This document shows positions 1 through 64,000 of a DNA stretch of 64,000 nucleotides, piece by piece; within the stretch, counting starts at the first letter, position 1; each line of letters begins with the position of its first letter. Both the position numbers and the translations under genes were made by a program. Source of the DNA: Mycolicibacterium mengxianglii (GTDB lineage Bacteria > Actinomycetota > Actinomycetes > Mycobacteriales > Mycobacteriaceae); assembly GCF_015710575.1 (NCBI RefSeq), contig NZ_CP065373.1, positions 1,798,001 through 1,862,000 of the forward strand, written 5' to 3'. A model generated the notes under the pieces. It did not search any database, had not been told where the DNA came from, and worked only from the letters and a program-made list of their open reading frames with translations.

Positions 1-798
1 GTCTCCCTTGGAGCCGCACTGAGCACCACCGGCGTGACCGCTGAAGATGACCGCATCGGGATCGAGGCCGCGGATGCGGGCGCCGACCTCATCGAAGAAC
101 TTTCGCAACAGCAGCGCTGAACCGGTTGGGCAGACCCGCGCCTGCCACGTGCACGCTTCATCGGTGCACACCGACGGCTCCGGCTCACCCACCGGCGTCC
201 AGCCGCCCAGCGCCGGCGAGTTGCCCCACCTGCCGACAGCGGTATCGGCCCAGTCCTGGTAGGACATCGGCAGACCGTGTGACACCTCGGTCTTCCAGCC
301 GCCGTCGTACCAGCTGTGATCCTTGAAGTGATCGTTCTCGCAGCCCCCGCCACCGCCGGTCAGAACCGCGATGAGCAGCTGATCGTGGCGGCGCGCCGAG
401 TCGAAGACGGCGTCGAGTGCGGAGAAGTCGAGTGCTCCGGTCTGCTTGTTGACCGCGAAGCTGGAGTACACGTTGACCCGGGTCAGCGAGTGGGGGGCGA
501 GGCCGCCGAAGTATCGGTCGAGATCGACCTGCGCCCCGCATCCGGCATTGACGTCCCAATTGGTGCCGAGTTGATAGGCGTTGATGCCGATGGGCCACCA
601 GGGTCGGCCGTCCAACGTCAGCGAGGTTCCCTGGACACCGAGTTTCGGCATGGGCTGCGCAGTGGTTGCTGCCGAATCTTCCGGAGATGGCGGTGAAGGT
701 TGCTGGATCGCGAATAGCACGGCAATGATCAACCCGATAACCACCAGCACTGAAGTGCGCCGACGCCACCGCGAAACGTGCGTTGCGGTAGCCCTCAT
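1..798 (-). CDS. Secreted or membrane-anchored GH5-like glycoside hydrolase (3' end outside window)
   Basis: The frame is open from an ATG at 798 to the window edge (266 codons), so the C-terminus is missing. The N-terminus is basic (RWRRR) followed by a hydrophobic helix at about residues 16-31, a signal peptide or anchor. Around residues 67-76 comes WWPIGINAYQ, typical of the first strand of GH5 mannanase/cellulase-like barrels. Around residues 191-206, RWGNSPALGGWTPVGEPE resembles the strand-4 segment that in GH5 normally reads NEP; here Gly replaces Asn while the presumed acid/base Glu (about residue 205) is kept. Several Cys residues suit an exported protein. Substrate cannot be told. 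It could be a non-canonical or inactive GH5 relative. No neighbour shares its strand closely enough to argue an operon. Confidence 0.6.
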   Translation of the reverse strand, partial: MRATATHVSRWRRRTSVLVVIGLIIAVLFAIQQPSPPSPEDSAATTAQPMPKLGVQGTSLTLDGRPWWPIGINAYQLGTNWDVNAGCGAQVDLDRYFGGLAPHSLTRVNVYSSFAVNKQTGALDFSALDAVFDSARRHDQLLIAVLTGGGGGCENDHFKDHSWYDGGWKTEVSHGLPMSYQDWADTAVGRWGNSPALGGWTPVGEPEPSVCTDEACTWQARVCPTGSALLLRKFFDEVGARIRGLDPDAVIFSGHAGGAQCGSKGD

Positions 799-880
799 AG
801 AGTCGATGGTACGCACGTGCGAAGGTGGCTTAACCGTTAGCTGGATCGCTCAGCGACGACGAATGCCCAGGTGAGGGGTT

Positions 881-1507
881 TCAGTGGCCTCGGGTGACCC
901 AGTCGTCGTAGTGGATGATTTCGTCGCCGATTTTGGTGGTGTCGCCGTGGCCGGTGTAGACCACGGTGTCGGCGGGCAGGGCGCCGAGTTTGTCTTTGAT
1001 GGAGTCCAGGATGGTCGGGAAATCGGAGAACGATCGCCCGGTGGCGCCGGGACCGCCCTGGAACAGGGTGTCCCCGGAGAACACCGCCCCCAGATCGGGG
1101 GCATACCAGCACACCGATCCCGGGGAATGACCCGGAGTGTGCAGTGCGACCAGTTCGATGCCACCGGCACGCAGCCTCAGGTCGTCCTCGACGGGCCGGA
1201 AGTCGTTGTCGGGGTGGGTCATCTGCCAGAGCATGTCATCGGCGGGGTGCAGCAGCACCGGGGCATCCAGGGCCGCACCGAGTTCGGGCGCGACGGTGAT
1301 GTGGTCGTTGTGACCGTGGGTGCACACCACCGCCACCACGTTGCGTCCGGCTACGGCGTCGATGATCGGTGCGGCGGTGTGGGCGGCGTCGAAGACCACC
1401 ACATCGGTGTCGTCGCCGACGATCCAGATGTTGTTGTCGACGTCCCAGGACCCGCCGTCGAGTTCGAAGGTCCCGGAGGTGACGATGCGTTCAATGTGGG
1501 TGGGCAT
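881..1507 (-). CDS. MBL-fold metallo-hydrolase linked to mycothiol formaldehyde detoxification
   Basis: This 208-residue protein has the metallo-beta-lactamase signature THGHNDH (two-metal HxHxDH site), a downstream HTPGHSPGS and a late GHGD, as in glyoxalase II-type thioesterases. Its start overlaps the stop of the upstream S-(hydroxymethyl)mycothiol dehydrogenase gene by one base (TGATG), so the two are translationally coupled. In mycobacteria this pairing is conserved (Rv2260 beside Rv2259, from memory). The inferred role is hydrolysis of an S-formyl- or other S-acyl-mycothiol thioester produced by its partner, a cytosolic step. The substrate is inferred from pairing only. Confidence 0.85.
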   Translation of the reverse strand: MPTHIERIVTSGTFELDGGSWDVDNNIWIVGDDTDVVVFDAAHTAAPIIDAVAGRNVVAVVCTHGHNDHITVAPELGAALDAPVLLHPADDMLWQMTHPDNDFRPVEDDLRLRAGGIELVALHTPGHSPGSVCWYAPDLGAVFSGDTLFQGGPGATGRSFSDFPTILDSIKDKLGALPADTVVYTGHGDTTKIGDEIIHYDDWVTRGH

Positions 1508-2592
1508 CAGAGGATCACCACCGAGCGCAGCACTTCACCGGCGTGCATCTTGTGGAAGGCGTCTTCGATGCCGTCGAGGGTGATGCGTTCGGAGACGAAT
1601 TTCTCCAACGGCAACCGGCCCTGCAGATACAGCGAGATCAGGGTGGGGAAGTCACGCTCGGGCAGGCAGTCGCCGTACCAGCTCGATTTCAGGGAACCGC
1701 CGCGGGAGAAGAAGTCCACCAGCGGCATTTCCAGTGTCATGTCCGGGGTGGGCACCCCGACCAGCACGACGGTGCCGGCCAGGTCGCGGGCGTAGAAGGC
1801 CTGCTTCCAGGTTTCCGGGCGCCCTACTGCGTCGATGACGACATCGGCGCCGAACCCGCCGGTCAGGTCCTGGATGGTCGTCACCGCATCGAGGTCGGTG
1901 GCGTTGATGGTGTGGGTGGCGCCGAACTCGCGCGCCCACTCCAGTTTCCGGTTGTCACGGTCCACGGCGATGATCATCTTGGCACCGACGAGGGCGGCAC
2001 CGGCGATCGCGGCGTCCCCGACCCCGCCGCAGCCGATCACCGCCACCGTGTCATCACGACCCACGGCGCCGGTGTTGATCGCCGCCCCGATCCCGGCCAT
2101 CACTCCACAGCCCAGCAATCCCGCCACCGCGGGATCAGCCTCGGGGTCGACCTTGGTGCACTGACCCTCGTGGACCAGGGTCTTGTCGGCGAACGCCCCG
2201 ATCCCCAACGCCGGGGTCAGTTCGGTGCCGTCGGTCAACGTCATCTTCTGGGTGGCGTTGAAGGTGTCGAAACACAACTGTGGCCGGCCGCGTTTGCAGG
2301 CCCGGCACTGCCCGCACACCGCCCGCCAGTTCAGGATCACGAAGTCCCCCGGGGCGACGTTGGTGACCCCATCACCGACCGCTTCCACCGTGCCGGAAGC
2401 CTCGTGGCCCAACAGGAACGGATACTCGTCGTTGATCCCACCGTCGCGGTAGGTCAGATCGGTATGGCACACCCCGCACGCGATGATGTCGACCACCACC
2501 TCACCGGGCCCCGGATCCGGAATCACAATGTCGGTCACCTCCACCGGAGCACCCTTGGACCGAGAAATGACACCGCGCACAGTCTGACTCAT
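1507..2592 (-). CDS. mscR: S-(hydroxymethyl)mycothiol dehydrogenase (mycothiol-dependent formaldehyde dehydrogenase)
   Basis: A 361-residue zinc-dependent medium-chain alcohol dehydrogenase. It shows the catalytic zinc segment GVCHTDL, the GHE motif (LGHEASG), the structural zinc loop with four Cys ([15 protein letters not shown]) and the Rossmann motif GCGGVG. The overall sequence fits the mycothiol-dependent formaldehyde dehydrogenase / nitrosomycothiol reductase group (MscR/AdhE2, Rv2259 type). It oxidises the spontaneous formaldehyde-mycothiol adduct with NAD and may also reduce S-nitrosomycothiol. The MBL hydrolase follows with a one-base overlap. ATG start at 2592; the 165 bases upstream separate it from the divergent helical-repeat gene. 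Confidence 0.92.
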
Positions 2593-2757
2593 GGCTACAA
2601 CCTAATGCCTCATCCCCGTCGTCCCGTAGAGGCAGACGGGTATCCGAGCAACTGTCGACGACCCCCGTCGGCGATCGCGGTGCCGAGTGTTGACGGCTCT
2701 GGGTGAGCCTAACGGAAACGCCGCTCCAGCTGTCCCGCTCGGGGCTACCGTGAATGA

Positions 2758-4179
2758 GTGATGGCCGCGCACTTCGACACTGCCACCGACCTGCTTGGCG
2801 CTGCCAGAGCGGCGTTCAGCACGCGGGACTGGGCAGACAGTTACGACGCGTTCGTGGCGGCGGGGGAACAGGGCCCGTTGTCCACCGATGATCTGGATGC
2901 GATGTCACTGGCCGCATGGCGGGTCGGCAACGTCAGAGAAGCGGTCCGGATATCGGAACTGGTGTTCGGGCAGTTGGCTCGAACGGACCCCGCCGCTGCG
3001 GCGATGAAAGCCGTTGAGCTGGGCCTGGCGTGGCTGACGCGCGGCGACGTCAACATCGGGCAGAGCTGGATGAACCAGGCGCGGCGGCTACTTGCCGGTT
3101 CCCCCGAGGGCGCGGCGCAGGGTTACCTGGCCTATCTGGATGCGGCCACCGCGACCATGAACCAGGACCCGCAATTGTTGGCGCAACGGGTGCGCGAGCT
3201 GAGCGGGATGAGCGGCCGCCTGGATCTGCCGCCGCTGACCGCGTTGGGGCTGGCTGCCGCCGGGCTTCATGCCATGCTCGACGAAAGAATCAGTGACGCA
3301 TACGAGTTGATCGACGAGGCGATGGTGGCAGCGCTCGCCAACCAGGTCCCCGTCGAGTGGGCCGGCGACATCTACGGAATTGTGCTGTACCACTGTCACC
3401 GGCTGGCCGACCTGCCGCGAATGCGCGCTTGGACCGAGTCCATGGACCGGTGGTGCGGTATCGCCGGCTCGATCGCCTACGGCGGCGTCTGCGAGGTTCA
3501 CCGCCTGCAGCTGCTCGCCGCCGGCGATGACTACCAGCGGCTCGAGGAACGGCTCGCCGACGCCAGTCGCCGGCTCGAAGACGTCAACACCCGGGCCGCC
3601 GCCGAGGGTTACTACCAGCTCGGCGAAGTGTGTCGGCGACGCGGCGATGTCGATGCGGCACTGGCCGCATTCGCCAAGACGCGCCTCCTGGGTGCTGACC
3701 CACAACCCGGCGCGGCGCTGCTGCGCTGCCACCTGGGTGACAAGGTGGGCGCCCGCGGTGAGCTGCGGAGGTCGTTGGCTGCCGAGTCCGGGCTGGGCCG
3801 GATGCGGTTGCTGCGCGCAGCCGTCGACGTCGCGTTGGCGCAGGACAGCCTGGACGAAGCCGAACGGTACAGCCGTGAACTCGAAGCGGGAGCACGCGCT
3901 CGTCCCACCCCGGGGTTCCGCGCCTGGGCTGCGCACACCCAAGGTGCGGTATCGGTGCGTCGCGGAGACTATGCCGGTGCGCTCGGTGCGCTGCGCGCTG
4001 CGGTCCGGGACTACGGCATCCAACAGTCCCGCTATGAGACCGCTCAGGTGTACGACTGGATATCGCAGGCGCACAAGGGACTTGGTGACACTGCGGCCGC
4101 AGCTGACGCTTCGGCGACCGCCGAGGCCATCTACCGGCAGCTGGGCGCCGATGCCCTGACCGCCTATGGGCAGCCGTAG
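2758..4179 (+). CDS. Helical-repeat (TPR-like) protein resembling the sensor part of a LuxR-type regulator without the HTH
   Basis: 473 residues, almost wholly Ala/Leu/Arg-rich amphipathic helices in repeats of roughly 34-40 residues. The opening (AARAAFSTRDWADSYDAF...) resembles the N-terminal repeat region of mycobacterial TPR-LuxR regulators. The protein ends in an IYRQLGADALTAYG segment where a LuxR DNA-binding domain would normally follow, and no helix-turn-helix is present. Start is GTG 2758 or ATG 2761; no strong Shine-Dalgarno decides. The next gene begins 25 bases downstream, so they may be co-transcribed. Function unknown; a protein-protein scaffold is the safe reading. Confidence 0.75.
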   Translation: MMAAHFDTATDLLGAARAAFSTRDWADSYDAFVAAGEQGPLSTDDLDAMSLAAWRVGNVREAVRISELVFGQLARTDPAAAAMKAVELGLAWLTRGDVNIGQSWMNQARRLLAGSPEGAAQGYLAYLDAATATMNQDPQLLAQRVRELSGMSGRLDLPPLTALGLAAAGLHAMLDERISDAYELIDEAMVAALANQVPVEWAGDIYGIVLYHCHRLADLPRMRAWTESMDRWCGIAGSIAYGGVCEVHRLQLLAAGDDYQRLEERLADASRRLEDVNTRAAAEGYYQLGEVCRRRGDVDAALAAFAKTRLLGADPQPGAALLRCHLGDKVGARGELRRSLAAESGLGRMRLLRAAVDVALAQDSLDEAERYSRELEAGARARPTPGFRAWAAHTQGAVSVRRGDYAGALGALRAAVRDYGIQQSRYETAQVYDWISQAHKGLGDTAAAADASATAEAIYRQLGADALTAYGQP

Positions 4180-4204
4180 CCCCCCGCAGCTAGTGTCAAG
4201 CGCG

Positions 4205-5029
4205 ATGAGCGCATTGGACCTTCTCGATGACTGGCCGGTCCCGACCGCCGCGGCCGCGGTGGTGGGGACGTCTGGCGTGCTGGCGACCCATGGCGACGTC
4301 GACCGGCGGTTCCGGCTGGCGTCGGTGACCAAGCCGCTCGTCGCGCGTGCGGCGCACGTCGCGATCGAGGAAGGTGCTGTTGAGCTGGACACCCCCGCGG
4401 GTCCGCCGGGTGCGACGGTGCGTCACCTGCTGGCGCATGCCTCGGGGCTGGCGATGCTCGATGACAAGGTGATCGCCAAGCCCGGCACCCGCAGGGTTTA
4501 CTCCAACACCGGGTTCCGGGTGCTGGCCGAAGCGATACAGAGGGCAGCCGACATCGACTTCACCGAGTACCTGACCGAGGGCGTCCTGGCCCCGCTCGGC
4601 ATGGCCGCGACGACGCTCGAGGGTGGTGCCTCGGCCGCGGGTTACGGCGCTACCGCCACCGTGTCGGATCTCGCGACATTCGCCGCCGAGCTGATGGTGC
4701 CGCGGCTGGTGTCGGCGCAGATGCATGCCGACGCCACCTCGGTCCAGTTTCCCGGCCTCGACGGGGTGCTCCCCGGATACGGCCCGCAGCGACCCAATGA
4801 CTGGGGGCTGGGATTCGAGCTCAAGTCCTCGAAGTCCCCGCACTGGACCGGGACGACGAACTCGCCGGCGACGTACGGGCATTTCGGCCAGTCGGGGACC
4901 TTCCTCTGGGCTGATCCGGGGCCTGCGATTGCGCTGGTGGTGCTCACCGACCGGGACTTCGGTGACTGGGCGCACCCACTCTGGCCAGCCATCTCTGATG
5001 AAGTCATGAGAGAATTCGGGGCACACTAG
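4205..5029 (+). CDS. Serine beta-lactamase / penicillin-binding-protein-like hydrolase
   Basis: About 274 residues from ATG 4205; an in-frame ATG at 4166 would overlap the previous gene and add a non-conserved leader. The class C/esterase fold is shown by the SxxK nucleophile motif in LASVTKPL, a YxN motif in YSNTGF and the late HFGQSGT, equivalent to the KTG/HxG strand. No signal peptide is visible, so it is probably cytoplasmic, unlike true beta-lactamases. It is short for the family (usually 350-400 residues). Likely an esterase or D-aminopeptidase-like hydrolase of unknown substrate. Confidence 0.8.
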   Translation: MSALDLLDDWPVPTAAAAVVGTSGVLATHGDVDRRFRLASVTKPLVARAAHVAIEEGAVELDTPAGPPGATVRHLLAHASGLAMLDDKVIAKPGTRRVYSNTGFRVLAEAIQRAADIDFTEYLTEGVLAPLGMAATTLEGGASAAGYGATATVSDLATFAAELMVPRLVSAQMHADATSVQFPGLDGVLPGYGPQRPNDWGLGFELKSSKSPHWTGTTNSPATYGHFGQSGTFLWADPGPAIALVVLTDRDFGDWAHPLWPAISDEVMREFGAH

Positions 5030-5143
5030 CGCAACACCTGTCCCACAAGGCACAATAGACACGCAAGACACACGTTTTGTGATGCTCGAAGTTTCGCAAG
5101 GTCGTTGGGGAAGACGTCCCTCGCGGAACTTAAGGAGCAGCCC

Positions 5144-5659
5144 ATGCGTGCGTCGAACCAATTTGCCGACGCGACTACCGGCGTGGTCTACATCCACGCC
5201 TCACCCGCGGCGGTCTGCCCCCACGTCGAGTGGGCGCTTTCGTCGACCCTGAACGCCAGGGCGAATTTGCGGTGGACGCCGCAGCCGGCCATGCCTGGTC
5301 AGTTGCGCGCGGTCACCAACTGGGTCGGGCCCGTGGGCACCGGCGCCGCGTTGGCCAATGCCTTGCGGTCTTGGTCGGTGCTGCGTTTCGAGGTCACCGA
5401 GGACCCCAGTGCGGGGGTGGATGGACAACGCTTCAGCCACACCCCACAGCTGGGGCTCTGGCACGGCACGATGAGCGCCAGCGGCGACATCATGGTCGGT
5501 GAGATGCGGCTGCGTTCCCTGATGGCCGAGGGCGCCGACATGCTGGCCGCCGAGCTGGACACTGTGCTCGGCACCGCATGGGACGAGGCTCTGGAGCCGT
5601 ACCGTACCGGCGGTGACGTCGGTGCCGAGATCACCTGGCTGAGCCAGGGCGTCGGTTAG
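5144..5659 (+). CDS. DUF3145 family protein
   Basis: 171 residues from ATG 5144, chosen because AAGGAG lies at 5131-5136 and the family typically starts MRASNQFADATTG. The text GVVYIHASPAAVCPHVEWAL and the tryptophan-rich middle (NLRWTPQPA) are characteristic of DUF3145, an actinobacterial family of unknown function, usually single-copy. The gene converges on accD6, and the perfect hairpin at 5676-5731 separates the two. It lies 114 bases after the beta-lactamase-like gene and probably has its own promoter there. Confidence 0.85.
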   Translation: MRASNQFADATTGVVYIHASPAAVCPHVEWALSSTLNARANLRWTPQPAMPGQLRAVTNWVGPVGTGAALANALRSWSVLRFEVTEDPSAGVDGQRFSHTPQLGLWHGTMSASGDIMVGEMRLRSLMAEGADMLAAELDTVLGTAWDEALEPYRTGGDVGAEITWLSQGVG

Positions 5660-5675
5660 GCGCACCTCACCCGCT

Positions 5676-5731
5676 GAGCAGACACAAAATCGCGCGAATC
5701 CGAAGGGATTCGCGCGATTTTGTGTCTGCTC
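5676..5731. terminator. Perfect 26-bp bidirectional intrinsic terminator (TRIT-like)
   Basis: Arms at 5676-5701 and 5706-5731 are exact reverse complements, with a GAAG tetraloop. Each arm contains an A/T run (AAAAT/ATTTT) inside the stem, so both strands have a U-rich 3' stretch. It sits between the convergent DUF3145 and accD6 genes. The core GAGCAGACACAAAATCGCGC resembles the repeated near-identical terminators described in mycobacteria (TRIT, from memory). Confidence 0.85.
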
Positions 5732-5749
5732 GCGGAGGTAAGTGCGTGC

Positions 5750-7171
5750 TTACAGCGGGATGTTCTTGTGCCGGCCACGGCGCGGGGCAGCCTCGGCCAG
5801 GGCCTGGGTGAGCACGCTGCGGGTGTGCGCGGGGTCGATCTTCTCGTCCACCACACCGATCTCGATGGCGGCATCCACTCCGCCGGCGATCCGCTCGTGC
5901 TCGGCGGCCAACTCCTCATGCAGCGCTTCGCGCTCCTCGGGGGCAGCGGCGGCCAGCTTGCGCTTGTGCAGGATGCCGACAGCAGCCTTGGCGCCCATCA
6001 CGGCAACCTCGGCGTCGGGCCAGGCGAACACCTTGGTCGCGCCCAGTGAGCGCGAGTTCATCGCGATGTAGGCGCCGCCGTAGATCTTGCGAGTGACCAG
6101 CGTGACGCGGGGGACCGTTGCCTCGCCGAACGCGTGCAGCAGCTTGGCGCCGCGACGGACCACACCACCCCACTCCTGGTCGACACCGGGCAGGTAGCCC
6201 GGAACGTCGACGATGACGACCAGCGGAACGCCGAACGCATTACACAGCCGCACGAAACGTGCAGCTTTCTCAGCGCTCTCGGAGTTCAGACAGCCGCCCA
6301 GGCGCAGCGGGTTGTTGGCCAGGACGCCGACAGTGCGCCCGGCGAGCCGGCCCAGACCGACCACCATCGATGGCGCCCACTTGGCCTGGAACTCCTCGAA
6401 CGGGACGCCCTCGTCGAGCAGCGCGGTGATCAGGGGGTGCACGTCATAGGCGCGGCGGGCGGTTGCGGGCAGCAGCGCCTTGAGGTCGGTGTCGCCGGCC
6501 TCGGCCTTGGTGCGGTCGAAGTGGCCCTGCTGACAGAACAGGCCGATCAGGCGGTGGCCACGCGCGTAGGCGTCCAGCTCGTCGTTGGCGACGATGTGGC
6601 ACACCCCCGACTTCTTGTGGTGGGTGTCGGGCCCGCCGAGCGAGGCCATGTCCACGTCCTCGCCGGTGACGCTGCGAACCACATCGGGGCCGGTGACGAA
6701 GACCCGGCCTTCCGGAGCCATGATCACCACGTCGGTCAGGGCCGGTCCGTAGGCCGCGCCGCCGGCCGCGAAGCCGACGACGATCGAGATCTGCGGGATG
6801 TAACCCGAGGCGCGGATCATCGCCTCGAAGACCAGCCCCACGGCGTGCAGGGCCTTGACGCCCTCAGCCAGCCGGGCCCCGCCGGAGTGCCAGATCCCGA
6901 CGATCGGGCTCTGTTCCTCGATGGCGGTGTCGTAGGCATTGACGATGTGGCGGCACCCGTCGACGCCCATCGCTCCGCCCATCACGGTGCCGTCGGTGCA
7001 GAACGCCACCGTGCGCACCCCGTTGACGGTGCCCGCTGCGGCCAGGACGCCGGAGCGATCCCGCTCATGCAGCAGTTCCACGGTGCCGTCGTCGAAGAAG
7101 TTGCTCAACCGCAGCAGCGGATCGCGGGGGTCGAGCGACTCGTTGATCGCCTCAGGCGCCATGGTCGTCAT
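5750..7171 (-). CDS. accD6: Acyl-CoA carboxylase carboxyltransferase (beta) subunit AccD6
   Basis: 473 residues with the two crotonase-like halves of biotin-dependent carboxyltransferases. In the second half come the CoA/carboxybiotin-binding segments VVIVDVPGYLPG and RKIYGGAYIAMNS. It is the last gene of the FAS-II operon, as in M. tuberculosis (Rv2247). It transfers CO2 from biotinylated AccA3 to acetyl-CoA, giving malonyl-CoA for FAS-I and FAS-II. Start ATG 7171 is preceded by AGGAG at good distance; ATG 7162 is an alternative. The gap to kasB is 24 bases, so it is co-transcribed. The gene ends just before the strong terminator. Confidence 0.95.
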   Translation of the reverse strand: MTTMAPEAINESLDPRDPLLRLSNFFDDGTVELLHERDRSGVLAAAGTVNGVRTVAFCTDGTVMGGAMGVDGCRHIVNAYDTAIEEQSPIVGIWHSGGARLAEGVKALHAVGLVFEAMIRASGYIPQISIVVGFAAGGAAYGPALTDVVIMAPEGRVFVTGPDVVRSVTGEDVDMASLGGPDTHHKKSGVCHIVANDELDAYARGHRLIGLFCQQGHFDRTKAEAGDTDLKALLPATARRAYDVHPLITALLDEGVPFEEFQAKWAPSMVVGLGRLAGRTVGVLANNPLRLGGCLNSESAEKAARFVRLCNAFGVPLVVIVDVPGYLPGVDQEWGGVVRRGAKLLHAFGEATVPRVTLVTRKIYGGAYIAMNSRSLGATKVFAWPDAEVAVMGAKAAVGILHKRKLAAAAPEEREALHEELAAEHERIAGGVDAAIEIGVVDEKIDPAHTRSVLTQALAEAAPRRGRHKNIPL

Positions 7172-7195
7172 AAGTGTCTCCTAGCGTTGTTTGCG

Positions 7196-8458
7196 TCAGT
7201 ACTTGCCGAAGGCGAGTGCGACGTTGTGCCCGCCAAATCCGAACGAATTGTTGAGCGCATATTCGTAATTGCCCGGGCGTGGGGAACCGGCGACCACATC
7301 GAGATCGATCTCGGGGTCGAGGTTCTTCAGGTTGCGTGTCGGCGGGATGATGCCCTCGCGGATCGCGAGGACGGTGAGAATCGACTCGACCGCACCGACA
7401 GCGCCGACGGAGTGTCCGAGTGCGCTCTTGGGTGCGTACACCGCCGGCTGATGGCTGCCGAGCGCGTTGTGGATCGCCTTGGACTCGGCGATGTCACCTA
7501 CCTGCGTGCCGGTGGCGTGTGCGTTGATGTGGTCGATATCGGACGGTTGCAGACCGGCGAGCTCGATCGCCCGCGTCATCGCGTGCCCGGCCTGCTCGCC
7601 GTTGGGGTCGGGGGCCACGATGTGGTAGCCGTCCGAGGTGATGGACGCCCCCATGATGCGGGCGTGGATGGTGGCGCCGCGGGCCTTGGCGTGTTCTTCG
7701 GTCTCGATCACCAACAGGGCGCCGGCTTCACCGAAGACAAAGCCGTTGCGGTCCTTGTCGAACGGCTTGCAGGCCCCCTGGGGGTCGTCGTTGCTGTTCG
7801 ACAAGACGATTCGCATCTGGGCGAACCCGGCGATCGGCACCGCTTCGATCCGGGTCTCCACCCCGCCGCAGATGGCGACGTCGGCCTCACCCAGGACGAT
7901 GGTCCGCCAGGCCTGCGCCACGCCTTCGGCGCCGGAGGCGCAAGCCGAGACCGGGGTGATGACCCCGGCCCTGGCCTGGCGCTCCAAACCGACGGCGGCC
8001 GCGGCCGCGTTGGGCATGTACATCTGAACGGCAAGCGGCGACACGGCTTTCATGCCTTTGGCCCGCATGCCGTCGTAGCTGTAGATCAGTTCTTCGGTCG
8101 AGCCCATGCCGGTGCCGATCGACACCAGCAGGCGTTTGGGGTCTACTTCGGGGGACCCGGCGTGGTCCCACACGCGTCGACTCAAGACGGTGGACATCTT
8201 CTGCAGGTAGGACAAGCGACGCAGTTGGATCCGCGTCATCTCGCCGTCGAAATCCTCCAGCAGATGGCCACCGATACGCACCGGGAGGTCGTACTGCTCG
8301 ACGAACGGATCATCGAGCAGGCGGATGCCGCTCTCCCCGTCGAGGAGTTTCTTCCAGGTGGTATCGGCGTCTGTCGCCAGGGCAGTTGTCATCGCGTACC
8401 CCGTCACGACGACATCCGGAAAACCGTTCCCTGTCGATAAGCGGTTCGACCCAGCCAT
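7196..8458 (-). CDS. kasB: Beta-ketoacyl-ACP synthase KasB
   Basis: 420 residues, condensing enzyme of FAS-II that performs late elongation of the meromycolate chain on AcpM. The catalytic set is visible: nucleophile Cys173 in SACASGAEG, His314 in INAHATGT, Lys344 in [10 protein letters not shown], and His411 in GFGGHN. It is a clear paralogue of the adjacent KasA. Assignment as KasB rests on position (after kasA, before accD6) and on its longer N-terminus. ATG 8458; 24 bases separate it from kasA, and the same 24-base spacing separates it from accD6. Confidence 0.95.
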
Positions 8459-8482
8459 TAACGCCCCGAACTTTCCCCTTGT

Positions 8483-9733
8483 TTAATAACGTCCGAACGC
8501 TAGAGCGACATTGTGTCCACCGAAACCGAACGAATTGTTGATGGCGTACTGGTAGTCGCCATACCGAGGCTCGCCCGCAACGACATCGAGATCGATCTCG
8601 GGGTCGGGCGTCTCGTAATTCAGGGTCGGAGGAATCACGCCGTCACGCAGTGCCAGCACGGTGAGGATCGATTCCAAAGCGCCGACGGCGCCGATGGAGT
8701 GACCGAGTGCGGATTTCGGCGCGTACACCGCGGCGTGCTCCACACCGGCGACCCGGATGGCGTTGGCCTCGGCGACGTCACCGATGGATGTCGACGTAGC
8801 GTGCGCGTTGACGTGGTTGATGTCCTTGGGGGACAACCCCGCTGTCTCCATCGCCCGCTTCATCGCCGAACCCGCACGCAGGCCGTCCGGTGCCGGCGCC
8901 ACCATGTGGAAGGCGTCCGACGAGATGCCCGCGCCCATGATCCGGGCCAGCGGCTTGGCGCCGCGGGCCAGGGCATGTTCCTCGGTCTCGATGATCATGA
9001 GTGCACCGGCCTCGCCGAAGACGAAGCCGTCGCGGTCCTTGTCGAACGGCCGCGACGCCCCCGCCGGATCGTCGTTGCGGGTACTCATCGCGCGCATCAT
9101 CGAGAACGCCGCGATCGGCAGCGCTTCGATACCGCCTTCGACGCCACCGCAGACGGCAATGTCGGCGTCACCCATGACGATCTGGCGCCACGCATGCGCG
9201 ATGCCCTCGGAACCGGATGAGCACGCCGACACCGGGGTGATGACCCCGGCGCGGGCGCCCAGTTCCAGACCGACGACGGCAGCTGCACCGTTGGGCATGA
9301 TCATCTGAACGGCGAGCGGGGACACCTTGCGGGGCCCGCCCTCGTTCATCAGGTCATAGGTTTCGACAATTTTCTCGCCGCCACCGAGACCCGTGCCGAT
9401 GACCACCGTGAACCGGTCCGGGTCGACCTCGGGGTTACCCGCGCTCTCCCAGAGCCGGTTGCCCAGCAGCTTCGACATGCGCTGGACGTACGACATGCGC
9501 CGCATGTCCAGTCGGGTCATGTGGTCGTCGACGTTGTCGACGAGGTGTCCGCCGATACGCACCGGCAGATCCCACTTGGTGACGAACTCGTCCTCGAGAA
9601 CGCGGATGCCGCTCTCGCCGGCAAGCAGACCCTTCCACGTGCTCTCAACGTCAGCCGCAATGGAGGTCGTAGCTTCTACAGCGGTAACCACGACATTGGG
9701 GAAACCGCCGTTAGCAGTGGAAGGGCGGGTCAC
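8483..9733 (-). CDS. kasA: Beta-ketoacyl-ACP synthase KasA
   Basis: 416 residues. Catalytic residues fall at the positions known for M. tuberculosis KasA: Cys171 (SACSSGSEG), His311 (VNAHATST), Lys340 and His345 ([10 protein letters not shown]). The enzyme condenses malonyl-AcpM with growing acyl chains in early and middle meromycolate elongation and is the target of thiolactomycin. Start is GTG 9733, overlapping the acpM stop by four bases (GTGA), so translation is coupled to its carrier protein. No substitutions are seen in the active-site loops. Confidence 0.97.
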
Positions 9734-10023
9734 TGTGCGAACTTATCGCGCAGTGCGGCGGCGGCCTCGGGGTTCTCTTCCTCGAGCTTCTGGATGTAGG
9801 CAACGACGTCACCGACGGTGCGCAGACCGGCGAGGTCCTCGTCGGGGATCTTCACGCCGTACTTGTCCTCGGTCTGCACGGCGATCTCCACCATGGACAG
9901 GGAGTCGATGTCCAGGTCGTCGACGAAGGACTTCTCCGGGGTGACCTCAGACGGCTCGATGCCGGTCACTTCTTCGATGATCTCGGCGAGACCGGAGATG
10001 ATTTCTTGTTGGCTGGCGGCCAC
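9730..10023 (-). CDS. acpM: Meromycolate extension acyl carrier protein AcpM
   Basis: 97 residues from a GTG at 10023, with AAGGGAG just upstream. The longer frame to 10062 is rejected because family members begin (V/M)AASQQEI. The phosphopantetheine site is DLDIDSLSM with Ser41. The acidic helical ACP fold is followed by a C-terminal tail ([18 protein letters not shown]), the extension typical of AcpM compared with ordinary ACPs. It carries meromycolyl intermediates between FabD, KasA/KasB and the reductive enzymes. It is coupled to kasA by a four-base overlap. Confidence 0.97.
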
Positions 10024-10101
10024 AGTGTGGCTCCCTTCATTTCGTGGTGACACCCGGAACATCCGGGTTTCCTACGTTCGGTGGTCCTTGCGGACCCTGG
10101 G

Positions 10102-11043
10102 TCATAGCTCGGCGAGCTTGTCCAGGTCTGTGGGGGACTTGATGGCGTGGGCCGGGGTCCCTTTCAATTCGCGTTTGGCGATTCCGGCGAGTGTGCCCGC
10201 GGGCGGGAACTCGACGAGGGCGCTCACGCTGCGCTCACGCATGCCGGCGGTGCACAGGTCCCACCGCACCGGCTTGGTGAGCTGGGCGACCAGCTTCTCC
10301 ATGGCGTCTGCGCCCGAGGTGACGGGCTGCCCGTCGACGTTCGAGAGCAGGACCGTCGACCCCGAGATCTCGTTGATCGACACCTTGTCGGCAGCTGCGG
10401 AGTAGCCGTCGAGCGCGGAGGCCATGAAGTGGGTGTGGAACGCCCCAGCGGTGGCCAACTGGCGTACCCGGGCCTTGGCGGGCGGGTTCTCGGAGAGCTT
10501 GGCCAACGCCTCGTGCCGGCCGGCCGCGACGATCTGGCCGGCGGCGTTGCGGTTGGCGGGAACCAGTTCGAGATCCTCGAGCGCGGCCAGCACCTCGGCC
10601 TCGTCGCCGCCGAGGATGGCGGACATGCCGGTGGGCTGCTGGGCGCAGGCCTTGGCCATCTCGGCGCCGCGGGTGGCGGCCAGGGCCACGGCGTCGTCAG
10701 CGGAGATGACGCCGGCGATCGCGTACGCGGCGATCTCGCCGACGGAGTGGCCCGCGATGACAAATTGGGCGTCGCAGAGCAGTCCGCGCTTGTTCAGCTC
10801 TTCGTAGGCGAGCAGCGTGGCGGCGACAACCAACGGCTGGGTGACGGCGGTGTCGGTGATCTCCTCAGCGGTGGCGGTGGTGCCCAGCGTGGCGAGATCG
10901 AGGCCGCTGATCTTGGACCAGGACGCGAGCCGCTCGGAAGTACCCGGCAGCTCGAGCCACGGGGACAGCATCCCCGGAGTCTGCGAACCCTGGCCGGGAG
11001 CGAGCAGCGCTACGGCCAGAGGGGTGGCAGTCGTTGTGGTCAC
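10102..11043 (-). CDS. fabD: Malonyl-CoA:AcpM transacylase FabD
   Basis: 313 residues. The alpha/beta hydrolase-type transacylase motif GHSVGE carries nucleophile Ser100, the N-terminal LLAPGQGSQ loop is intact, and the catalytic His203 sits in GAFHTHFM. It loads malonate on AcpM for chain elongation and is the first gene of the FAS-II operon. Start GTG 11043 has no evident Shine-Dalgarno (the sequence before it is A/T-rich), so a leaderless transcript is possible. A palindrome at 11110-11130, 67-87 bases upstream, fits the MabR operator. 78 bases separate it from acpM. Confidence 0.95.
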   Translation of the reverse strand: MTTTTATPLAVALLAPGQGSQTPGMLSPWLELPGTSERLASWSKISGLDLATLGTTATAEEITDTAVTQPLVVAATLLAYEELNKRGLLCDAQFVIAGHSVGEIAAYAIAGVISADDAVALAATRGAEMAKACAQQPTGMSAILGGDEAEVLAALEDLELVPANRNAAGQIVAAGRHEALAKLSENPPAKARVRQLATAGAFHTHFMASALDGYSAAADKVSINEISGSTVLLSNVDGQPVTSGADAMEKLVAQLTKPVRWDLCTAGMRERSVSALVEFPPAGTLAGIAKRELKGTPAHAIKSPTDLDKLAEL

Positions 11044-11109
11044 GTTATTAAGAAAACATTGTGAAGGCGGTTTTGTGCGGTGTAAGAGAACATGAACCTT
11101 GTCTTATGT

Positions 11110-11130
11110 TTTTGTGGGTAGTCCACAAAA
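11110..11130 (-). promoter_or_regulatory. Putative MabR operator of the FAS-II operon
   Basis: Perfect inverted repeat TTTTGTGG-N5-CCACAAAA in the fabD-mabR intergenic region. A further half-site TTTTGTG lies at 11071-11077. MabR is reported to bind a palindrome in the fasII promoter; the TTTTGT...ACAAAA form matches my recollection of that motif. The match is inferred, not tested. Confidence 0.65.
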
Positions 11131-11171
11131 CGGCACGTGAAGCGACGTCATCGTCATCGTATCGCGACCTG

Positions 11172-12458
11172 CTATCTGGCTGCTGTGACGGAGGGGGCCG
11201 GTGGGGGCGTCGGTGTGACGGGGGTCATCCGCCCATTTGACGTGCTCGCTGATTGTTGGTGGCGCGTCAGCCGGCCGACGGTGGTTGCGACGCGCAGCAC
11301 GTAGGCGTCCCGCGGTGTGGTCGGATCGCGACCCGTGAAGTCCGCGATGCGCTTGAGGCGGTACCGGACGGTATTTGGATGAACGAACAACTTGCGTGCG
11401 CAAGCTTCTATGGCCCCTCCGGAATCGAGGTAGGCGTCCAACGTTTCGGTGAGCGCCGGTCCGGCGTCGGACAGGGGGCGCATGACGTCGGTGTGCAGCG
11501 CTGCGATCGCCGAGGGGTCGCCCTGAAGAGCCCGCTCCGGCAACAACTCCCGCGCCGCCACCGGCCGCGGTGCACCCGTCCAGCCGGCTACCGCGTTCAT
11601 TCCCGAGATAGCCTCGTTGGCGCTGTGATAGGCCGCCGTCAGCATCGGGGCCGTGGGTCCGACCACCACCGGGCCGTCGGAGTACGCACGCAGCAGGTCG
11701 GTGAGGAACTTGTCCGTGTGCGAGAGGTGGCCGGACACGATGGCGATGAGCCAGGTGCCGTGCACGTCGGTCAGGGCGGCCCGGCCGTGCCGGTTGGCTA
11801 CCAGCCGGAGATCCTCACTGGCCACCTCGGCGCGCCCCGGTGGCGGGGTGCCCACCACCACGGTGGCCGGAGCGTTGGTGTCCCAGTTCAGCGCCGCCGC
11901 CCGCGACAACAGTTCCGGGCCGGCGTCACCCCTGACGACCGAATCCACGACACTGGCCTCCATGCGCGAATCCCAGGCGCCCCGGGCTTCGGCGGCGTCG
12001 GCATAGGCGGACGCGGCGGCGAATGCCAGGTTGCGGCTGTATCGCAAGATGCCCACCGTCAGTGCCTTGGTCTGTTCGTCGTTGCGGGCCAACATCGGCA
12101 CCACCTCTTCGAGGAACTCCATCGTCACCCGAACCATGTCGACCGTCTGGCGCAGCGCGACGCGACGAGTCAGGTCCTGCGGGACGAGGGCAAACGCCTC
12201 GGCGGTGTAGCCGACATCACTGGTGGGATCGTTCAGCCACTCGGCGAAGTTCACCACTGCGGTCTGCACCACCAACTGGACACTGGCGCGCTGTGAGGCC
12301 TCCAGCTCGGCGAAGAACGCCAGCCGTTCCTGCATCGCCTGGACGGTCTCGGTCGCCAGCCGGCCCGAATACTGCTTGAGACGGCGCCGCAGGGACTCCG
12401 GCACGTTCTCCAGCATCGCCAGCGGAGAGCGCTGTCCCTCGAACGGATTGTCAGCCAC
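11172..12458 (-). CDS. mabR: PucR/CdaR-type regulator of mycolic acid synthesis, MabR
   Basis: 428 residues with a helical N-terminal sensor half and the C-terminal CdaR/PucR helix-turn-helix at roughly residues 335-395 (ACARKLFVHPNTVRYRLKRI). Directly upstream of fabD on the same strand and downstream of aceE, it matches Rv2242, described as the acyl-CoA-responsive activator of the fasII operon. The Pro/Thr-rich C-terminal tail (residues about 400-428) is disordered and poorly conserved. Start GTG 12458; no Shine-Dalgarno is evident before it, which suggests leaderless translation. A hairpin at 12514-12554 separates it from aceE. Confidence 0.9.
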   Translation of the reverse strand: MADNPFEGQRSPLAMLENVPESLRRRLKQYSGRLATETVQAMQERLAFFAELEASQRASVQLVVQTAVVNFAEWLNDPTSDVGYTAEAFALVPQDLTRRVALRQTVDMVRVTMEFLEEVVPMLARNDEQTKALTVGILRYSRNLAFAAASAYADAAEARGAWDSRMEASVVDSVVRGDAGPELLSRAAALNWDTNAPATVVVGTPPPGRAEVASEDLRLVANRHGRAALTDVHGTWLIAIVSGHLSHTDKFLTDLLRAYSDGPVVVGPTAPMLTAAYHSANEAISGMNAVAGWTGAPRPVAARELLPERALQGDPSAIAALHTDVMRPLSDAGPALTETLDAYLDSGGAIEACARKLFVHPNTVRYRLKRIADFTGRDPTTPRDAYVLRVATTVGRLTRHQQSASTSNGRMTPVTPTPPPAPSVTAAR

Positions 12459-12513
12459 GTATAAAAGCTACGCCCAATATCTGGACGAACTCTCCAACTG
12501 ATGCGGTGAGGCC

Positions 12514-12554
12514 GCGGTGACGCCCGGAATCCCCTGGAATCCGGGCGCCACCGC
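12514..12554 (-). terminator. Hairpin downstream of aceE
   Basis: A stem of GCGGTG plus CGCCCGGA pairs with TCCGGGCG plus CACCGC, with one A/C mismatch and an 11-base loop. It begins 12 bases after the aceE stop and lies before the mabR start. There is no clear U tract, so it is a mycobacterial-style I-shaped terminator at best. Confidence 0.5.
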
Positions 12555-12565
12555 AGTCTCGATGG

Positions 12566-15367
<2,802 letters not shown>

Positions 15368-15534
15368 CGCACTACTCCTAAATTGAGGGGGCAGGGGGTT
15401 TCCCTGCCGCTCCCATCTTTCCGCACTCCGAACGTTCGTGGTGGGCGGATGGCCACCACGGTGGTGCGGGTGGTGTGGACATGGCCCGGGAATGCGCCGA
15501 CGCCGTGTAGGCGGACCCGGTAACGTCTGCATTC

Positions 15535-16083
15535 GTGCTGATCGGACGGCTGCGAGTGGCCCTCGGGGCCACCGCTGTGCTGCTGATGGCGCTACTCGGA
15601 TGCAGCAGTGTGACCGGTGGTAGCCCGACCGTTGATGGCCAGGAAGCGCCGGCGTATCGCACATCGGTGTCGTCATCGGTGTCCGCGTCGGCAGCGACGT
15701 CGAGCGCCCGGGAAGCCGAACGCCAGGAAGGGCTCATCGCCGAGGCGGTGCACACCGTCTGTGAATCCATGAGCACCAGCAGCGCCGAAGCGATCGACGC
15801 GCTCAACGTCTACGTCGACTCCATGAACGCCGGCGGCGACGGTGCCGACACCGAGGGGCCAGCCGCCGAGGCCCTCAACCGCAGCGCCGACCTGGTGCTG
15901 GCCGATATCAACGAAACGTTGCCGGCGGAGCTTCGTGACGCCCTCAACGCGTGGGTCGACGCCGCTCGGGGTGCCGGGGCTGCCGTGCTGAGCCGGGTGC
16001 CGCCGGCCGAGTTCAACGACGCGGTGACCCGCCTCAACGACTCCCGGACCAACGCCTTGAATCTGTGCGATGCGGCGTACTGA
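15535..16083 (+). CDS. Putative lipoprotein (Rv2240c-like)
   Basis: 182 residues from GTG 15535. A hydrophobic signal (about residues 7-21) ends in a lipobox MALLGC, so Cys23 should be lipidated and the protein held on the outer face of the membrane. The mature part starts with a Ser/Ala-rich linker and continues as an amphipathic helical domain with two Cys (ESM-region VCES and LNLCD) that may form a disulfide. It is transcribed divergently from aceE with 167 bases between starts. No known function; position matches a conserved mycobacterial hypothetical. Confidence 0.8.
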
Positions 16084-16200
16084 GCGGGCCTATTCGGGCG
16101 CCCGAAGGGCCTTGCAGGTGTCTTCTGTGACCTGTCGCACCTGGCTGTGCGACGATAAGCACTCGAATTAGTGCGCTTTGACGTTGAAGGAGGGCCCCCC

Positions 16201-16626
16201 GTGGTCGTGGCGGACGACGCCCCGAACTACGCCCGCAGACTGGGCATCGAAAAACAGCAGGTTGTGCAGGAGTTGGGATGGGACGAGGACACCGACGACG
16301 ACATCCGCGCTGACATCGAGGACGCCTGCGGTGGCGAGCTCCTCGACGAGGACGCGGACGACGTGATCGACGTCGTGCTGATGTGGTGGCGCGATGACGA
16401 CGGTGATCTGGTGGACGCCCTGATGGACGCCATCAGTCCGTTGGCTGATGACGGTGTCATCTGGGTGCTGACCCCCAAGACCGGCAAACCCGGCCACGTC
16501 CAACCCGCCGAGATCGCCGAAGCGGCTCCGACTGCCGGCTTGATGCCGACGTCGTCGGCCAATCTCGGTGACTGGATCGGCAGTCGGCTGGTGCAACCAA
16601 AATCCAAGGCTGCCGGCCGCCATTGA
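16201..16626 (+). CDS. DUF3052 family protein
   Basis: 141 residues from GTG 16201, chosen because AAGGAGGG at 16187-16194 lies six bases upstream; an in-frame GTG at 16171 has no such site. The acidic N-terminus (ELGWDEDTDDDIRADIED) and the block WVLTPKTGKPGHVQPAEIAE identify DUF3052, an actinobacterial family of unknown function. In mycobacteria it is regularly upstream of ahpE, as here (13 bases apart), so the two form an operon. The SAM-methyltransferase-like look of the family is only a suggestion. Confidence 0.9.
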   Translation: MVVADDAPNYARRLGIEKQQVVQELGWDEDTDDDIRADIEDACGGELLDEDADDVIDVVLMWWRDDDGDLVDALMDAISPLADDGVIWVLTPKTGKPGHVQPAEIAEAAPTAGLMPTSSANLGDWIGSRLVQPKSKAAGRH

Positions 16627-16639
16627 TGGTGGCCAGCTG

Positions 16640-17098
16640 ATGCTGACAATCGGGAGCACTGCACCTGATTTCAGCCTGAAGGACCAGAACGGTCGGCCTG
16701 TCACGCTCGCCGCGTTCCGCGGCGAGAAGAACGTGCTACTGGTGTTCTTCCCGTTGGCGTTCACCGGGATCTGTCAGGGGGAGCTCGACGAGATCCGAGA
16801 CCACCTGCCGCGGTACGAGAACGACACCACGGCGACGTTGGCGATCTCTGTCGGGCCCCCGCCGACCCACAAGATCTGGGCGACCCAGAGCGGCTTCACT
16901 TTCCCGGTGCTGTCCGATTTCTGGCCACACGGCGCCGTCGCTCAGGCCTACGGGGTGTTCAACGACGCTGCGGGTGTGGCCAACCGCGGCACCTTCGTTG
17001 TCGACCGCTCCGGGAAGATCGTGTTCGCCGAGATGAAACAGCCCGGCGAGGCGCGCGATCAGAGCTTGTGGACCGAGGCGCTGGCGACCCTGGAGTAG
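16640..17098 (+). CDS. ahpE: One-cysteine peroxiredoxin AhpE
   Basis: 152 residues from ATG 16640. Peroxidatic Cys45 sits in FPLAFTGICQGEL, the hallmark of AhpE, with the conserved Thr and the distal Arg of the PxxxTxxC active site (here PLAFTGIC). Lacking a resolving Cys, the protein reduces hydroperoxides and peroxynitrite and is recycled by mycothiol or mycoredoxin in mycobacteria. It forms an operon with DUF3052. The tRNA-Val gene follows after 52 bases. An upstream in-frame ATG (16568) is rejected because it lies within the preceding gene. Confidence 0.95.
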   Translation: MLTIGSTAPDFSLKDQNGRPVTLAAFRGEKNVLLVFFPLAFTGICQGELDEIRDHLPRYENDTTATLAISVGPPPTHKIWATQSGFTFPVLSDFWPHGAVAQAYGVFNDAAGVANRGTFVVDRSGKIVFAEMKQPGEARDQSLWTEALATLE

Positions 17099-17150
17099 TG
17101 ATCGGCGGGTTTGGGTCTACCGGTTTGCGCCGTGTAACCTGCACCGGCAC

Positions 17151-17225
17151 GGGCGTGTAGCTCAGTGGTAGAGCTCTGGTTTTACACACCAGCGGTCGGG
17201 GGTTCGAAACCCTCCGCGCCCACCA
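17151..17225 (+). tRNA. tRNA-Val (anticodon TAC)
   Basis: Acceptor stem GGGCGTG pairs with CGCGCCC (one G-U). D-arm is GCTCAGTGGTAGAGC. Anticodon stem CTGGT/ACCAG encloses loop TTTACAC with anticodon TAC (17183-17185), and the T-arm contains GGTTCGAAACC. The CCA end is encoded (17223-17225). The 3' part from 17181 is duplicated at 22225, making this the integration target of the adjacent element. The tRNA remains intact at the left junction. Confidence 0.97.
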
Positions 17226-17232
17226 TCAAAAG
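17181..17232. repeat. attL: tRNA-Val 3' half
   Basis: 52 bases identical to 22225-22276. They begin at the first base of the anticodon loop and run through the encoded CCA into seven bases of 3' flank. This copy completes the functional tRNA. Confidence 0.93.
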
Positions 17233-17284
17233 GCCTGTTCAGAGGCTTACGGCCGAGATTTTCCATCGATTTCAAAACCCCCGT

Positions 17285-17306
17285 TGTGCCAAGAGTGTGC
17301 CAAGAG
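17285..17306. repeat. Tandem 11-mer, left arm-type site
   Basis: Two perfect tandem copies of TGTGCCAAGAG, preceded by AAAACCCCCGT. The 33-base block 17274-17306 matches 22079-22111 at 31 positions. It starts about 40 bases inside the left attachment site, in the same orientation as the right copy. Confidence 0.7.
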
Positions 17307-17406
17307 ATTTGAACTCGCGCGCCGAGGGGTGGCGGAACTGTCTTAAGACTGCGCGGGTTGGCGTTCATTGCTCGTTCACGTCGCCCCTCTGTGAGATGCT
17401 GCCGCG

Positions 17407-18261
17407 GTGGGGGTGGAGCAGACGAAGGCTGTTAGAGACAAGGCGGTCGCCTTCAATGTCGCGCTGACGGCGCTGGCTGTTCTGACCGCGGCGGCCACCT
17501 TTGCGGTCAGTCTCGTTCCCTCGGGCAATTGGCTCGTTGGGATCCGCATTCTGGCCGGCTGCCTGGCGGTCGCGACCGCTATTGTCGGCTTCTCCAAGTT
17601 CCGCAACGAGCGCGCGTTCAAGCGCCAACAGGAGGAGGAGCGGGTCTCGCTCGACCAAGCCTTGAAGGCAGGGTCTCGTCGCACCTCGTTGCTCATCAAC
17701 GGAGCCATGCTCGGCACTGCCGACAAACTGCGCCGGCTCTCCGTTTTGGATCAGGCATCCCAGGACGCGGAGATCAGCGGGTTTCGCACGTCGATCGTCA
17801 GCAAGGTCTGCGATCTCGTCCAGAGCGAAGCGCCGCGTGCTGCCTACTTCCGGGTCCAAGACCTAGGTGCTCAATCCCGGGTAATGCAGTCGGGCACTTA
17901 CAGTGACTCGCGAAATCGCGAAGACTCCTTCACCAGCGAGTTCGTCGAGGGCCACGGCGGTGATCAGGGGGTGTGGGACCTGATCGATAGTGGCGATGTC
18001 GAGTGGAGTAACGACACGAACGCCTCGGTTCCCGACTCATGGGACGTTTCTAGAAATCGGCAGTCCAGGTCGTTCGTGTCGATCGCTGTCCGCGCCGACA
18101 GGCTCGCTTTCGGGATGCTGACCGCCAACACGCTCGAAGCTGACGGGTTCTCGTACTCGGATGTCGCATCCATCAAGGTATTGGCGCACCTGCTTGCCGC
18201 CGCCGAAGCAACGACGACGCCCGCCCGCATCACCAAGGTCTCCCAGCAGCGAGGGAACTAA
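17407..18261 (+). CDS. Membrane-anchored GAF-like protein of the mobile element
   Basis: 284 residues from GTG 17407. Two hydrophobic helices (about residues 14-35 and 42-60) are followed by a basic/charged helix (FRNERAFKRQQEEERVS), which puts the rest in the cytoplasm. The C-terminal 160 residues have the alternating pattern of a GAF-type sensor domain: helix, strands around AAYFRVQDLGAQSRVM, and a final SFVSIAVRADRLAFGMLTANTLEADGFSYSD segment like GAF strands and helix. No catalytic motif is seen. It is the first gene inside attL. A signal-sensing or defence-associated role is guesswork; the GAF call itself is moderate. Confidence 0.6.
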   Translation: MGVEQTKAVRDKAVAFNVALTALAVLTAAATFAVSLVPSGNWLVGIRILAGCLAVATAIVGFSKFRNERAFKRQQEEERVSLDQALKAGSRRTSLLINGAMLGTADKLRRLSVLDQASQDAEISGFRTSIVSKVCDLVQSEAPRAAYFRVQDLGAQSRVMQSGTYSDSRNREDSFTSEFVEGHGGDQGVWDLIDSGDVEWSNDTNASVPDSWDVSRNRQSRSFVSIAVRADRLAFGMLTANTLEADGFSYSDVASIKVLAHLLAAAEATTTPARITKVSQQRGN

Positions 18262-18325
18262 AATGTGCCTAACGGGTTTGTCGGGGAGCGCAGCTATGCT
18301 GGCGTCGTCCGAAAGGGGTGAAGTG

Positions 18326-18478
18326 ATGGCGGAGACTGTGGAGTTCCATGACGCCGATATGCGTCGCGCTTGGGCGGAAGCCGATGCCGCCGAGCGGGAC
18401 GCCGAGCAGAATCCCAAGCGCATCGCAGAACGCCGTCGCCGCTTGATCAAGTGGGTTGAGGCACGCGCAAGCTCATAG
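18326..18478 (+). CDS. Small charged helical protein
   Basis: 50 residues, very rich in Ala, Arg and Glu (EADAAERDAEQNPKRIAERRRR), predicted fully helical. Start ATG 18326 follows AAAGGGGTG; ATG 18299 in frame is an alternative giving ten more residues. It lies 64 bases after the GAF-like gene on the same strand and is probably co-transcribed. No family recognised; it could be a small partner protein. Confidence 0.5.
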   Translation: MAETVEFHDADMRRAWAEADAAERDAEQNPKRIAERRRRLIKWVEARASS

Positions 18479-18970
18479 TTCGACGGATACACTTTCCTCA
18501 ATTGTTAGCCATCCCGCGAACCTGTTTTTGCGGGAATTTCTGGTGGTGGCAGCACTTCGGCGAGTAACGCCGCCACAGCCACCCGAAGTCATGTGTGTAG
18601 AAGTGAGAACGCAGAACCTCATCCCACCCGACCCTGCATTAGTCCACCATCTCTTAGCCATCTGTGAGCAGCTTATTCCAAACACTCGTCGGCGCGAATG
18701 CTCTCCGCGCCAACGTCATTGGCTACCTAAACGCTCATCATCTATCGCCGATATCAGGAATACCCGCCAGAGATATGAGCTCTCGAAGAGCGGCGGAGTC
18801 AGCGGGTTCTAAGAACGGGGTTCGAGAAAGCCCGCGAACAGGCGAGATGCGACAACATCGCCTGCTGCACACCCTTTCGAGCCGCGGAGGCTTCGCGAGG
18901 CGCGCGAAGGCTTGCATAGGCCGTCGGAGCCCCCTGCTCGCGTACAGGCCGCGCCCAGAAAAGGACTCCT
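18479..18970. other. 492-base stretch without a convincing gene
   Basis: It lies between convergent transcription units of the element. Only short frames without codon bias are present. G/C-rich imperfect repeats around 18885-18920 (AGGCTTCGCG facing CGCGAAGGCTT) could form a hairpin. It may include debris of the missing C-terminal part of the KAP gene, but no homology is readable. Confidence 0.5.
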
Positions 18971-19381
18971 CTAGCTAACCCGCATCTCCGCCCTCTTCGC
19001 TTTCGAGCTCTCGTGGAGATTCTCGCGTCCCGCTCTGTCTGATTTCAGAAGCTGTTCGGAGATGCTCTCCAAGAAGTTCCGTTTGAGTGCATGCCCTCCA
19101 TACTTCCACGCGTCATAACGAACGACTGCGGTCCTCGTCTTCAAAGCGCCAAGGTGGGTCTCAATCATCGAATAGACGCTCGACTTGCCTGACCCCCACG
19201 GGCCGAACAGAGCGACATTTGTCGGAGTTTCAGCGACAAGCGCGATCTCTGCCACCGATCGAGCGAGCGCTTCGTGCTCAAGTTTGTCTTCGGTCGCCTG
19301 CTTCAATCGGCGGTCTGGAATCAGATCCTCTGACTCGACAAGCCGCGTAAGCGTTTCGTTGCGCTGTCGCCTGAATTGCAC
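18971..19381 (-). pseudogene. Truncated KAP-family P-loop NTPase
   Basis: 136 residues from GTG 19381. Walker A is GPWGSGKSS (residues 60-68), followed by the family's VVRYDAWKYGGHALKRNFLESI segment. KAP NTPases usually exceed 500 residues and carry membrane helices inserted in the P-loop domain. Here the frame stops soon after, so Walker B and the membrane insert are absent. Many KAP proteins occur in phage-defence and island settings. Either a remnant or, less likely, a functional short form. It lies 132 bases downstream of the GIY-YIG gene on the same strand. Confidence 0.65.
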
Positions 19382-19513
19382 CGACGTCCCCCTGATTGCG
19401 ATCTTTTCCGCAGCCGCTCATTGTCGCGCACCAAGGGTGGTTCGATGATTGCGACTCGCCCATTGTCAGGCGGCGTCTGACCAATGCGAACTGCCCGGGT
19501 GCCGCAGCATCGT

Positions 19514-20686
19514 CTATCCGATCTCAGAGACTGCTGCCCGCGTTGGTTCAGCTTCGTCCAGCTCGCTGGACCTTATGAGCTGACTGGCGCGATACTGATC
19601 GGCATCCGCGTACTCGTTGAATTCCAGCAGATTGCCGGCGATCTCAGCCAGGGCGGTCTTGACGTCCCCGGGTGTTGTGTAGAAGTACTCTCGTCTGAGA
19701 TTGACTCTGTTGACCCGCTTTTCGGCAAACGCATGGTGCAGCTGTGTCTCAACACCCACTGCGTCATCGGAGAAAAACAGTGTGTGAACGTCAAAGCCGA
19801 ACGGGACAGACGCGTCGCCTAGCTCCCGCACTCGGTCCAAAGGCTCTAAGCGCCTTGTCATCCCGATCTTGACGATTCCGGGTCCGAACGATCCAACGTT
19901 GCTGATGACGTATACGTACCCAGCGCGTATGTTGGCCGTGCGGTAGTCGTTTTCGGCGATCCGTGTATCGATCTCGGCTATCTTCGCTGCTAGCTCGTCG
20001 CGCTCGTCCTCGCGGCCGCTGCTAGACAGTGCGTCCAGTACGGCAGCGTAGTGGCTCCGCTCTTTCTCCAGCCGCTCTCGCTCGGCGCGCAACTCCTTCT
20101 CGGCTTGTTGCTCCTCGCGCAGTCGTGCGCGTTCTTCGCGGGCTTCTTCCTTTTCCTCTTGGACCTTCATCTGGTAGTCAGCAGTCAGCTCGAGCTCACG
20201 CACTCGCAGTGCGTGGTAGTCCTCGCTGATATGCATCTCCATCATCGAGGCGTACCGAGCGATAGACGTTGCGGCTGCTGCTAGACGCTTTTCCGCCGCC
20301 GGGAGGTTTCCGGCCTTGACGTACCGCACGCAGTTTTCGGCCTCGGCGTTGTACGCCCGCAGCATTAGCTTGGCGAGGTCCGCAGTCATCTTGCGGCCCT
20401 TCGCCAAAGAGTTGTCGAAGGTAAACCGCGTGGAGGCTTGTATGGCACGCCCGTCTGAGATCTGTGATTTGATCTCCGCTTTTATCGAGGCGAGTGCGTC
20501 TTGATAGGCGACAGCTGCTTCGAGCGGGTGTCGGTAGGTGTAGATGCCGACGTCATGCAACGCTTCGACGTCGCGTTCGAGCATCTCTACGCGGAGCAGC
20601 GCATCCTCATATTGGTCCCGCAGCAGCTCATTCTCGCGAGTTAGATTGGCCAGCGCGGAGTTAGGGCTATCTGGCGGCAGTGTCAT
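19514..20686 (-). CDS. DUF4041 protein with C-terminal GIY-YIG (T5orf172/Mug113-type) domain
   Basis: 390 residues. Residues 10-45 form a coiled coil, and the next 150 residues fit DUF4041 (KGRKMTADLAKLMLRAYNAEAENCVRYVK). A highly charged coiled coil follows at about 165-235. The C-terminal GIY-YIG fold reads GYVYVISN, then GIVKIGMTRR, a helix with the expected Arg (RVRELGD), and a late HHAFAEKRV with NLRREYF. The strands keep Tyr and Arg positions typical of nuclease or nucleic-acid-binding members. ATG 20686 overlaps the stop of the upstream gene by four bases (ATGA), indicating coupled synthesis. The family is frequent in phages and defence islands; function here is unproven. Confidence 0.8.
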   Translation of the reverse strand: MTLPPDSPNSALANLTRENELLRDQYEDALLRVEMLERDVEALHDVGIYTYRHPLEAAVAYQDALASIKAEIKSQISDGRAIQASTRFTFDNSLAKGRKMTADLAKLMLRAYNAEAENCVRYVKAGNLPAAEKRLAAAATSIARYASMMEMHISEDYHALRVRELELTADYQMKVQEEKEEAREERARLREEQQAEKELRAERERLEKERSHYAAVLDALSSSGREDERDELAAKIAEIDTRIAENDYRTANIRAGYVYVISNVGSFGPGIVKIGMTRRLEPLDRVRELGDASVPFGFDVHTLFFSDDAVGVETQLHHAFAEKRVNRVNLRREYFYTTPGDVKTALAEIAGNLLEFNEYADADQYRASQLIRSSELDEAEPTRAAVSEIG

Positions 20687-21972
20687 CGAATTCCGCGTGC
20701 CATGCTGATGGGCTTGAGCCCAAACGCGTTCCTAGACACCTGGGCGCGCATCAGGGCAAGCGTCTCGACTGGATCAACATGGCGCAGGTCGTATTGCAGG
20801 AAGTCGTCTCGGTCGGCTGCCGCCGCGACGAATGGGAACTTCTCCACGAGACCTGTTGCTGGGTTGATGGTGTCGGTCTGCACGGTGAGTGAGATCGTCT
20901 TGATCCGTTCCTCGCGATCGCTTTCGAAGACTTCGTGGAAGGTTCGGATCGCGACTGCTGCGATGGCGCGGTTGTATCGATCGCGCTGTTCTTTCTGCGT
21001 GCAGGCGGTCTCGCGGATCTCGTCGGACGCGGCGACGTATTTGAATGCTTTTGCGCTGATAACGGATGTAGGAGGCGGTACTGCTGCAGAAACCGTGAGT
21101 TCCCCTAGTTCTGCGTCGAAGTCGAACTCATGCACAACGTCGAACGTCTCGGGGTACGCCGAGTTGCCCAGTACCACCCCGACGTAGTCGTTGATTGCTC
21201 CGGGGTCGCCGGCAGCGAGTGCATCTTTGAATCGTTGTAGTCGCTCGTTGGCTTCGGCGGCGTGGCGTTCCCGTTCCGTGCACTCGCGCCGGTACTGGTC
21301 CTCCGCTTCGGCCAGTTCTTTCTCGCGCTGCTGTTCCGCAGTTCTCCAGTTCTCGAGTGCTTCAGCATTCATGGCTGGCAGGACTGTGTGGGCGCGGTGG
21401 GCCCACTTCTTGTGCGTCTCTTCCCAGAGCGCGTGCGCCTCCGCAGTCGCTTCAGCGTGCTTCTTCTTGCTGAATACCTTCGACAGTCCTGTCGGTGGCG
21501 GCGGTGCCACGAATTCGGGCTCAGGCCGCGGTACGACGCGGGGAGGTTTCGGCAGGGGAGTTCTTAGATCATCGCGCGGAAACGGTGGATGCTCGGCAAC
21601 GGTCTTGAGGGAATCGAGATCCACGAAGTCGTCGACATCGAGGGTGGCCGCCAAGATCGAGTCGATCTGCTCGAAGGCGTCTTGCGCGTGAGCTGTGCGC
21701 GACTCGGCTTCGGCCCTGCGGGCATTGACATGTGCCTCTTTCGCCGCGGCGCGGGCGTAGGCCTGTTCTCTTTCGGCGGCTCTCTCGTAGGCCGCTACCG
21801 CTCTTTCGTACTCACGTTGAGCTCGCTCGGCTTCACGAACGGCTCGGTTACTCGCCTGCACGGCCGCAACTGCTTGGCGTCGTTGCTGTTGCTCGTGCAA
21901 ACGTTGTTGGTGCGCAATTTCCGCAAAGAACCCTCTCCCCATCGCCCGGATACTACGGAACACCCGTGACAA
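20683..21972 (-). CDS. Coiled-coil protein coupled to the DUF4041/GIY-YIG gene
   Basis: 429 residues. The N-terminal 120 residues form a long Ala/Arg/Glu coiled coil (repeats of EREQAYARAAAKE type), then a proline-rich linker (PKPPRVVPRPEPEFVAPPPP, residues about 145-165) and a second helical stretch rich in Glu. The C-terminal domain (about 265-429) has mixed strands (EFDFDAELGELTVSAAVP) and ends in ALMRAQVSRNAFGLKPI, a closing seen in proteins fused or next to restriction-type nucleases. No catalytic triad is evident. It overlaps the next gene by four bases. Likely the scaffold or recognition partner of the GIY-YIG protein. Confidence 0.7.
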   Translation of the reverse strand: MSRVFRSIRAMGRGFFAEIAHQQRLHEQQQRRQAVAAVQASNRAVREAERAQREYERAVAAYERAAEREQAYARAAAKEAHVNARRAEAESRTAHAQDAFEQIDSILAATLDVDDFVDLDSLKTVAEHPPFPRDDLRTPLPKPPRVVPRPEPEFVAPPPPTGLSKVFSKKKHAEATAEAHALWEETHKKWAHRAHTVLPAMNAEALENWRTAEQQREKELAEAEDQYRRECTERERHAAEANERLQRFKDALAAGDPGAINDYVGVVLGNSAYPETFDVVHEFDFDAELGELTVSAAVPPPTSVISAKAFKYVAASDEIRETACTQKEQRDRYNRAIAAVAIRTFHEVFESDREERIKTISLTVQTDTINPATGLVEKFPFVAAAADRDDFLQYDLRHVDPVETLALMRAQVSRNAFGLKPISMARGIR

Positions 21973-22089
21973 AATTGGCTTAACTCGGTAACGGTCGTTG
22001 CTGCCGCGACGTTTCCAAGACTCTTACCAGGCTGGCTGCCGAGCATCACCGTCAAGGCGCCCTGTGGGCGGCGCTTCCAAAACCCCCGC

Positions 22090-22111
22090 TGTGCCAACAG
22101 TGTGCCAAGAG
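22090..22111. repeat. Tandem 11-mer, right arm-type site
   Basis: TGTGCCAACAG followed by TGTGCCAAGAG, the same pair as at the left end with one change. Together with the preceding AAAACCCCCGC it forms a 33-base block 31/33 identical to 17274-17306. It lies 113 bases inside the right attachment site. A third partial copy (AAACCCCGCTGTGCC) lies beyond attR at 22307-22321. Confidence 0.65.
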
Positions 22112-22224
22112 GCGCAGAAACAGGTGAGAAGCGGCCGATGCGGCGAAACGACTGAGACCCGCCGAGCAGGACATATGCTTACAGATTAGGCACACTGAGA
22201 CGCCATAAGTGCAGGTCAAAGGCA

Positions 22225-22276
22225 TTTACACACCAGCGGTCGGGGGTTCGAAACCCTCCGCGCCCACCATCAAAAG
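22225..22276. repeat. attR: displaced tRNA-Val 3' half
   Basis: Exact 52-base copy of 17181-17232, without the 5' half of a tRNA. This marks the right end of the 5-kb element. The decayed integrase begins immediately outside it. Confidence 0.93.
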
Positions 22277-22282
22277 TCCTGG

Positions 22283-23139
22283 TCACGGGAAATTTCGACT
22301 GCTCAATCGAAACCCCGCTGTGCCGTTCTCCGCATAGCTTGTCCCGAGCGACAGTCGCACTTCGGCTTGGCGCACCCTGATCGCTTTCAGTGCAGCGAGC
22401 ACATCATCCGGCATCGGTAATGCCCGGCGTGATCGCTTCGACTTCGCGTCGCCGGTCACGGTGCAGGAGCCTGCCACGACGACCCTGCCTTGAGCGACCG
22501 AAACGGCGTCGAGGTCGACGTCCGACCACCGAAGTCCGAGGATCTCGGACCGCCGCAGGCCAGCCAGTATCAACAGCCAGCAGGCTGCGAGTCGGTCGTT
22601 GCGGACATGCTCGTGAAAATCGCCAGCCTGCTGGGGAGTCCAGCTAGCCATTTCGTGGTGACTAACCCCGGGCGCTTCACCAGGCGCGCAACGTTGCGAG
22701 CAACAAGTCCTTCCTCATCGCCTCATCGAGCGCTGATGACAGAACGATGAGCATCGTTACAACTGTGCGAGGGCCGACACTGCCAGGAACCCTTCGGACG
22801 GTGGGGCTCACTCTCGTTGGCGGCGACATGCAGACCTCGATTCGGGCGGATCACCTCACTGGTGGCTACGAATCGATCGAGAGCTTTGATTCCGGGGTTA
22901 TCGAGTGCAGTGAAGATTTCGTTGTGCTGGGTACCGTGAGGTCGTTCGCGGAGTAGCGCCAGGGCCTCGTCTGCGCGGCGGCCTCGCTCCTCGCGTTGCG
23001 CCACGAGCGCACTGTCGAGTCGCAGGGTCGTCTCTACATCCGAAGTCCTGAGCCGCCCCAGACTGATCGCGCCGAGGTGATGGATCACTGTTAAGCGATA
23101 CCGATAGCCTGCAAGCGTATTGGGCCGTACGTCGCACAC
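22283..23139 (-). pseudogene. Decayed tyrosine integrase
   Basis: The upstream piece (23139 to about 22970) carries the core-binding part of a tyrosine recombinase (RPNTLAGYRYRLTVIHHLGAISLGRLRTSDVE, in pieces). The frame is lost between about 22690 and 22970. The downstream piece (22651-22283) resumes at WTPQQAGDF...ILAGLRRSEILGLRWSDVDLD with the first catalytic Arg, and continues to VRLSLGTSYAENG. There the normal HxxR box and catalytic Tyr should follow, but the sequence runs into a stop next to attR. The C-terminal catalytic half is missing, so the enzyme cannot work. It faces the attachment site as island integrases often do. Confidence 0.8.
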
Positions 23140-23156
23140 CTACTGTTTAACTATCT

Positions 23157-23700
23157 GGTCAAGTAGTCGGCGACGGATGTCGCATCTTCGCGAACGAACG
23201 TTCCAGCGGAAACCTCGGTAACCCTCGACCGCCGAATATCCAAATCCGCCACCGACATCAAAGCCGCAGTCGGGGCAGCCTGGGCCACCCTGACAGAACT
23301 GGACGGCATCGGGATCCTCAACGCGCCAAGATGACCGCCCGCGTGGTGACGTCCCCCGCTTCCGCTCCGCAGATGGTTTCGCCACCTAACCGGCACCACG
23401 CCCATCGCGGGCTCCTCTGGCGATGTCACCCGCCATCGCCTCTCCCGTGCCGGTGACCGCCAACTCAACTGCTGCCTACACACCATGGCTATAACCCAGA
23501 TCGCCCCGAGATACCCCCGGGGGCCTACTACCGCAGAAAAGCGCCGACGGAAAGAGCCACCGAGAAGCGTTGCGCGGTCTTAAACGACGGCTCTCCGACG
23601 TCGTCTACGGGCAATTGATCCGCGATGAGGCCAGAGGTCGGGCAGGCCTGGGAGGACACTCGGGGGCGACTCCAATATCCAGCGCGGCCAGCTCAACCCC
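23157..23700 (+). pseudogene. Remnant of an IS110-family transposase (C-terminal part)
   Basis: Stretches in shifting plus-strand frames match the IS110/IS116 transposase C-terminal half: TLTELDGIGILNAP (helix-hairpin-helix region), HLTGTTPIAGSSGDVTRHRL, SRAGDRQLNCCLHTMAITQI, and RGLKRRLSDVVYGQLIRDE. At least two frameshifts separate them, and the N-terminal DEDD catalytic half is absent. No intact ends or target duplication are visible. Confidence 0.75.
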
Positions 23701-23939
23701 GCACACTGACGCTTCGGGGCCAGTCACTTCCCCGGCGTACCAGCCACCCTCCGACCGACGTCAGACCAGGCACTTGACACAGAGAGCGCCATCTAACACG
23801 TCTCTTCGCACGTGTTACTTCTCTGCACTCATGTACTGGTGGCGTGGTGGCGTCTTCATCTTGTCGTGACACAGAGACTTTGCTACAAAGTGCGGTACCT
23901 TGCACCCGGGTCAACTGTCGAGTGCTTTTAGGGGAAATG

Positions 23940-24203
23940 ATGTATTGGGAACAACCGGCGACGATCAATGCTCTCATCGCCGACGCCAATAAAGTCTGCG
24001 CAAACTCGGACGCGGGTTTCTCCTACGAAGCAAGAGATTTCGTCATCAAAAAGTGGCACCCGTCGGATTCCTTCGGCTACATGCTGCTGCCGCGCGCGCG
24101 TACTGCCCTAGTCGCCTTGCTGAGTGGTCTGGACTGTGACGTCCGGGGATTCAGTCTGATGCCCGACTTTCGGACCGCGATGGCTGCGGGTCATGATGGG
24201 TAA
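23940..24203 (+). CDS. Small hypothetical protein of the tRNA-Val island
   Basis: 87 residues from ATG 23940 (AGGGG five bases upstream; ATG 23937 is also possible). It has mixed composition with Tyr/Trp and no Ala/Arg bias, unlike neighbouring shadow frames, for example RDFVIKKWHPSDSFGYMLLPRAR. No family recognised. It overlaps the start of the following membrane gene by about eleven bases, so the two are probably translated together. Confidence 0.5.
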   Translation: MYWEQPATINALIADANKVCANSDAGFSYEARDFVIKKWHPSDSFGYMLLPRARTALVALLSGLDCDVRGFSLMPDFRTAMAAGHDG

Positions 24204-24966
24204 CAAAGGCTCAGATGACCCTGCTGTCAAGCTTGGTAGCGGCGTTCTAGTTGGCGTCGTGGTGCTTATTGCGGTAGTTCCGAAGGAAGTCTGGATTGTC
24301 CTCGGTATCTTCGCTGGCATTCTGGCTGTAGTCGGAATTTTCATGTGGGCGTTCCATGAGAGGGACGAGCGCCGTGCAGCAGCGGAGGAGCGGGCCCGCG
24401 AAGAGCGAATAGAGAAAGCGCGCAAGGCGAAGCAGCAGCGTATCGACACTCTCGGTAGGCCGAATGCCGCACTCGTTGAGTCCGCACTGGCTGCCGTGAA
24501 GCAGATAGCCGCATCGGAAGCCTCTCGCGCAGGGTGGCTCGGCGACGTCGACTTTACCGCCGACATCCAGGGAATCACGGAGAAGTTCCAGAAGGCGCAC
24601 GCCCTACACAAAGTAACTAACAAGTTGGCTGCCCTCGATAAGCCCAGCATCCACGATCGCAAGCTTCTCGCTGAAGCAAAGACCGCCATCGCCAATCTAG
24701 AACGCGTTGCTATCGAAAGCGCGGAACTGATCGAGAGGTGTGCAACTGAGGCAACCCTCGTCGACAAATCGCTTCAGGCCGAACGCGAGGACGCGCGGAC
24801 GGCGGAGCAACGCGCAGAGCTGCACGCAAAGTTGAGCGCCATGCTCTACGGGATAGAGGCAATGCCCGACACAGCGCCAAAAGACTCAGCGGCAGATGGG
24901 GTAATGGCCCGAGTCATGGCCTATCGGGAGATCAAGAATCAAATCCAACGAGTCCGCGACAGTTGA
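24193..24966 (+). CDS. Two-helix membrane protein with long cytoplasmic coiled coil
   Basis: 257 residues from ATG 24193 or 24196. Hydrophobic helices at about residues 15-31 and 34-53 are separated by a short PKEVW turn. A strongly basic/acidic coiled coil follows (ERDERRAAAEERAREERIEKARKAKQQR, described in part) and then helical bundles to the end. The layout of two N-terminal membrane helices plus a charged coiled coil resembles the GAF-like gene at 17407 on the other side of attR. No enzymatic motif. Unknown function, island-borne. Confidence 0.65.
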   Translation: MMGNKGSDDPAVKLGSGVLVGVVVLIAVVPKEVWIVLGIFAGILAVVGIFMWAFHERDERRAAAEERAREERIEKARKAKQQRIDTLGRPNAALVESALAAVKQIAASEASRAGWLGDVDFTADIQGITEKFQKAHALHKVTNKLAALDKPSIHDRKLLAEAKTAIANLERVAIESAELIERCATEATLVDKSLQAEREDARTAEQRAELHAKLSAMLYGIEAMPDTAPKDSAADGVMARVMAYREIKNQIQRVRDS

Positions 24967-25327
24967 TCCCGTAGATTCCCAAACCTGCTTAGAAGTGGCA
25001 ATCGAGAACCTCAGCCGTGTGTTCCATACGAGTCTTCTGGCGCGTGCCGTTCCCGCTGCAACTTCATGCGCCCCAGATGCCCAATTTCGTTCGACGCGGC
25101 TGCAGTTCCTTGGCGAGGGTTGGTGAGATGTAGGGATTGGACTGCCGGTAATGGCCCACCACCAGGACGGTTCGACCTTGCGGAGGCGGCGTCCGGCGTC
25201 ACTGGTCATCCACCGGGTCAACTGCCTCGAAAGTGCCGGTTTGCACGTGAACACCGATGCGCAGATTCGGGCCCATGACCACGATGGCGAGTATCGGGCC
25301 CGCGCGGGGCAATCCAGCCGCCAGTCC
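24967..25327. other. 361-base stretch without a supported gene
   Basis: Minus-strand frames show fragments with coding-like character (for example RTVLVVGHYRQSNPYISPTLAKELQ) broken by stops, so this may be a decayed gene. The right limit of the older island could lie here. I see no second copy of the tRNA repeat. Confidence 0.35.
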
Positions 25328-25645
25328 TTAGCCCGTGGTCTCGATATCAGAAAAAAGCACTCGCACACCGCCGGTGGACAGTCGGCCCAGTGCCTCGAAG
25401 AACGTAGCCGCCTCCGGGGTCGTCACCGCAGCGCTGGCTGCAGCGTAATCCGGAAAGTACAGGTCGATCATGCGATATGCCGGCGTCGGGCTGCCGTCCT
25501 CCTTCGGCCAGACCTTCGATGCTTCGAAGCGTATGTGTCCTGGAATGCGACGGGCAGCTTCCAGTTGTTCTGACTCGTAGGCTGATTCGAATGCCGCGGG
25601 ATCGACGGGGTTGTCGTAAATGGCGGTGATCTTGGTTTCTGACAT
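25328..25645 (-). CDS. EthD-domain protein
   Basis: 105 residues, a dimeric alpha-beta barrel. It opens with KITAIYDNPVDPAAFESAYES and contains the family-typical DLYFPDYAAASAAVTTPEAATFFEAL. Members include EthD, needed for ethyl tert-butyl ether oxidation, and several small-molecule-binding or quinone-degrading proteins; the substrate here is unknown. ATG 25645 with GGGAGCG upstream. It is 104 bases downstream of the secreted alpha/beta hydrolase gene and probably in its transcription unit. Confidence 0.8.
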   Translation of the reverse strand: MSETKITAIYDNPVDPAAFESAYESEQLEAARRIPGHIRFEASKVWPKEDGSPTPAYRMIDLYFPDYAAASAAVTTPEAATFFEALGRLSTGGVRVLFSDIETTG

Positions 25646-25749
25646 GGGACGCTCCCTAGGTATCTGGACTTGTCGTCGTATCGCACAACTTCACGTCTCG
25701 CCCACCAAATTCCCCGCCAGGCCAGTAGGTGGGTAGCGGCCCCTTGACG

Positions 25750-26562
25750 TCAGACAACTCCGGCGGCGGCGGACTCGATGACCGCCGTGACCGCGTCGGG
25801 ATGGCTGATCAGCGTCAAGTGTGAGCCGCCTTCAAATGTGGTGATGTGGGCGCCTGCCCGCTGCGCCATCGACTGTTTGGAGGCAGCCGTGATGATCTGG
25901 TCACCGGTGCTGACGAAAGCCCACGAGGGCACTGTCTTCCACGCAGTGGCAGTGTTCGGGGTGTTCAGCGCGGCAGTCGAAGTTACCCGTTCGCCGGCCC
26001 ACAATCGCGTACTCTGCTCGGCCGGTAGATCGTTCGCGAAGTGCTGCTGAAAGACGTCTTTCTTGAGCAACAGCTCCATGGCTCCGGCTGGTGAGTCACG
26101 GTCAGGAAAAGTATCGAAGAGCTGTTGTTCCGTCAGTGAATAGATGACAGAACCGTCGCCGTTCAGCGTGCTGACTGCTTCGCCGACTTCCGGGATGTAC
26201 GCGTCGACGTAGACCAGCGCCTTCACATTTGGGCTGCTGGCCGCCGCTTCGCTGATCACCGCGCCACCGTAAGAGTGCCCAACCAGGACGACAGGGCCGT
26301 TGATCGTCTCGAGAAACGAGGCCACCGAGCGGGCATCGGTGGTCAGGTCCCGGAGCGGATTGGCAATCGCCCGCGCTGTGTACCCCTTGGCCTGCAACGC
26401 GTCGAGCTCCCCATCCCAGCTCGAGGTGTCGGCCCATGCGCCATGCACCATCACAACGGTGGGTTGCGTGGGCGGCGAGGCCTGCGACGTCGGAACCGTC
26501 GCGGCGGTAATGGCCACGACGGTTGCCAGCGCGGCCGCACCACAACGAATCACGTTCTTCAT
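25750..26562 (-). CDS. Secreted alpha/beta hydrolase
   Basis: 270 residues from ATG 26562, chosen because AAGGAGCG precedes it and a Sec signal peptide follows (MKNVIRCGAAALATVVAITAATVPTSQAS, described in part). The fold is shown by VVMVHGAWADTSSW (oxyanion HG), the nucleophile elbow GHSYGG, and a C-terminal GGSHLTLISHPDAV containing the likely His. The protein resembles salicylate esterase / EstC-like hydrolases and esterases acting on small substrates. The acidic residue is probably in STGDQII. The exact substrate is unknown. Confidence 0.85.
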   Translation of the reverse strand: MKNVIRCGAAALATVVAITAATVPTSQASPPTQPTVVMVHGAWADTSSWDGELDALQAKGYTARAIANPLRDLTTDARSVASFLETINGPVVLVGHSYGGAVISEAAASSPNVKALVYVDAYIPEVGEAVSTLNGDGSVIYSLTEQQLFDTFPDRDSPAGAMELLLKKDVFQQHFANDLPAEQSTRLWAGERVTSTAALNTPNTATAWKTVPSWAFVSTGDQIITAASKQSMAQRAGAHITTFEGGSHLTLISHPDAVTAVIESAAAGVV

Positions 26563-27022
26563 CCGGGCCTTCGCTCCTTGGGTAGTTGCTGCCGTCGGCG
26601 GTCGTGACGCCGACTGCGAGCCTAGCGGAGCGTCACGTGCCACCGATTGTCGAAAACGACTGTTTAATAGCGCATTCCAGTTCTGACAAGAGTCGACTGG
26701 CGGTGTTGCGCTGCCGATGGTTCGCGGCCAAAGGCGTTTTCGCCTGGCCGCCGTCGCTGAGACTGCCATGACCTGGCTCAGCAGCTCGACACCCGGAACG
26801 CTGACAAAAGGGCCAATCCTCCTGTGCGCTCCGAATTTTGCGGCTGCAGTATCCCGATGCGATGGCGCTGACCGTCTTGAAAACGCGGTGTAATTGTGGT
26901 CGAAGAAGCGGGAGTCACCGCCGACGACCGCATGAACGAGTAATGAGGCTCGCGGGCGTCTAACCCGTCAGTGGTGCAGGACATCGTGGCAACGCCGGCT
27001 GTGGGCGTGGCGCGCAGCACGA
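26563..27022. other. 460-base stretch without a supported gene
   Basis: It lies between the secreted hydrolase and the TetR gene, both on the minus strand. No frame has convincing codon use. Part must hold the promoter of the hydrolase gene; I see no repeat or hairpin worth naming. Confidence 0.4.
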
Positions 27023-27598
27023 TCACTCTGGCGGAAGGATGGTCCCGACGAAGAGCGTCAGTTCGGCTTTGACCGCGTCGGCGGAATATCCACAGCTCAG
27101 CAGGTACTCAATGAGGTCAGAACGCAGCGCCGCGAGCACCGCGTGCGCCCGAAAAGGAACTCGCTCGGCTGGTACACCCGCGGCAGCCAGGGCGTTGCTG
27201 ACGTGCTCGTGCCAGAAGGCGTACTGCGTGCCGGCGTAGGGGTTGTTTCCGCCCTCGAGGGCCAGCATCAGATAACGGTTCTCGAGTTTGAAGTCCGCCA
27301 GAGCGCCGACCAGCGCGCGCACCCTGTCGTGTGCTGTGCCCGCGGGCCCCAGTGGGAGCGCTCCAGCCAGGACGGCTTGCTGAAGTGGTCGCTGCTTTTC
27401 TTCAATGAGACTGCGCAGCAGTCCAGCACGGTCGCCGAACCGGCGAAACAGGGTGCCTTTGCCTACCCCGGCCGCCTCGGCCACCTCGTCCATGGACACG
27501 GCGCTCGAGTCTCGAGCGGACGCAAAGAGGCGGTCCGCCGCGGCGAGAATGGTTTCGCGATTCCGCCGTGCGTCGGCCCGCTCTTTGTGTTGCGTCAT
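27023..27598 (-). CDS. TetR-family repressor
   Basis: 191 residues. The N-terminal helix-turn-helix lies at about residues 32-58 (VSMDEVAEAAGVGKGTLFRRFGDRAGLL), and the ligand domain is helical with ENRYLMLALEGGNNPYAG. It is divergent from the SnoaL/NmrA pair. Two GGAC-N5-GTCC palindromes lie between the two starts, so it probably represses its own gene and the divergent operon. Start ATG 27598. Confidence 0.9.
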   Translation of the reverse strand: MTQHKERADARRNRETILAAADRLFASARDSSAVSMDEVAEAAGVGKGTLFRRFGDRAGLLRSLIEEKQRPLQQAVLAGALPLGPAGTAHDRVRALVGALADFKLENRYLMLALEGGNNPYAGTQYAFWHEHVSNALAAAGVPAERVPFRAHAVLAALRSDLIEYLLSCGYSADAVKAELTLFVGTILPPE

Positions 27599-27624
27599 CA
27601 GTGGGTGAAACCTGTCTTGTAAAG

Positions 27625-27664
27625 CGGACTGAAAGTCCGTATCTTGAAATCGGACCGACAGTCC
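27625..27664. promoter_or_regulatory. Dual TetR operator in the divergent promoter
   Basis: Two palindromes, CGGACT-GAA-AGTCCG (27625-27639) and GGAC-N5-GTCC (27652-27664), share the GGAC-N5-GTCC core. Their centres are 26 bp apart, between the TetR gene and the SnoaL gene. The arrangement is that of a tandem operator for a TetR dimer pair. Confidence 0.7.
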
Positions 27665-27687
27665 ACATACTAGCCAAGGAGTCGTCC

Positions 27688-28131
27688 ATGACGGACCCAG
27701 TGTCGACCGCGGATCAGGTGTTCCGGCGCAGTCTGGAACTGCTGCTCGCCAAGGACATCGTGGGGTGGCTGGCTTTGTGCGCTGACGACATCGTGGCCGA
27801 GTTTCCGTTCGCGCCCAAAGGCTATCCCCGTCAGCTCGCCGGTAAAGCGGCGGTGGCCGGGTACATGCAGGATTATCCCGAACTCATCGATCTCCAGCGC
27901 ATCACCTCGTTGGAGACTCATGCGATCGGCAGTAGCGAACGTGTAGTCGGGGAGTGGAGCGCGGAGGGGCGTGTCGTGCCCACCGACACACCGTATGCAA
28001 TGTCGTATGTCGTCTTTGTTTCTGTGCGGGACGGTCTCATGACCCACTACCGGGATTACTGGAATCCGCTCGGAATTCCCAGCTCGTTCAGCGATGCCAA
28101 GTCGCACCAAACAGGAGCGGCTACCGCATGA
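27688..28131 (+). CDS. SnoaL/NTF2-like protein
   Basis: 147 residues from ATG 27688 with AAGGAG at 27676-27681. It has the NTF2-like cone fold: helix (ADQVFRRSLELLLAKD), then DIVAEFPFAPKGYPRQLAGKAAVAGYM and a strand ending MTHYRDYWNPLG, typical of SnoaL-like ketosteroid-isomerase relatives. Probably a small-molecule isomerase, hydrolase or binding protein. It is the first gene of the TetR-controlled operon and overlaps the next gene by four bases (ATGA). Confidence 0.85.
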   Translation: MTDPVSTADQVFRRSLELLLAKDIVGWLALCADDIVAEFPFAPKGYPRQLAGKAAVAGYMQDYPELIDLQRITSLETHAIGSSERVVGEWSAEGRVVPTDTPYAMSYVVFVSVRDGLMTHYRDYWNPLGIPSSFSDAKSHQTGAATA

Positions 28132-28994
28132 GCACGTCATCGACACTGGTCCTCGGCGCATCGGGTAATACCGGCGGCAAGCTCGTACCGTACTTGGCGC
28201 AGGGTGGCAGCACTATTGTTGCTGCGGGCAGGCGCGGCACGGCCATCCCGGGAACTACCTCGGCGACGTTCGACTGGCACGACCCCTCCACCTATGTCCC
28301 GGCGTTGGCCGGGGTGGATCGCATGTACGTCGTCCCGCCAATCGGTGAGCCCGATCCCTACCCGGTCATGGCGCCGTTCCTGAAACTAGCTGCGCAACAG
28401 GGCGTTCGACGAGCCGCGCTGCTGAGCTCGTCGGCAATTCCGGTCGGAGGACCGGGTGTCGGCGCTGTTCACGCCGCCCTGCCAGAGATCTTCGACGAGT
28501 GGGCCGTCCTGCGGCCTTCGTGGTTCATGCAGAATTTCACCGACAATCACCTGCACGCCGATTCGGTGCGTAGCGACGACACGATCTGGACGGCCACTGG
28601 TACCGGACGTGTCGGATTTATCGACTCTGACGATATCGCCCGTGTCGCGGCGACGACACTACTCGAGTCGCAGCCGAGGAATGCGGACCTCATCCTCACC
28701 GGACCTGAGTCGCTGAGCTATGACAGTGTGGCCGAGATCCTGTCGGTTGCCACGGGAAGAACCATTGTGCATGAGCACCTTTCAGCACACGAGGTGCGTG
28801 CGCGCTTTAGGCTGATGGTTCCCGCCGCGTTCGCCGAGATGCTTGCCGAAATGGACGAGGCGATCGCGGGAGGAGCCGAGGACCGCACGACCGACACAGT
28901 TGCCCACGTCACCGGTCGGCCCCCTCGCAGTTTCCGCGAATATGCAGAGCTGTTCAGCCACAAACTCACTCGCGCTGATACCGCCTTGGCGTGA
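28128..28994 (+). CDS. NmrA-like / atypical SDR NAD(P)-binding oxidoreductase
   Basis: 288 residues from ATG 28128 overlapping the SnoaL stop, with AGGAGCGG upstream. The Rossmann motif is GASGNTGG, followed by ATFDWHDPSTY and the AVLRPSWFMQNF segment typical of NmrA/quinone-oxidoreductase-2-like atypical SDRs. Such proteins reduce quinones or act as redox sensors. With SnoaL under a TetR gene it suggests detoxification of a small aromatic or quinone. A longer frame from 27954 overlaps the previous gene and is rejected. Confidence 0.88.
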   Translation: MSTSSTLVLGASGNTGGKLVPYLAQGGSTIVAAGRRGTAIPGTTSATFDWHDPSTYVPALAGVDRMYVVPPIGEPDPYPVMAPFLKLAAQQGVRRAALLSSSAIPVGGPGVGAVHAALPEIFDEWAVLRPSWFMQNFTDNHLHADSVRSDDTIWTATGTGRVGFIDSDDIARVAATTLLESQPRNADLILTGPESLSYDSVAEILSVATGRTIVHEHLSAHEVRARFRLMVPAAFAEMLAEMDEAIAGGAEDRTTDTVAHVTGRPPRSFREYAELFSHKLTRADTALA

Positions 28995-29279
28995 CGGGCA
29001 CCAGTTCGCGCGGCTGCCCCGACCAACGGAGCGACGGGCATTGTGTCGACCGTCTCGCGCCATGCCCGCGCCGGTCGCACGAGACGAGAAGCCAAGCGGT
29101 ACAAGGTGGATGCTGCGGCAGCTGGGTGGTGGCCAGGCGGGCATATCCAATGGCAATGCCGCAATCGCGCTCCAAAATCGTCACTTCACGCCTGGTTGGC
29201 TGCGCAATCCCTAGCATCGACGACTTTGTGGTGTCATTGCGCACGGGTAGAGCGCAGCCCGCGAGCCGAGGAGTGACCC

Positions 29280-29957
29280 GTGAGTGTTCCCTATGTTCTT
29301 GTTGTCGCAACGAATGCTGCCGTGATCGGCCCCTACAATCGAGCCACGGGCTTCTTTTTCCCGGAGATCGCCCATCCGTTTGCAGCACTTGACCGGGCCG
29401 GCATCGCCGTTGAGTTCGCCTCCCCGTTGGGCGGGAAGCCCCCGGAAGACGGGTTCGATGCCGACGACACCGAGCAGGCCGAATTCCTTGACAGTAAGGC
29501 CTATCGGCGTTTGTCCCGCAGCCGCAAGCTGTCCGAGGTCGACGTGCTCGATTACGATGCGGTTTTCTTTCCAGGCGGCCTGGGACCGATGGTGGACATC
29601 ACCGGCAACCCAGAAGTGCAAGACACCGTTATCCGCGCCTGGAACGCAGGCATGATCGTCTCCGCCGTGTGCCATGGGCCGTCGGCCTTCTTGGGGGTCA
29701 CCCTTGATGACGGCGCGCCGCTAGTTCGTGGCCGCCGATTGACTGCCTTCTCGAGTGCAGAAGAAGCCGACTACGCCGGCAAGGACGTGCCCTTCGACCT
29801 CGAGAGCGCGCTCCGGGAGGAAGGCGCGATCTTCGAGGCTGCCGACCCGTGGGAACCGAAAGCTGTCGTCGATGGACGTCTGGTTACCGGTCAGAACCCA
29901 CAATCAGGAACTGTGGTCGGGGAGGCGTTGGTCGACGCTCTCAAGCAACTGCGATGA
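29280..29957 (+). CDS. DJ-1/PfpI (Hsp31-type) glyoxalase- or chaperone-like protein
   Basis: 225 residues from GTG 29280. The class I glutamine amidotransferase-like nucleophile elbow is SAVCHGPSAF with Cys131 and His132. YDAVFFPGGLGPM precedes it, as in Hsp31/YajL-type proteins, and an acidic residue near PEI may complete the site. Members detoxify methylglyoxal or repair glycated proteins; the substrate here is unknown. The stop overlaps the next gene by four bases. The 285 bases before it hold no clear gene. Confidence 0.88.
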   Translation: MSVPYVLVVATNAAVIGPYNRATGFFFPEIAHPFAALDRAGIAVEFASPLGGKPPEDGFDADDTEQAEFLDSKAYRRLSRSRKLSEVDVLDYDAVFFPGGLGPMVDITGNPEVQDTVIRAWNAGMIVSAVCHGPSAFLGVTLDDGAPLVRGRRLTAFSSAEEADYAGKDVPFDLESALREEGAIFEAADPWEPKAVVDGRLVTGQNPQSGTVVGEALVDALKQLR

Positions 29958-30262
29958 GCACTGCGGAGACCGTGGTCGTCGTCGCCCACTGGCAGACCAC
30001 TGAAGCCTCAGTTGATACGGTGCTGGCGCATCTTGCCGAACTCCAGCCCAAGTCGCTCGCCGAGCCTGGATGCCTTGGATACGAGGTCTTTCGGCAGATC
30101 GAGGAACGGGCCAGCCTGGTGCTCATCGAGCACTACCGCGACGACACGGCACTGGACGCGCACTTGAACTCCAGTCACTACCAGGATTTGGTCGTCGGGC
30201 GCATCCGTCCTCTGCTCCCCGACAGGCGCGTGGAGTTTCTCCGACCCCGCGACGAAACATAG
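29954..30262 (+). CDS. Antibiotic biosynthesis monooxygenase (ABM) domain protein
   Basis: 102 residues, ferredoxin-like fold of the ABM/YgiN group. It shows VVVVAHWQTTEASVDTVLAHL, EPGCLGYEVFRQIEE and the closing HLNSSHYQDLV. Such proteins are cofactor-free quinol monooxygenases or heme/aldehyde-binding proteins. Overlap ATGA with the DJ-1 gene shows translational coupling, and both point to reactive carbonyl or quinone handling. Confidence 0.87.
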   Translation: MSTAETVVVVAHWQTTEASVDTVLAHLAELQPKSLAEPGCLGYEVFRQIEERASLVLIEHYRDDTALDAHLNSSHYQDLVVGRIRPLLPDRRVEFLRPRDET

Positions 30263-30316
30263 GGTCTGTGACGTCAGCCGATGCCCCATCGTGCCTTCCC
30301 CAAATGGAGACCGGGA

Positions 30317-30988
30317 GTGGAGAACTTGAACGTATTCATCATCGGAATTACCGGCGGAGTCGGCGGGCAGGTAGCGAGGGAACTGCGCAGGCGCGGCGAC
30401 GATGTGGCCGGACTCATCCGCAAACCTGAGCAAGCAGCGGCACTGGGGGAGTTCGGCGCCGAGGGAAGGGTGGGTGATCTCACCGCCGTGTCCGCCCGGG
30501 AACTCGCGGATCTGATCGGTCCCGCAGACGCCATCCTCTTCAGCGCAGGGGCCGGAGGCTCGGACATGGATGCGACCACCGCGATCGACGGTGACGGCGT
30601 GGACAAGGCCATCGAGGCCGCACATCTTGCCGGGGTGGCACGCTTCGTCCTGGTCTCGGTGTTCCCCGAAGCCTGGCGCGACCGCAACGAGGGGCCGGGC
30701 TTCGAACACTACATACGGGTCAAGAAGGGGGCCGACGTCGCGCTCAGCCGAAGTGATCTGGATTGGGTTATCCTGCGCCCCGCTGCGTTACTCGACGAAC
30801 CCGGCAGAGGAACTGTGGCACTCGGTCCAGCAGAGATCCACGTTGAGGTCAGCCGCGCCGATGTCGCAGAAACGCTCGTCGAGATCGTTCACGAGCCTGG
30901 AATCAGCCGGCAGATACTGGAACTCACCACCGGTGACACACCCATCCCTCTAGCAGTAGCTTCCAACATCCGAGGCGACCGCGCTTAG
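30317..30988 (+). CDS. NAD(P)H-binding atypical SDR
   Basis: 223 residues from GTG 30317; the upstream ATG at 30281 adds a non-conserved leader. The Rossmann motif is GITGGVGG, followed by GLIRKPEQ, a YIRVKKGADVALSRSDLDWVILRPAAL segment and a C-terminal strand IPLAVA. It fits the NAD(P)H-binding (PF13460) sugar-epimerase-like group. It lies 54 bases after the ABM gene and probably belongs to the same unit. The substrate is unknown. Confidence 0.85.
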   Translation: MENLNVFIIGITGGVGGQVARELRRRGDDVAGLIRKPEQAAALGEFGAEGRVGDLTAVSARELADLIGPADAILFSAGAGGSDMDATTAIDGDGVDKAIEAAHLAGVARFVLVSVFPEAWRDRNEGPGFEHYIRVKKGADVALSRSDLDWVILRPAALLDEPGRGTVALGPAEIHVEVSRADVAETLVEIVHEPGISRQILELTTGDTPIPLAVASNIRGDRA

Positions 30989-31013
30989 GCCCGGACTACA
31001 CACGCCACTGGTT

Positions 31014-31619
31014 TCACCGGGGCGGCATACGAACGCCGCGCATGAACAGATCAAGATGACGTCGCGCCGCGGCCTGCCAATCGCTGAGGCTCGGTAGCCG
31101 GGTCCCAACCAGTGTGCCGCACACGATGACATCCTGCGCACTGACATCGGCTTGAACATCGCCATCCTCGCGACCCTCGGTCAGGAAGTCCTCGATGGCC
31201 TTGGTGACGCGTCTCCTCGCGTCGACAGCGGCGGGGTCGGTGAGCGGCTCAGCCCCGCGAAAGGGCATGGCGACCAATTGATCCGCGAGCGACAAGCACT
31301 CCTGCAGGTAGGTTTCGATGGCGTCGGCGCCCCGTAGACCGTCGGTGCGTATTGCGGCCAGGGTGACCAGCAGTAGTCCATACCCTCGACGCTGCAACTC
31401 GGCGATCAGTGCCGTCCGGTCCGGGAATCCGCGGTAGAAAGTGCCAACGCCGACTCCTGCAGCTTCTGCGATCTCCGTCAATGGCACGTTGGAGCCGCGG
31501 CGCGCCATCAATTCCGCAGCAGTGCGCAGTATTTTCTCCCGGTTCTCGATAGCGTCCCTGCGCATCGCCCGGGGGCGCCGGGGGGTGGGGTCAACAGTCA
31601 CTGTTCGAGTCTCACACAT
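31014..31619 (-). CDS. TetR-family regulator
   Basis: About 201 residues from ATG 31619; further in-frame starts up to 31757 give a non-conserved leader and overlap the AraC gene end. The helix-turn-helix is PLTEIAEAAGVGVGTFYRGFPDRTALIAEL, preceded by RENREKIL-like sequence. The ligand domain ends AARRHLDLFMRGVR. It faces the NAD(P)H-binding gene convergently and follows the AraC gene on the same strand, so it may regulate either cluster. Confidence 0.88.
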   Translation of the reverse strand: MCETRTVTVDPTPRRPRAMRRDAIENREKILRTAAELMARRGSNVPLTEIAEAAGVGVGTFYRGFPDRTALIAELQRRGYGLLLVTLAAIRTDGLRGADAIETYLQECLSLADQLVAMPFRGAEPLTDPAAVDARRRVTKAIEDFLTEGREDGDVQADVSAQDVIVCGTLVGTRLPSLSDWQAAARRHLDLFMRGVRMPPR

Positions 31620-31753
31620 GGCGGGCTTACCTCTGATGGATCGGCTGCCCCCGAATCGCGTCGGGCCGAGTTGAGTCGGGCAAACACCGCGGCCCTCCCA
31701 CGCGCTGTACCTGTTCCGCCGACCCGAGAAGCGACCGAGGCCGGTGGGCATAA

Positions 31754-32713
31754 TCACTCGGAAGCTGCTCCAGCCGTACGGAACTCGCGCCCGAGGGCCT
31801 GCGTAGTGTAACCCCTCGGAGTTGTGCCGAACCGGATTCTGAAACCCTTGATGAAGTGCGAGACGCTCACGTAGCCGACAGCGTGCGCTACGTCGGCCAC
31901 TCCGAGGCGCCCCTCAATCAGCAATTCGCGCGCCCGGTTCAACCGAGTCTCCATCACGAACTGGTAGGGCGATTGTCCGGTACGGTCGCGGAACAGGCGT
32001 GCGAACGCCGATGGGCTCAAATTGGACTGCTGAGCGAGCATGTCGACCGTGATCGGCTTTGCAAAATGCGCGGCTATGTAGGTCAGCGCGGAAGCCACCG
32101 GATTTCCCGCGGCTTGTTGGACCGCGATGTGCAGCATGTGCGCACATTCTTCGCGTTGCAGGACGCGAACTGCCATCTCCTCCAGATGAAGTGGCGCCAG
32201 CACACGGCGGTTGGATGCCCCCGACAGCGCCCTCACAAATCGAAGCACGCTGCCCAGCAGCTCCTCATCGAGAGTCGACACCACGCACGTGCTGAGATTG
32301 GGGTCCCACGCGGCTTGTTCACCGCGCTCGCGGCCCTGGTCAAGTAGTTCCGCGGCGACCTTGCGGACCAGCTCGGGATCGATCTGCACAACGAACGACA
32401 GGAACGGGGCCTCCGGTGAGGCTTCCAGGATCTGCGCTTCGAAATGCAAGTTTCTGCGCGTCATCAGATAGTGGTTGGGCTCGTAGACCCGGAGGTCCAC
32501 GCGATCGAGGACGGCCATCCTTCCCTGGGCAATGATGCACAGGGAGAGCGCCTCTGTCGTCTCCCAGATCGGCGCCGTCGGCTTGGAGAAGCGGTAGATG
32601 GTCACCCCAGGCCAGGGGCCGATATTCGCGCCCTCTGCGGGAGCGTGTGCTGCGAGTTCTGTGATGAGATGCTGGGAAGTCAGGTATTGCTCGACAATTC
32701 TCGGTGTAGCCAT
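31754..32713 (-). CDS. AraC-family activator with cupin-like N-terminal domain
   Basis: 319 residues from ATG 32713 (GTG 32716 also possible; AGGGGCG upstream). An AraC-type N-terminal domain (TIYRFSKPTAPIWETTEALSLCIIAQG) is followed by two helix-turn-helices: ITVDMLAQQSNLSPSAFARLFRD and LGVADVAHAVGYVSVSHFIKGFRIRFGTTP. This N-terminal type is common in regulators of alcohol or aldehyde metabolism. The divergent aldehyde dehydrogenase operon is its likely target. Confidence 0.88.
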   Translation of the reverse strand: MATPRIVEQYLTSQHLITELAAHAPAEGANIGPWPGVTIYRFSKPTAPIWETTEALSLCIIAQGRMAVLDRVDLRVYEPNHYLMTRRNLHFEAQILEASPEAPFLSFVVQIDPELVRKVAAELLDQGRERGEQAAWDPNLSTCVVSTLDEELLGSVLRFVRALSGASNRRVLAPLHLEEMAVRVLQREECAHMLHIAVQQAAGNPVASALTYIAAHFAKPITVDMLAQQSNLSPSAFARLFRDRTGQSPYQFVMETRLNRARELLIEGRLGVADVAHAVGYVSVSHFIKGFRIRFGTTPRGYTTQALGREFRTAGAASE

Positions 32714-32716
32714 CAC

Positions 32717-33160
32717 CGCCCCTATCGGCTCCGCAAAGTGATATGCCGCAGGGCGGCCACAGTGGCTGACGTCGAGTCGCGTCCCCCGCTTTCCAACGAA
32801 CGCGAAAAACGAGATTGCTGCATGGGCCCAATGATATCCGAGGCGGAAGGATTCGTCCGTATAAATGCTAGGGCCGAATGGTGGTTAACACGCGACGCCT
32901 TGTGTTGCGGATCAGTGAAGTGCTCAGGCATGGTCGTGGGATGTCATGAGCAAACATTTCAGGATTATGTGTGCCGCCTCAGGCACCTCGGTGCACGAGC
33001 GATGCGCCAGGAAGGCGGCTCGCTTCCCGAGATCGTGGTCGCGAGTCCAGCCAGTGTGATTTGAGGCGGACAATTCGGGGATGATGTCGACTTCCGAGCC
33101 AAATCTGTCGTAAAGCAATTTGGCGCTTGGGAGGCAAGCGAGGCCGAGTCATTGTGGTGC
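32717..33160. other. Divergent promoter region (AraC gene / aldehyde dehydrogenase operon)
   Basis: 444 bases with no supported gene. It must contain the control sites of both directions. I find no long palindrome; AraC sites are usually direct repeats too short to identify by eye. Confidence 0.4.
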
Positions 33161-34549
33161 ATGGCCATTGCGACAATCAGCCCCGTCACCGGTGAGGTGC
33201 TCAAGAGCTTCGACGAACTCACACCCGAGCAGCTCGAAGACAAACTCGCCCGCGCAGCCGCCGCTGCCGCGAAGTACAGATTGACCACCATAGATCAGCG
33301 GGTCGAATGGCTTGGTCGGGCGGCGGACAATTTGGAGAAGGACGCCGACACCGTCAGCAAGTTGATCGTCACCGAGATGGGCAAGACCTACCGTGCGGCG
33401 CAAGAAGAAGTAGCCAAGTGCGTCCACGGGCTGCGGTTCTATGCCGAGCAGGGCCCAGGGTTCTTGCGGGCTCTGCCCAACGAAGCAGGGAGCGTCAACG
33501 CCAAACAGACCTACGTGACCTATCAGCCGATCGGTGTAGTGCTGGCGGTGATGCCGTGGAATCTGCCGATGTGGCAGGCCATGCGGTTCGCCGCACCTGC
33601 CCTGACCGCCGGAAATGTCGGTATTCTCAAGCACGCATCCAACGTGCCCCAGACCGCGCTCTACATGGAGCAGCTTTTCCGCGACGCAGGTTTCCCCGAG
33701 GACGTATTCCAGACTCTGCTGATCTCGTCGGGACGGGTCGAGCAAGTGCTGCGGGATCCCCGCGTTGAAGCTGCGACGATCACGGGTAGCGAACCCGCAG
33801 GCAAGTCGGTGGCCACGATCGCCGGACAAGAGATCAAGAAGGTGGTTCTCGAACTCGGCGGTTCGGACCCGTTCTTCGTCATGCCTTCAACCAATCTGGA
33901 GCGTGCCAGCGACGTGGCAGTCAAGGCGCGCACCCTCAACAACGGGCAGTCCTGCATCAACGGCAAGAGGTTCTTCATCCACGCCGACGTCTACGACGCG
34001 TTCCTGGCCCTGTTCGCTGCGAAGATGGGCGCCCTCGTCGTCGGTGATCCGATGGACCCCGCCACCGATATCGGCCCGCTGGCAACCGAATCCGGACGCG
34101 ACGACGTCGATGCCTACGTCGCCGATGCGGTAGCCAAAGGCGCCACAGTGGTCGTCGGCGGGAAGCGGCCGGATGGCCCGGGGTGGTTTTACCCTCCGAC
34201 GGTGCTGACGAACATCACGCCGGAGATGAACATGTACCACGAAGAAGTCTTCGGCCCGGTGGCTCAGGTGTGGTCAGTGTCGTCGCTGGAGGAAGGACTT
34301 TCGTTGGCCAATGCCCATCCATACGGGTTGGGATCGAACCTGTGGAGTGAGGACCAAAGCGAGCGCGACATCTTCATCCGCGACGTCCAGTCGGGGATGG
34401 CCTTCATCAACGGCAACACGACCAGCTACCCGGAGATCCCCTTCGGGGGAGTGAAACGGAGCGGCTACGGCCGCGAATTGTCCGACCTCGGGATGCGGGA
34501 ATTCATGAACGCCAAGACCGTCTGGATCGGGGACGACGTCGATGCCTGA
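33161..34549 (+). CDS. Succinate-semialdehyde dehydrogenase-like aldehyde dehydrogenase (GabD1 type)
   Basis: 462 residues from ATG 33161. The catalytic Cys265 lies in NNGQSCINGKRF, general base Glu231 in VVLELGGSDPF, and the NAD(P) site is MPWNLPMWQ...LKHASNVP. The text closely follows M. tuberculosis GabD1 (Rv0234c, from memory), an NADP-dependent succinate semialdehyde dehydrogenase. It oxidises succinate semialdehyde or a similar short aldehyde. It heads an operon with a beta-hydroxyacid dehydrogenase (8-base overlap), and the fumarase further downstream fits a C4-acid route. Confidence 0.88.
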   Translation: MAIATISPVTGEVLKSFDELTPEQLEDKLARAAAAAAKYRLTTIDQRVEWLGRAADNLEKDADTVSKLIVTEMGKTYRAAQEEVAKCVHGLRFYAEQGPGFLRALPNEAGSVNAKQTYVTYQPIGVVLAVMPWNLPMWQAMRFAAPALTAGNVGILKHASNVPQTALYMEQLFRDAGFPEDVFQTLLISSGRVEQVLRDPRVEAATITGSEPAGKSVATIAGQEIKKVVLELGGSDPFFVMPSTNLERASDVAVKARTLNNGQSCINGKRFFIHADVYDAFLALFAAKMGALVVGDPMDPATDIGPLATESGRDDVDAYVADAVAKGATVVVGGKRPDGPGWFYPPTVLTNITPEMNMYHEEVFGPVAQVWSVSSLEEGLSLANAHPYGLGSNLWSEDQSERDIFIRDVQSGMAFINGNTTSYPEIPFGGVKRSGYGRELSDLGMREFMNAKTVWIGDDVDA

Positions 34550-35426
34550 TCGGCACCCTGTGGTGGCTGTACTCGGTACGGGCACCATGGGATTCGCGAT
34601 GGCCAAGAACATCGCCGGAGCTGGAATGAAATTGCGAGCGTGGAACCGCAACCGCGACCTCGCCGCACCACTGGCCGACGATGGTGCGGTGCTGTGTGAT
34701 TCGCCGGCCGAGGCATGCAACGGCGCCGATGTCGTCCTCACCATCCTGGCGAACGAAAAAGTGGTCGCCGCGGTGATCGACCAGGCACGGGATGGGCTCG
34801 GTGACGGTGCGGTATGGCTTCAGTCGTGCACGGTCTCTCCCAGTGGTAGCCGGCGGTTGGCCGACAAGGCCTCCGCACTGGACGTTTCCTTCGTGGAAGC
34901 TCCGCTGCTGGGCACCAAGGAACCGGCCGTGGCCGGAACGTTGACCGTGCTGGCCGCCTCGGCCCAGCCAGAGGCCCGCGGTTCTGTCCAACCGGTACTC
35001 GATGCTGTGGGATCACGCACTGTGTGGCTTGACGAGGTGGGACAGCCCAGCAGCCTGAAGTTGGCGTACAACGCCTGGGTACTGACCACTGTCGAAGGCA
35101 TCGCGGAATCCCTCACTCTGGCCAAGGCCTTGGGCGTGGACCCCGCCCTCGTCGTGGACGTTATCCACGGCAGCGCATTGAACAGTACTTACGTGCAGAC
35201 GAAGGGGCCGAACATGATCAACGATGATCTGGATTCGCCGTCGTTTCCTCTCGCCGCTGCTGCAAAGGATGCCGCGCTGATCACCGACGCCGCACGATCC
35301 GTGGGACTTCGGCTGGGTATCGCTGAAATCGTCCGGGAGCGGCTGGAATTGGCAACGGAGAACGGGTTGGGGTCTGCAGACGTGGCGGCCACCTACCGGG
35401 TCCCGCGCACGGTTGCAGCAGGCTGA
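34542..35426 (+). CDS. Beta-hydroxyacid dehydrogenase family (3-hydroxyisobutyrate / 4-hydroxybutyrate dehydrogenase-like)
   Basis: 294 residues. The dinucleotide-binding N-terminus is VLGTGTMGFAMAKNI, with the substrate loop SCTVSPSGS, a PLLGTKEPAVAGTLTVLA segment (corresponding to the family's G(S)xxxAxxGxL) and the catalytic Lys in SLKLAYNAW (family KxxxN). Probably an NAD(P) oxidoreductase converting a hydroxy-acid to the semialdehyde used by the upstream aldehyde dehydrogenase, for example 4-hydroxybutyrate or 3-hydroxyisobutyrate. It overlaps the upstream gene by eight bases, so the two enzymes are co-translated. Confidence 0.85.
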   Translation: MPDRHPVVAVLGTGTMGFAMAKNIAGAGMKLRAWNRNRDLAAPLADDGAVLCDSPAEACNGADVVLTILANEKVVAAVIDQARDGLGDGAVWLQSCTVSPSGSRRLADKASALDVSFVEAPLLGTKEPAVAGTLTVLAASAQPEARGSVQPVLDAVGSRTVWLDEVGQPSSLKLAYNAWVLTTVEGIAESLTLAKALGVDPALVVDVIHGSALNSTYVQTKGPNMINDDLDSPSFPLAAAAKDAALITDAARSVGLRLGIAEIVRERLELATENGLGSADVAATYRVPRTVAAG

Positions 35427-35484
35427 GCCGATCAAACCTTTCCCATGCCCCAACGACGGTCAGGTCGAACTCGCGAGGAGAGCC

Positions 35485-36281
35485 GTGGTAGACGCAGCAC
35501 TTTCCGCGGCGCGTCTGAGCGCCACGCAACTGGGCGACATCATCCCGCTGGTGGACGATGAACAGTGGGAGTTGCCGTCGGCCTGCGACGGGTGGCGCGT
35601 CATTGATGTGGTAGCCCACTTGGGGGCGCTGGCTCACGAGGCGGTAGATCCCCCGCGCCTGATCCCGGATGGCCGACAAACCGCGAGCGCTACCACGATC
35701 TCCGGGTCGACGAGCGCCGCGGATGGAGCCACGCAGAAGTGATCGACGAGTGGCGAAGCTACACGCCTCGACAACTGGATCTGCTGGAATCAGCGCAGTA
35801 CTCGCCCCAGGCCGATGAACTGGCCGAGGTACGGGGCCTCGGGGTCTATCCACGACATCTGTTGGCGAACATGGTGGCCTTCAACGTCTTGTGTCATCTG
35901 CGTCTCGACATGCTCAGCCCCGATGGTCCACTTCCGTTCACCTTGCCCGCACCAACCGACGGGCTGGTCGCCCCCGCAATAGAGTTCATGCTTGCCGGAT
36001 TGCCTCAGATGCAAGGGCCGGAACTTGCTGCCACCGTTGATGTGCCGCTTGTGCTCAAGCTGACCGGGCCTGGTGCAACCACCGTTACCGTGGTGCCTGC
36101 CACGGGTCCGGGCAGTCAGTTGTCAGTGGTGCCGGGCTCGGCAGGGTCAACCCAAATTGAAAGCACAGCAATGGAGTTCATTTCCTGGGGTACCACCCGC
36201 AAACCCTGGCGCCAACTCTGCAACGTCACGGGTGACGTATCTGCCGCAGAACCGTTCCTGGACTGTCTCAACATCATCTGA
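35485..36281 (+). pseudogene. Mycothiol-dependent maleylpyruvate isomerase-family gene with a frameshift
   Basis: The first part (GTG 35485, GAGGAG upstream) gives the DinB-like N-terminal motif LVDDEQWELPSACDGWRVIDVVAHLG with metal-ligand His. Around 35672-35680 the reading frame shifts by one base. The other frame continues with the expected NRERYHDLRVDERRGWSHAEVIDEW and runs intact to 36281. A single missing base would restore one protein of about 265 residues. The family uses mycothiol as cofactor in maleylpyruvate isomerisation or S-transfer. A true pseudogene or a base-calling error cannot be separated here. Confidence 0.75.
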
Positions 36282-36340
36282 GGCTGCGACCACTGAGCTC
36301 CGTGACACCGTGCACCCAACAATCATGGAAGGACACGACA

Positions 36341-36715
36341 TTGATTCGAGCGTATCGGCTCTACACCGGGCCCGACGGCGACTCCCACGTCGAGCGCGGC
36401 AGCATCGCCGCCGGGAAGTTGGTGGATGCAGAATCCGTGCAGTTCAAGGAGACTGAACCGCATTCGTCGCTCGACTGGCATAACGACCCGGTTCCCCAGT
36501 ACGTCATCACGTTGTCCGGCGTGCTGGAATTCTCGACGGCTGGGGGCGAGTCCTTCACCCTTCATCCCGGAGACGTGCTGCTCGCCACCGACCACACCGG
36601 CAGCGGCCACACCTGGCGATTGGTCGACGACGCGCCGTGGAAACGGGCCTACGTGGTTTTCAAGCCGGGTGCCGAGACCTATTTCGTACCGGACGCCACC
36701 GGCAGCGGTAGCTGA
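36341..36715 (+). CDS. Cupin-domain protein
   Basis: About 124 residues from TTG 36341 (AAGGA upstream); GTG 36302 in frame is an alternative. The cupin motifs are visible: SSLDWHNDPVPQYVITLSGVLEF (motif 1, with His and Glu ligands partly altered) and FTLHPGDVLLATDHTGSGHTW (motif 2). A small metal-binding barrel, of unknown activity; it could be a dioxygenase or isomerase of the same pathway. It is 13 bases upstream of the fumarase gene, in the same operon. Confidence 0.75.
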   Translation: MIRAYRLYTGPDGDSHVERGSIAAGKLVDAESVQFKETEPHSSLDWHNDPVPQYVITLSGVLEFSTAGGESFTLHPGDVLLATDHTGSGHTWRLVDDAPWKRAYVVFKPGAETYFVPDATGSGS

Positions 36716-36728
36716 GCTCCGCCGCGAT

Positions 36729-38171
36729 ATGACGACCAACAGCGATCCGCAGTTCGTGAATGCCCCTATCGGGATCTCCGCCGACGGGACGCGCACTGAG
36801 TCTGACTCGATGGGCAGTATCGAGGTGCCGGCAGACAGGTACTGGGGAGCCCAGACCCAGCGGTCCCTGATCCACTTCTCGATCGGTAACGACAAGATGC
36901 CGAAAGAGGTTTACCACGCCTACGGATTCGTCAAGAAGGCCGCCGCGCGGGTGAACGCCCGCGCCGGCCGGCTGCCTCAGTGGAAGGCCGACGTCATCAG
37001 CCGGGTCTGCGACGAGGTGATCGGCAAGGAACTCGACGAGCACTTCCCGCTCTACGTCTTTCAGACCGGCTCGGGCACGCAATCCAACATGAATCTCAAC
37101 GAGGTCATCGGCAATCGCGCCATCCAGCTCCTGGGCGGAGAACTGGGCTCCAAGAAGCCCATTCATCCCAATGACGACGTCAACATGGGCCAGTCCTCCA
37201 ACGACACCTTCCCGACAGCAATGCACATCGCCGCCGTCCTCGAGATCCAGAACAGACTGCTGCCGCGGGCGACGGAACTCCAGTCGTCGATCGCGACCAC
37301 GGGTGCCACATGGAACGACGTGGTCAAGATCGGACGTACGCACCTCGAAGACGCCGTCCCGTTGACGGTTGGCCAGGAGTGGTCGGGATGGGCCGCTCAA
37401 CTGTCGACGGCCATCGACCGGATCGAGAGCGCGCAACATGAGCTCTACCGGCTGGCCGCCGGTGGCACCGCCGTCGGCACCGGACTCAACGCGCCACACG
37501 ATTTCGGCCCGGAGATCGCCGCTGAGATCGCCGAGCTGACCGGCAAACCGTTCGTGACAGCACCTAACAAGTTCGAGGCACTAGGTGGTCTCGACGCAAT
37601 CGTCGCGGCGGGGGCGGCGCTGCGTGGGCTCGCCGTTACGTTGATGAAGATCGCCAACGACATCCGCTGGCTGGCATCTGGACCTCGCGCCGGCCTTGCC
37701 GAACTCCGGCTGCCGGCTAACGAACCGGGCAGCTCGATCATGCCGGGCAAGGTCAACCCCACGCAGTGCGAGGCCATGGTGATGGTGTGCATCCAGGTGA
37801 TCGCCGATGACTCAGGGCTCGCCCTGGCCGGCTCGCAGGGCAACTTTCAGCTCAACGCGATGCGGCCTATCATCATCAACGACTTCTTGCACTCCGCCCG
37901 GATCCTGGGCGACGCCTGCGAGAAGTTCCGTCGGTTCTGCATTGAGGGAATCGACGTGAATCGTAAGCAGATCAGCGAATTCGTCGACCGTTCACTGATG
38001 TTGGTGACGGCGCTGTCTCCGGTGATCGGCTACGACAACGCGTCGGCGATCGCGCACGATGCCGACCGGACCGGCCGGACCCTGCGGGAATCCGCACTGG
38101 CGTCGGGGACGATCAGCGCCGAGGACTTCGACCGGATCGTGGTGCCGGCCGATATGGTGGGACCGTTCTAG
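36729..38171 (+). CDS. fumC: Class II fumarate hydratase
   Basis: 480 residues from ATG 36729. Fumarase/aspartase superfamily motifs: TGSGTQSNMNLNEVIGNRA, NDDVNMGQSSNDTFPTA, the catalytic KIGRTHLEDAVPLT and the signature GSSIMPGKVNP. Those combinations fit FumC rather than AspA. The enzyme hydrates fumarate to malate. An accessory-island copy next to succinate-semialdehyde-type genes suggests a dedicated C4-acid catabolic route rather than the housekeeping gene, which usually lies elsewhere. It is immediately followed by the ThrE-type exporter. Confidence 0.9.
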   Translation: MTTNSDPQFVNAPIGISADGTRTESDSMGSIEVPADRYWGAQTQRSLIHFSIGNDKMPKEVYHAYGFVKKAAARVNARAGRLPQWKADVISRVCDEVIGKELDEHFPLYVFQTGSGTQSNMNLNEVIGNRAIQLLGGELGSKKPIHPNDDVNMGQSSNDTFPTAMHIAAVLEIQNRLLPRATELQSSIATTGATWNDVVKIGRTHLEDAVPLTVGQEWSGWAAQLSTAIDRIESAQHELYRLAAGGTAVGTGLNAPHDFGPEIAAEIAELTGKPFVTAPNKFEALGGLDAIVAAGAALRGLAVTLMKIANDIRWLASGPRAGLAELRLPANEPGSSIMPGKVNPTQCEAMVMVCIQVIADDSGLALAGSQGNFQLNAMRPIIINDFLHSARILGDACEKFRRFCIEGIDVNRKQISEFVDRSLMLVTALSPVIGYDNASAIAHDADRTGRTLRESALASGTISAEDFDRIVVPADMVGPF

Positions 38172-39434
38172 GTGGACGTCGTGAGTGAGCCCGACATCGC
38201 GCAGCAAGGCGAGAGCCACGACCCGCGCAACATCGTGCTCGACGCGGCCGTGCTCCTCCAGAACAACGGTCAGGCCACCAGCACGACACTGCTCGCGGTC
38301 GACAGGCTGAACTCGGGGCTTGGCATTCACAGCCAACTGGTCCCGTCGTGGCAGTCGCTGATCCTCGCCGGTGCAGACCCCCGTGCGGCGGCCGTGACGC
38401 CGACCGGTGTCAACATGCGCCGCGTCGCCGCCGCCATGCGGGTCATCGACCGGGCCGAGGACGGTCCTCTCGACCCGGTGGACGTCGCGGCCGGACTCTG
38501 CGCCGCCGCGACTCTTCGGCAGGCCAATGCGGCGGTCTTCGTGCTTGCCTGTGCGACCGGTTCCGCGGCGCTGGCGGTGATATTCGGCGCCGAGGATGTC
38601 CGAACCGCCCTCCTGGCCGCTGCGAGCGCCGCCGCCGGTGGAGTGATCCGCCGCATGCTGGGGCGGTTCGGCCTCGGTGTCCTGGTGCAGGCCTTCGCGG
38701 CCGCGGTGGTGGCCGGCATCGTCGGTGCCGTCGCAGTGCATCTGCACCTGGGTGCGGCTGGGGTCGTCGCCTTGTGTCCGGCCCTGATTCTGGTCCCCGG
38801 ACCACACATCCTCAACGGAGCGCTGGACCTCATCTCGCTGCGAGTGTCACTGGGCATGGCACGAGTTGGCTACGCGTCAATCGTGCTCACCGTCATCGCC
38901 AGTGGCCTCATCGTGGGCCTCGGCATGGGTGGCCAAACCCTGCCGGTGACCGGCGGTGCTGTCGCGGTGCCTCTGCATGTCGACGTACTGGCCGCGGCGG
39001 TGGCCGCAGCATCGTATTCGGTGTACTTCTCGATGCCGTATCGCATGATCGGGTGGCCCGTGCTGGCGGGAATGGCGGCCCATGGCGTGCACTGGTGGGC
39101 ATCGAGTGTCGTGGGCACCGGGCCGGCGACTGCCGCGCTGCTGTCGTGCCTGCTGGTCGGCGCCATGCTCGTGCCTATGTCGCACTTTCTGCGGATGCCC
39201 TTCGCAGCAATCGGTTTCGCAGCCGTGGTGTCTCTGGTGCCCGGCATGTTCGTCTTCCGCGCGCTGAGTGGGATGCTCCAGTTGCAGACCGACGCCTCTG
39301 CGGAGGTGTTGGCTGCCGCAGTCTCGGACAGTGCGGTTGCTGCCGGCGTTGTCGCGGCCATGGCCATCGGACTGGTGGTGCCGATACGTCTGCGCGACAA
39401 CCTGATCCGGCGCCATTCCCACGGAAAGAGCTGA
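38172..39434 (+). CDS. ThrE-family (threonine/serine exporter-like) membrane protein
   Basis: 420 residues from GTG 38172, directly after the fumarase stop; GTG 38181 possible. The N-terminal ThrE cytoplasmic domain (about 25-125) is followed by about ten hydrophobic helices. The charged loop GPHILNGALDLI and later SMPYRMIGWPVLAGM are seen in ThrE/DUF3815 proteins. Such proteins export threonine, serine or related small amino or dicarboxylic compounds. It is tied to the operon by zero spacing, so it may export a pathway product; the direction and substrate are unknown. Confidence 0.83.
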   Translation: MDVVSEPDIAQQGESHDPRNIVLDAAVLLQNNGQATSTTLLAVDRLNSGLGIHSQLVPSWQSLILAGADPRAAAVTPTGVNMRRVAAAMRVIDRAEDGPLDPVDVAAGLCAAATLRQANAAVFVLACATGSAALAVIFGAEDVRTALLAAASAAAGGVIRRMLGRFGLGVLVQAFAAAVVAGIVGAVAVHLHLGAAGVVALCPALILVPGPHILNGALDLISLRVSLGMARVGYASIVLTVIASGLIVGLGMGGQTLPVTGGAVAVPLHVDVLAAAVAAASYSVYFSMPYRMIGWPVLAGMAAHGVHWWASSVVGTGPATAALLSCLLVGAMLVPMSHFLRMPFAAIGFAAVVSLVPGMFVFRALSGMLQLQTDASAEVLAAAVSDSAVAAGVVAAMAIGLVVPIRLRDNLIRRHSHGKS

Positions 39435-39493
39435 GTCCGAGCGCAGGCCACCTCGGATTGTGTCCGCCAGGACGCTCGGAAGTGCGCACCTGC

Positions 39494-40063
39494 TCAACCG
39501 AATTGGCGGGCCAGCAGTTCGATGCGGTCGCCATCGTGTTGTGGACGCAACCGGCCGCCGCGGTCGAGCATGATCAACCCGTGCAGCGTTGCCCACAGCA
39601 CTTCGGTGCGGGTCTCGACGTCCCGGTCGCCTGCGACTGTTGCGACCGCGGCCCGCAGCTCGTTGAAGGCGTCCATCATCGGTGCCGGGGTGTCCTCGGC
39701 GGCGAAACGTAACTTGGTGGCGCGCAGGAACATCGCGTCGTACAGCGCGGGGTTGTCACGTGCGAACGACAGGTACGCGTGCGCCATTGGTATCAAAGGA
39801 CTCTCGGAAGCGCCGACGCTGGTGCGCGCCGTCCGCAGCGCCTGCGCAAGCTCGCCGAATCCGTCGATGGCGAGCGCCTCCGCGATGGCTTCCATGTTGG
39901 AGAAGTGCTTGTAAAGCACCGGCTGGCTGTATTCGATCTCCGTCGAGAGCCGACGCGTCGTGACGGCATCCCAGCCTTCGGACTCCGCCAGCGTGCGGGC
40001 GGTGTCGAGGATCAACCGGTGGCGGGCCGCGCGGTCCCTGGCGCGTCGTTCTTCGATAGCCAT
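39494..40063 (-). CDS. TetR-family regulator
   Basis: About 189 residues from ATG 40063 (ATG 40078 gives five more). The helix-turn-helix reads VTTRRLSTEIEYSQPVLYKHFSNMEAIAEAL, and the C-terminal domain contains SFARDNPALYDAMFLRATKL and LWATLHGLIMLDRGGRLRP, the TetR WHG-type arrangement. Divergent from the DUF1772-like gene, with two 15-bp palindromes between, it probably controls both. Confidence 0.9.
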   Translation of the reverse strand: MAIEERRARDRAARHRLILDTARTLAESEGWDAVTTRRLSTEIEYSQPVLYKHFSNMEAIAEALAIDGFGELAQALRTARTSVGASESPLIPMAHAYLSFARDNPALYDAMFLRATKLRFAAEDTPAPMMDAFNELRAAVATVAGDRDVETRTEVLWATLHGLIMLDRGGRLRPQHDGDRIELLARQFG

Positions 40064-40079
40064 GCCCGACTCTATCACC

Positions 40080-40137
40080 GCTAGAGAATCTAGCGCCGCT
40101 ATTGACCACGGCCTGGCGGGGGGTTAGCGTTGCTAAC
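40080..40137. promoter_or_regulatory. Two palindromic operators between TetR gene and DUF1772-like gene
   Basis: GCTAGA-GAA-TCTAGC (40080-40094) and GTTAGC-GTT-GCTAAC (40123-40137), both perfect 15-bp palindromes with three-base centres, 43 bp apart centre to centre. They lie between the divergent starts, the usual place of TetR sites. Confidence 0.65.
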
Positions 40138-40167
40138 ACCTACTCATCGGGGCGACTGGAGATGAAG

Positions 40168-40224
40168 ATGACCGACGACACACGGACGCAGATGCCGCCA
40201 ACCGATAGGCGGGGGGCGCCATGA
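40168..40224 (+). CDS. Possible leader peptide upstream of DUF1772-like gene
   Basis: An 18-codon frame (MTDDTRTQMPP...) with GGAG at the proper distance, ending in a four-base ATGA overlap with the next gene at 40221. The coupling pattern supports translation, but the peptide has no recognisable feature. Confidence 0.35.
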   Translation: MTDDTRTQMPPTDRRGAP

Positions 40225-40691
40225 TCGAGGCGGCCAAGCTCTCCATCGTCGTCGCGCTGCTGGGCGCGGCGGTGGTCTACGGCACCGACGTGTTCTGCGC
40301 TCTGGTGCAGCGGCCCGCCGTGGCGGCGGTCGACGACCGTGCCCTCGTCGCCGTGATGGGAAATGTGCATCGGTACGGGGACCGGCGGCTGCCGATCCCC
40401 GGGGTGGTCGGGATCGTCGCGGCCCTACTGGGAGCCGTACTGGCCGCCTGTGCCGGCCGGTGGCCGATTGCCATGGCGGCGGGCACCGCGGTCTTGTTGT
40501 TGCTGATCTGGCTGGTCCTCTATGTGCGGATAAGCGCACCGATCAACCGGCAACTCAGCGCGGCCGCCACGGCCGGTGAGACACCCGCGAACGCGCGCGC
40601 ACTTCAGCAGAACTGGGACCGAATCATCAACGCCAGGGCCGGCATTCAAGGTGCGGCGGTCGCCGCGCTGTGTGCAGCCCTGCTGATGTGA
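40221..40691 (+). CDS. DUF1772 / anthrone-oxygenase-like membrane protein
   Basis: 156 residues with four hydrophobic helices (about 6-25, 60-78, 82-102, 135-155), a conserved NxH-type segment (MGNVHRYGDRRLPIP) and a C-terminal LQQNWDRIINARAGIQGAAV, the characteristic Trp-Asp loop of DUF1772. The family is membrane-bound; some members are cofactor-free oxygenases. Controlled by the divergent TetR gene, as many such genes are. The deazaflavin-dependent gene 58 bases downstream is probably co-transcribed. Confidence 0.8.
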   Translation: MIEAAKLSIVVALLGAAVVYGTDVFCALVQRPAVAAVDDRALVAVMGNVHRYGDRRLPIPGVVGIVAALLGAVLAACAGRWPIAMAAGTAVLLLLIWLVLYVRISAPINRQLSAAATAGETPANARALQQNWDRIINARAGIQGAAVAALCAALLM

Positions 40692-40749
40692 CCCCCGCCT
40701 GTCCTCAATCCGTCAATGAGCACCCGTCAATGAGCAAGGGAACCAACAA

Positions 40750-41112
40750 ATGACACTCAACACCTACGTCCGGCGCATCATGCGGGCCGCGCCACTGCTC
40801 AACGTGCCGGTCACGGCGCTGGCGAACTCCCGGGCCTTCGGTCGAATCGTCGGCCGCAATGTCGCGATCATCACCTACACCGGACGACGCTCCGGGCGCA
40901 CGATCAGCACCCCGGTGTCCTACCGCGGCAGGGGCGACGAACTCCAGGTCGCCGCCAACATGCCCGAGGCCAAGAGCTGGTGGCGCAACTTCGTCGGCGA
41001 CGGCGCACCACTGTCGGTGCGGCTCAATGGAATCGAACGCTCCGGGCACGCCGTGGCGCAGCGCGACCCGAGCGGACGTGTCACTGTCCACGTCCGCCTA
41101 CAAACACCGTGA
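40750..41112 (+). CDS. Deazaflavin(F420)-dependent nitroreductase-family protein
   Basis: 120 residues of the Ddn/DUF385 split beta-barrel: VAIITYTGRRSGRTISTPVSYRGRGDEL, then the SWWRNFVGDGAPLSVRLNG block expected of F420 (nitro)reductases. Ddn-type enzymes use F420H2 to reduce quinones or prodrugs. The N-terminal helix is short, so it may be cytosolic. ATG 40750, 58 bases after the DUF1772-like gene. Confidence 0.85.
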   Translation: MTLNTYVRRIMRAAPLLNVPVTALANSRAFGRIVGRNVAIITYTGRRSGRTISTPVSYRGRGDELQVAANMPEAKSWWRNFVGDGAPLSVRLNGIERSGHAVAQRDPSGRVTVHVRLQTP

Positions 41113-41116
41113 CCGA

Positions 41117-41537
41117 TCAGTCCAGGTCGGCGAGTGCCCTGCGGGCGGCTTCCAGTTCCGCTTCGAGGGCGGCGACCTTGGCGGCCTGCTCCGAACGCGC
41201 CTCTTCGATGATCGCGGTGATCGGCGTGGAGAGGTCCTCATGCAGTTCGTTGGCCGCCCGGGCGACGGCGGCGGCCGCGACCGCGACGTTGCGGGCCAGG
41301 TAGGCGCTGCCCTGCTTGAGTTCGGCACGCCATTCACCGTCGGCGCTGCCGGTGACAGTGAGGGTCAGCTCGACCGTTTTGGTCTTCTTGCCGGCCGTCT
41401 TCCTGGTCGAGGTCTTCCTGGGCGCCTCTTCGGCAGGGGCTTCACCGGCTGGTTCGACAGAAGGAACCACGACGTCGGGGGTGCCGGAATCGGTGGCCGG
41501 CGCTTCTGCTGCCGCGGTGTCTACAGTCATCGTCACG
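41117..41537 (-). CDS. Ala/Lys-rich protein with C-terminal coiled coil (possibly DUF6319)
   Basis: About 139 residues. Start GTG 41537 has AGAGGAG upstream; ATG 41531 is in frame. An acidic, Pro/Ala-rich disordered N-terminus and a basic Lys/Thr stretch (RKTSTRKTAGKKTKT) precede a compact strand-helix part (ELTLTVTGSADGEWRAELKQG) and a closing coiled coil (EAARSEQAAKVAALEAELEAARRALADLD, described in part). Lysine/alanine-rich repeats suggest nucleic-acid or envelope association. It converges on the Ddn-like gene, five bases apart. Confidence 0.7.
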
Positions 41538-41630
41538 CTGATCTCCTCTGAACATCGCCCGCAGTGAGCGGGTCGGCGCTGAGAGCTTAGTAGAACATAC
41601 GTGCGATTCTCGACCTGCGTGGCAGTCGGG

Positions 41631-43400
41631 CTACCGCAAGACCTCCTGCGCGGACACCCACTCCTTGACACTTGATGCTTCGGGTTCTCGATCGAGTGCC
41701 GAGACGAGTCCTTTCTCCTTCGCTTCCGGCAGCCGCGGCGGAAGCAGGGGAGTGGCGGGATCCACCACCGCTTCGAGGACGAACGGACGGTCGGCGGCAA
41801 AGGCGTCGCGCCACGCTCCGGAAATCTGATCGGACTCGGTGATCCGCGCGCTGCCCAGACCGAGCATCTCGGCATAGTCGGCGTACGGGAACGACGGGAC
41901 CCGCTGAGAGGCGGGGAATCTCGGATTGCCTTCCATCTCCCGCTGTTCCCATGACACCTCGGCCAGATCGCCGTTGTGCAGCACCAGGATCACGAACCGG
42001 GGATCGTGCCAACTCTGCCAACGGTCGGCCACGGAGATCAGCTCGAGTAGTCCGCTCATCTGCATGGCGCCATCGCCGACCAGTGCGACAACGGGCCGGT
42101 CCGGCGCATCGAGCTTGGCTGCGAGGCCGTAGGGCAGTGCGCAGCCCATCGAGGCCAGATATCCCGAGATGTGGGCCGGCACCCCCCGGGGCAGTCGGAG
42201 GTGTCGGGCGTACCAGTAGACGACCGAGCCGACGTCGACGGCGATCCGGCAATCCGGGGGAAGGTGCTCCGAGAGCTCGGCGAGAACCATCTCAGGATTG
42301 GCGTTCGTCGTCGCATGCCGGCAACGCTGCTCCGCCACCTCCGCCCAGTGCTGTGTCCACTCGGCGACTTGCTCGTGCCAGCTTCGATCGGCTTTACGCG
42401 TCAGCAGGGGCAGGAGGGCGGCAACCGTAGCGCGGGCGTCGCCCAGCAATGGCACCTCGACCGGGTACTTCGAGCCGACCACCCGGGACTCGATGTCGAT
42501 CTGCACCGCTCTGGCCTGGCCGGGCGGCGGATAGAACTCCGTCCACGGGTCATTGGAACCGATGATCAGCAAGGTGTCGCAGTTCTCCATCAATTCGGCG
42601 CTGCACAAGGTGCCCAGATGCCCCATCACCCCGGTATGCCAGGGGGCCCCTTCGTCGAGCACGGGTTTACCGAGCAGTGAGCATGTGAGGCCCGCCCCGA
42701 GCACGTCGACGAGCTCGGTGACCTCTGCGACGGCGTCCGCCGCGCCACGTCCCAAGAGGATCGCCACCTTCTCGCCGGCATTGAGGATGTCGGCGGCCTG
42801 GGCCAGGTCGTCTTGCCCGGGAGTCCCGGGCCGGGGCCGGCCGACCACGGGTGCTGACGGAACGATCCCATGGGTGTGTTCGAGTTGTTCGGGCATCTCT
42901 TCCTGCTGCACGTCGTGCGGAACGATCAGACAGGTCGGTGTCGACGTGGCGATCGCGGTGCGCATGGCGTTGTCCACGGCCATTTGTACCTGTTCCGGCG
43001 ACGAAACCGTCTGCACGTATTGGCCGCAGACGTCCTTGAACAAGACCTGGAGATCAACCTCCTGCAGGTAGCCGCTGCCCAGGGCGGTGGAGACCACCTG
43101 GCCCACGATGGCCACCACGGGCCGACGATCCAGTTTCGCGTCGTACAGTCCCGCCAGCAGGTGGATGGCTCCTGGCCCCTGAGTGGCCACGCAAACGCCC
43201 ACGCGGCCAGTGTATTTCGCGTGCCCACAGGCTGCGAAGGCGGCGAGTTCTTCATGTCGGGTGGACACGAACTCCGGCTCCTGCGCCCGCTGGAAGGCGC
43301 CCAGGATCGGGTTGATCCCGTCCCCGGCGTAGCCGAATACTCGTTCGATGCCCCAGTCGCGCAGTCGCTTCACGATCGCGTCAGATACCAGATCAGTCAT
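41631..43400 (-). CDS. Thiamine-diphosphate enzyme, pyruvate oxidase/decarboxylase-like
   Basis: 589 residues with the three-domain layout of the acetolactate synthase/pyruvate oxidase family. The catalytic Glu is in RHEELAAFAAC (about residue 50), GxG-linked middle domain residues follow, and the TPP/Mg motif GDGAMQMSGLLELIS...LVLHNGDL lies at about 420-455. The N(D/G)L end of the motif and LAEVSWEQREMEG fit the group annotated as TPP-requiring pyruvate dehydrogenase (quinone)/PoxB-like rather than AHAS. The start ATG 43400 lies 10 bases after a SigF-like -10 box, so it may be leaderless and stress-induced. Confidence 0.83.
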   Translation of the reverse strand: MTDLVSDAIVKRLRDWGIERVFGYAGDGINPILGAFQRAQEPEFVSTRHEELAAFAACGHAKYTGRVGVCVATQGPGAIHLLAGLYDAKLDRRPVVAIVGQVVSTALGSGYLQEVDLQVLFKDVCGQYVQTVSSPEQVQMAVDNAMRTAIATSTPTCLIVPHDVQQEEMPEQLEHTHGIVPSAPVVGRPRPGTPGQDDLAQAADILNAGEKVAILLGRGAADAVAEVTELVDVLGAGLTCSLLGKPVLDEGAPWHTGVMGHLGTLCSAELMENCDTLLIIGSNDPWTEFYPPPGQARAVQIDIESRVVGSKYPVEVPLLGDARATVAALLPLLTRKADRSWHEQVAEWTQHWAEVAEQRCRHATTNANPEMVLAELSEHLPPDCRIAVDVGSVVYWYARHLRLPRGVPAHISGYLASMGCALPYGLAAKLDAPDRPVVALVGDGAMQMSGLLELISVADRWQSWHDPRFVILVLHNGDLAEVSWEQREMEGNPRFPASQRVPSFPYADYAEMLGLGSARITESDQISGAWRDAFAADRPFVLEAVVDPATPLLPPRLPEAKEKGLVSALDREPEASSVKEWVSAQEVLR

Positions 43401-43410
43401 CGCGGAGACC

Positions 43411-43434
43411 TACCCGAATACCGGGCGGTCAACC
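43411..43434 (-). promoter_or_regulatory. Putative SigF-type promoter of the TPP enzyme
   Basis: On the minus strand, GGTT-N15-GGGTA, ten bases before the ATG. This fits the mycobacterial SigF consensus (GGTTT-N15-17-GGGTA), with the -35 one base short. The neighbouring SpoIIE/STAS genes belong to sigma-factor partner switching, in keeping with SigF. Confidence 0.5.
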
Positions 43435-43851
43435 AGATGGCAACGAGGCGCGGATTGGCGCGAGTGCCGCACGGAACGGGCCGCTTACGTCCTGGAGGCG
43501 ACCCTCTCGGCCATGGTCCGATAGCGGAAGGCGCAGTGAGGCAATGGTTTCGGTACTCGGCGAAATGCCGACGGGTGGTCGCCCACGGGGTCGCCGGGGC
43601 GCGCTCACGCGCCTGGGAGTAGTGTAGATTCATAGTGCAGCATTCCGGTCAGTGAGGTGACGGAGCGCAAAGGCTGCGAGGTGGCGCTCAGGCGCCGGCG
43701 GTTGAGTTTTGATGCCTTCCGCCCCACCGTCGTTTCACCCTTCATTCCGCGTTAGCTCCTACGATGTGCAGCTACGATCGGCCCGAGTGTGTCACTGCTC
43801 TTTCGCCCCGGAGATGAAGAGGCTCGACTCTAACGTTTAGGTTATTTACAA
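43435..43851. other. Intergenic region before the GAF-SpoIIE regulator
   Basis: About 417 bases with no supported gene. A/T-rich bases just before ATG 43852 (GTTTAGGTTATTTACAA) may hold the regulator's -10. I see no clear SigF box in that direction; GTTT at 43730 is followed after 15 bases by GTTAG, a poor match. Confidence 0.4.
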
Positions 43852-46410
43852 ATGGACAGTGATCAACGCGAGTCTGCGTTCACCTGGCAGGGGCGGCGCG
43901 AGCTGGTCGGCCGGATACATGAACAGGTCGACGAGCTGGTGGCAGCTCGTGACCAGATGGAACAACTGGTAGGGGCCATCGTCGCGATCGGTTCCGATCT
44001 GGACCTCGATGTGACGCTGCACCGCATCGTCAACGCCGCGATGGAGCTGTGTGATGCCCGCTACGGCGCGCTGGCTGTGCGTGGGTCCGACGGTGCCTTG
44101 GTCTCTTTCATCCCCGCGGGAATCAACGAGGACACTGCGCAGCGGCTCAGCGATCTGCCGGTAGGTGAGGGTCTGCGCGTCGATGATCTGCATGCTCATA
44201 CTCCCAATGGACTGTCGGCGCAGGATCCGCCGATGCGGGCTCTTCTCGGACTGCCAATAACAGTGCGGGGAGCGAACTTCGGGAATCTCTACCTGGTCGA
44301 CGATCGGCCCGGCAGGGTGTTCTCCGCTTCCCATGAGGCCGCCGTCCGGGCCTTGGCGACGGCGGCAGCAGCAGCTATCGACAATGCGCGACTCTTCGAG
44401 CGGGAACGGGAGTCGGCGAAATGGACGAAGGCCAGTCGCGAGATCACCACCGCGCTACTGTCCGGCGACCCCCAGACCGGGCCGTTGCAGCTCATTGTGA
44501 ACCGGGCGCTGGAGTTGGCCGATGCCGAGCAGGCCATCTTGCTGGTGCCGCAGGAACCCGATCTGCCCACCAATGACGTCGACACCCTTGTGGTGGCGGC
44601 CACGGCAGGACGGTACGCCTCCGAGGTGATCGGCCGCCAAGTCCCGATGGACGGATCCACCACCGGCGGCGTCGCGCGTCGCGGGCTGCCCCTGATCACC
44701 GACTCATTCCAATATCCGATCGAGGGATTCACCAATGTGGGTGAACGATCGGCCATCGTGATGCCCCTGATTGCCGACGACACCGTGCTCGGCGTGATTG
44801 CCGTCGCGCGTCGTCCCCTGCAGCCGCCTTTCGGCGACGATTACCTGGAGCTGGTCAGCGACTTCGCGGCCCATGCTGCCATTGCCCTGGCGCTGGCGGC
44901 AGGCCGCGAACATGCGCTCAACCAGGAACTCGCCGAAGCCGACACCCTGGGTGACGCCCTGAACGCAGCGGCGGAGGAACTGCGCCGGCTGTGGCGGGCA
45001 CGCCGTGTTCTCGCTGTCACCTTTCCGTCGCACGGCTCCTCAGCGGGAGCGGTACCAGAAGTTGTGTCGGTCGGTGAGGCCGGGCAGTGGGCTGATCTGC
45101 CGCCCAGCACCCGGCAAATGCTCACCGCACTTCGCGACGGCGACCTGCTCAGCCCCAACACCACGCTGGCCGGCACGGCAGGGATCGCGTTGCAGCATCC
45201 CGAAGGCGTGCTTGTCGTCTGGATCGATCTGGCCGAGCAACGGCCGTTCACCCTCGAGGACCAGACGTTGCTCACCGTGCTGGCGGGCCGCCTCGGCCAG
45301 GGTCTGCAGCGGGTGCACCAAGTTGACCAGCAGCGCGAAACGGCACTGGCGCTGCAACACGCAATCCTCGGCCCGGCTCAGCTGCCGCAAGGGTTCGCCG
45401 TGCGCTATCAGGCCGCCAGCCGGCCCCTGCAGGTGGGCGGTGACTGGTACGACGTCGTGGAGTTGGAGGACGGGCGTATCGCGTTGATCGTCGGCGACTG
45501 CGTGGGGCACGGTCTGATCGCCGCCACCGTGATGGGCCAGGTGCGCAGCGCCTGCCGGGCGCTGTTGTTCGGCAACCCCAGTCCCGGCGCCGCTCTGGCC
45601 GGGATGGACCGCTTTGCTGCACGGTTGCCAGGCGCCCAATGCACCACCGTCGTGTGTGCCGTGCTCAACCCCGACACCGGTGAACTGGTGTACTCGAGCG
45701 CCGGACACCCGCCGCCCATTCTGGTCCACGCCGATGGAACCACCCAGTTGCTCGACGAGGGCCACACCATTGCTCTGGGCATACGAGCCGACTGGCCGCG
45801 TCCCGAAGCCCACGTGACCATCCCGGTGGGCGCAACCCTGCTGCTCTACAGCGACGGTCTGGTCGAACGCCGCCGTGTTGCGCTGGAGGACGGCATCTCC
45901 CGCGCCGCCGCCCTGGTCAAGGACCTCCGCGTCTCCGCATTAGATGAATCGGCGGACCAGATCATGGCCGGTTTGGCGCCGAGTTACGGGTACCAGGACG
46001 ACGTTGTTCTCCTGCTCTACCGCCACCCCGGCCCGCTCGAGTTGGTTTTTCCCGCGCATGTCAGCCAGCTGGCCCCTACGCGGACGGCGTTGCGTCGCTG
46101 GTTGACCCGAGCCCGGATGAGCCCCAGCCAGGCGATGGACGTGCTGGTCTCGGCTGGAGAAGCCGTCGCCAATGCCATCGAGCACGGCCATCGCGATAAC
46201 CCGGAGGGCATCATCAGCCTGTCTGCGACAGCACTGGACGACAAGGTCCAATTGACCATCACTGACACCGGTTCGTGGAAACCTCAGCAACCGATCCCAG
46301 ATGCTCATCGCGGCCGGGGCATCACACTCATGCGAGGGCTCATGCAGGAAGTTGCCATCAACCCGGAGACCACCGGGACCACCGTTCGTATATCCGCGAG
46401 GATCAGCTGA
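43852..46410 (+). CDS. GAF-GAF-SpoIIE(PP2C)-HATPase stress regulator (RsbU/RsbW-type fusion)
   Basis: 852 residues. A short N-terminal coiled coil is followed by a first GAF domain (about 50-185, DLDVTLHRIVNAAMELCDARYGAL), a second GAF (about 210-350), and a more divergent GAF-like part (about 385-490). The PP2C-like SpoIIE phosphatase (500-725) has GGDWYD (529-534), GDCVGHG (548-554) and YSDGLVE (666-672). The C-terminal anti-sigma-type HATPase (about 730-852) has E770 and N774 of the N-box (GEAVANAIEH) and GRGITLM. The protein should dephosphorylate and rephosphorylate an STAS partner, encoded next door with a one-base overlap. It is cytosolic with no transmembrane sensor. Confidence 0.9.
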   Translation: MDSDQRESAFTWQGRRELVGRIHEQVDELVAARDQMEQLVGAIVAIGSDLDLDVTLHRIVNAAMELCDARYGALAVRGSDGALVSFIPAGINEDTAQRLSDLPVGEGLRVDDLHAHTPNGLSAQDPPMRALLGLPITVRGANFGNLYLVDDRPGRVFSASHEAAVRALATAAAAAIDNARLFERERESAKWTKASREITTALLSGDPQTGPLQLIVNRALELADAEQAILLVPQEPDLPTNDVDTLVVAATAGRYASEVIGRQVPMDGSTTGGVARRGLPLITDSFQYPIEGFTNVGERSAIVMPLIADDTVLGVIAVARRPLQPPFGDDYLELVSDFAAHAAIALALAAGREHALNQELAEADTLGDALNAAAEELRRLWRARRVLAVTFPSHGSSAGAVPEVVSVGEAGQWADLPPSTRQMLTALRDGDLLSPNTTLAGTAGIALQHPEGVLVVWIDLAEQRPFTLEDQTLLTVLAGRLGQGLQRVHQVDQQRETALALQHAILGPAQLPQGFAVRYQAASRPLQVGGDWYDVVELEDGRIALIVGDCVGHGLIAATVMGQVRSACRALLFGNPSPGAALAGMDRFAARLPGAQCTTVVCAVLNPDTGELVYSSAGHPPPILVHADGTTQLLDEGHTIALGIRADWPRPEAHVTIPVGATLLLYSDGLVERRRVALEDGISRAAALVKDLRVSALDESADQIMAGLAPSYGYQDDVVLLLYRHPGPLELVFPAHVSQLAPTRTALRRWLTRARMSPSQAMDVLVSAGEAVANAIEHGHRDNPEGIISLSATALDDKVQLTITDTGSWKPQQPIPDAHRGRGITLMRGLMQEVAINPETTGTTVRISARIS

Positions 46411-46739
46411 TGTCCACGTCGCTCACTCTTGACACCGCTCAACGCAGCGGCGGGATACTCATCCTGATTGCTGGGGGAGAGATCGATCTCAGCAACATCG
46501 AGGCGTTCAAGGAGGCCCTCTCGACCGCAGTCTCGCAGGCCGCCAGCAGCGGCGCTTCGCTTGTTGTCGACCTCAGCGCCGTGGAGTATCTGGACAGCGC
46601 CGCCATCAACGTCCTGTGTGCCCAGGCTGAAGTCATCACGGATCTGATCGCCAACCCGCTGCTGATGTCCACCTTCACCATCAGCGGTCTGGCCGAACTG
46701 GTTGCGGTCGCACCGGCATCGCCCACCAGCGGAGCCTGA
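46410..46739 (+). CDS. STAS-domain anti-sigma factor antagonist
   Basis: 109 residues. The strand GILILIAGGEIDLSN, the helix EAFKEALSTAV, and the phospho-site region VVDLSAVEYLDSAAINVLC with Ser63 match SpoIIAA/RsbV. Stop-start overlap with the upstream kinase/phosphatase (TGATG at 46408-46412) shows that both partners are made together. It should toggle phosphorylation and bind an anti-sigma factor; in mycobacteria the candidates are the SigF-type anti-sigma factors. Confidence 0.88.
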   Translation: MSTSLTLDTAQRSGGILILIAGGEIDLSNIEAFKEALSTAVSQAASSGASLVVDLSAVEYLDSAAINVLCAQAEVITDLIANPLLMSTFTISGLAELVAVAPASPTSGA

Positions 46740-46756
46740 CCCGCCGCCCGGGTCAG
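46736..46756. terminator. Bidirectional hairpin between STAS and GMC genes
   Basis: CTGACCC-GCCGCCC-GGGTCAG, a 7-bp perfect stem containing both stop codons of the convergent genes. There is no U tract, so termination is plausible but unproven. Confidence 0.45.
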
Positions 46757-48294
46757 AGCCCGTGGTCGGCTTTGATGAACTGGGCCGCGCGCTCGCCGAT
46801 CACCACGCAGGGAGCCATCGTGTTGGCGCTGGTGATGCGCGGCATGATCGACGCGTCGGCCACCCGGAGGCCGTCGCACCCGAAGACTCTGAGACGGCCA
46901 TCGACCACTGACATCGCGTCGCGGCCCATCTTGGCCGTCCCGCACTCGTGCCAGTACGTCGTCACCGCATCACGCAGATAGTTCTCCAGGTCGGCACCGC
47001 CAAGATCGCCGGGCATCACCTCCCGCTGGACGAACGGCCGAAGCGGTGTCGAGTTGCCGATTTCGCGCAGCGTTTCCACGCAGGCGAAAGCCAGTTTCAG
47101 ATCGTCAGGGTCCGTCAGCGCGTTCGCCTCGATCCGGACAGGATCCCCCGGGTGGGGCCCGGACAACCGCACCCGGCCTCGACTCCTGGGATGCGTGGGC
47201 GCGCCGAACAGAATCCAGCTGTTGTCCGGCAGCCCGAATCGAGCCGCGGTCTCCCGCGTCGACTTCGGAAACGGACCCAGGCAGGCAAACAGGTCCGGCC
47301 CATCGACACCGGCGGTTCCGGTGTCCCAGAACATCGTCGCCCCGACCTGTGTGCTGATTTCCACCGAATCCGGGAACTGCCAGACGCAGTCGTAACCGAA
47401 GTGGTCCTGGAAATTGTGTCCCACCCCCGGCAGGTTGACGACGACATCGATTCCCGCGCTGCGTAATTCGGCTGCGTCACCAATGCCGCTCTGCATCAGG
47501 ACTTTCGGCGTGTGGATTGCGCCGAGCGAGAGCACCACCTCGGTGTTCGCAGTGACCCGGTGCAGACCACCCTGCACCATGACCTCGACCCCCGCGGCGC
47601 GAGTGCCCTCGAAGAGGATCCGTGTCACCAGCGCGTGCGGCACCACGGTCAGGTTTGGTTGCCGCAGCTTGGGGGCGATATATGAGCCGAACACCGAGAG
47701 TCGTTTCCCGGCACGGGAACGCATGTCGGTAGGGGCCGCACCTCGATTCTGTTCCATGAGTCGGCCGTTCGGACTGCGATGAGTAGGGATGCCGAGATCC
47801 CGTGCGGCATGCAGAGTTGCCGCGACCAGTGGGTGCGGATCGGGTGCGGGTTGCACGAACACCGGTCCGCGGGTCCCGCGGTACGTCGGCTCGTCCGGAC
47901 CGTGCCAATCTTCGATCTGCCGATAGAGTTCCAGCACGGAGTCGTAGCCCCAGGCGGGCTCGCCGGATTCCGAGGCGAAATGATCCCAGTCATGTCGGTG
48001 CCCGCGCGCCCAGATCATCAAGTTGACACTCGATCCGCCGCCGAGGACCTTGCCCATCGAGAATGGGATCGCCCGGCCGTTGGCCGACTGATCGGGCTCT
48101 GACTGGAAGTTCCAGTCGCGTTCGCTGCCGAGGTTCTGCGGCCACTGGGTGGCTTCGGTCACCGCGGGTACCTCATCGCTGCCCCCGGCTTCCAGCAGCA
48201 AGACGGTCAGGGCCGGGTCCTCGGCGAGCCGGCCGGCCACCACCGACCCCGAGGACCCTGCACCGCAGACAATGACGTCATAGTTCGGTTTCAT
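46753..48294 (-). CDS. GMC-family FAD oxidoreductase (choline/alcohol dehydrogenase-like)
   Basis: 513 residues from ATG 48294 (GGAGGGC upstream); an upstream ATG at 48390 is not conserved. The FAD motif is VIVCGAGSSGSVVAGRLAEDP with LLEAGG. The first GMC signature is SMGKVLGGGSSVNLMIWARGH, the second is LSLGAIHTPKVLMQSGIG. The C-terminal active-site His pair is in TYWHECGTAKMG (His about 448) and SANTMAPCVVIGE. It oxidises an alcohol to aldehyde with FAD; the substrate is unknown. The palindrome at 48317-48332 lies just upstream. Confidence 0.88.
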   Translation of the reverse strand: MKPNYDVIVCGAGSSGSVVAGRLAEDPALTVLLLEAGGSDEVPAVTEATQWPQNLGSERDWNFQSEPDQSANGRAIPFSMGKVLGGGSSVNLMIWARGHRHDWDHFASESGEPAWGYDSVLELYRQIEDWHGPDEPTYRGTRGPVFVQPAPDPHPLVAATLHAARDLGIPTHRSPNGRLMEQNRGAAPTDMRSRAGKRLSVFGSYIAPKLRQPNLTVVPHALVTRILFEGTRAAGVEVMVQGGLHRVTANTEVVLSLGAIHTPKVLMQSGIGDAAELRSAGIDVVVNLPGVGHNFQDHFGYDCVWQFPDSVEISTQVGATMFWDTGTAGVDGPDLFACLGPFPKSTRETAARFGLPDNSWILFGAPTHPRSRGRVRLSGPHPGDPVRIEANALTDPDDLKLAFACVETLREIGNSTPLRPFVQREVMPGDLGGADLENYLRDAVTTYWHECGTAKMGRDAMSVVDGRLRVFGCDGLRVADASIMPRITSANTMAPCVVIGERAAQFIKADHGL

Positions 48295-48316
48295 GCGCCC
48301 TCCGGCAGTCTGAGTA

Positions 48317-48332
48317 TGGGTAGATGTACCCA
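48317..48332. promoter_or_regulatory. Perfect 16-bp palindrome upstream of GMC oxidoreductase
   Basis: TGGGTA-GATG-TACCCA, 23 bases before the GMC start and 169 bases before the divergent TetR gene. It may be an operator for that TetR protein. Confidence 0.5.
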
Positions 48333-48500
48333 AGTTAGGTTCGTCGCGGGCGGAATTTGCGCTTGGTCGGGGGATTGCCAGGACGGGCACAGCACTCTGT
48401 GCGACAACGAGAGGGTTGGGTCACATCGGAATCGGGAGGGTGTCTTAGATAACCTATGTTTTCGTTGTCATCTGTCTACGAAGCTCGCTAAGCTCCTGGA

Positions 48501-49070
48501 ATGGCAGCACGCGCGCACAGCACTGACCCCCGCGCCGAACGGGTGCGGTGTCAGCTCCAAGACGCGGCATTGCAGCTCGCCGGGGAGGGCCCGGTCGACG
48601 GGTTGACCGTGGGTGCCATCGCACGCCGGGCCTCGGTCAGCCGACAGGCGTTCTACCAGCACTTCGACGATCGTGACGATGCCGTCGGTGCCGCCGTCGC
48701 GGCTGCCTTCGCGACCGCTACCGCCGGAATCGGGGCCGACCCGGCCGACCACATCCTGGCGTTGTTCGACTTCGTCGCGCGGCACCGCGCCATCTACCGA
48801 AACATCGTGCCCAGCACGGTCTCGTCGCGCGCGGCATCGGCCTTTCGCGCCGAACTGGCGCCGGCATGCCGGGAGATCGCCGCGCAGGCGACCACCAGCA
48901 CCGCCGTCACGACTGACCAGATTCAACGGTTCCTCGTCGGCGGGTTCATGGAAGTCCTGAGGAGCTGGATGGAAGACCCCAACCCGGGTGACCTGCACGT
49001 CAGCGGCCGACAGGCACTCGACACCGTGGCAGCTCTGCTGGGCATCCGCCGTGCCGTAGCACCCGCCTGA
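48501..49070 (+). CDS. TetR-family regulator
   Basis: 189 residues. The helix-turn-helix is LTVGAIARRASVSRQAFYQHFDDRDDAVGAAV, and the C-terminal helices end LDTVAALLGIRRA. It is divergent from the GMC oxidoreductase and 47 bases upstream of the membrane protein gene, so it may control both. ATG 48501 without a strong Shine-Dalgarno. Confidence 0.87.
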   Translation: MAARAHSTDPRAERVRCQLQDAALQLAGEGPVDGLTVGAIARRASVSRQAFYQHFDDRDDAVGAAVAAAFATATAGIGADPADHILALFDFVARHRAIYRNIVPSTVSSRAASAFRAELAPACREIAAQATTSTAVTTDQIQRFLVGGFMEVLRSWMEDPNPGDLHVSGRQALDTVAALLGIRRAVAPA

Positions 49071-49117
49071 GATCCGAACCTCTTCCAGCGCTTTCCCGTA
49101 CGAGAAAGGGATTCACC

Positions 49118-50158
49118 ATGGGCAGACACTCTGCTGGTGGCACCACATCAGTCCTCGACCGCAGCGTCCCCGCAGCGTCAGACACCCGACTTCCCGCGAC
49201 ACCGTCCCAACTGCGGATGACGGCTTTTGCGATGATCGGTCTGGCCTTGTTCGTCGTGGCGATGGTGGCCAGTTACTCCGGTGCATTCGCCAACCCGACC
49301 TTGCACCGCCTCGAGGTTGCGGTGGTGGGCAGTGACCAGGCCGTGAACGCCCTGGCGGAACAGGAAGCGTTGCGAGTCAATCGAGTTGACGATGATGATG
49401 CGGCTCGTCAGGCCGTCTACGAGCGTCGAGCAGATACCGCTTTTGTGATCACGCCGGCCGGTGAGCTGAAAATCTATATCGCGGGGGGTGGGGGCCGAAG
49501 TGTGGCCACCGCGGCGGAGAAGGTCGGACAGGCGGCCGCCGCCCAGTTGCATTTGCGGCCCGTGGTCGACGACATCGCCCCCACGGCCTCCGGAAATCCC
49601 TCGGGCACAGTGGAATTCTATGCGGTGATCTTCCTGTCCATCGGTGCGTCAGGTGGCGCCGCAGCGTTCAACATGATCATCGGAAAGGTGGGTACCCTTG
49701 CCCGATTCGCCTGGCGCACCCTGACGTTGCTCGGGTACTCGGCACTGCTTGCCGCCGCTGTGACGGTGTATGTCCACGCGGTTCTCGACACCGACCTGGG
49801 TCACCAGTGGCAGATGTTCGCAGCGCTGTGGCTCTACGCGCTGGCTGTTGCGGGGGCCATCACCGGACTGGGGGCCGCGGCCGGCACCATAGCTTCGGTC
49901 GTGCTGACGCTGTTCCTGGTCATCGTCGGTAACGCCGCCGCCGCCGGACCCGTCGGGCGGCCCCTGCTGTCCGGCTTCTACGCGACCCTCAATGAGGTGG
50001 TGCCGCAAGGCTCCGGGGTATCGCTATTGCGCAGTATCGAATACTTCGGCGGCAACGGCTCTTTCGCGGCCATCGCGACGCTGCTGGTGTGGGGTGCGGC
50101 GGGACTGGCGCTGGCGGTGGTGGCATTTCTCCGATCGCGGATCGCCGAAAGGTCTTGA
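49118..50158 (+). CDS. Membrane protein of the DUF3533/YhgE-Pip-like type
   Basis: 346 residues. The first transmembrane helix is at about 36-57, followed by a large extracellular domain (about 58-165) that contains a VAVVGSDQAVNALA pattern seen in YhgE/Pip and DUF3533 exporters. Five or six C-terminal helices follow (from about 168). AGAAAGTI-type small-residue helices suggest a permease half resembling ABC-2 components, though no ATPase is adjacent. Start ATG 49118 with GAGAAAGGG upstream. Possibly exports a toxic lipid or drug under the TetR gene. Confidence 0.7.
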   Translation: MGRHSAGGTTSVLDRSVPAASDTRLPATPSQLRMTAFAMIGLALFVVAMVASYSGAFANPTLHRLEVAVVGSDQAVNALAEQEALRVNRVDDDDAARQAVYERRADTAFVITPAGELKIYIAGGGGRSVATAAEKVGQAAAAQLHLRPVVDDIAPTASGNPSGTVEFYAVIFLSIGASGGAAAFNMIIGKVGTLARFAWRTLTLLGYSALLAAAVTVYVHAVLDTDLGHQWQMFAALWLYALAVAGAITGLGAAAGTIASVVLTLFLVIVGNAAAAGPVGRPLLSGFYATLNEVVPQGSGVSLLRSIEYFGGNGSFAAIATLLVWGAAGLALAVVAFLRSRIAERS

Positions 50159-50174
50159 TTCTTCGGCCCCCGGC

Positions 50175-50200
50175 GATTTCGATCGGCCATTCACGGGTAT
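50175..50200 (+). promoter_or_regulatory. Putative SigF-type promoter of the DUF2231 gene
   Basis: GATTT-N15-GGGTAT with the -10 ending ten bases before ATG 50210, matching SigF except one base in the -35. The resulting transcript would be nearly leaderless. Confidence 0.5.
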
Positions 50201-50209
50201 GTGAGCGCC

Positions 50210-50776
50210 ATGAATGTTCATGGCGTCTTGCGTGCCGCTGAAGCGGCCAGTGTCTTCGACGGTCCGGCCGAGCGGAGTGCCCAGCTCGTCGAGCGTCTCC
50301 CCGGCCGTCGTTGGAAGGCTGCGCTGCGCGGATCGTGGCTGGGGCACCCGGTACATCCACTGCTGGTGACGGTGCCAATCGGTGCGTGGGTGGGCTCGGC
50401 CGTGTTCAGCCTGGGCTTCGACGACCACAAGACAGCGCGACGACTGCTGGGCATCGGGCTGGCGGCGACACCGCCGACGGTTCTGACCGGCGTTGTCGAT
50501 CTCGCCTTGCTGCACCGCGAGCAACGGCGCGTCGGAATGCTGCATGCTCTCCTGAACACCTGCGGAATTGCTCTGATCGCCCTGGCCTTCCGACGCTACG
50601 GCCGCGAACAGCACCGGTCTGCCACCGTGTACAGCTTGGTGGGCTTGTTGTTCATCGGTGCCGGTGGAGCACTCGGTGGCCACCTTTCCTACGCGCAGGG
50701 CGCGGGCGTGCATCGGTGGGAACGGGCGCGCGGAGTCGGTGATCTCATCGACTACGCAAGGGGTCACGCGGCCTGA
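50210..50776 (+). CDS. DUF2231 membrane protein
   Basis: 188 residues from ATG 50210; GTG 50201 in frame overlaps the region just after the -10 box, making the ATG likelier. DUF2231 features are GHPVHPLLVTVPIGAW (paired His in the first helix) and hydrophobic helices at about 54-70, 85-103, 113-128 and 143-160. Probably a small integral membrane protein; related proteins occur with heme or redox genes. Function is unknown. Confidence 0.78.
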   Translation: MNVHGVLRAAEAASVFDGPAERSAQLVERLPGRRWKAALRGSWLGHPVHPLLVTVPIGAWVGSAVFSLGFDDHKTARRLLGIGLAATPPTVLTGVVDLALLHREQRRVGMLHALLNTCGIALIALAFRRYGREQHRSATVYSLVGLLFIGAGGALGGHLSYAQGAGVHRWERARGVGDLIDYARGHAA

Positions 50777-51030
50777 TCTACGAGATTCCGGTTCAGGGGG
50801 ATTCGGCCGGGTACGCACCCAACGATCTCTTTGATGAAGAGTACGAGGAGCACGCCAGCGCGCTGTGATACCTGTCGGACGGTGCTGATGCCGACAAGGG
50901 CCGGTGGATCGGCCCGTTGCCGGACGGTCGCCACACGGGTCGGTTCCTGGCCGATGCTGGAGGACGCCATCGACCCCGACAAGCCCTGACAGCGTGACCA
51001 CGCGTTCGCCAAGCGGAAAATCACCGATCG
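50777..51030. other. 254-base gap, possible gene remnant
   Basis: A plus-strand frame reads EIPVQGDSAGYAPNDLFDEEYEEH, ends in a stop at about 50868, and continues after it in the same frame as YLSDGADADKGRWIGPLPDGRHTGRFLADAG. This looks like an eroded coding sequence, without a recognised family. Confidence 0.4.
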
Positions 51031-51465
51031 TCAGGCCCCGGAACTGAGCTCAGCGGCCTTTGCCCTGGCATACGCCGCGTCGAGTACCGCATACGCGGCT
51101 TCCTCGATAGCGACCTGGACAAAGTCGATGGCATCGAGGGCATAGGCCTCGGCCCGGTCGGCCTCTTTCTCGGCCGACTTCAGGTCGTGTTCGGCTTTCC
51201 TTTCTTGGATTTCGGCGCGCACCTGGGCGACATGGGTCTGCCATTTGCCGCGGATCTCCTGCCATTCCGAGGCAGCCTTCTCGCGGGCGTTCTCGGACTT
51301 GTCCTTGAACTGCCCGGCGGCGGCGCTCGCCTTGTCCCGGGCGACGGCGACGGTGGACTCGAGCTGCTGCTTGGTCTCGTGGTTGGCCGACCTGATCTCG
51401 TCCGCGGCCGCCTTCGCCCGGTCGGAGATCTTGTCGAACTGCTCGCTGAGATCGGTGTGTGCCAC
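51031..51465 (-). CDS. Alanine-rich coiled-coil protein
   Basis: 144 residues from GTG 51465, AAGGGGA upstream; a longer frame to 51543 lacks support. An almost continuous amphipathic helix with many Lys/Glu/Ala (AKAAADEIRSANHETKQQLESTV...) ends in a less charged AIEEAAYAVLDAAYARAKAAEL. Such proteins are often stress-related or apolipoprotein-like surface proteins. No signal peptide. Function unknown. Confidence 0.75.
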   Translation of the reverse strand: MAHTDLSEQFDKISDRAKAAADEIRSANHETKQQLESTVAVARDKASAAAGQFKDKSENAREKAASEWQEIRGKWQTHVAQVRAEIQERKAEHDLKSAEKEADRAEAYALDAIDFVQVAIEEAAYAVLDAAYARAKAAELSSGA

Positions 51466-51625
51466 AAAAGTCCCCTTCTCAAAGCTACGGTCGGCTCTTG
51501 CTCCCCTGTACTCGATCGTCCGCGTGGGCTGTTGACCGGTCACTGTTCAGCGGGACACGATGTCCGGCCAAAGATTAGACGCGGCGACAACCAGGAAGTG
51601 AGTGCACTGTGAGCGCCGCGGCTGG

Positions 51626-52867
51626 TTACTTGAGGCGGCGGTGTACTTCCAAGGCCAGGCACATCTCTGCGACATCTCGCGGCCGGGACAACGAGCGGCC
51701 GGTACATTGCTCGATCCGGTGCAGCCGGTATCTCACGGTGTTGGGGTGGCAGAACAACAATTCGCCCGCCACGCGAAGCGAACCGTCGTTTTCCAGCCAC
51801 ACCCGGAAGGTGTCGAACAGGACATCCCGCTCGTCTTCGGACATCTCTGCAAACGAATCCAGCGTGGGGGCAACAACTTTGGCCAGTACCTCAGGCGCGC
51901 TGACGGCCGCAGTCGCCAGGATGGAGCCGTCGAACCGGGACACCAGTTCGCCGGGTTCGGATTGGCCGCGCAGCATCACTCGTGCGTAGCGCAGTGCCTG
52001 GGCGGTATCGCGCAGTTCATCGAACTGCGCGCTGACACCGACGCGCGCTGCCGCCACCCGGTTCAACAGGGCCAGCACGTCGTCGAAGTGTTTCTCGGAC
52101 TTGAGGTGCACGATGCCCACCTGAACATCCGGCAGGGTCCGCCACGCGGAGAACACATCCAGGCTCCGGAGCTTCGACTGAATTCCCGGCAGGGGTTCGG
52201 CTCCCGCCACGGTCATGTCCGTGGCGACGACGACGTAGGGCCCACCGGTCGGCAGCCGAAGGTGGTCAGCCACTTCCCACAGACTCCACCGTTCCAGCAC
52301 CCGGCCGTGGAGCAGCGCGTCTATCAGCGCGGAGCGCTCCGATTCATCTCGCGACAGCCGGCGCGCCTGCTCGTCGCGGTACCCGGCGGCCATCGCCGAG
52401 GTGAAGATGTCTTGAGCGACGAAGACGTGGCTGGTCAGGATCCGCAGTGCGGCACCACCGTTGAAGGTTCTGCCCGCTATCTCTTGGGCATCCACCTCGT
52501 GAAGGACGGCCTCCCACATCTGGTGAAAGCCAACGCGATAGACCTCCATCACCACCGCCAGTGGTACACCTTCGCGGGCGCGGTCGACTCCGACGCGTTC
52601 GGCTACCGACGGATCGAACTCCTCGTCCGCTGCGATCGCGCTCAAGACCGCGCGCACATGTGCTTCACAGATGGACGCCACGACGCTGAACGGAGCCGGC
52701 GCGGTGGCCTGGTAGAACTCGACGTCATTGCTGATCACACCCGCAACGTGCACCGAGATGTCCGCGACGCGGTGCTCGAGCGCGGACGCAACCTCGGCTA
52801 CCTCGTCCCGGACGCCCGAGCCGTGGGGGGCCCTGGCGCTTCGCGGAGGAGGCACGAGCTGGTCCAC
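51626..52867 (-). CDS. PucR/CdaR-family transcriptional regulator
   Basis: 413 residues. The N-terminal helical sensor is followed by a GGDEF-like middle part and the C-terminal CdaR HTH, LRVAGELLFCHPNTVRYRLHRIEQCTGRSLSRPRD. It resembles MabR in its C-terminal half but differs in the N-terminal domain. Its target is unknown; it lies upstream of no obvious operon, and the SOUL gene ends 12 bases before its start on the same strand. Confidence 0.87.
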   Translation of the reverse strand: MDQLVPPPRSARAPHGSGVRDEVAEVASALEHRVADISVHVAGVISNDVEFYQATAPAPFSVVASICEAHVRAVLSAIAADEEFDPSVAERVGVDRAREGVPLAVVMEVYRVGFHQMWEAVLHEVDAQEIAGRTFNGGAALRILTSHVFVAQDIFTSAMAAGYRDEQARRLSRDESERSALIDALLHGRVLERWSLWEVADHLRLPTGGPYVVVATDMTVAGAEPLPGIQSKLRSLDVFSAWRTLPDVQVGIVHLKSEKHFDDVLALLNRVAAARVGVSAQFDELRDTAQALRYARVMLRGQSEPGELVSRFDGSILATAAVSAPEVLAKVVAPTLDSFAEMSEDERDVLFDTFRVWLENDGSLRVAGELLFCHPNTVRYRLHRIEQCTGRSLSRPRDVAEMCLALEVHRRLK

Positions 52868-52879
52868 CGGACAACCTCG

Positions 52880-53530
52880 TTAGTCGGGCGCTCCCGGACC
52901 AGCGTTGCTGGCAACGACAGGCACCGCCACCTCGTTGCGTCGACGAAACGGCACGGTCCACGGCGGATCGTAGAACCAGGCCACCGGGTCACCCTCGGGG
53001 CGAAACTCGCTGTCGCGCAGAGTATCGAGAAGCTCCTCGGTTTTTGCGGCGACGGCCTGGTTGCTGCGATCGCCGGTGAAGCGCAACACCGCATATGTTT
53101 CGCCGGGCACCTCGACGAGGGTCACCAGACCGTCGTTGGGCTCGGGCAGGGTGTCCATCGACCACTTCGAGGGCATGAAGAACCGGATCACCGAATTCCC
53201 GTCGGTGGTCCGCGTTTGCGCCACCGGCGCCGTCATGGCGATCTCGTCGTTCTGCTGTGCGACCGGGGCCGTCATCGCGATCTTCGTCTGCCGATGATTG
53301 CCCCCGAAGATGTAGCCGGCGAGGCGCCGGAACCCTTCACTGCGCGCGTCGTCCCCGTTGCCGGTGACAGCGGTCTGGGCTGCCACGCGCGGGCCGTACC
53401 GCCGGATCTCGACATCGCCGAGGCGGGACTGCACCACGAAGTGCGGTTCTTCGGTACCGAGGCGGATACCTACGATGCCCCCCACACCTTCGACGACTTG
53501 AACGGCAGCACCGGCGATCTTCGTCAACAT
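52880..53530 (-). CDS. SOUL-family heme-binding protein
   Basis: 216 residues: PHFVVQSRLGDVEIRRYGPRVAAQTAV then GFRRLAGYIFGGN, and two copies of the MTAPVAQ segment (IAMTAPVAQ at about residues 85 and 97), a feature of SOUL/HBP proteins. FFMPSKWSMDTLPEPND and LRFTGDRSN complete the fold. It binds heme or other tetrapyrrole; physiological role in bacteria is unclear. Transcribed toward the PucR gene. Confidence 0.87.
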   Translation of the reverse strand: MLTKIAGAAVQVVEGVGGIVGIRLGTEEPHFVVQSRLGDVEIRRYGPRVAAQTAVTGNGDDARSEGFRRLAGYIFGGNHRQTKIAMTAPVAQQNDEIAMTAPVAQTRTTDGNSVIRFFMPSKWSMDTLPEPNDGLVTLVEVPGETYAVLRFTGDRSNQAVAAKTEELLDTLRDSEFRPEGDPVAWFYDPPWTVPFRRRNEVAVPVVASNAGPGAPD

Positions 53531-53563
53531 GACCGAAGAGGTACCCGGTGGCAGGCTGATGTA

Positions 53564-55273
53564 TCAGCAGCAGCCCGGCTTGGTGTGTTCGGCCAGGTGA
53601 GCGTGTTCGGCGTTGTCGGTGCCGCCCACCGCCGCCAGGAAAACGTCGAGGTCGACGCGTTGCCCGCCCAGCCAGGTGCCTCGCACCTGAGCGGTATCGG
53701 CCAGCTTGTCGGGGTGGACGTCGTACGGGTCGGCGGTGAGTTCGACGAAGTCAGCCAGTTTGCCCACGGTGATGGACCCGACCAGATGGTCGCGGCGCAG
53801 GGTGCGGGCGGCGTTGATGGTCTGCGCGCGCAGGGCCTCGTCGAGCGTCATGGCCTGGTCGGGGCCGTGTACCTGCCCGGACCGGGTGCGTCTCGACGCG
53901 GCGGTGGCGACGTTGATCACCGGCGTCGGCGGCGACACTGACCCGTCGTTGTGCAGCGACACGCACGCGCCGGAGGCGACCGCATCCGCGAACGCTGCCC
54001 ACTGGCTGCCGTGGTCGTGGTCGAAGATCTGTCCGTCGAGCAGATCGCCCCAGTAGTAGTACTGGAACGGTGACATCGACACGTGCACCCCCAACCGGGC
54101 GGCGCGGTCGAAATGGCGCCGGGTGCCGGCTCCGGCGTGCTCGATCCGCCAGCGGTGATCGGTGCCCAGCAGCCCGTGGCGCGTCAGCGCACCCTCGTAG
54201 GCGTCCAACGCCAGATCCAGTGCCAGGTCACCATTGGCGTGGAATGCCATCTGCCAACCGGCGGGAGCCGCGGTGTCGAGGATGGCGTCCAGCTGGGCCG
54301 GCGTGTAATTCATGGACTCCAGGCTGCCGGCGACCGCGGGATCGATGCCCGCGGTGCGAGTGGCCTCGGTGTCCAGGTAGGGAAATGAGATCGCGATATT
54401 GCCGACCCACGGGGAGCCATCGGTCCACAGCTTCACTCCGGCCTTGTGTAGCAAGGTGTCCGGCGCGGTGAAGGTCTCCGGCTCAGAGTAGGTACCGGTG
54501 GTCGACATCTCCCACATGCTCACCCGTAGCGGACAGGACGTCGCCGCGGCCAGGGCTTCATACCCGGCGCGGAACTTCGGGTCGTAGGTCATATCGGAGG
54601 TCGACGTGTAGCCGCCGCGCGACATCAACGCGTAATAGCGCGCCGCCGACAGCAACGGATCACCCATCTGTGCGAGCAGCGGGCCGGTGACGGCCACCAA
54701 CACCGGCAGTTCGAAGCCCTGTCCGTTGAGGCTGCCATCGGCATTGCGTCCGTAGTGCGCGGCCACCGGGTCCGCAGGCGGTGTGACATCCCAGCCGTTC
54801 TGCTTGATCAGGGCACTGCTGAAATACACCCCGTGTCCGGAGTTGTCGGTGACCACCGTGACCCGGTCACCGAAGATCTCGTCCAACTCGCGTGCCGTCG
54901 GCGACGGGTGCCGGTGCAGCAGCGCGTCGAAACCTGCGAACCACAACGGCGTACCCGGCTCGCTGCCGGCGATGGCCTCGGCGAACACCGCCTGGACGTC
55001 AGCCCAGGTCGGTGCGTCCCACGGTGCGATGGATCGTGCCGGTGGCTGGGTGGCGATCCCACTGACCAACGGATGTCCGTGTGGCTCAATGAAACCCGGC
55101 AGCAGCGCGGCGGCGCCGGTGTCGACGAGCTGCGCCGCGGGCAGGGCGGCGACACAGTGCGCAACCGATCCCACGGCGACGATGCTGCCGTCAGAGACGG
55201 CGACGGCCTCGGCGCGGGGTAAATCGTCGTCCATCGTGATCACGGTGGCGGCGGTGAGGACGCGATCAGGCAT
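53564..55273 (-). CDS. YtcJ-type amidohydrolase
   Basis: 569 residues of the amidohydrolase superfamily, DUF/YtcJ-like (PF07969). It starts with an AdeC-type strand (VLTAATVITMDDDLPRAEAVAV), LPGFIEPHGHP (metal ligand His pair), later HANGDLALDLALDAYEGA, RIEHAGAGTRRHFDR, and HDHGSQWAAFADAVASG. The C-terminal strand is GKLADFVELTADPYDVHP. It hydrolyses a C-N bond in an unknown substrate, cytosolic. No partner gene nearby. Confidence 0.87.
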   Translation of the reverse strand: MPDRVLTAATVITMDDDLPRAEAVAVSDGSIVAVGSVAHCVAALPAAQLVDTGAAALLPGFIEPHGHPLVSGIATQPPARSIAPWDAPTWADVQAVFAEAIAGSEPGTPLWFAGFDALLHRHPSPTARELDEIFGDRVTVVTDNSGHGVYFSSALIKQNGWDVTPPADPVAAHYGRNADGSLNGQGFELPVLVAVTGPLLAQMGDPLLSAARYYALMSRGGYTSTSDMTYDPKFRAGYEALAAATSCPLRVSMWEMSTTGTYSEPETFTAPDTLLHKAGVKLWTDGSPWVGNIAISFPYLDTEATRTAGIDPAVAGSLESMNYTPAQLDAILDTAAPAGWQMAFHANGDLALDLALDAYEGALTRHGLLGTDHRWRIEHAGAGTRRHFDRAARLGVHVSMSPFQYYYWGDLLDGQIFDHDHGSQWAAFADAVASGACVSLHNDGSVSPPTPVINVATAASRRTRSGQVHGPDQAMTLDEALRAQTINAARTLRRDHLVGSITVGKLADFVELTADPYDVHPDKLADTAQVRGTWLGGQRVDLDVFLAAVGGTDNAEHAHLAEHTKPGCC

Positions 55274-55297
55274 GCGCTCAGCGTGTCAGATGCACGC

Positions 55298-56134
55298 TCA
55301 GCGTCGCCGGCCGTATCGGTTGGCGAGCTTGTCCTCGACGCTGACCGGCGATGCCGGGGCGCCATCGGAATCGACGGCAGCCCTGGAGAGCTCCCGCTCG
55401 CGGCGGCGCGCCTTGACCTCGGCATAAACGAAGTAGCCCAAACCGATCGGGGCGATGATGCCGAATGCGATCCACTGGATGCCGTAAGACAGGAACGGCC
55501 CGGCATCGAGGTGAGGCAGCGGAATCACACTGAGAACGCCGGGCTGGTCCTCGATCAGCTGCAGGTACGAGCCGGTCAATGGGGTGTCGGTCAGTGCGGA
55601 TACCTGCCGGGTGTCAATCGCATAGACCTGCTGGTAGCCGTCCTGGGTGAACGGCTCCTTGCCGGGCGGGGCGGTCTCGGAGTCCCGTAGTCGCGCCGTG
55701 ATGGTGAGCTGGCCCGGCGGCAGCGCGGCGATCTCCGGTGGTTTGGACCCGGCTTCCGGGCGGACATAGCCGCGGTCGACCAGCACCACCGGGCCGCCGT
55801 CGACGGCGAACGGCACCAGCACCTCGAAGGCCGGCTCACCCTCGATGACCCGGAGCCGCGCCAGCAGCTGGTGCTCGGGAAGGTATCTGCCGGTGGCGGT
55901 GACCTCCCGCCATTGCTCATCCGGAGCCGACGAATCCTGCTGTGGTAGGACATCTTTCACAGGCATCGGCTCAGCGTGCAGCGCCGCGTTGATCTGGTTG
56001 TTCTCGCGGGAAGTCTGAGTGTTCTTGCCGAGCTGCCAGGGCGCCAGCACCGTGAAGCACAAGTAGGCGAACGCGCCTACGACCACCGCCATGGCCAGCC
56101 ATTGCAGCTTGAACAAAAACGCCCAGCGCCTCAT
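55298..56134 (-). CDS. SURF1-family protein (cytochrome oxidase assembly)
   Basis: 278 residues. The N-terminal membrane helix (about 10-32, LQWLAMAVVVGAFAYLCFTVLAPWQLGKN) with the WQLG(R) motif and a second helix near residue 228 enclose an extracellular domain carrying VLVDRGYVRPEAGS, all SURF1 characters. It helps assemble heme-copper oxidase. Its ATG overlaps the ptpA stop by four bases (ATGA). The M. tuberculosis orthologue (Rv2235) sits likewise beside ptpA. Confidence 0.9.
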   Translation of the reverse strand: MRRWAFLFKLQWLAMAVVVGAFAYLCFTVLAPWQLGKNTQTSRENNQINAALHAEPMPVKDVLPQQDSSAPDEQWREVTATGRYLPEHQLLARLRVIEGEPAFEVLVPFAVDGGPVVLVDRGYVRPEAGSKPPEIAALPPGQLTITARLRDSETAPPGKEPFTQDGYQQVYAIDTRQVSALTDTPLTGSYLQLIEDQPGVLSVIPLPHLDAGPFLSYGIQWIAFGIIAPIGLGYFVYAEVKARRRERELSRAAVDSDGAPASPVSVEDKLANRYGRRR

Positions 56135-56640
56135 GGCCGGTCAGCTCCGTCGACCAGTCGGTCGTCCACCCAGGCGTGCAGCCCGGGCAGCGCGGCCTCG
56201 ATCACCGTGAAGACGTCCTCGAAGTCCGTGTGGTTGCCGTAGTAAGGGTCCTCCACGTCGAGCGCGTGGGCGGCCGACCGGGGGTCGAACGAGCGCAGCA
56301 TCCGGACCCGGTGGGGTTCGGCCCCGAGTTGGGTCAGCAGCCGCATGTGGTTGCGCCCGAGAGCGACCAGCAGGTCGGCGGCGAGGTGGTCGTCGCCGAC
56401 CTGGGAGGCAACATGGTCGGTGGGATAGCCGCGGTCCCGGAGTACCCGGTTGGCACGGCTGTCGGCGGCGTCACCGACGTGCCAGCCACCCGTTCCGGCG
56501 CTGGTGACCCGAACCCGGTCCGAAAGCCCCCGCTGGTCGATCTGATGGGCGAACATCTTCTCTGCCATCGGCGAGCGACAGATGTTGCCGGAGCAGACGA
56601 ACGTCACATGCAGTCGGTCAGCCACAGGTTGATCAGGCAC
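56131..56640 (-). CDS. ptpA: Low-molecular-weight protein tyrosine phosphatase PtpA
   Basis: 169 residues from GTG 56640 (GGGAGG six bases upstream) or 164 from GTG 56625, which aligns with homologues. The P-loop is VCSGNICRSPMAEKM (C16-x5-R22 on the longer numbering), and the general-acid loop is DVEDPYYGN near the C-terminus. In pathogenic mycobacteria the orthologue dephosphorylates host proteins; here a housekeeping role is likelier. It follows ptkA with an 8-base overlap (longer start) and overlaps SURF1 by four. Confidence 0.92.
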   Translation of the reverse strand: MPDQPVADRLHVTFVCSGNICRSPMAEKMFAHQIDQRGLSDRVRVTSAGTGGWHVGDAADSRANRVLRDRGYPTDHVASQVGDDHLAADLLVALGRNHMRLLTQLGAEPHRVRMLRSFDPRSAAHALDVEDPYYGNHTDFEDVFTVIEAALPGLHAWVDDRLVDGADRP

Positions 56641-57291
56641 CGAGCACCTCCCGTAGCGCTGCCACGTCATCGACGTGGGTGGCCACCAGGTCAGAACCCT
56701 GGAAATCCTCCCGGCCGTACCCCCACCCGACGACCACGGTGTCGATGCCGTGGGCGGCGGCGCCCTGGACATCGTGGCTACGGTCACCGACCATGAGCAC
56801 CCGCTCCGGCAGCGGCGACAGCTGCGCCAGCGCATGCGCCACGACGTCGGCCTTCTCCGCGCGGGTGCCGTCGGAGCTGGCCCCGGCGATCACCTCGAAG
56901 TAACCGTCGAGCCCGAAGTGTTCAAGGATGCGGCGGGCAGTGGTTTCTGCTTTGGAGGTGGCCACGGCCAGGCGCACCCCGCGTGCCTTCAGGTCCGCCA
57001 GCAGATCCTCGATGCCGTCGAACACGCTGTTCATCGACCACCCGCGGGAGGTGTACTCGGCGCGGTAGGCGGCCAGTGCGTCGTCGGCACGATCAGCGAG
57101 CCCCATCGAGTGCAGCGTCCTGGCCATCGGGGGCCCACAATCCGGCGCGCCAGGTCCCCATCTGTGATGTCCGCGTCCACCTCAGCGCCGACCGCCGCCA
57201 GAGCGTGCCGGAAGCAGGCGACGATTCCCACAGCGGAATCGGTGAGGGTGCCGTCGAGGTCGAACAGCACCAGCTGCGGGTGTTGGGTCAT
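56633..57291 (-). pseudogene. ptkA: HAD-family tyrosine kinase-like PtkA gene with a frameshift
   Basis: The N-terminal part from ATG 57291 reads LVLFDLDGTLTDSAVGIVACF, the HAD motif I (DxDGT), and runs to GDLARRIVG. The rest follows in another frame from MARTLHSMGLADRADDALAAYRAEY through VATSKAETTARRIL (motif II/III) and VLMVGDRSHDVQGA (motif IV). The break is at a run of five G at 57129-57133 on the plus strand; six would restore frame and give the expected IVGPPMARTL. Either a recent pseudogene or a homopolymer sequencing error. PtkA phosphorylates PtpA in M. tuberculosis. Confidence 0.85.
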
Positions 57292-57383
57292 CAGCGCTGT
57301 CTGGACGGGTTCTGCCACGCTGCCATTGTCCCCGATGAACCGACCACTACTGTTTCGAGTGTGATCAATGTCGGGATTCGCCT

Positions 57384-58532
57384 ATGAGCGTGCGTCTCGG
57401 CGACGTCATCGACGTGCTGGATGCCGCCTATCCGCAGGAGCTCGCGGAGGCGTGGGACTCCGTCGGCCTCGTATGTGGCGACCCCGACGAGGCCGTCACG
57501 TCGGTGACGATCGCCGTCGACGCCACCCCGGCCGTCGTCGACCAGGTGCCCGACGGTGGGTTGCTGCTGGCGCACCACCCGCTGCTGCTGCGCGGGGTCG
57601 ACACCGTGGCTGCGAGCACCCCCAAGGGTGCGTTGATCCACCGCCTGCTGCGAACGCGACGGGCACTGTTCACCGCACACACCAACGCCGACGCGGCCGC
57701 TCCGGGGGTGTCCGATGCACTGGCCGAGACGCTCGGGCTGACCGTCAAGGACGTGTTGGATCCGGCGCCCGCCGGGCCCGATCTGGACAAGTGGGTGTTC
57801 TTCGTTCCGCCGGAGAACGCCGAGGCGGTGCGTGCCGCGGTGTTCGCCGCCGGGGCCGGGGAGATCGGCGACTACTCGCAGTGCAGCTGGTCGGTGACGG
57901 GCACCGGGCAGTTCCTGCCGCACCAGGGCGCCAGACCCGCAATCGGCACGGTCGGCACCGTCGAGCGATTGTCCGAAGACCGCATCGAGGTGATCGCGCC
58001 TGCGCAGGTGCGGGCCCGGGTGCTGAGCGCGATGCGCGCCGCGCATCCGTACGAGGAGCCCGCGTTCGACCTGTTGGCATTGGCGCCGCTGCCGGCGCAG
58101 GTCGGCATCGGACGCATCGCGACGCTGCCACGGCCCGAACCGCTCGCGGCATTTGTGCAGCGGGTGGGGCAGCGGCTGCCGGCCACGGCGTGGGGAGTGC
58201 GCGCTGCCGGCAATCCGGCGGCTGAGGTGTCGCGAGTCGCGTTGTGCGGCGGGGCCGGGGATTCGCTGCTCGACCGGGTGGCCCGCGCCGACGTGCAGGC
58301 CTACGTCACCGCCGATCTGCGGCACCACCCCGCCGATGAGCACCGCCGCGGCTCCGAGGTGGCGCTCATCGACGTTGCACACTGGGCCAGTGAACAGCCC
58401 TGGTGTCACCAAGCCGCGGCGCTGTTGCGTGACCGTTTCGGGACGCAGCTGCCGGTGCAGGTCAGTGACATCCGCACCGACCCTTGGAATTTGAGCCATC
58501 TGGACTCGCGTCCGGAAGAGGAACAGGTATGA
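57384..58532 (+). CDS. Nif3-like dinuclear metal centre hexameric protein
   Basis: 382 residues from ATG 57384: [47 protein letters not shown] (metal-binding His pair), [14 protein letters not shown], a middle ferredoxin-like insert (about 135-220), and the C-terminal [10 protein letters not shown]...[10 protein letters not shown] with metal-binding His. The Nif3/YbgI family functions in nucleotide or DNA-related metal-dependent hydrolysis, unproven. ATGA overlap with the downstream zinc-ribbon gene. Confidence 0.92.
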
Positions 58533-59266
58533 AAGCCGAAGTATCACACCAACGTTTGCTTCTCGAACTCACCGCGCTGGACGCGGAGCTGAGCCGTATC
58601 GCGCACCGCTCCAAAACTCTGGCCGAGCAGAAGCGCTTCGATGAGCTGCAGGCAGAGCAGCGCGCGGCCCAGGATCGGTTGGCGGTGCTGCAGATCGCGG
58701 TGGAGGATCTCGACGGGCAGGTCAGCCGCTTCGAATCCGAGATCGACGGGGTGCGCCAGCGCGAGGACCGGGACCGGAGCCTGCTCGAGTCGGGAACCGT
58801 CAACCCCAAGCAGCTCGCCGAAATACAGCACGAACTCGAAACTCTGGAGCGGCGCCAGGCGTCGTTGGAGGATTCGGTGCTGGAGGTGATGGAGCGCCGC
58901 GAGGAGCTGGTCAACCAACAGGCCGTTGAGCAGATCGAGATCGACCGGCTCAACGGCGAGGTGGCCACCGCAGCCCAGGCCCGCGATATCGCACTCGCCG
59001 AGATCGAGCAGACCCGCTCGGTGGCGGGTATCCGGCGCACCGAGCTGGCCCAGACCATCAGCGCCGATCTGGTGGCGGTCTACGAGCGGCAGCGGACTTC
59101 GACCGGCGTCGGCGCGGGACTGCTGCAGGGCCGCCGCTGCGGCGCGTGCCGGATCGAGATCGACCGCGGGCAGTCGGCGCAGATCACCGCCGCACCCGAG
59201 GACGATGTGGTGCGTTGCCCCGAATGTGGGGCGATTCTGTTGCGGTTCACCGGGATCGGCTCATGA
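58529..59266 (+). CDS. CT398-like coiled-coil protein with C4 zinc ribbon
   Basis: 245 residues: a long antiparallel coiled coil (about 1-190) followed by a zinc ribbon with Cys pairs [10 protein letters not shown] and [11 protein letters not shown]. It opens [21 protein letters not shown], the beginning typical of mycobacterial Rv2229c-type proteins. The family (CT398/YbzF) binds proteins and nucleic acids in secretion or sigma-related contexts; the role here is unknown. It overlaps genes on both sides by four bases (ATGA), so it forms part of a tight operon. Confidence 0.9.
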
Positions 59267-60366
59267 AGGTTGTCATCGAAGCCGACGGCGGCTCGCGGGG
59301 CAATCCGGGTCCGGCCGGGTTCGGAGCGGTGGTGTTCACCGCGGACCACCGCACTGTGCTCGCCGAGAGCAAGCAGGCGATCGGGCGCACCACCAACAAC
59401 GTGGCCGAATACCGCGGGCTGATCGCCGGGTTGACCGAGGCCGCCAGCCTCGGCGCCACCGAGGTGGCCGTGCAGATGGACTCCAAACTCGTCGTCGAGC
59501 AGATGTCCGGTCGTTGGAAGGTCAAGAACGCCGACCTGGCGGTACTGCACCGGCAGGCGCGTGAGCTGGCGTCGGGCTTCGACAACATCACCTACCGGTG
59601 GATTCCGCGTGCCCAGAACTCGCACGCGGACCGGTTGGCCAACGAGGCCATGGATGCCGCGGCGACGATCCCCGACGGGTCCGTTCCCGCCGCCCGACCC
59701 GAATCGGAATCCACTGCGGTAGCGACCAACCCGGCCGGTTGGACCGGCGCGAGCGGTGAACCGACACGAATGCTGCTGTTGCGGCACGGGCAGACCGAAT
59801 TATCGGTTGAGCGGCGCTATTCCGGTCGCGGTAACCCGGCGCTGACGGAGTTGGGCCGGCGGCAGGCCGACGCCGCGGCGGCCTATCTGGCGGCCAGGGG
59901 CGGGATATCGGCGGTGGTCACCTCACCGCTGCAGCGTGCCTACGACACCGCCGCGGCAGCGGCGAAAGCTTTGGGCCTCGATGTCACCGTCGACGACGAC
60001 CTGATCGAGACGGACTTCGGCGGCTGGGAGGGGTTGACCTTCGCCGAGGCCTCGGCGAAGGACCCGGATCTGCACGGCCGCTGGCTGCGCGACACCAGTG
60101 TCGACCCGCCCGGCGGCGAGAGCTTCGACACCGTCCACACCCGGGTGCGTCGCGCCCGCACCCGGATCATCTCCGAGTACGGCGGATCGACGGTGCTGGT
60201 CGTTTCCCATGTGACACCGATCAAGACGATGCTGCGGATGGCGCTCGATGCCGGCCCCGGCATCCTGTATCGACTGCACCTGGACCTGGCGTCGTTGTCG
60301 ATCGCCGAGTTCTATCCCGACGGCGTGGCTTCGGTGCGGCTGGTGAACCAGACGGCTTACCTGTAA
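59263..60366 (+). CDS. Bifunctional RNase H / acid phosphatase (Rv2228c-type)
   Basis: 367 residues. The N-terminal RNase HI domain has catalytic D8 (EADGGSRGNPG), E49 (NNVAEYRG), D73 (VQMDSKLVVEQM) and D123 (NSHADRLAN). A Pro/Ser/Ala linker (about 140-168) leads to a histidine phosphatase domain with LLLRHGQTELS (His175), a VTSPLQRA segment and VVSHVTPIKTML. It cleaves RNA in RNA-DNA hybrids and dephosphorylates small substrates; the mycobacterial orthologue also has alpha-ribazole phosphatase (CobC) activity. Four-base overlap with the zinc-ribbon gene. Confidence 0.93.
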   Translation: MKVVIEADGGSRGNPGPAGFGAVVFTADHRTVLAESKQAIGRTTNNVAEYRGLIAGLTEAASLGATEVAVQMDSKLVVEQMSGRWKVKNADLAVLHRQARELASGFDNITYRWIPRAQNSHADRLANEAMDAAATIPDGSVPAARPESESTAVATNPAGWTGASGEPTRMLLLRHGQTELSVERRYSGRGNPALTELGRRQADAAAAYLAARGGISAVVTSPLQRAYDTAAAAAKALGLDVTVDDDLIETDFGGWEGLTFAEASAKDPDLHGRWLRDTSVDPPGGESFDTVHTRVRRARTRIISEYGGSTVLVVSHVTPIKTMLRMALDAGPGILYRLHLDLASLSIAEFYPDGVASVRLVNQTAYL

Positions 60367-60419
60367 GGAATTTCGTCGACGACGGGTAACTCACCCCGGC
60401 GCGCGGCGGTGGAGATCGA

Positions 60420-60830
60420 GTCACCGTCGATCTTCTGGTTGTGGGCGCTGGCACGGGTATGGCTGCGGCTCTGGCTGCCCGCGAACGGGGGTTGTCGGTG
60501 CTGATCATCGAGAAGTCGTCCTTTGTCGGCGGTTCCACCGCGCGGTCAGGGGTGTGGTTACCGGCCAGTCCGGTGCTGGCCGAAGCCCACGCCGGTGATA
60601 CCACCGAGCGCGCCGGGACGTACCTGAAGTCCGTTGTCGCACTGCACCCGACGAACGTGCTGCAGCATTCGTGGCGAACCTGGCGCCTACGGTGGAACTG
60701 TTGCGTCGCACCACACCGACGCGTTGTTCTGGACGAAGGACTCCTCGGACTACCACACTGAGCAGCCGGGCGGGTCGGCTGCGGGCCGCACCTGTGTTCG
60801 GGTACATCGCGGCCAGGGACGCAGCGCGCG
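60420..60830 (+). pseudogene. Remnant of a FAD-dependent (3-ketosteroid dehydrogenase-like) flavoprotein
   Basis: From VTVDLLVVGAGTGMAAALAARERGLSVLIIEKSSFVGGSTARSG onwards (in pieces) the N-terminus of the KstD/fumarate-reductase-like FAD family is clear. The usual start GTG ACC is eroded to GTC ACC at 60420-60425. The text continues ANLAPTVELLRRTTP and DSSDYHTEQPGGSAAGRTC in shifted frames, so at least two frameshifts are present. The C-terminal two thirds are missing. It lies between the RNase H gene and the minus-strand DAHP synthase. Confidence 0.75.
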
Positions 60831-60853
60831 ACAGTTAGTGGTCTGCGCGTCAC

Positions 60854-61915
60854 CTAGGCTAGGCGCCCGGTGGCGAGCTCGCGCAGCACCAGATCGGTTG
60901 CCCCCCAATCCATGCATTTGTCGGTCACCGACTGTCCGTAGGTGAGTGGACGGCTTTCGGGGGCTTGGGCTCCGGCGACGAGGAAGCTTTCCAGCATCAC
61001 CCCGCTCACCGGCAGCCCGTCCCGCACCAGCTGTGCCACCTCCGCGGCCACCCCGGCCTGGCGGACGTGGTCCTTGCCGGAATTTGCGTGGCTGCAGTCG
61101 ATTACGACTCGGCCGGGCAGGCCTGCGGCAGTCAGCTTCGCGGCCGCCGCAGTTACCGCCTCAGCGTGGTAGTTCGGTCCGGCGGTGCCGCCGCGCAGGA
61201 TCACGTGGCAGTCCTCGTTGCCAGCGGTGCTGACCACCGCGCCCCGTCCGAGATTGTCCATACCGAAGAACACATGCTGAGCAGCAGCGGCTTTTACTCC
61301 GTCGACGGCCACCTGGATGTTGCCGTCGGTGCCGTTCTTGAACCCGACTGGCATGGACAGCCCCGATGCCAGCTGGCGGTGTACCTGGGACTCGGTGGTG
61401 CGGGCGCCGATCGCGCCCCACGCCACGGCGTCGGCGATGTACTGCGGACTGGTCGGTTCCAGGAACTCGCACCCGACAGGCAAGCCGATGTCGATGATGT
61501 CGAGCAGCAACTGACGGGCGATGCGCAGACCGCGGGTCACATCGAAAGTGCCGTCCATCCCCGGATCGTTGATCAGCCCCTTCCAGCCGACCGTGGTGCG
61601 GGGCTTCTCGAAGTAGACGCGCATCACGATCTTCAGCCGATCGCCGAGTTCATCGGCGACCTTGACCAGCCGACTCGCGTAATCCAGTGCCGCGGCGGGA
61701 TCGTGTACCGAACAGGGCCCCACCACCACGAGCAGTCTGTCGTCACGGCCGGCGAGGATGTCGGCGATCTCGTCGCGGTCCCGGGCCACCTGCTCGGCGC
61801 GCCGGGCTCCCAGCGGGAACTCGGTGAGCACATCGTGCGGGCTGGGGAGCGTGCCGAAACTGCGAATCCGTCGGTCCGACGTCGCAGGCGGGGTGGTGAT
61901 CTGCGCCAATTGCAT
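60854..61915 (-). CDS. Class I 3-deoxy-7-phosphoheptulonate (DAHP) synthase
   Basis: 353 residues from ATG 61915 with AGGAAGG upstream; earlier in-frame starts (61945, 61996) lack support. Type I (AroF/AroG/AroH) features: VVGPCSVHDPAAALDYA, MRVYFEKPRTTVGWKGLINDP, and GGTAGPNYHAEAV...VVIDCSHANSGKD. It condenses PEP and erythrose 4-phosphate, the first step of aromatic amino acid synthesis. Mycobacteria are usually known for a type II enzyme, so this is a second, class I copy. A structured leader (62003-62068) may regulate it by attenuation. Confidence 0.9.
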   Translation of the reverse strand: MQLAQITTPPATSDRRIRSFGTLPSPHDVLTEFPLGARRAEQVARDRDEIADILAGRDDRLLVVVGPCSVHDPAAALDYASRLVKVADELGDRLKIVMRVYFEKPRTTVGWKGLINDPGMDGTFDVTRGLRIARQLLLDIIDIGLPVGCEFLEPTSPQYIADAVAWGAIGARTTESQVHRQLASGLSMPVGFKNGTDGNIQVAVDGVKAAAAQHVFFGMDNLGRGAVVSTAGNEDCHVILRGGTAGPNYHAEAVTAAAAKLTAAGLPGRVVIDCSHANSGKDHVRQAGVAAEVAQLVRDGLPVSGVMLESFLVAGAQAPESRPLTYGQSVTDKCMDWGATDLVLRELATGRLA

Positions 61916-62002
61916 GTTCAGGTGCCTTCCTGACAGGGGCACCATTGTGAAAGTCCGGCGCCCTTGAATGACGAAAGGCAGCGACCTGATGGTCACTGCC
62001 TG

Positions 62003-62068
62003 GGCTCCGGGTGGATGCGTGCTTAGTGCCGCGCTTTATCGGCTCCGCCCGGAGCCTTGATAAAGCGC
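62003..62068 (-). promoter_or_regulatory. Candidate attenuator / structured leader of the DAHP synthase gene
   Basis: In the minus-strand transcript, GCGCTTTATC-AA-GGCTCC-GGGC-GGAGCC-GATAAAGCGC (62068-62031) forms a 16-bp stem with a two-base bulge. Its GGCTCCGGG (62056-62048) can alternatively pair with CCCGGAGCC (62011-62003), so two mutually exclusive structures exist. A short frame of 15 codons (62083-62036, MCQLLALYQ..., one Tyr codon) overlaps the first stem. No Shine-Dalgarno or clear U tract supports it. Confidence 0.5.
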
Positions 62069-62139
62069 CAATAGCTGGCACATACACCGATGTTCACGAC
62101 AGCGAGGCTACACCCCGGCCAGGGGTGGGTGAAAACCGG

Positions 62140-62448
62140 TCAGTCCTGCTGTTGCTGCTCCTCGTCGGAGGCGAACTGCTGTTCGACTTCCTGCCAGTAG
62201 CGCGGGCTGGGGTGCGGCACGCCGGCCCCACCGCCGGAGCGGGCGTAGGCCGCGTCCGCTTCGTCGAGATCTTTGATCATCTGTTCGGCGAGCTCGCGTT
62301 CAGAGGCGTAATACCGCGACGCCCACTGCAGGGCTACCCGTGGATAGGCCCACGCGTCGAGCGCTTCGGCGCCGTGCGCGTCATGCGTCGCTTGGCGTTC
62401 CATCTCCTCGGCGAACTTGACGTGCTCGTGCAACGGCGAGACCGGCAT
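62140..62448 (-). CDS. Short acidic hypothetical protein
   Basis: 102 residues from ATG 62448 (MPVSPLHEHVKFAEEMERQ), GAGG about 11 bases upstream. A GTG at 62505 in frame would extend it across the SOS box and is less likely. It shows helical text HAGAEALDAWAYPRVALQWASRYYASERELAEQMIKDLDEADAAYAR (in pieces) and a Glu/Gln-rich tail with DEEQQQQD. No family recognised. The decayed 13E12 gene reads away from its 5' side. Confidence 0.55.
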   Translation of the reverse strand: MPVSPLHEHVKFAEEMERQATHDAHGAEALDAWAYPRVALQWASRYYASERELAEQMIKDLDEADAAYARSGGGAGVPHPSPRYWQEVEQQFASDEEQQQQD

Positions 62449-62497
62449 CGGGAAAATGCCTCGTTCCAGCCAGTTCTGTCGCCGCTGGGTAGTAGAA

Positions 62498-62513
62498 TCG
62501 AACACATGTTCGA
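62498..62513. promoter_or_regulatory. Perfect mycobacterial SOS (LexA) box
   Basis: TCGAAC-ACAT-GTTCGA matches the consensus TCGAAC-N4-GTTCGA exactly. It overlaps the first codons of the 13E12-type remnant, a gene family known to be LexA-controlled, and precedes the divergent minus-strand gene. Confidence 0.8.
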
Positions 62514-62787
62514 GGAATGTTCGGTCGGTGAGTTGGTCGCGGTGGTGGAGGCAGGCAAACGTGGCGCCAACGCTGAAACTCTGTGGATCAACCGTGCCCG
62601 CGCCCACGAATTCGACATCCGGATCTGGCGCAACAATGTTCGGTGGATGCACCTGATCGTCAAGGGCCGACCCAGCACCAGTCCCTGGTGCACCTGGGTC
62701 AACAACCCCTCGAAGACGAACACATTGGCGCCGACTGGCAACCACCCCCACCACCCAGACCACAAGACGACGACGAACCACCCTTTA
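62507..62787 (+). pseudogene. Collapsed 13E12 / DUF222-HNH repeat-family gene
   Basis: The N-terminus MFEECSVGELVAVVEAGKRGANAET is that of 13E12 family proteins, but about 350 residues of the DUF222 domain and the HNH core are absent. A shifted frame then gives C-terminal text (VHLGQQPLEDEHIGADWQPPPPPRPQ) like the family's end. The gene has undergone a large internal deletion with loss of frame. Confidence 0.65.
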
Positions 62788-63639
62788 ACGTCGCCGGCGG
62801 TAGCTGCCGAACCGGTACAGATAGGACGGCACCCGGCGGATCGGGACCTGACGGGGCCAGTCGTCGGCACGGAAGTATGCATCGGATCCACCATCGACGA
62901 ACACCACGCTGCCGCAGAGGAAGTCGGCCGATTCCGAGAGCATGAAACAGATCCAGTCGGCCAGGTGCGCGGGGTTGGCGAATTCGCCGACGGGCAGCGG
63001 AAAGGCGTTGACAGCCTTGGCTTGCCGGGCCGACGCCAGCTGCTCTTCGAGCAGGGGAGTCAGCACCGCGCCTGGTGCCAGCACATTGAGGCGAATGCCC
63101 GCCCCCGCCCACTGGGCGGTCACCGCAGTGCGGCGCACCCATCGGCTCACCGCGATCTTGGACGCCGCGTACATCATGGTCGGCGCCGTGCCGCGGAACC
63201 ACCGTACTGACCGGAGCGCCTTCTCGACATCACCGTTGAGGAGCGCGCGGACAGTCCGCTTCGGCACCGCCGGCGTTGTGGTCGTCGAGTTGCTGCCCAA
63301 CACCACCACTTTGGCGTTCCCGGTAGCGGCCAGCGCCGGTCGCCATCCTTGCAGCAGTTCGACTACGCCGAAATAGTTGACCTGGGAGATCAACCGTGAC
63401 CGCTCGGCTCCGGGGGCCGGTCCCAGGCCCGCGGCCAGGACTGCGCCGTCCAAAGCCGAGTTGCAGGCGGCGAGCACCCCGTTGATCGCCACCTGCCGGC
63501 CCACTGGCGTTGACAGATCAGCCACCACGTCGGCGTTGGCGATGTCCACGCCGATCACGGTGTGGCCGGCTTCGCGGAGCTTGCGGGCGGCCTCGCGTCC
63601 CATGCCGGACGCCGAGCCTGTCAGTGCGTACGTGCCCAC
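62785..63639 (-). CDS. Short-chain dehydrogenase/reductase
   Basis: 284 residues: Rossmann motif ALTGSASGMGRE, VVVLGSNSTTTT, catalytic YAASK (YxxxK) with Ser upstream, and the C-terminal FLCGSVVFVDGGSDAYF. It is a classical SDR, possibly acting on a steroid or small alcohol. The stop abuts the 13E12 remnant. ATG 63639 with GAGGAG upstream. Confidence 0.88.
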   Translation of the reverse strand: MGTYALTGSASGMGREAARKLREAGHTVIGVDIANADVVADLSTPVGRQVAINGVLAACNSALDGAVLAAGLGPAPGAERSRLISQVNYFGVVELLQGWRPALAATGNAKVVVLGSNSTTTTPAVPKRTVRALLNGDVEKALRSVRWFRGTAPTMMYAASKIAVSRWVRRTAVTAQWAGAGIRLNVLAPGAVLTPLLEEQLASARQAKAVNAFPLPVGEFANPAHLADWICFMLSESADFLCGSVVFVDGGSDAYFRADDWPRQVPIRRVPSYLYRFGSYRRRR

Positions 63640-63963
63640 GGCTCCTCCTCGAGAATCAGGTCAGGACGGGTCTATCACACTGGCAAAAGCTGTGGCAGAC
63701 CCGATCCCTGATGATGGCATCGGGGCATTCGGGGTCGAACCACCGGTCCACGTGCTGGGCTCGAGGCCACCGGCATATGACCAACGGCGGCGAGAGGTGT
63801 GGCTGCTTTCAAACAATTGACCCAATCTGGGGAAATTCCCGGTGGTGTCTCAGCTACGGACTGCAGCGGGACGCTACCTACCTTACGATGTGCCTCCGGC
63901 GAGTCACCCACACTTGGATCCCGCCTTACTTCAGGACAATTCACTGCGTTGGAAGAGAGTTAC
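63640..63963. other. 324-base stretch without a supported gene
   Basis: No frame on either strand has plausible codon use. It contains the promoter of the SDR gene on the left, and presumably that of the gene starting at 63964 on the right (GGAAGAGAG precedes it). Confidence 0.4.
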
Positions 63964-64000
63964 ATGCCGAAGGTCGTCATCCCACGGGCAATCGTGACCG
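63964..64000 (+). CDS. Start of a gene running off the window
   Basis: ATG 63964 after GGAAGAGAG opens a frame MPKVVIPRAIVT to the edge. Too short to assign a family. Confidence 0.4.
   Translation, partial: MPKVVIPRAIVT

Follow-up and report, generated by a model that had tools for sequence, protein, structure and literature searches.

The window analysed here, a stretch of 64,000 nucleotides from Mycolicibacterium mengxianglii, contains two overlapping genes that raise a simple question: what do they do together, and how could a DNA-cutting enzyme without a membrane anchor be kept harmless to its host? The downstream gene (P0001) encodes a nuclease of the SNIPE/PD-lambda-1 type, and the upstream gene (P0002) encodes a partner protein. 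We infer, with moderate confidence, that the pair is a two-gene DNA-cutting defence module and a variant of SNIPE, in which the partner binds, restrains and directs the nuclease. Half of this system is already known, since the nuclease SNIPE/PD-lambda-1 was published in 2022 and 2026. Among open-licence PMC papers, supplements not covered, we found none on this pair, and a description elsewhere is possible.

The gene pair and its tRNA-bounded element

The ATGA overlap of the two genes was part of the original prediction, and both frames are intact on the minus strand (Table 1). P0002 probably starts at the internal ATG (419 aa) and not at the more distal TTG (429 aa), because its homologues begin there.

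Table 1. Features of the gene pair and the surrounding element (window coordinates)
Feature	Coordinates	Strand	Remarks
tRNA-Val (TAC), integration target	17151..17225	+	ARAGORN
attL, 52-nt direct repeat	17181..17232	+	includes the tRNA-Val 3' end
Gene with N-terminal hydrophobic region and GAF-like domain	17407..18261	+	Pfam GAF_2 4.5e-5, NCBIfam SLATT_1 0.01, both below cut-off
Truncated KAP-family P-loop NTPase	18971..19381	-	QatA/PifA-like start only
P0001, downstream SNIPE/PD-lambda-1-type nuclease gene	19514..20686	-	intact ORF; coiled coil, DUF4041 aa 106-161, GIY-YIG aa 256-349; no transmembrane segment by hydropathy
ATGA start/stop overlap, P0002/P0001	20683..20686	-	4 nt
P0002, upstream partner gene	20683..21942 from ATG	-	intact ORF; longest frame to TTG 21972
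attR, second 52-nt copy	22225..22276	+	identical to attL; spacing 5044 bp, element ~5.04 kb

The pair had been placed in a 5-kb element carrying little else. The element is real: the window holds exactly two copies of the tRNA motif and shuffled sequences hold 0, and the GC content inside is 0.599, compared with 0.650 for the window. Its described content was roughly right, as the GAF-like gene and the NTPase remnant also lie inside. Only the first 136 residues of the NTPase remain, and it is likely a decayed defence gene. Of an integrase we found only a remnant, which lies immediately beyond attR (22283-22651; Phage_integrase 4.8e-6, slightly short of the cut-off). The tyrosine integrase remnant region spans 22283-23139, and its part 22410-23126 shares 67% DNA identity with a sequence between two tRNA-Val copies in a locus of the same genus (L325), so tRNA-Val seems to be a repeated insertion site. 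The stretch 17181-18003, which reaches into the GAF-like gene, is 82% identical to a sequence at the same tRNA in L320. In an empty-site comparison with seven relatives carrying this tRNA-Val, the left flank matched in six, and the match ended at the tRNA end in five. The right flank beyond the integrase remnant had no match in the seven relatives (window searched to 30000, against 10-18-kb loci), so a different element probably makes up the right side.

Repeats at a tRNA also enclose the pair in two of six other paired loci tested. The Salinibacterium locus (L137) has the pair between two copies of tRNA-Leu plus upstream flank, spaced 4.8 kb. In the Microbacterium azadirachtae locus (L128), it is enclosed by 138-nt repeats that begin at the 3' end of tRNA-Arg and are separated by 4.6 kb. 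No such repeats were found in L057 and L143, and there were weak short matches only in L162 and L173. Apart from the pair, the two enclosed stretches (L137:3852-8797 and L128:5533-10246) contain little (in L137, a gene of 383 aa), and no integrase was recognised among the ORFs listed for them (Pfam on two L128 ORFs). They are possibly recurrent non-autonomous mini-islands.

A SNIPE-type nuclease and a partner related to Mrr-type enzymes

By its domain matches, P0001 is a DUF4041 and GIY-YIG homologue of the anti-phage nuclease SNIPE/PD-lambda-1. The predicted order of DUF4041 followed by GIY-YIG was borne out by Pfam, which matched DUF4041 (PF13250, 3e-17), T5orf172 (9.4e-14) and MUG113 (1.9e-15). 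The original prediction was correct about the DUF4041/GIY-YIG family and left the nuclease itself unnamed; it is SNIPE/PD-lambda-1. The PADLOC model PD-Lambda-1 matches at 1.2e-108 over model positions 102-481 of 491, so the anchor region is unmatched. In an alignment with PD-lambda-1 from E. coli phage PhiR26_1 (L093), P0001 is 33% identical over 388 positions, and its E313 falls on the essential E414 of SNIPE. Every one of the 56 aligned paired rows has this glutamate. The original prediction had made its claim depend on the GIY-YIG catalytic positions, and the single position examined is present.

SNIPE stops siphovirus infection by cleaving the DNA as it is injected, and in E. coli its membrane location keeps it off host DNA. 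The original discovery of PD-lambda-1 is described in PMC9519451, and passages of the review PMC12904381 present SNIPE as a nuclease bound to the membrane. According to passages of PMC13190303, SNIPE stripped of its transmembrane segment is toxic and cuts host DNA, DUF4041 aids DNA binding, and either E414A or loss of DUF4041 abolishes defence. The same source reports that 34% of 474 homologues, about a third, have no predicted transmembrane anchor. P0001 shares with E. coli SNIPE the identical order of DUF4041, long helix and GIY-YIG (T5orf172) with the catalytic glutamate. However, it has no N-terminal transmembrane helix, it is accompanied by an upstream partner gene while SNIPE/PD-lambda-1 is a single-gene system, and it belongs to a separate clade. 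We call P0001 a homologue and variant, not SNIPE proper, because it has no N-terminal transmembrane anchor. The parts of PMC13190303 that we consulted make no mention of a partner gene, and the words Mrr, two-gene, accessory and DUF2510 are absent from its main text.

P0002 had been described as a coiled-coil protein with a proline-rich hinge. The AlphaFold2 model (mean pLDDT 93.4, pTM 0.74) agrees with this: helices 12-104 and 169-253 form a coiled-coil hairpin, and a proline-rich link and a C-terminal alpha/beta domain (257-420) complete the fold. Pfam reported no domain in P0002 above cut-off, including no nuclease and no Mrr_cat, and the model had no clear match in the PDB or BFVD, a result that excludes little. 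The PADLOC model mREase_IV matches at 7.3e-29 (residues 30-423 on model positions 25-381 of 544). Three of four P0002 relatives tested by Pfam (L068, L069 and L071, not L070) carry Mrr_cat after the same domain, and the profile of paired P0002 proteins matches the Mrr-carrying L068 over model positions 36-415 of 422. A C-terminus resembling a nuclease partner had been predicted, and in other proteins the same domain does directly precede the Mrr nuclease. On these profile matches, P0002 is a homologue of the platform part of Mrr-type "type IV" restriction enzymes, and its chain stops at the point where the nuclease of those enzymes starts. The coiled coil and the alpha/beta platform are shared; in contrast to those enzymes, P0002 stops before Mrr_cat, has no PD-(D/E)XK nuclease by Pfam, and is paired with a separate nuclease protein of another family.

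This relationship also allows a modification-dependent, type IV-like restriction system, in which the alpha/beta domain of P0002 would read modified phage DNA and the SNIPE subunit would cut instead of Mrr. The homology of P0002 over most of its length to proteins with Mrr_cat in cis is consistent with such a system, as is the help that DUF4041 gives to DNA binding. However, neither Pfam nor NCBIfam reported a known modified-base reader domain in P0002, the fold search described above gave no clear match (which excludes little), and the modification dependence of the Mrr-fused relatives is a database label. We consider this alternative unlikely.

Outside the paired set, we collected 24 P0002-related frames (8 viral ones and other distant relatives). 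The Mrr motif was found by pattern in 17 of them and by eye in 2 more, L304 (the same as L275) and L305 (the same as L276), which the pattern missed because the profile match ran past the motif. Among the 7 frames without the pattern, L302 (the same as L273) lies close to a transposase-like gene and seems to be truncated, two more (L072 and L281) are only fragments, and L303 (the same as L274) was covered by the pattern search. SNIPE was absent from all 24 loci, where the phylum-scan loci had only ~1.5 kb of flank. The idea that nuclease-less P0002 relatives work with other partners was rejected, as these frames are mostly Mrr-carrying, truncated or fragments. L070 (6026-7156) stays an exception: it is intact and nuclease-less, with neither Mrr nor SNIPE adjoining. 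Its neighbour on the other strand looks by eye like a Ser/Thr kinase gene.

Co-occurrence and descent of the two genes

A genome-contig scan was seeded only with 11 paired P0002 proteins, and its sampling is therefore biased toward proteins resembling these seeds. Among the best 80 of 135 loci, a P0001 homologue is next downstream on the same strand in 80 of 80; the genes overlap by 4 nt in 56 loci and by 1 nt in 8. In three of the 80 (L136, L154 and L168), the longest frame found downstream has a shortened N-terminus, and its start is 349-659 bp distant. The coupled two-component nuclease module of the original prediction is thus strongly supported, while the 80/80 pairing cannot decide the single-gene question because the scan was seeded by the partner.

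Among 301 family genomes, P0002 matches were found in 21 and P0001 matches in 43. All 15 strong P0002 matches (E 4e-71 or better) adjoin a P0001 match, and so does a P0002 fragment in G195; the other five genomes with a P0002 match (23-45% identity, one broken by stops) have no P0001 match. Among 396 phylum genomes, with P0001 in 10 and P0002 in 14, the pair is present in 2 (the window's genome and G147), both of the window's genus; this rarity across the phylum counts against our main reading. One of nine viral loci is paired, with a broken P0002; the other 8 have a C-terminal extension of 152-164 residues with the Mrr motif (8/8) and no P0001. The pair occurs in one of 11 plasmid records matching P0002 (Kocuria rosea), and the other 10 matches (25-32% identity) bear the annotation "restriction endonuclease". 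Of 50,697 phage records, 37 contain relatives of P0001 and none contains a relative of P0002. We note that gene 44 of Mycobacterium phage Mask (OP172874, 39968-40963) is a SNIPE homologue with 57.8% identity to P0001.

The two proteins also diverge in step. For 80 pairs from 82 eligible loci (partial genes left out), the distances of P0001 and P0002 correlate with r = 0.84, a value reached in 0 of 999 permutations, and nearest neighbours agree in 51 of the 80 pairs. From these sequence comparisons, it is close to certain that the pair is a conserved module inherited together.

We built a nuclease-core tree of 89 rows (38 of 88 paired, 23 of 23 unpaired genome or phage-record, and 28 of 69 unpaired viral SNIPEs). 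The 38 paired SNIPEs form one side of one branch, with a support of 95 (quick method, SH-aLRT only), and the paired label changes once, compared with 28.9 times in shuffles. A second tree with a simpler model and 91 paired rows gave 1 label change when 4 short unpaired rows were left out and 3 when they were included. Two unpaired genes, L077 and L091, fall inside the paired group of the second tree, with a long-branch warning there, and both are broken SNIPE genes; searches seeded with P0001 or its relatives returned no intact unpaired SNIPE inside the paired clade. According to record titles, paired loci come from Actinomycetota, Nitrospirota, Gemmatimonadota, Verrucomicrobiota, Pseudomonadota and Thermodesulfobacteriota, among others. 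Many of these records are MAGs and may be misbinned, and Aliidiomarina maris is a named strain. By the tree topology, paired SNIPEs are one clade over several phyla. The original prediction had held that separate occurrence of the homologues would count against it. SNIPE-like genes as a whole do occur separately, but those with a partner form a clade of their own, and the only unpaired members that fell inside it are the two broken genes.

The two genes could also be an addiction pair of the toxin-antitoxin kind, with P0001 as a toxic nuclease, P0002 as its inhibitor, and the stabilisation of small tRNA islands as the main effect, phage defence being incidental. The broken SNIPE genes left unpaired in the paired clade would suit such a system, as would the overlapping, inhibitor-first gene order, the toxicity of SNIPE without its transmembrane segment, and the tRNA repeats around the pair in the window and in two of the six other loci. 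However, only 17 of the 60 paired loci that were scanned had a tRNA. P0002 also differs from the usual antitoxins in its large size and in its relationship to enzymes that carry the label restriction endonuclease. We consider an addiction pair quite unlikely.

As a crude look at enrichment near defence genes, the neighbourhood of paired loci was compared with PADLOC models at 1e-10. Neighbour ORFs (147 ORFs in 19 of the 52 loci longer than 12 kb) gave 71 models, compared with 39 models for 142 control ORFs, which came from 14 of the 20 arbitrarily chosen sites fetched from family genomes. Fewer phyla are represented in the control, and the counts are of models, not proteins, many of them from one kinase family (PD-T4-6).

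N-termini and the proposed control of the nuclease

The maximum N-terminal hydropathy of P0001 is 0.31-0.53, compared with 3.37 in E. coli SNIPE (threshold 1.6). Leaving out 10 rows that were too short or open-ended, transmembrane segments were found by hydropathy in 0 of 88 paired SNIPEs, compared with 24 of 69 unpaired viral SNIPEs and 1 of 23 unpaired SNIPEs from genomes or phage records (p 1e-8), a contrast confounded by phylum because the single genome-side segment belongs to E. coli SNIPE. We rejected "anchor or partner" as a clean rule, given this confounding by phylum. The other 22 unpaired genome SNIPEs, besides the E. coli phage protein, also have no transmembrane segment, so the partner by itself does not account for the lack of anchors.

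We consider it unlikely that P0002 is a localiser only, which would bring the anchorless SNIPE to the membrane or injection site and leave the SNIPE mechanism otherwise unchanged. Passages of PMC13190303 suggest that the N-termini which target SNIPE homologues to the membrane are diverse, and a basic-aromatic, RRGFFAE-like N-terminal motif is specific to paired P0002 (70/80, compared with 0/23 unpaired relatives, some of them fragments). However, P0002 has a hydropathy maximum of 0.97 and no transmembrane segment, and most paired SNIPEs have an N-terminal module of their own: a Pro/Trp-rich, FNPPPGWP-type sequence was found in 68 of 88 by pattern, and in L119 by eye. This N-terminus could itself localise paired SNIPEs; P0001 of the window and its nearest relatives are without it.

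We return to the two-gene module with a restraining partner. The pair is likely anti-phage, judging by its nuclease family. Restraint would be needed, because anchorless SNIPE is toxic and cuts host DNA and no paired SNIPE has a transmembrane segment. Our hypothesis that the partner restrains and aims the nuclease draws on the Mrr-fused relatives, the overlapping gene order and this published toxicity. P0002 would be made first, and the overlap would couple its production to that of the nuclease. The nuclease may dock on the coiled coil and the alpha/beta domain of P0002, at the place that the Mrr domain takes in relatives. Without phage, P0002 would keep the nuclease inactive or sequestered, which is the job of the membrane anchor in E. 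coli SNIPE, and would then release it or aim it at incoming DNA. Candidate triggers are modified or unusual DNA, or an injection protein. Hachiman HamAB, described in PMC12278908 as a nuclease constrained by a sensor subunit, offers an analogy only, namely a nuclease constrained by a separate partner; we claim no relationship, and Pfam found no helicase in the pair.

More tentatively, the platform may be an immune platform with an exchangeable nuclease, with Mrr in cis or, in one multi-phylum lineage, SNIPE in trans, and it may offer an anchor-independent means of holding a DNA-binding nuclease away from the host chromosome until phage DNA arrives. The pair would represent a lineage where a dedicated partner may supply control in place of the SNIPE membrane anchor. 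It links SNIPE to Mrr-type restriction enzymes via a shared, structurally uncharacterised platform, and it makes the control of an unanchored SNIPE directly testable.

The N-termini of unpaired SNIPEs are diverse. The 69 viral ones comprise 24 with a transmembrane segment and 45 others, and the 23 from genomes or phage records comprise 12 with a DUF2510-like pattern, 2 Pro/Trp-rich, 1 transmembrane and 8 others. Two unpaired actinobacterial homologues carry domains not named in the main text of PMC13190303: Pfam confirmed DUF2510 in L073 (one row tested) and found TerD in L089.
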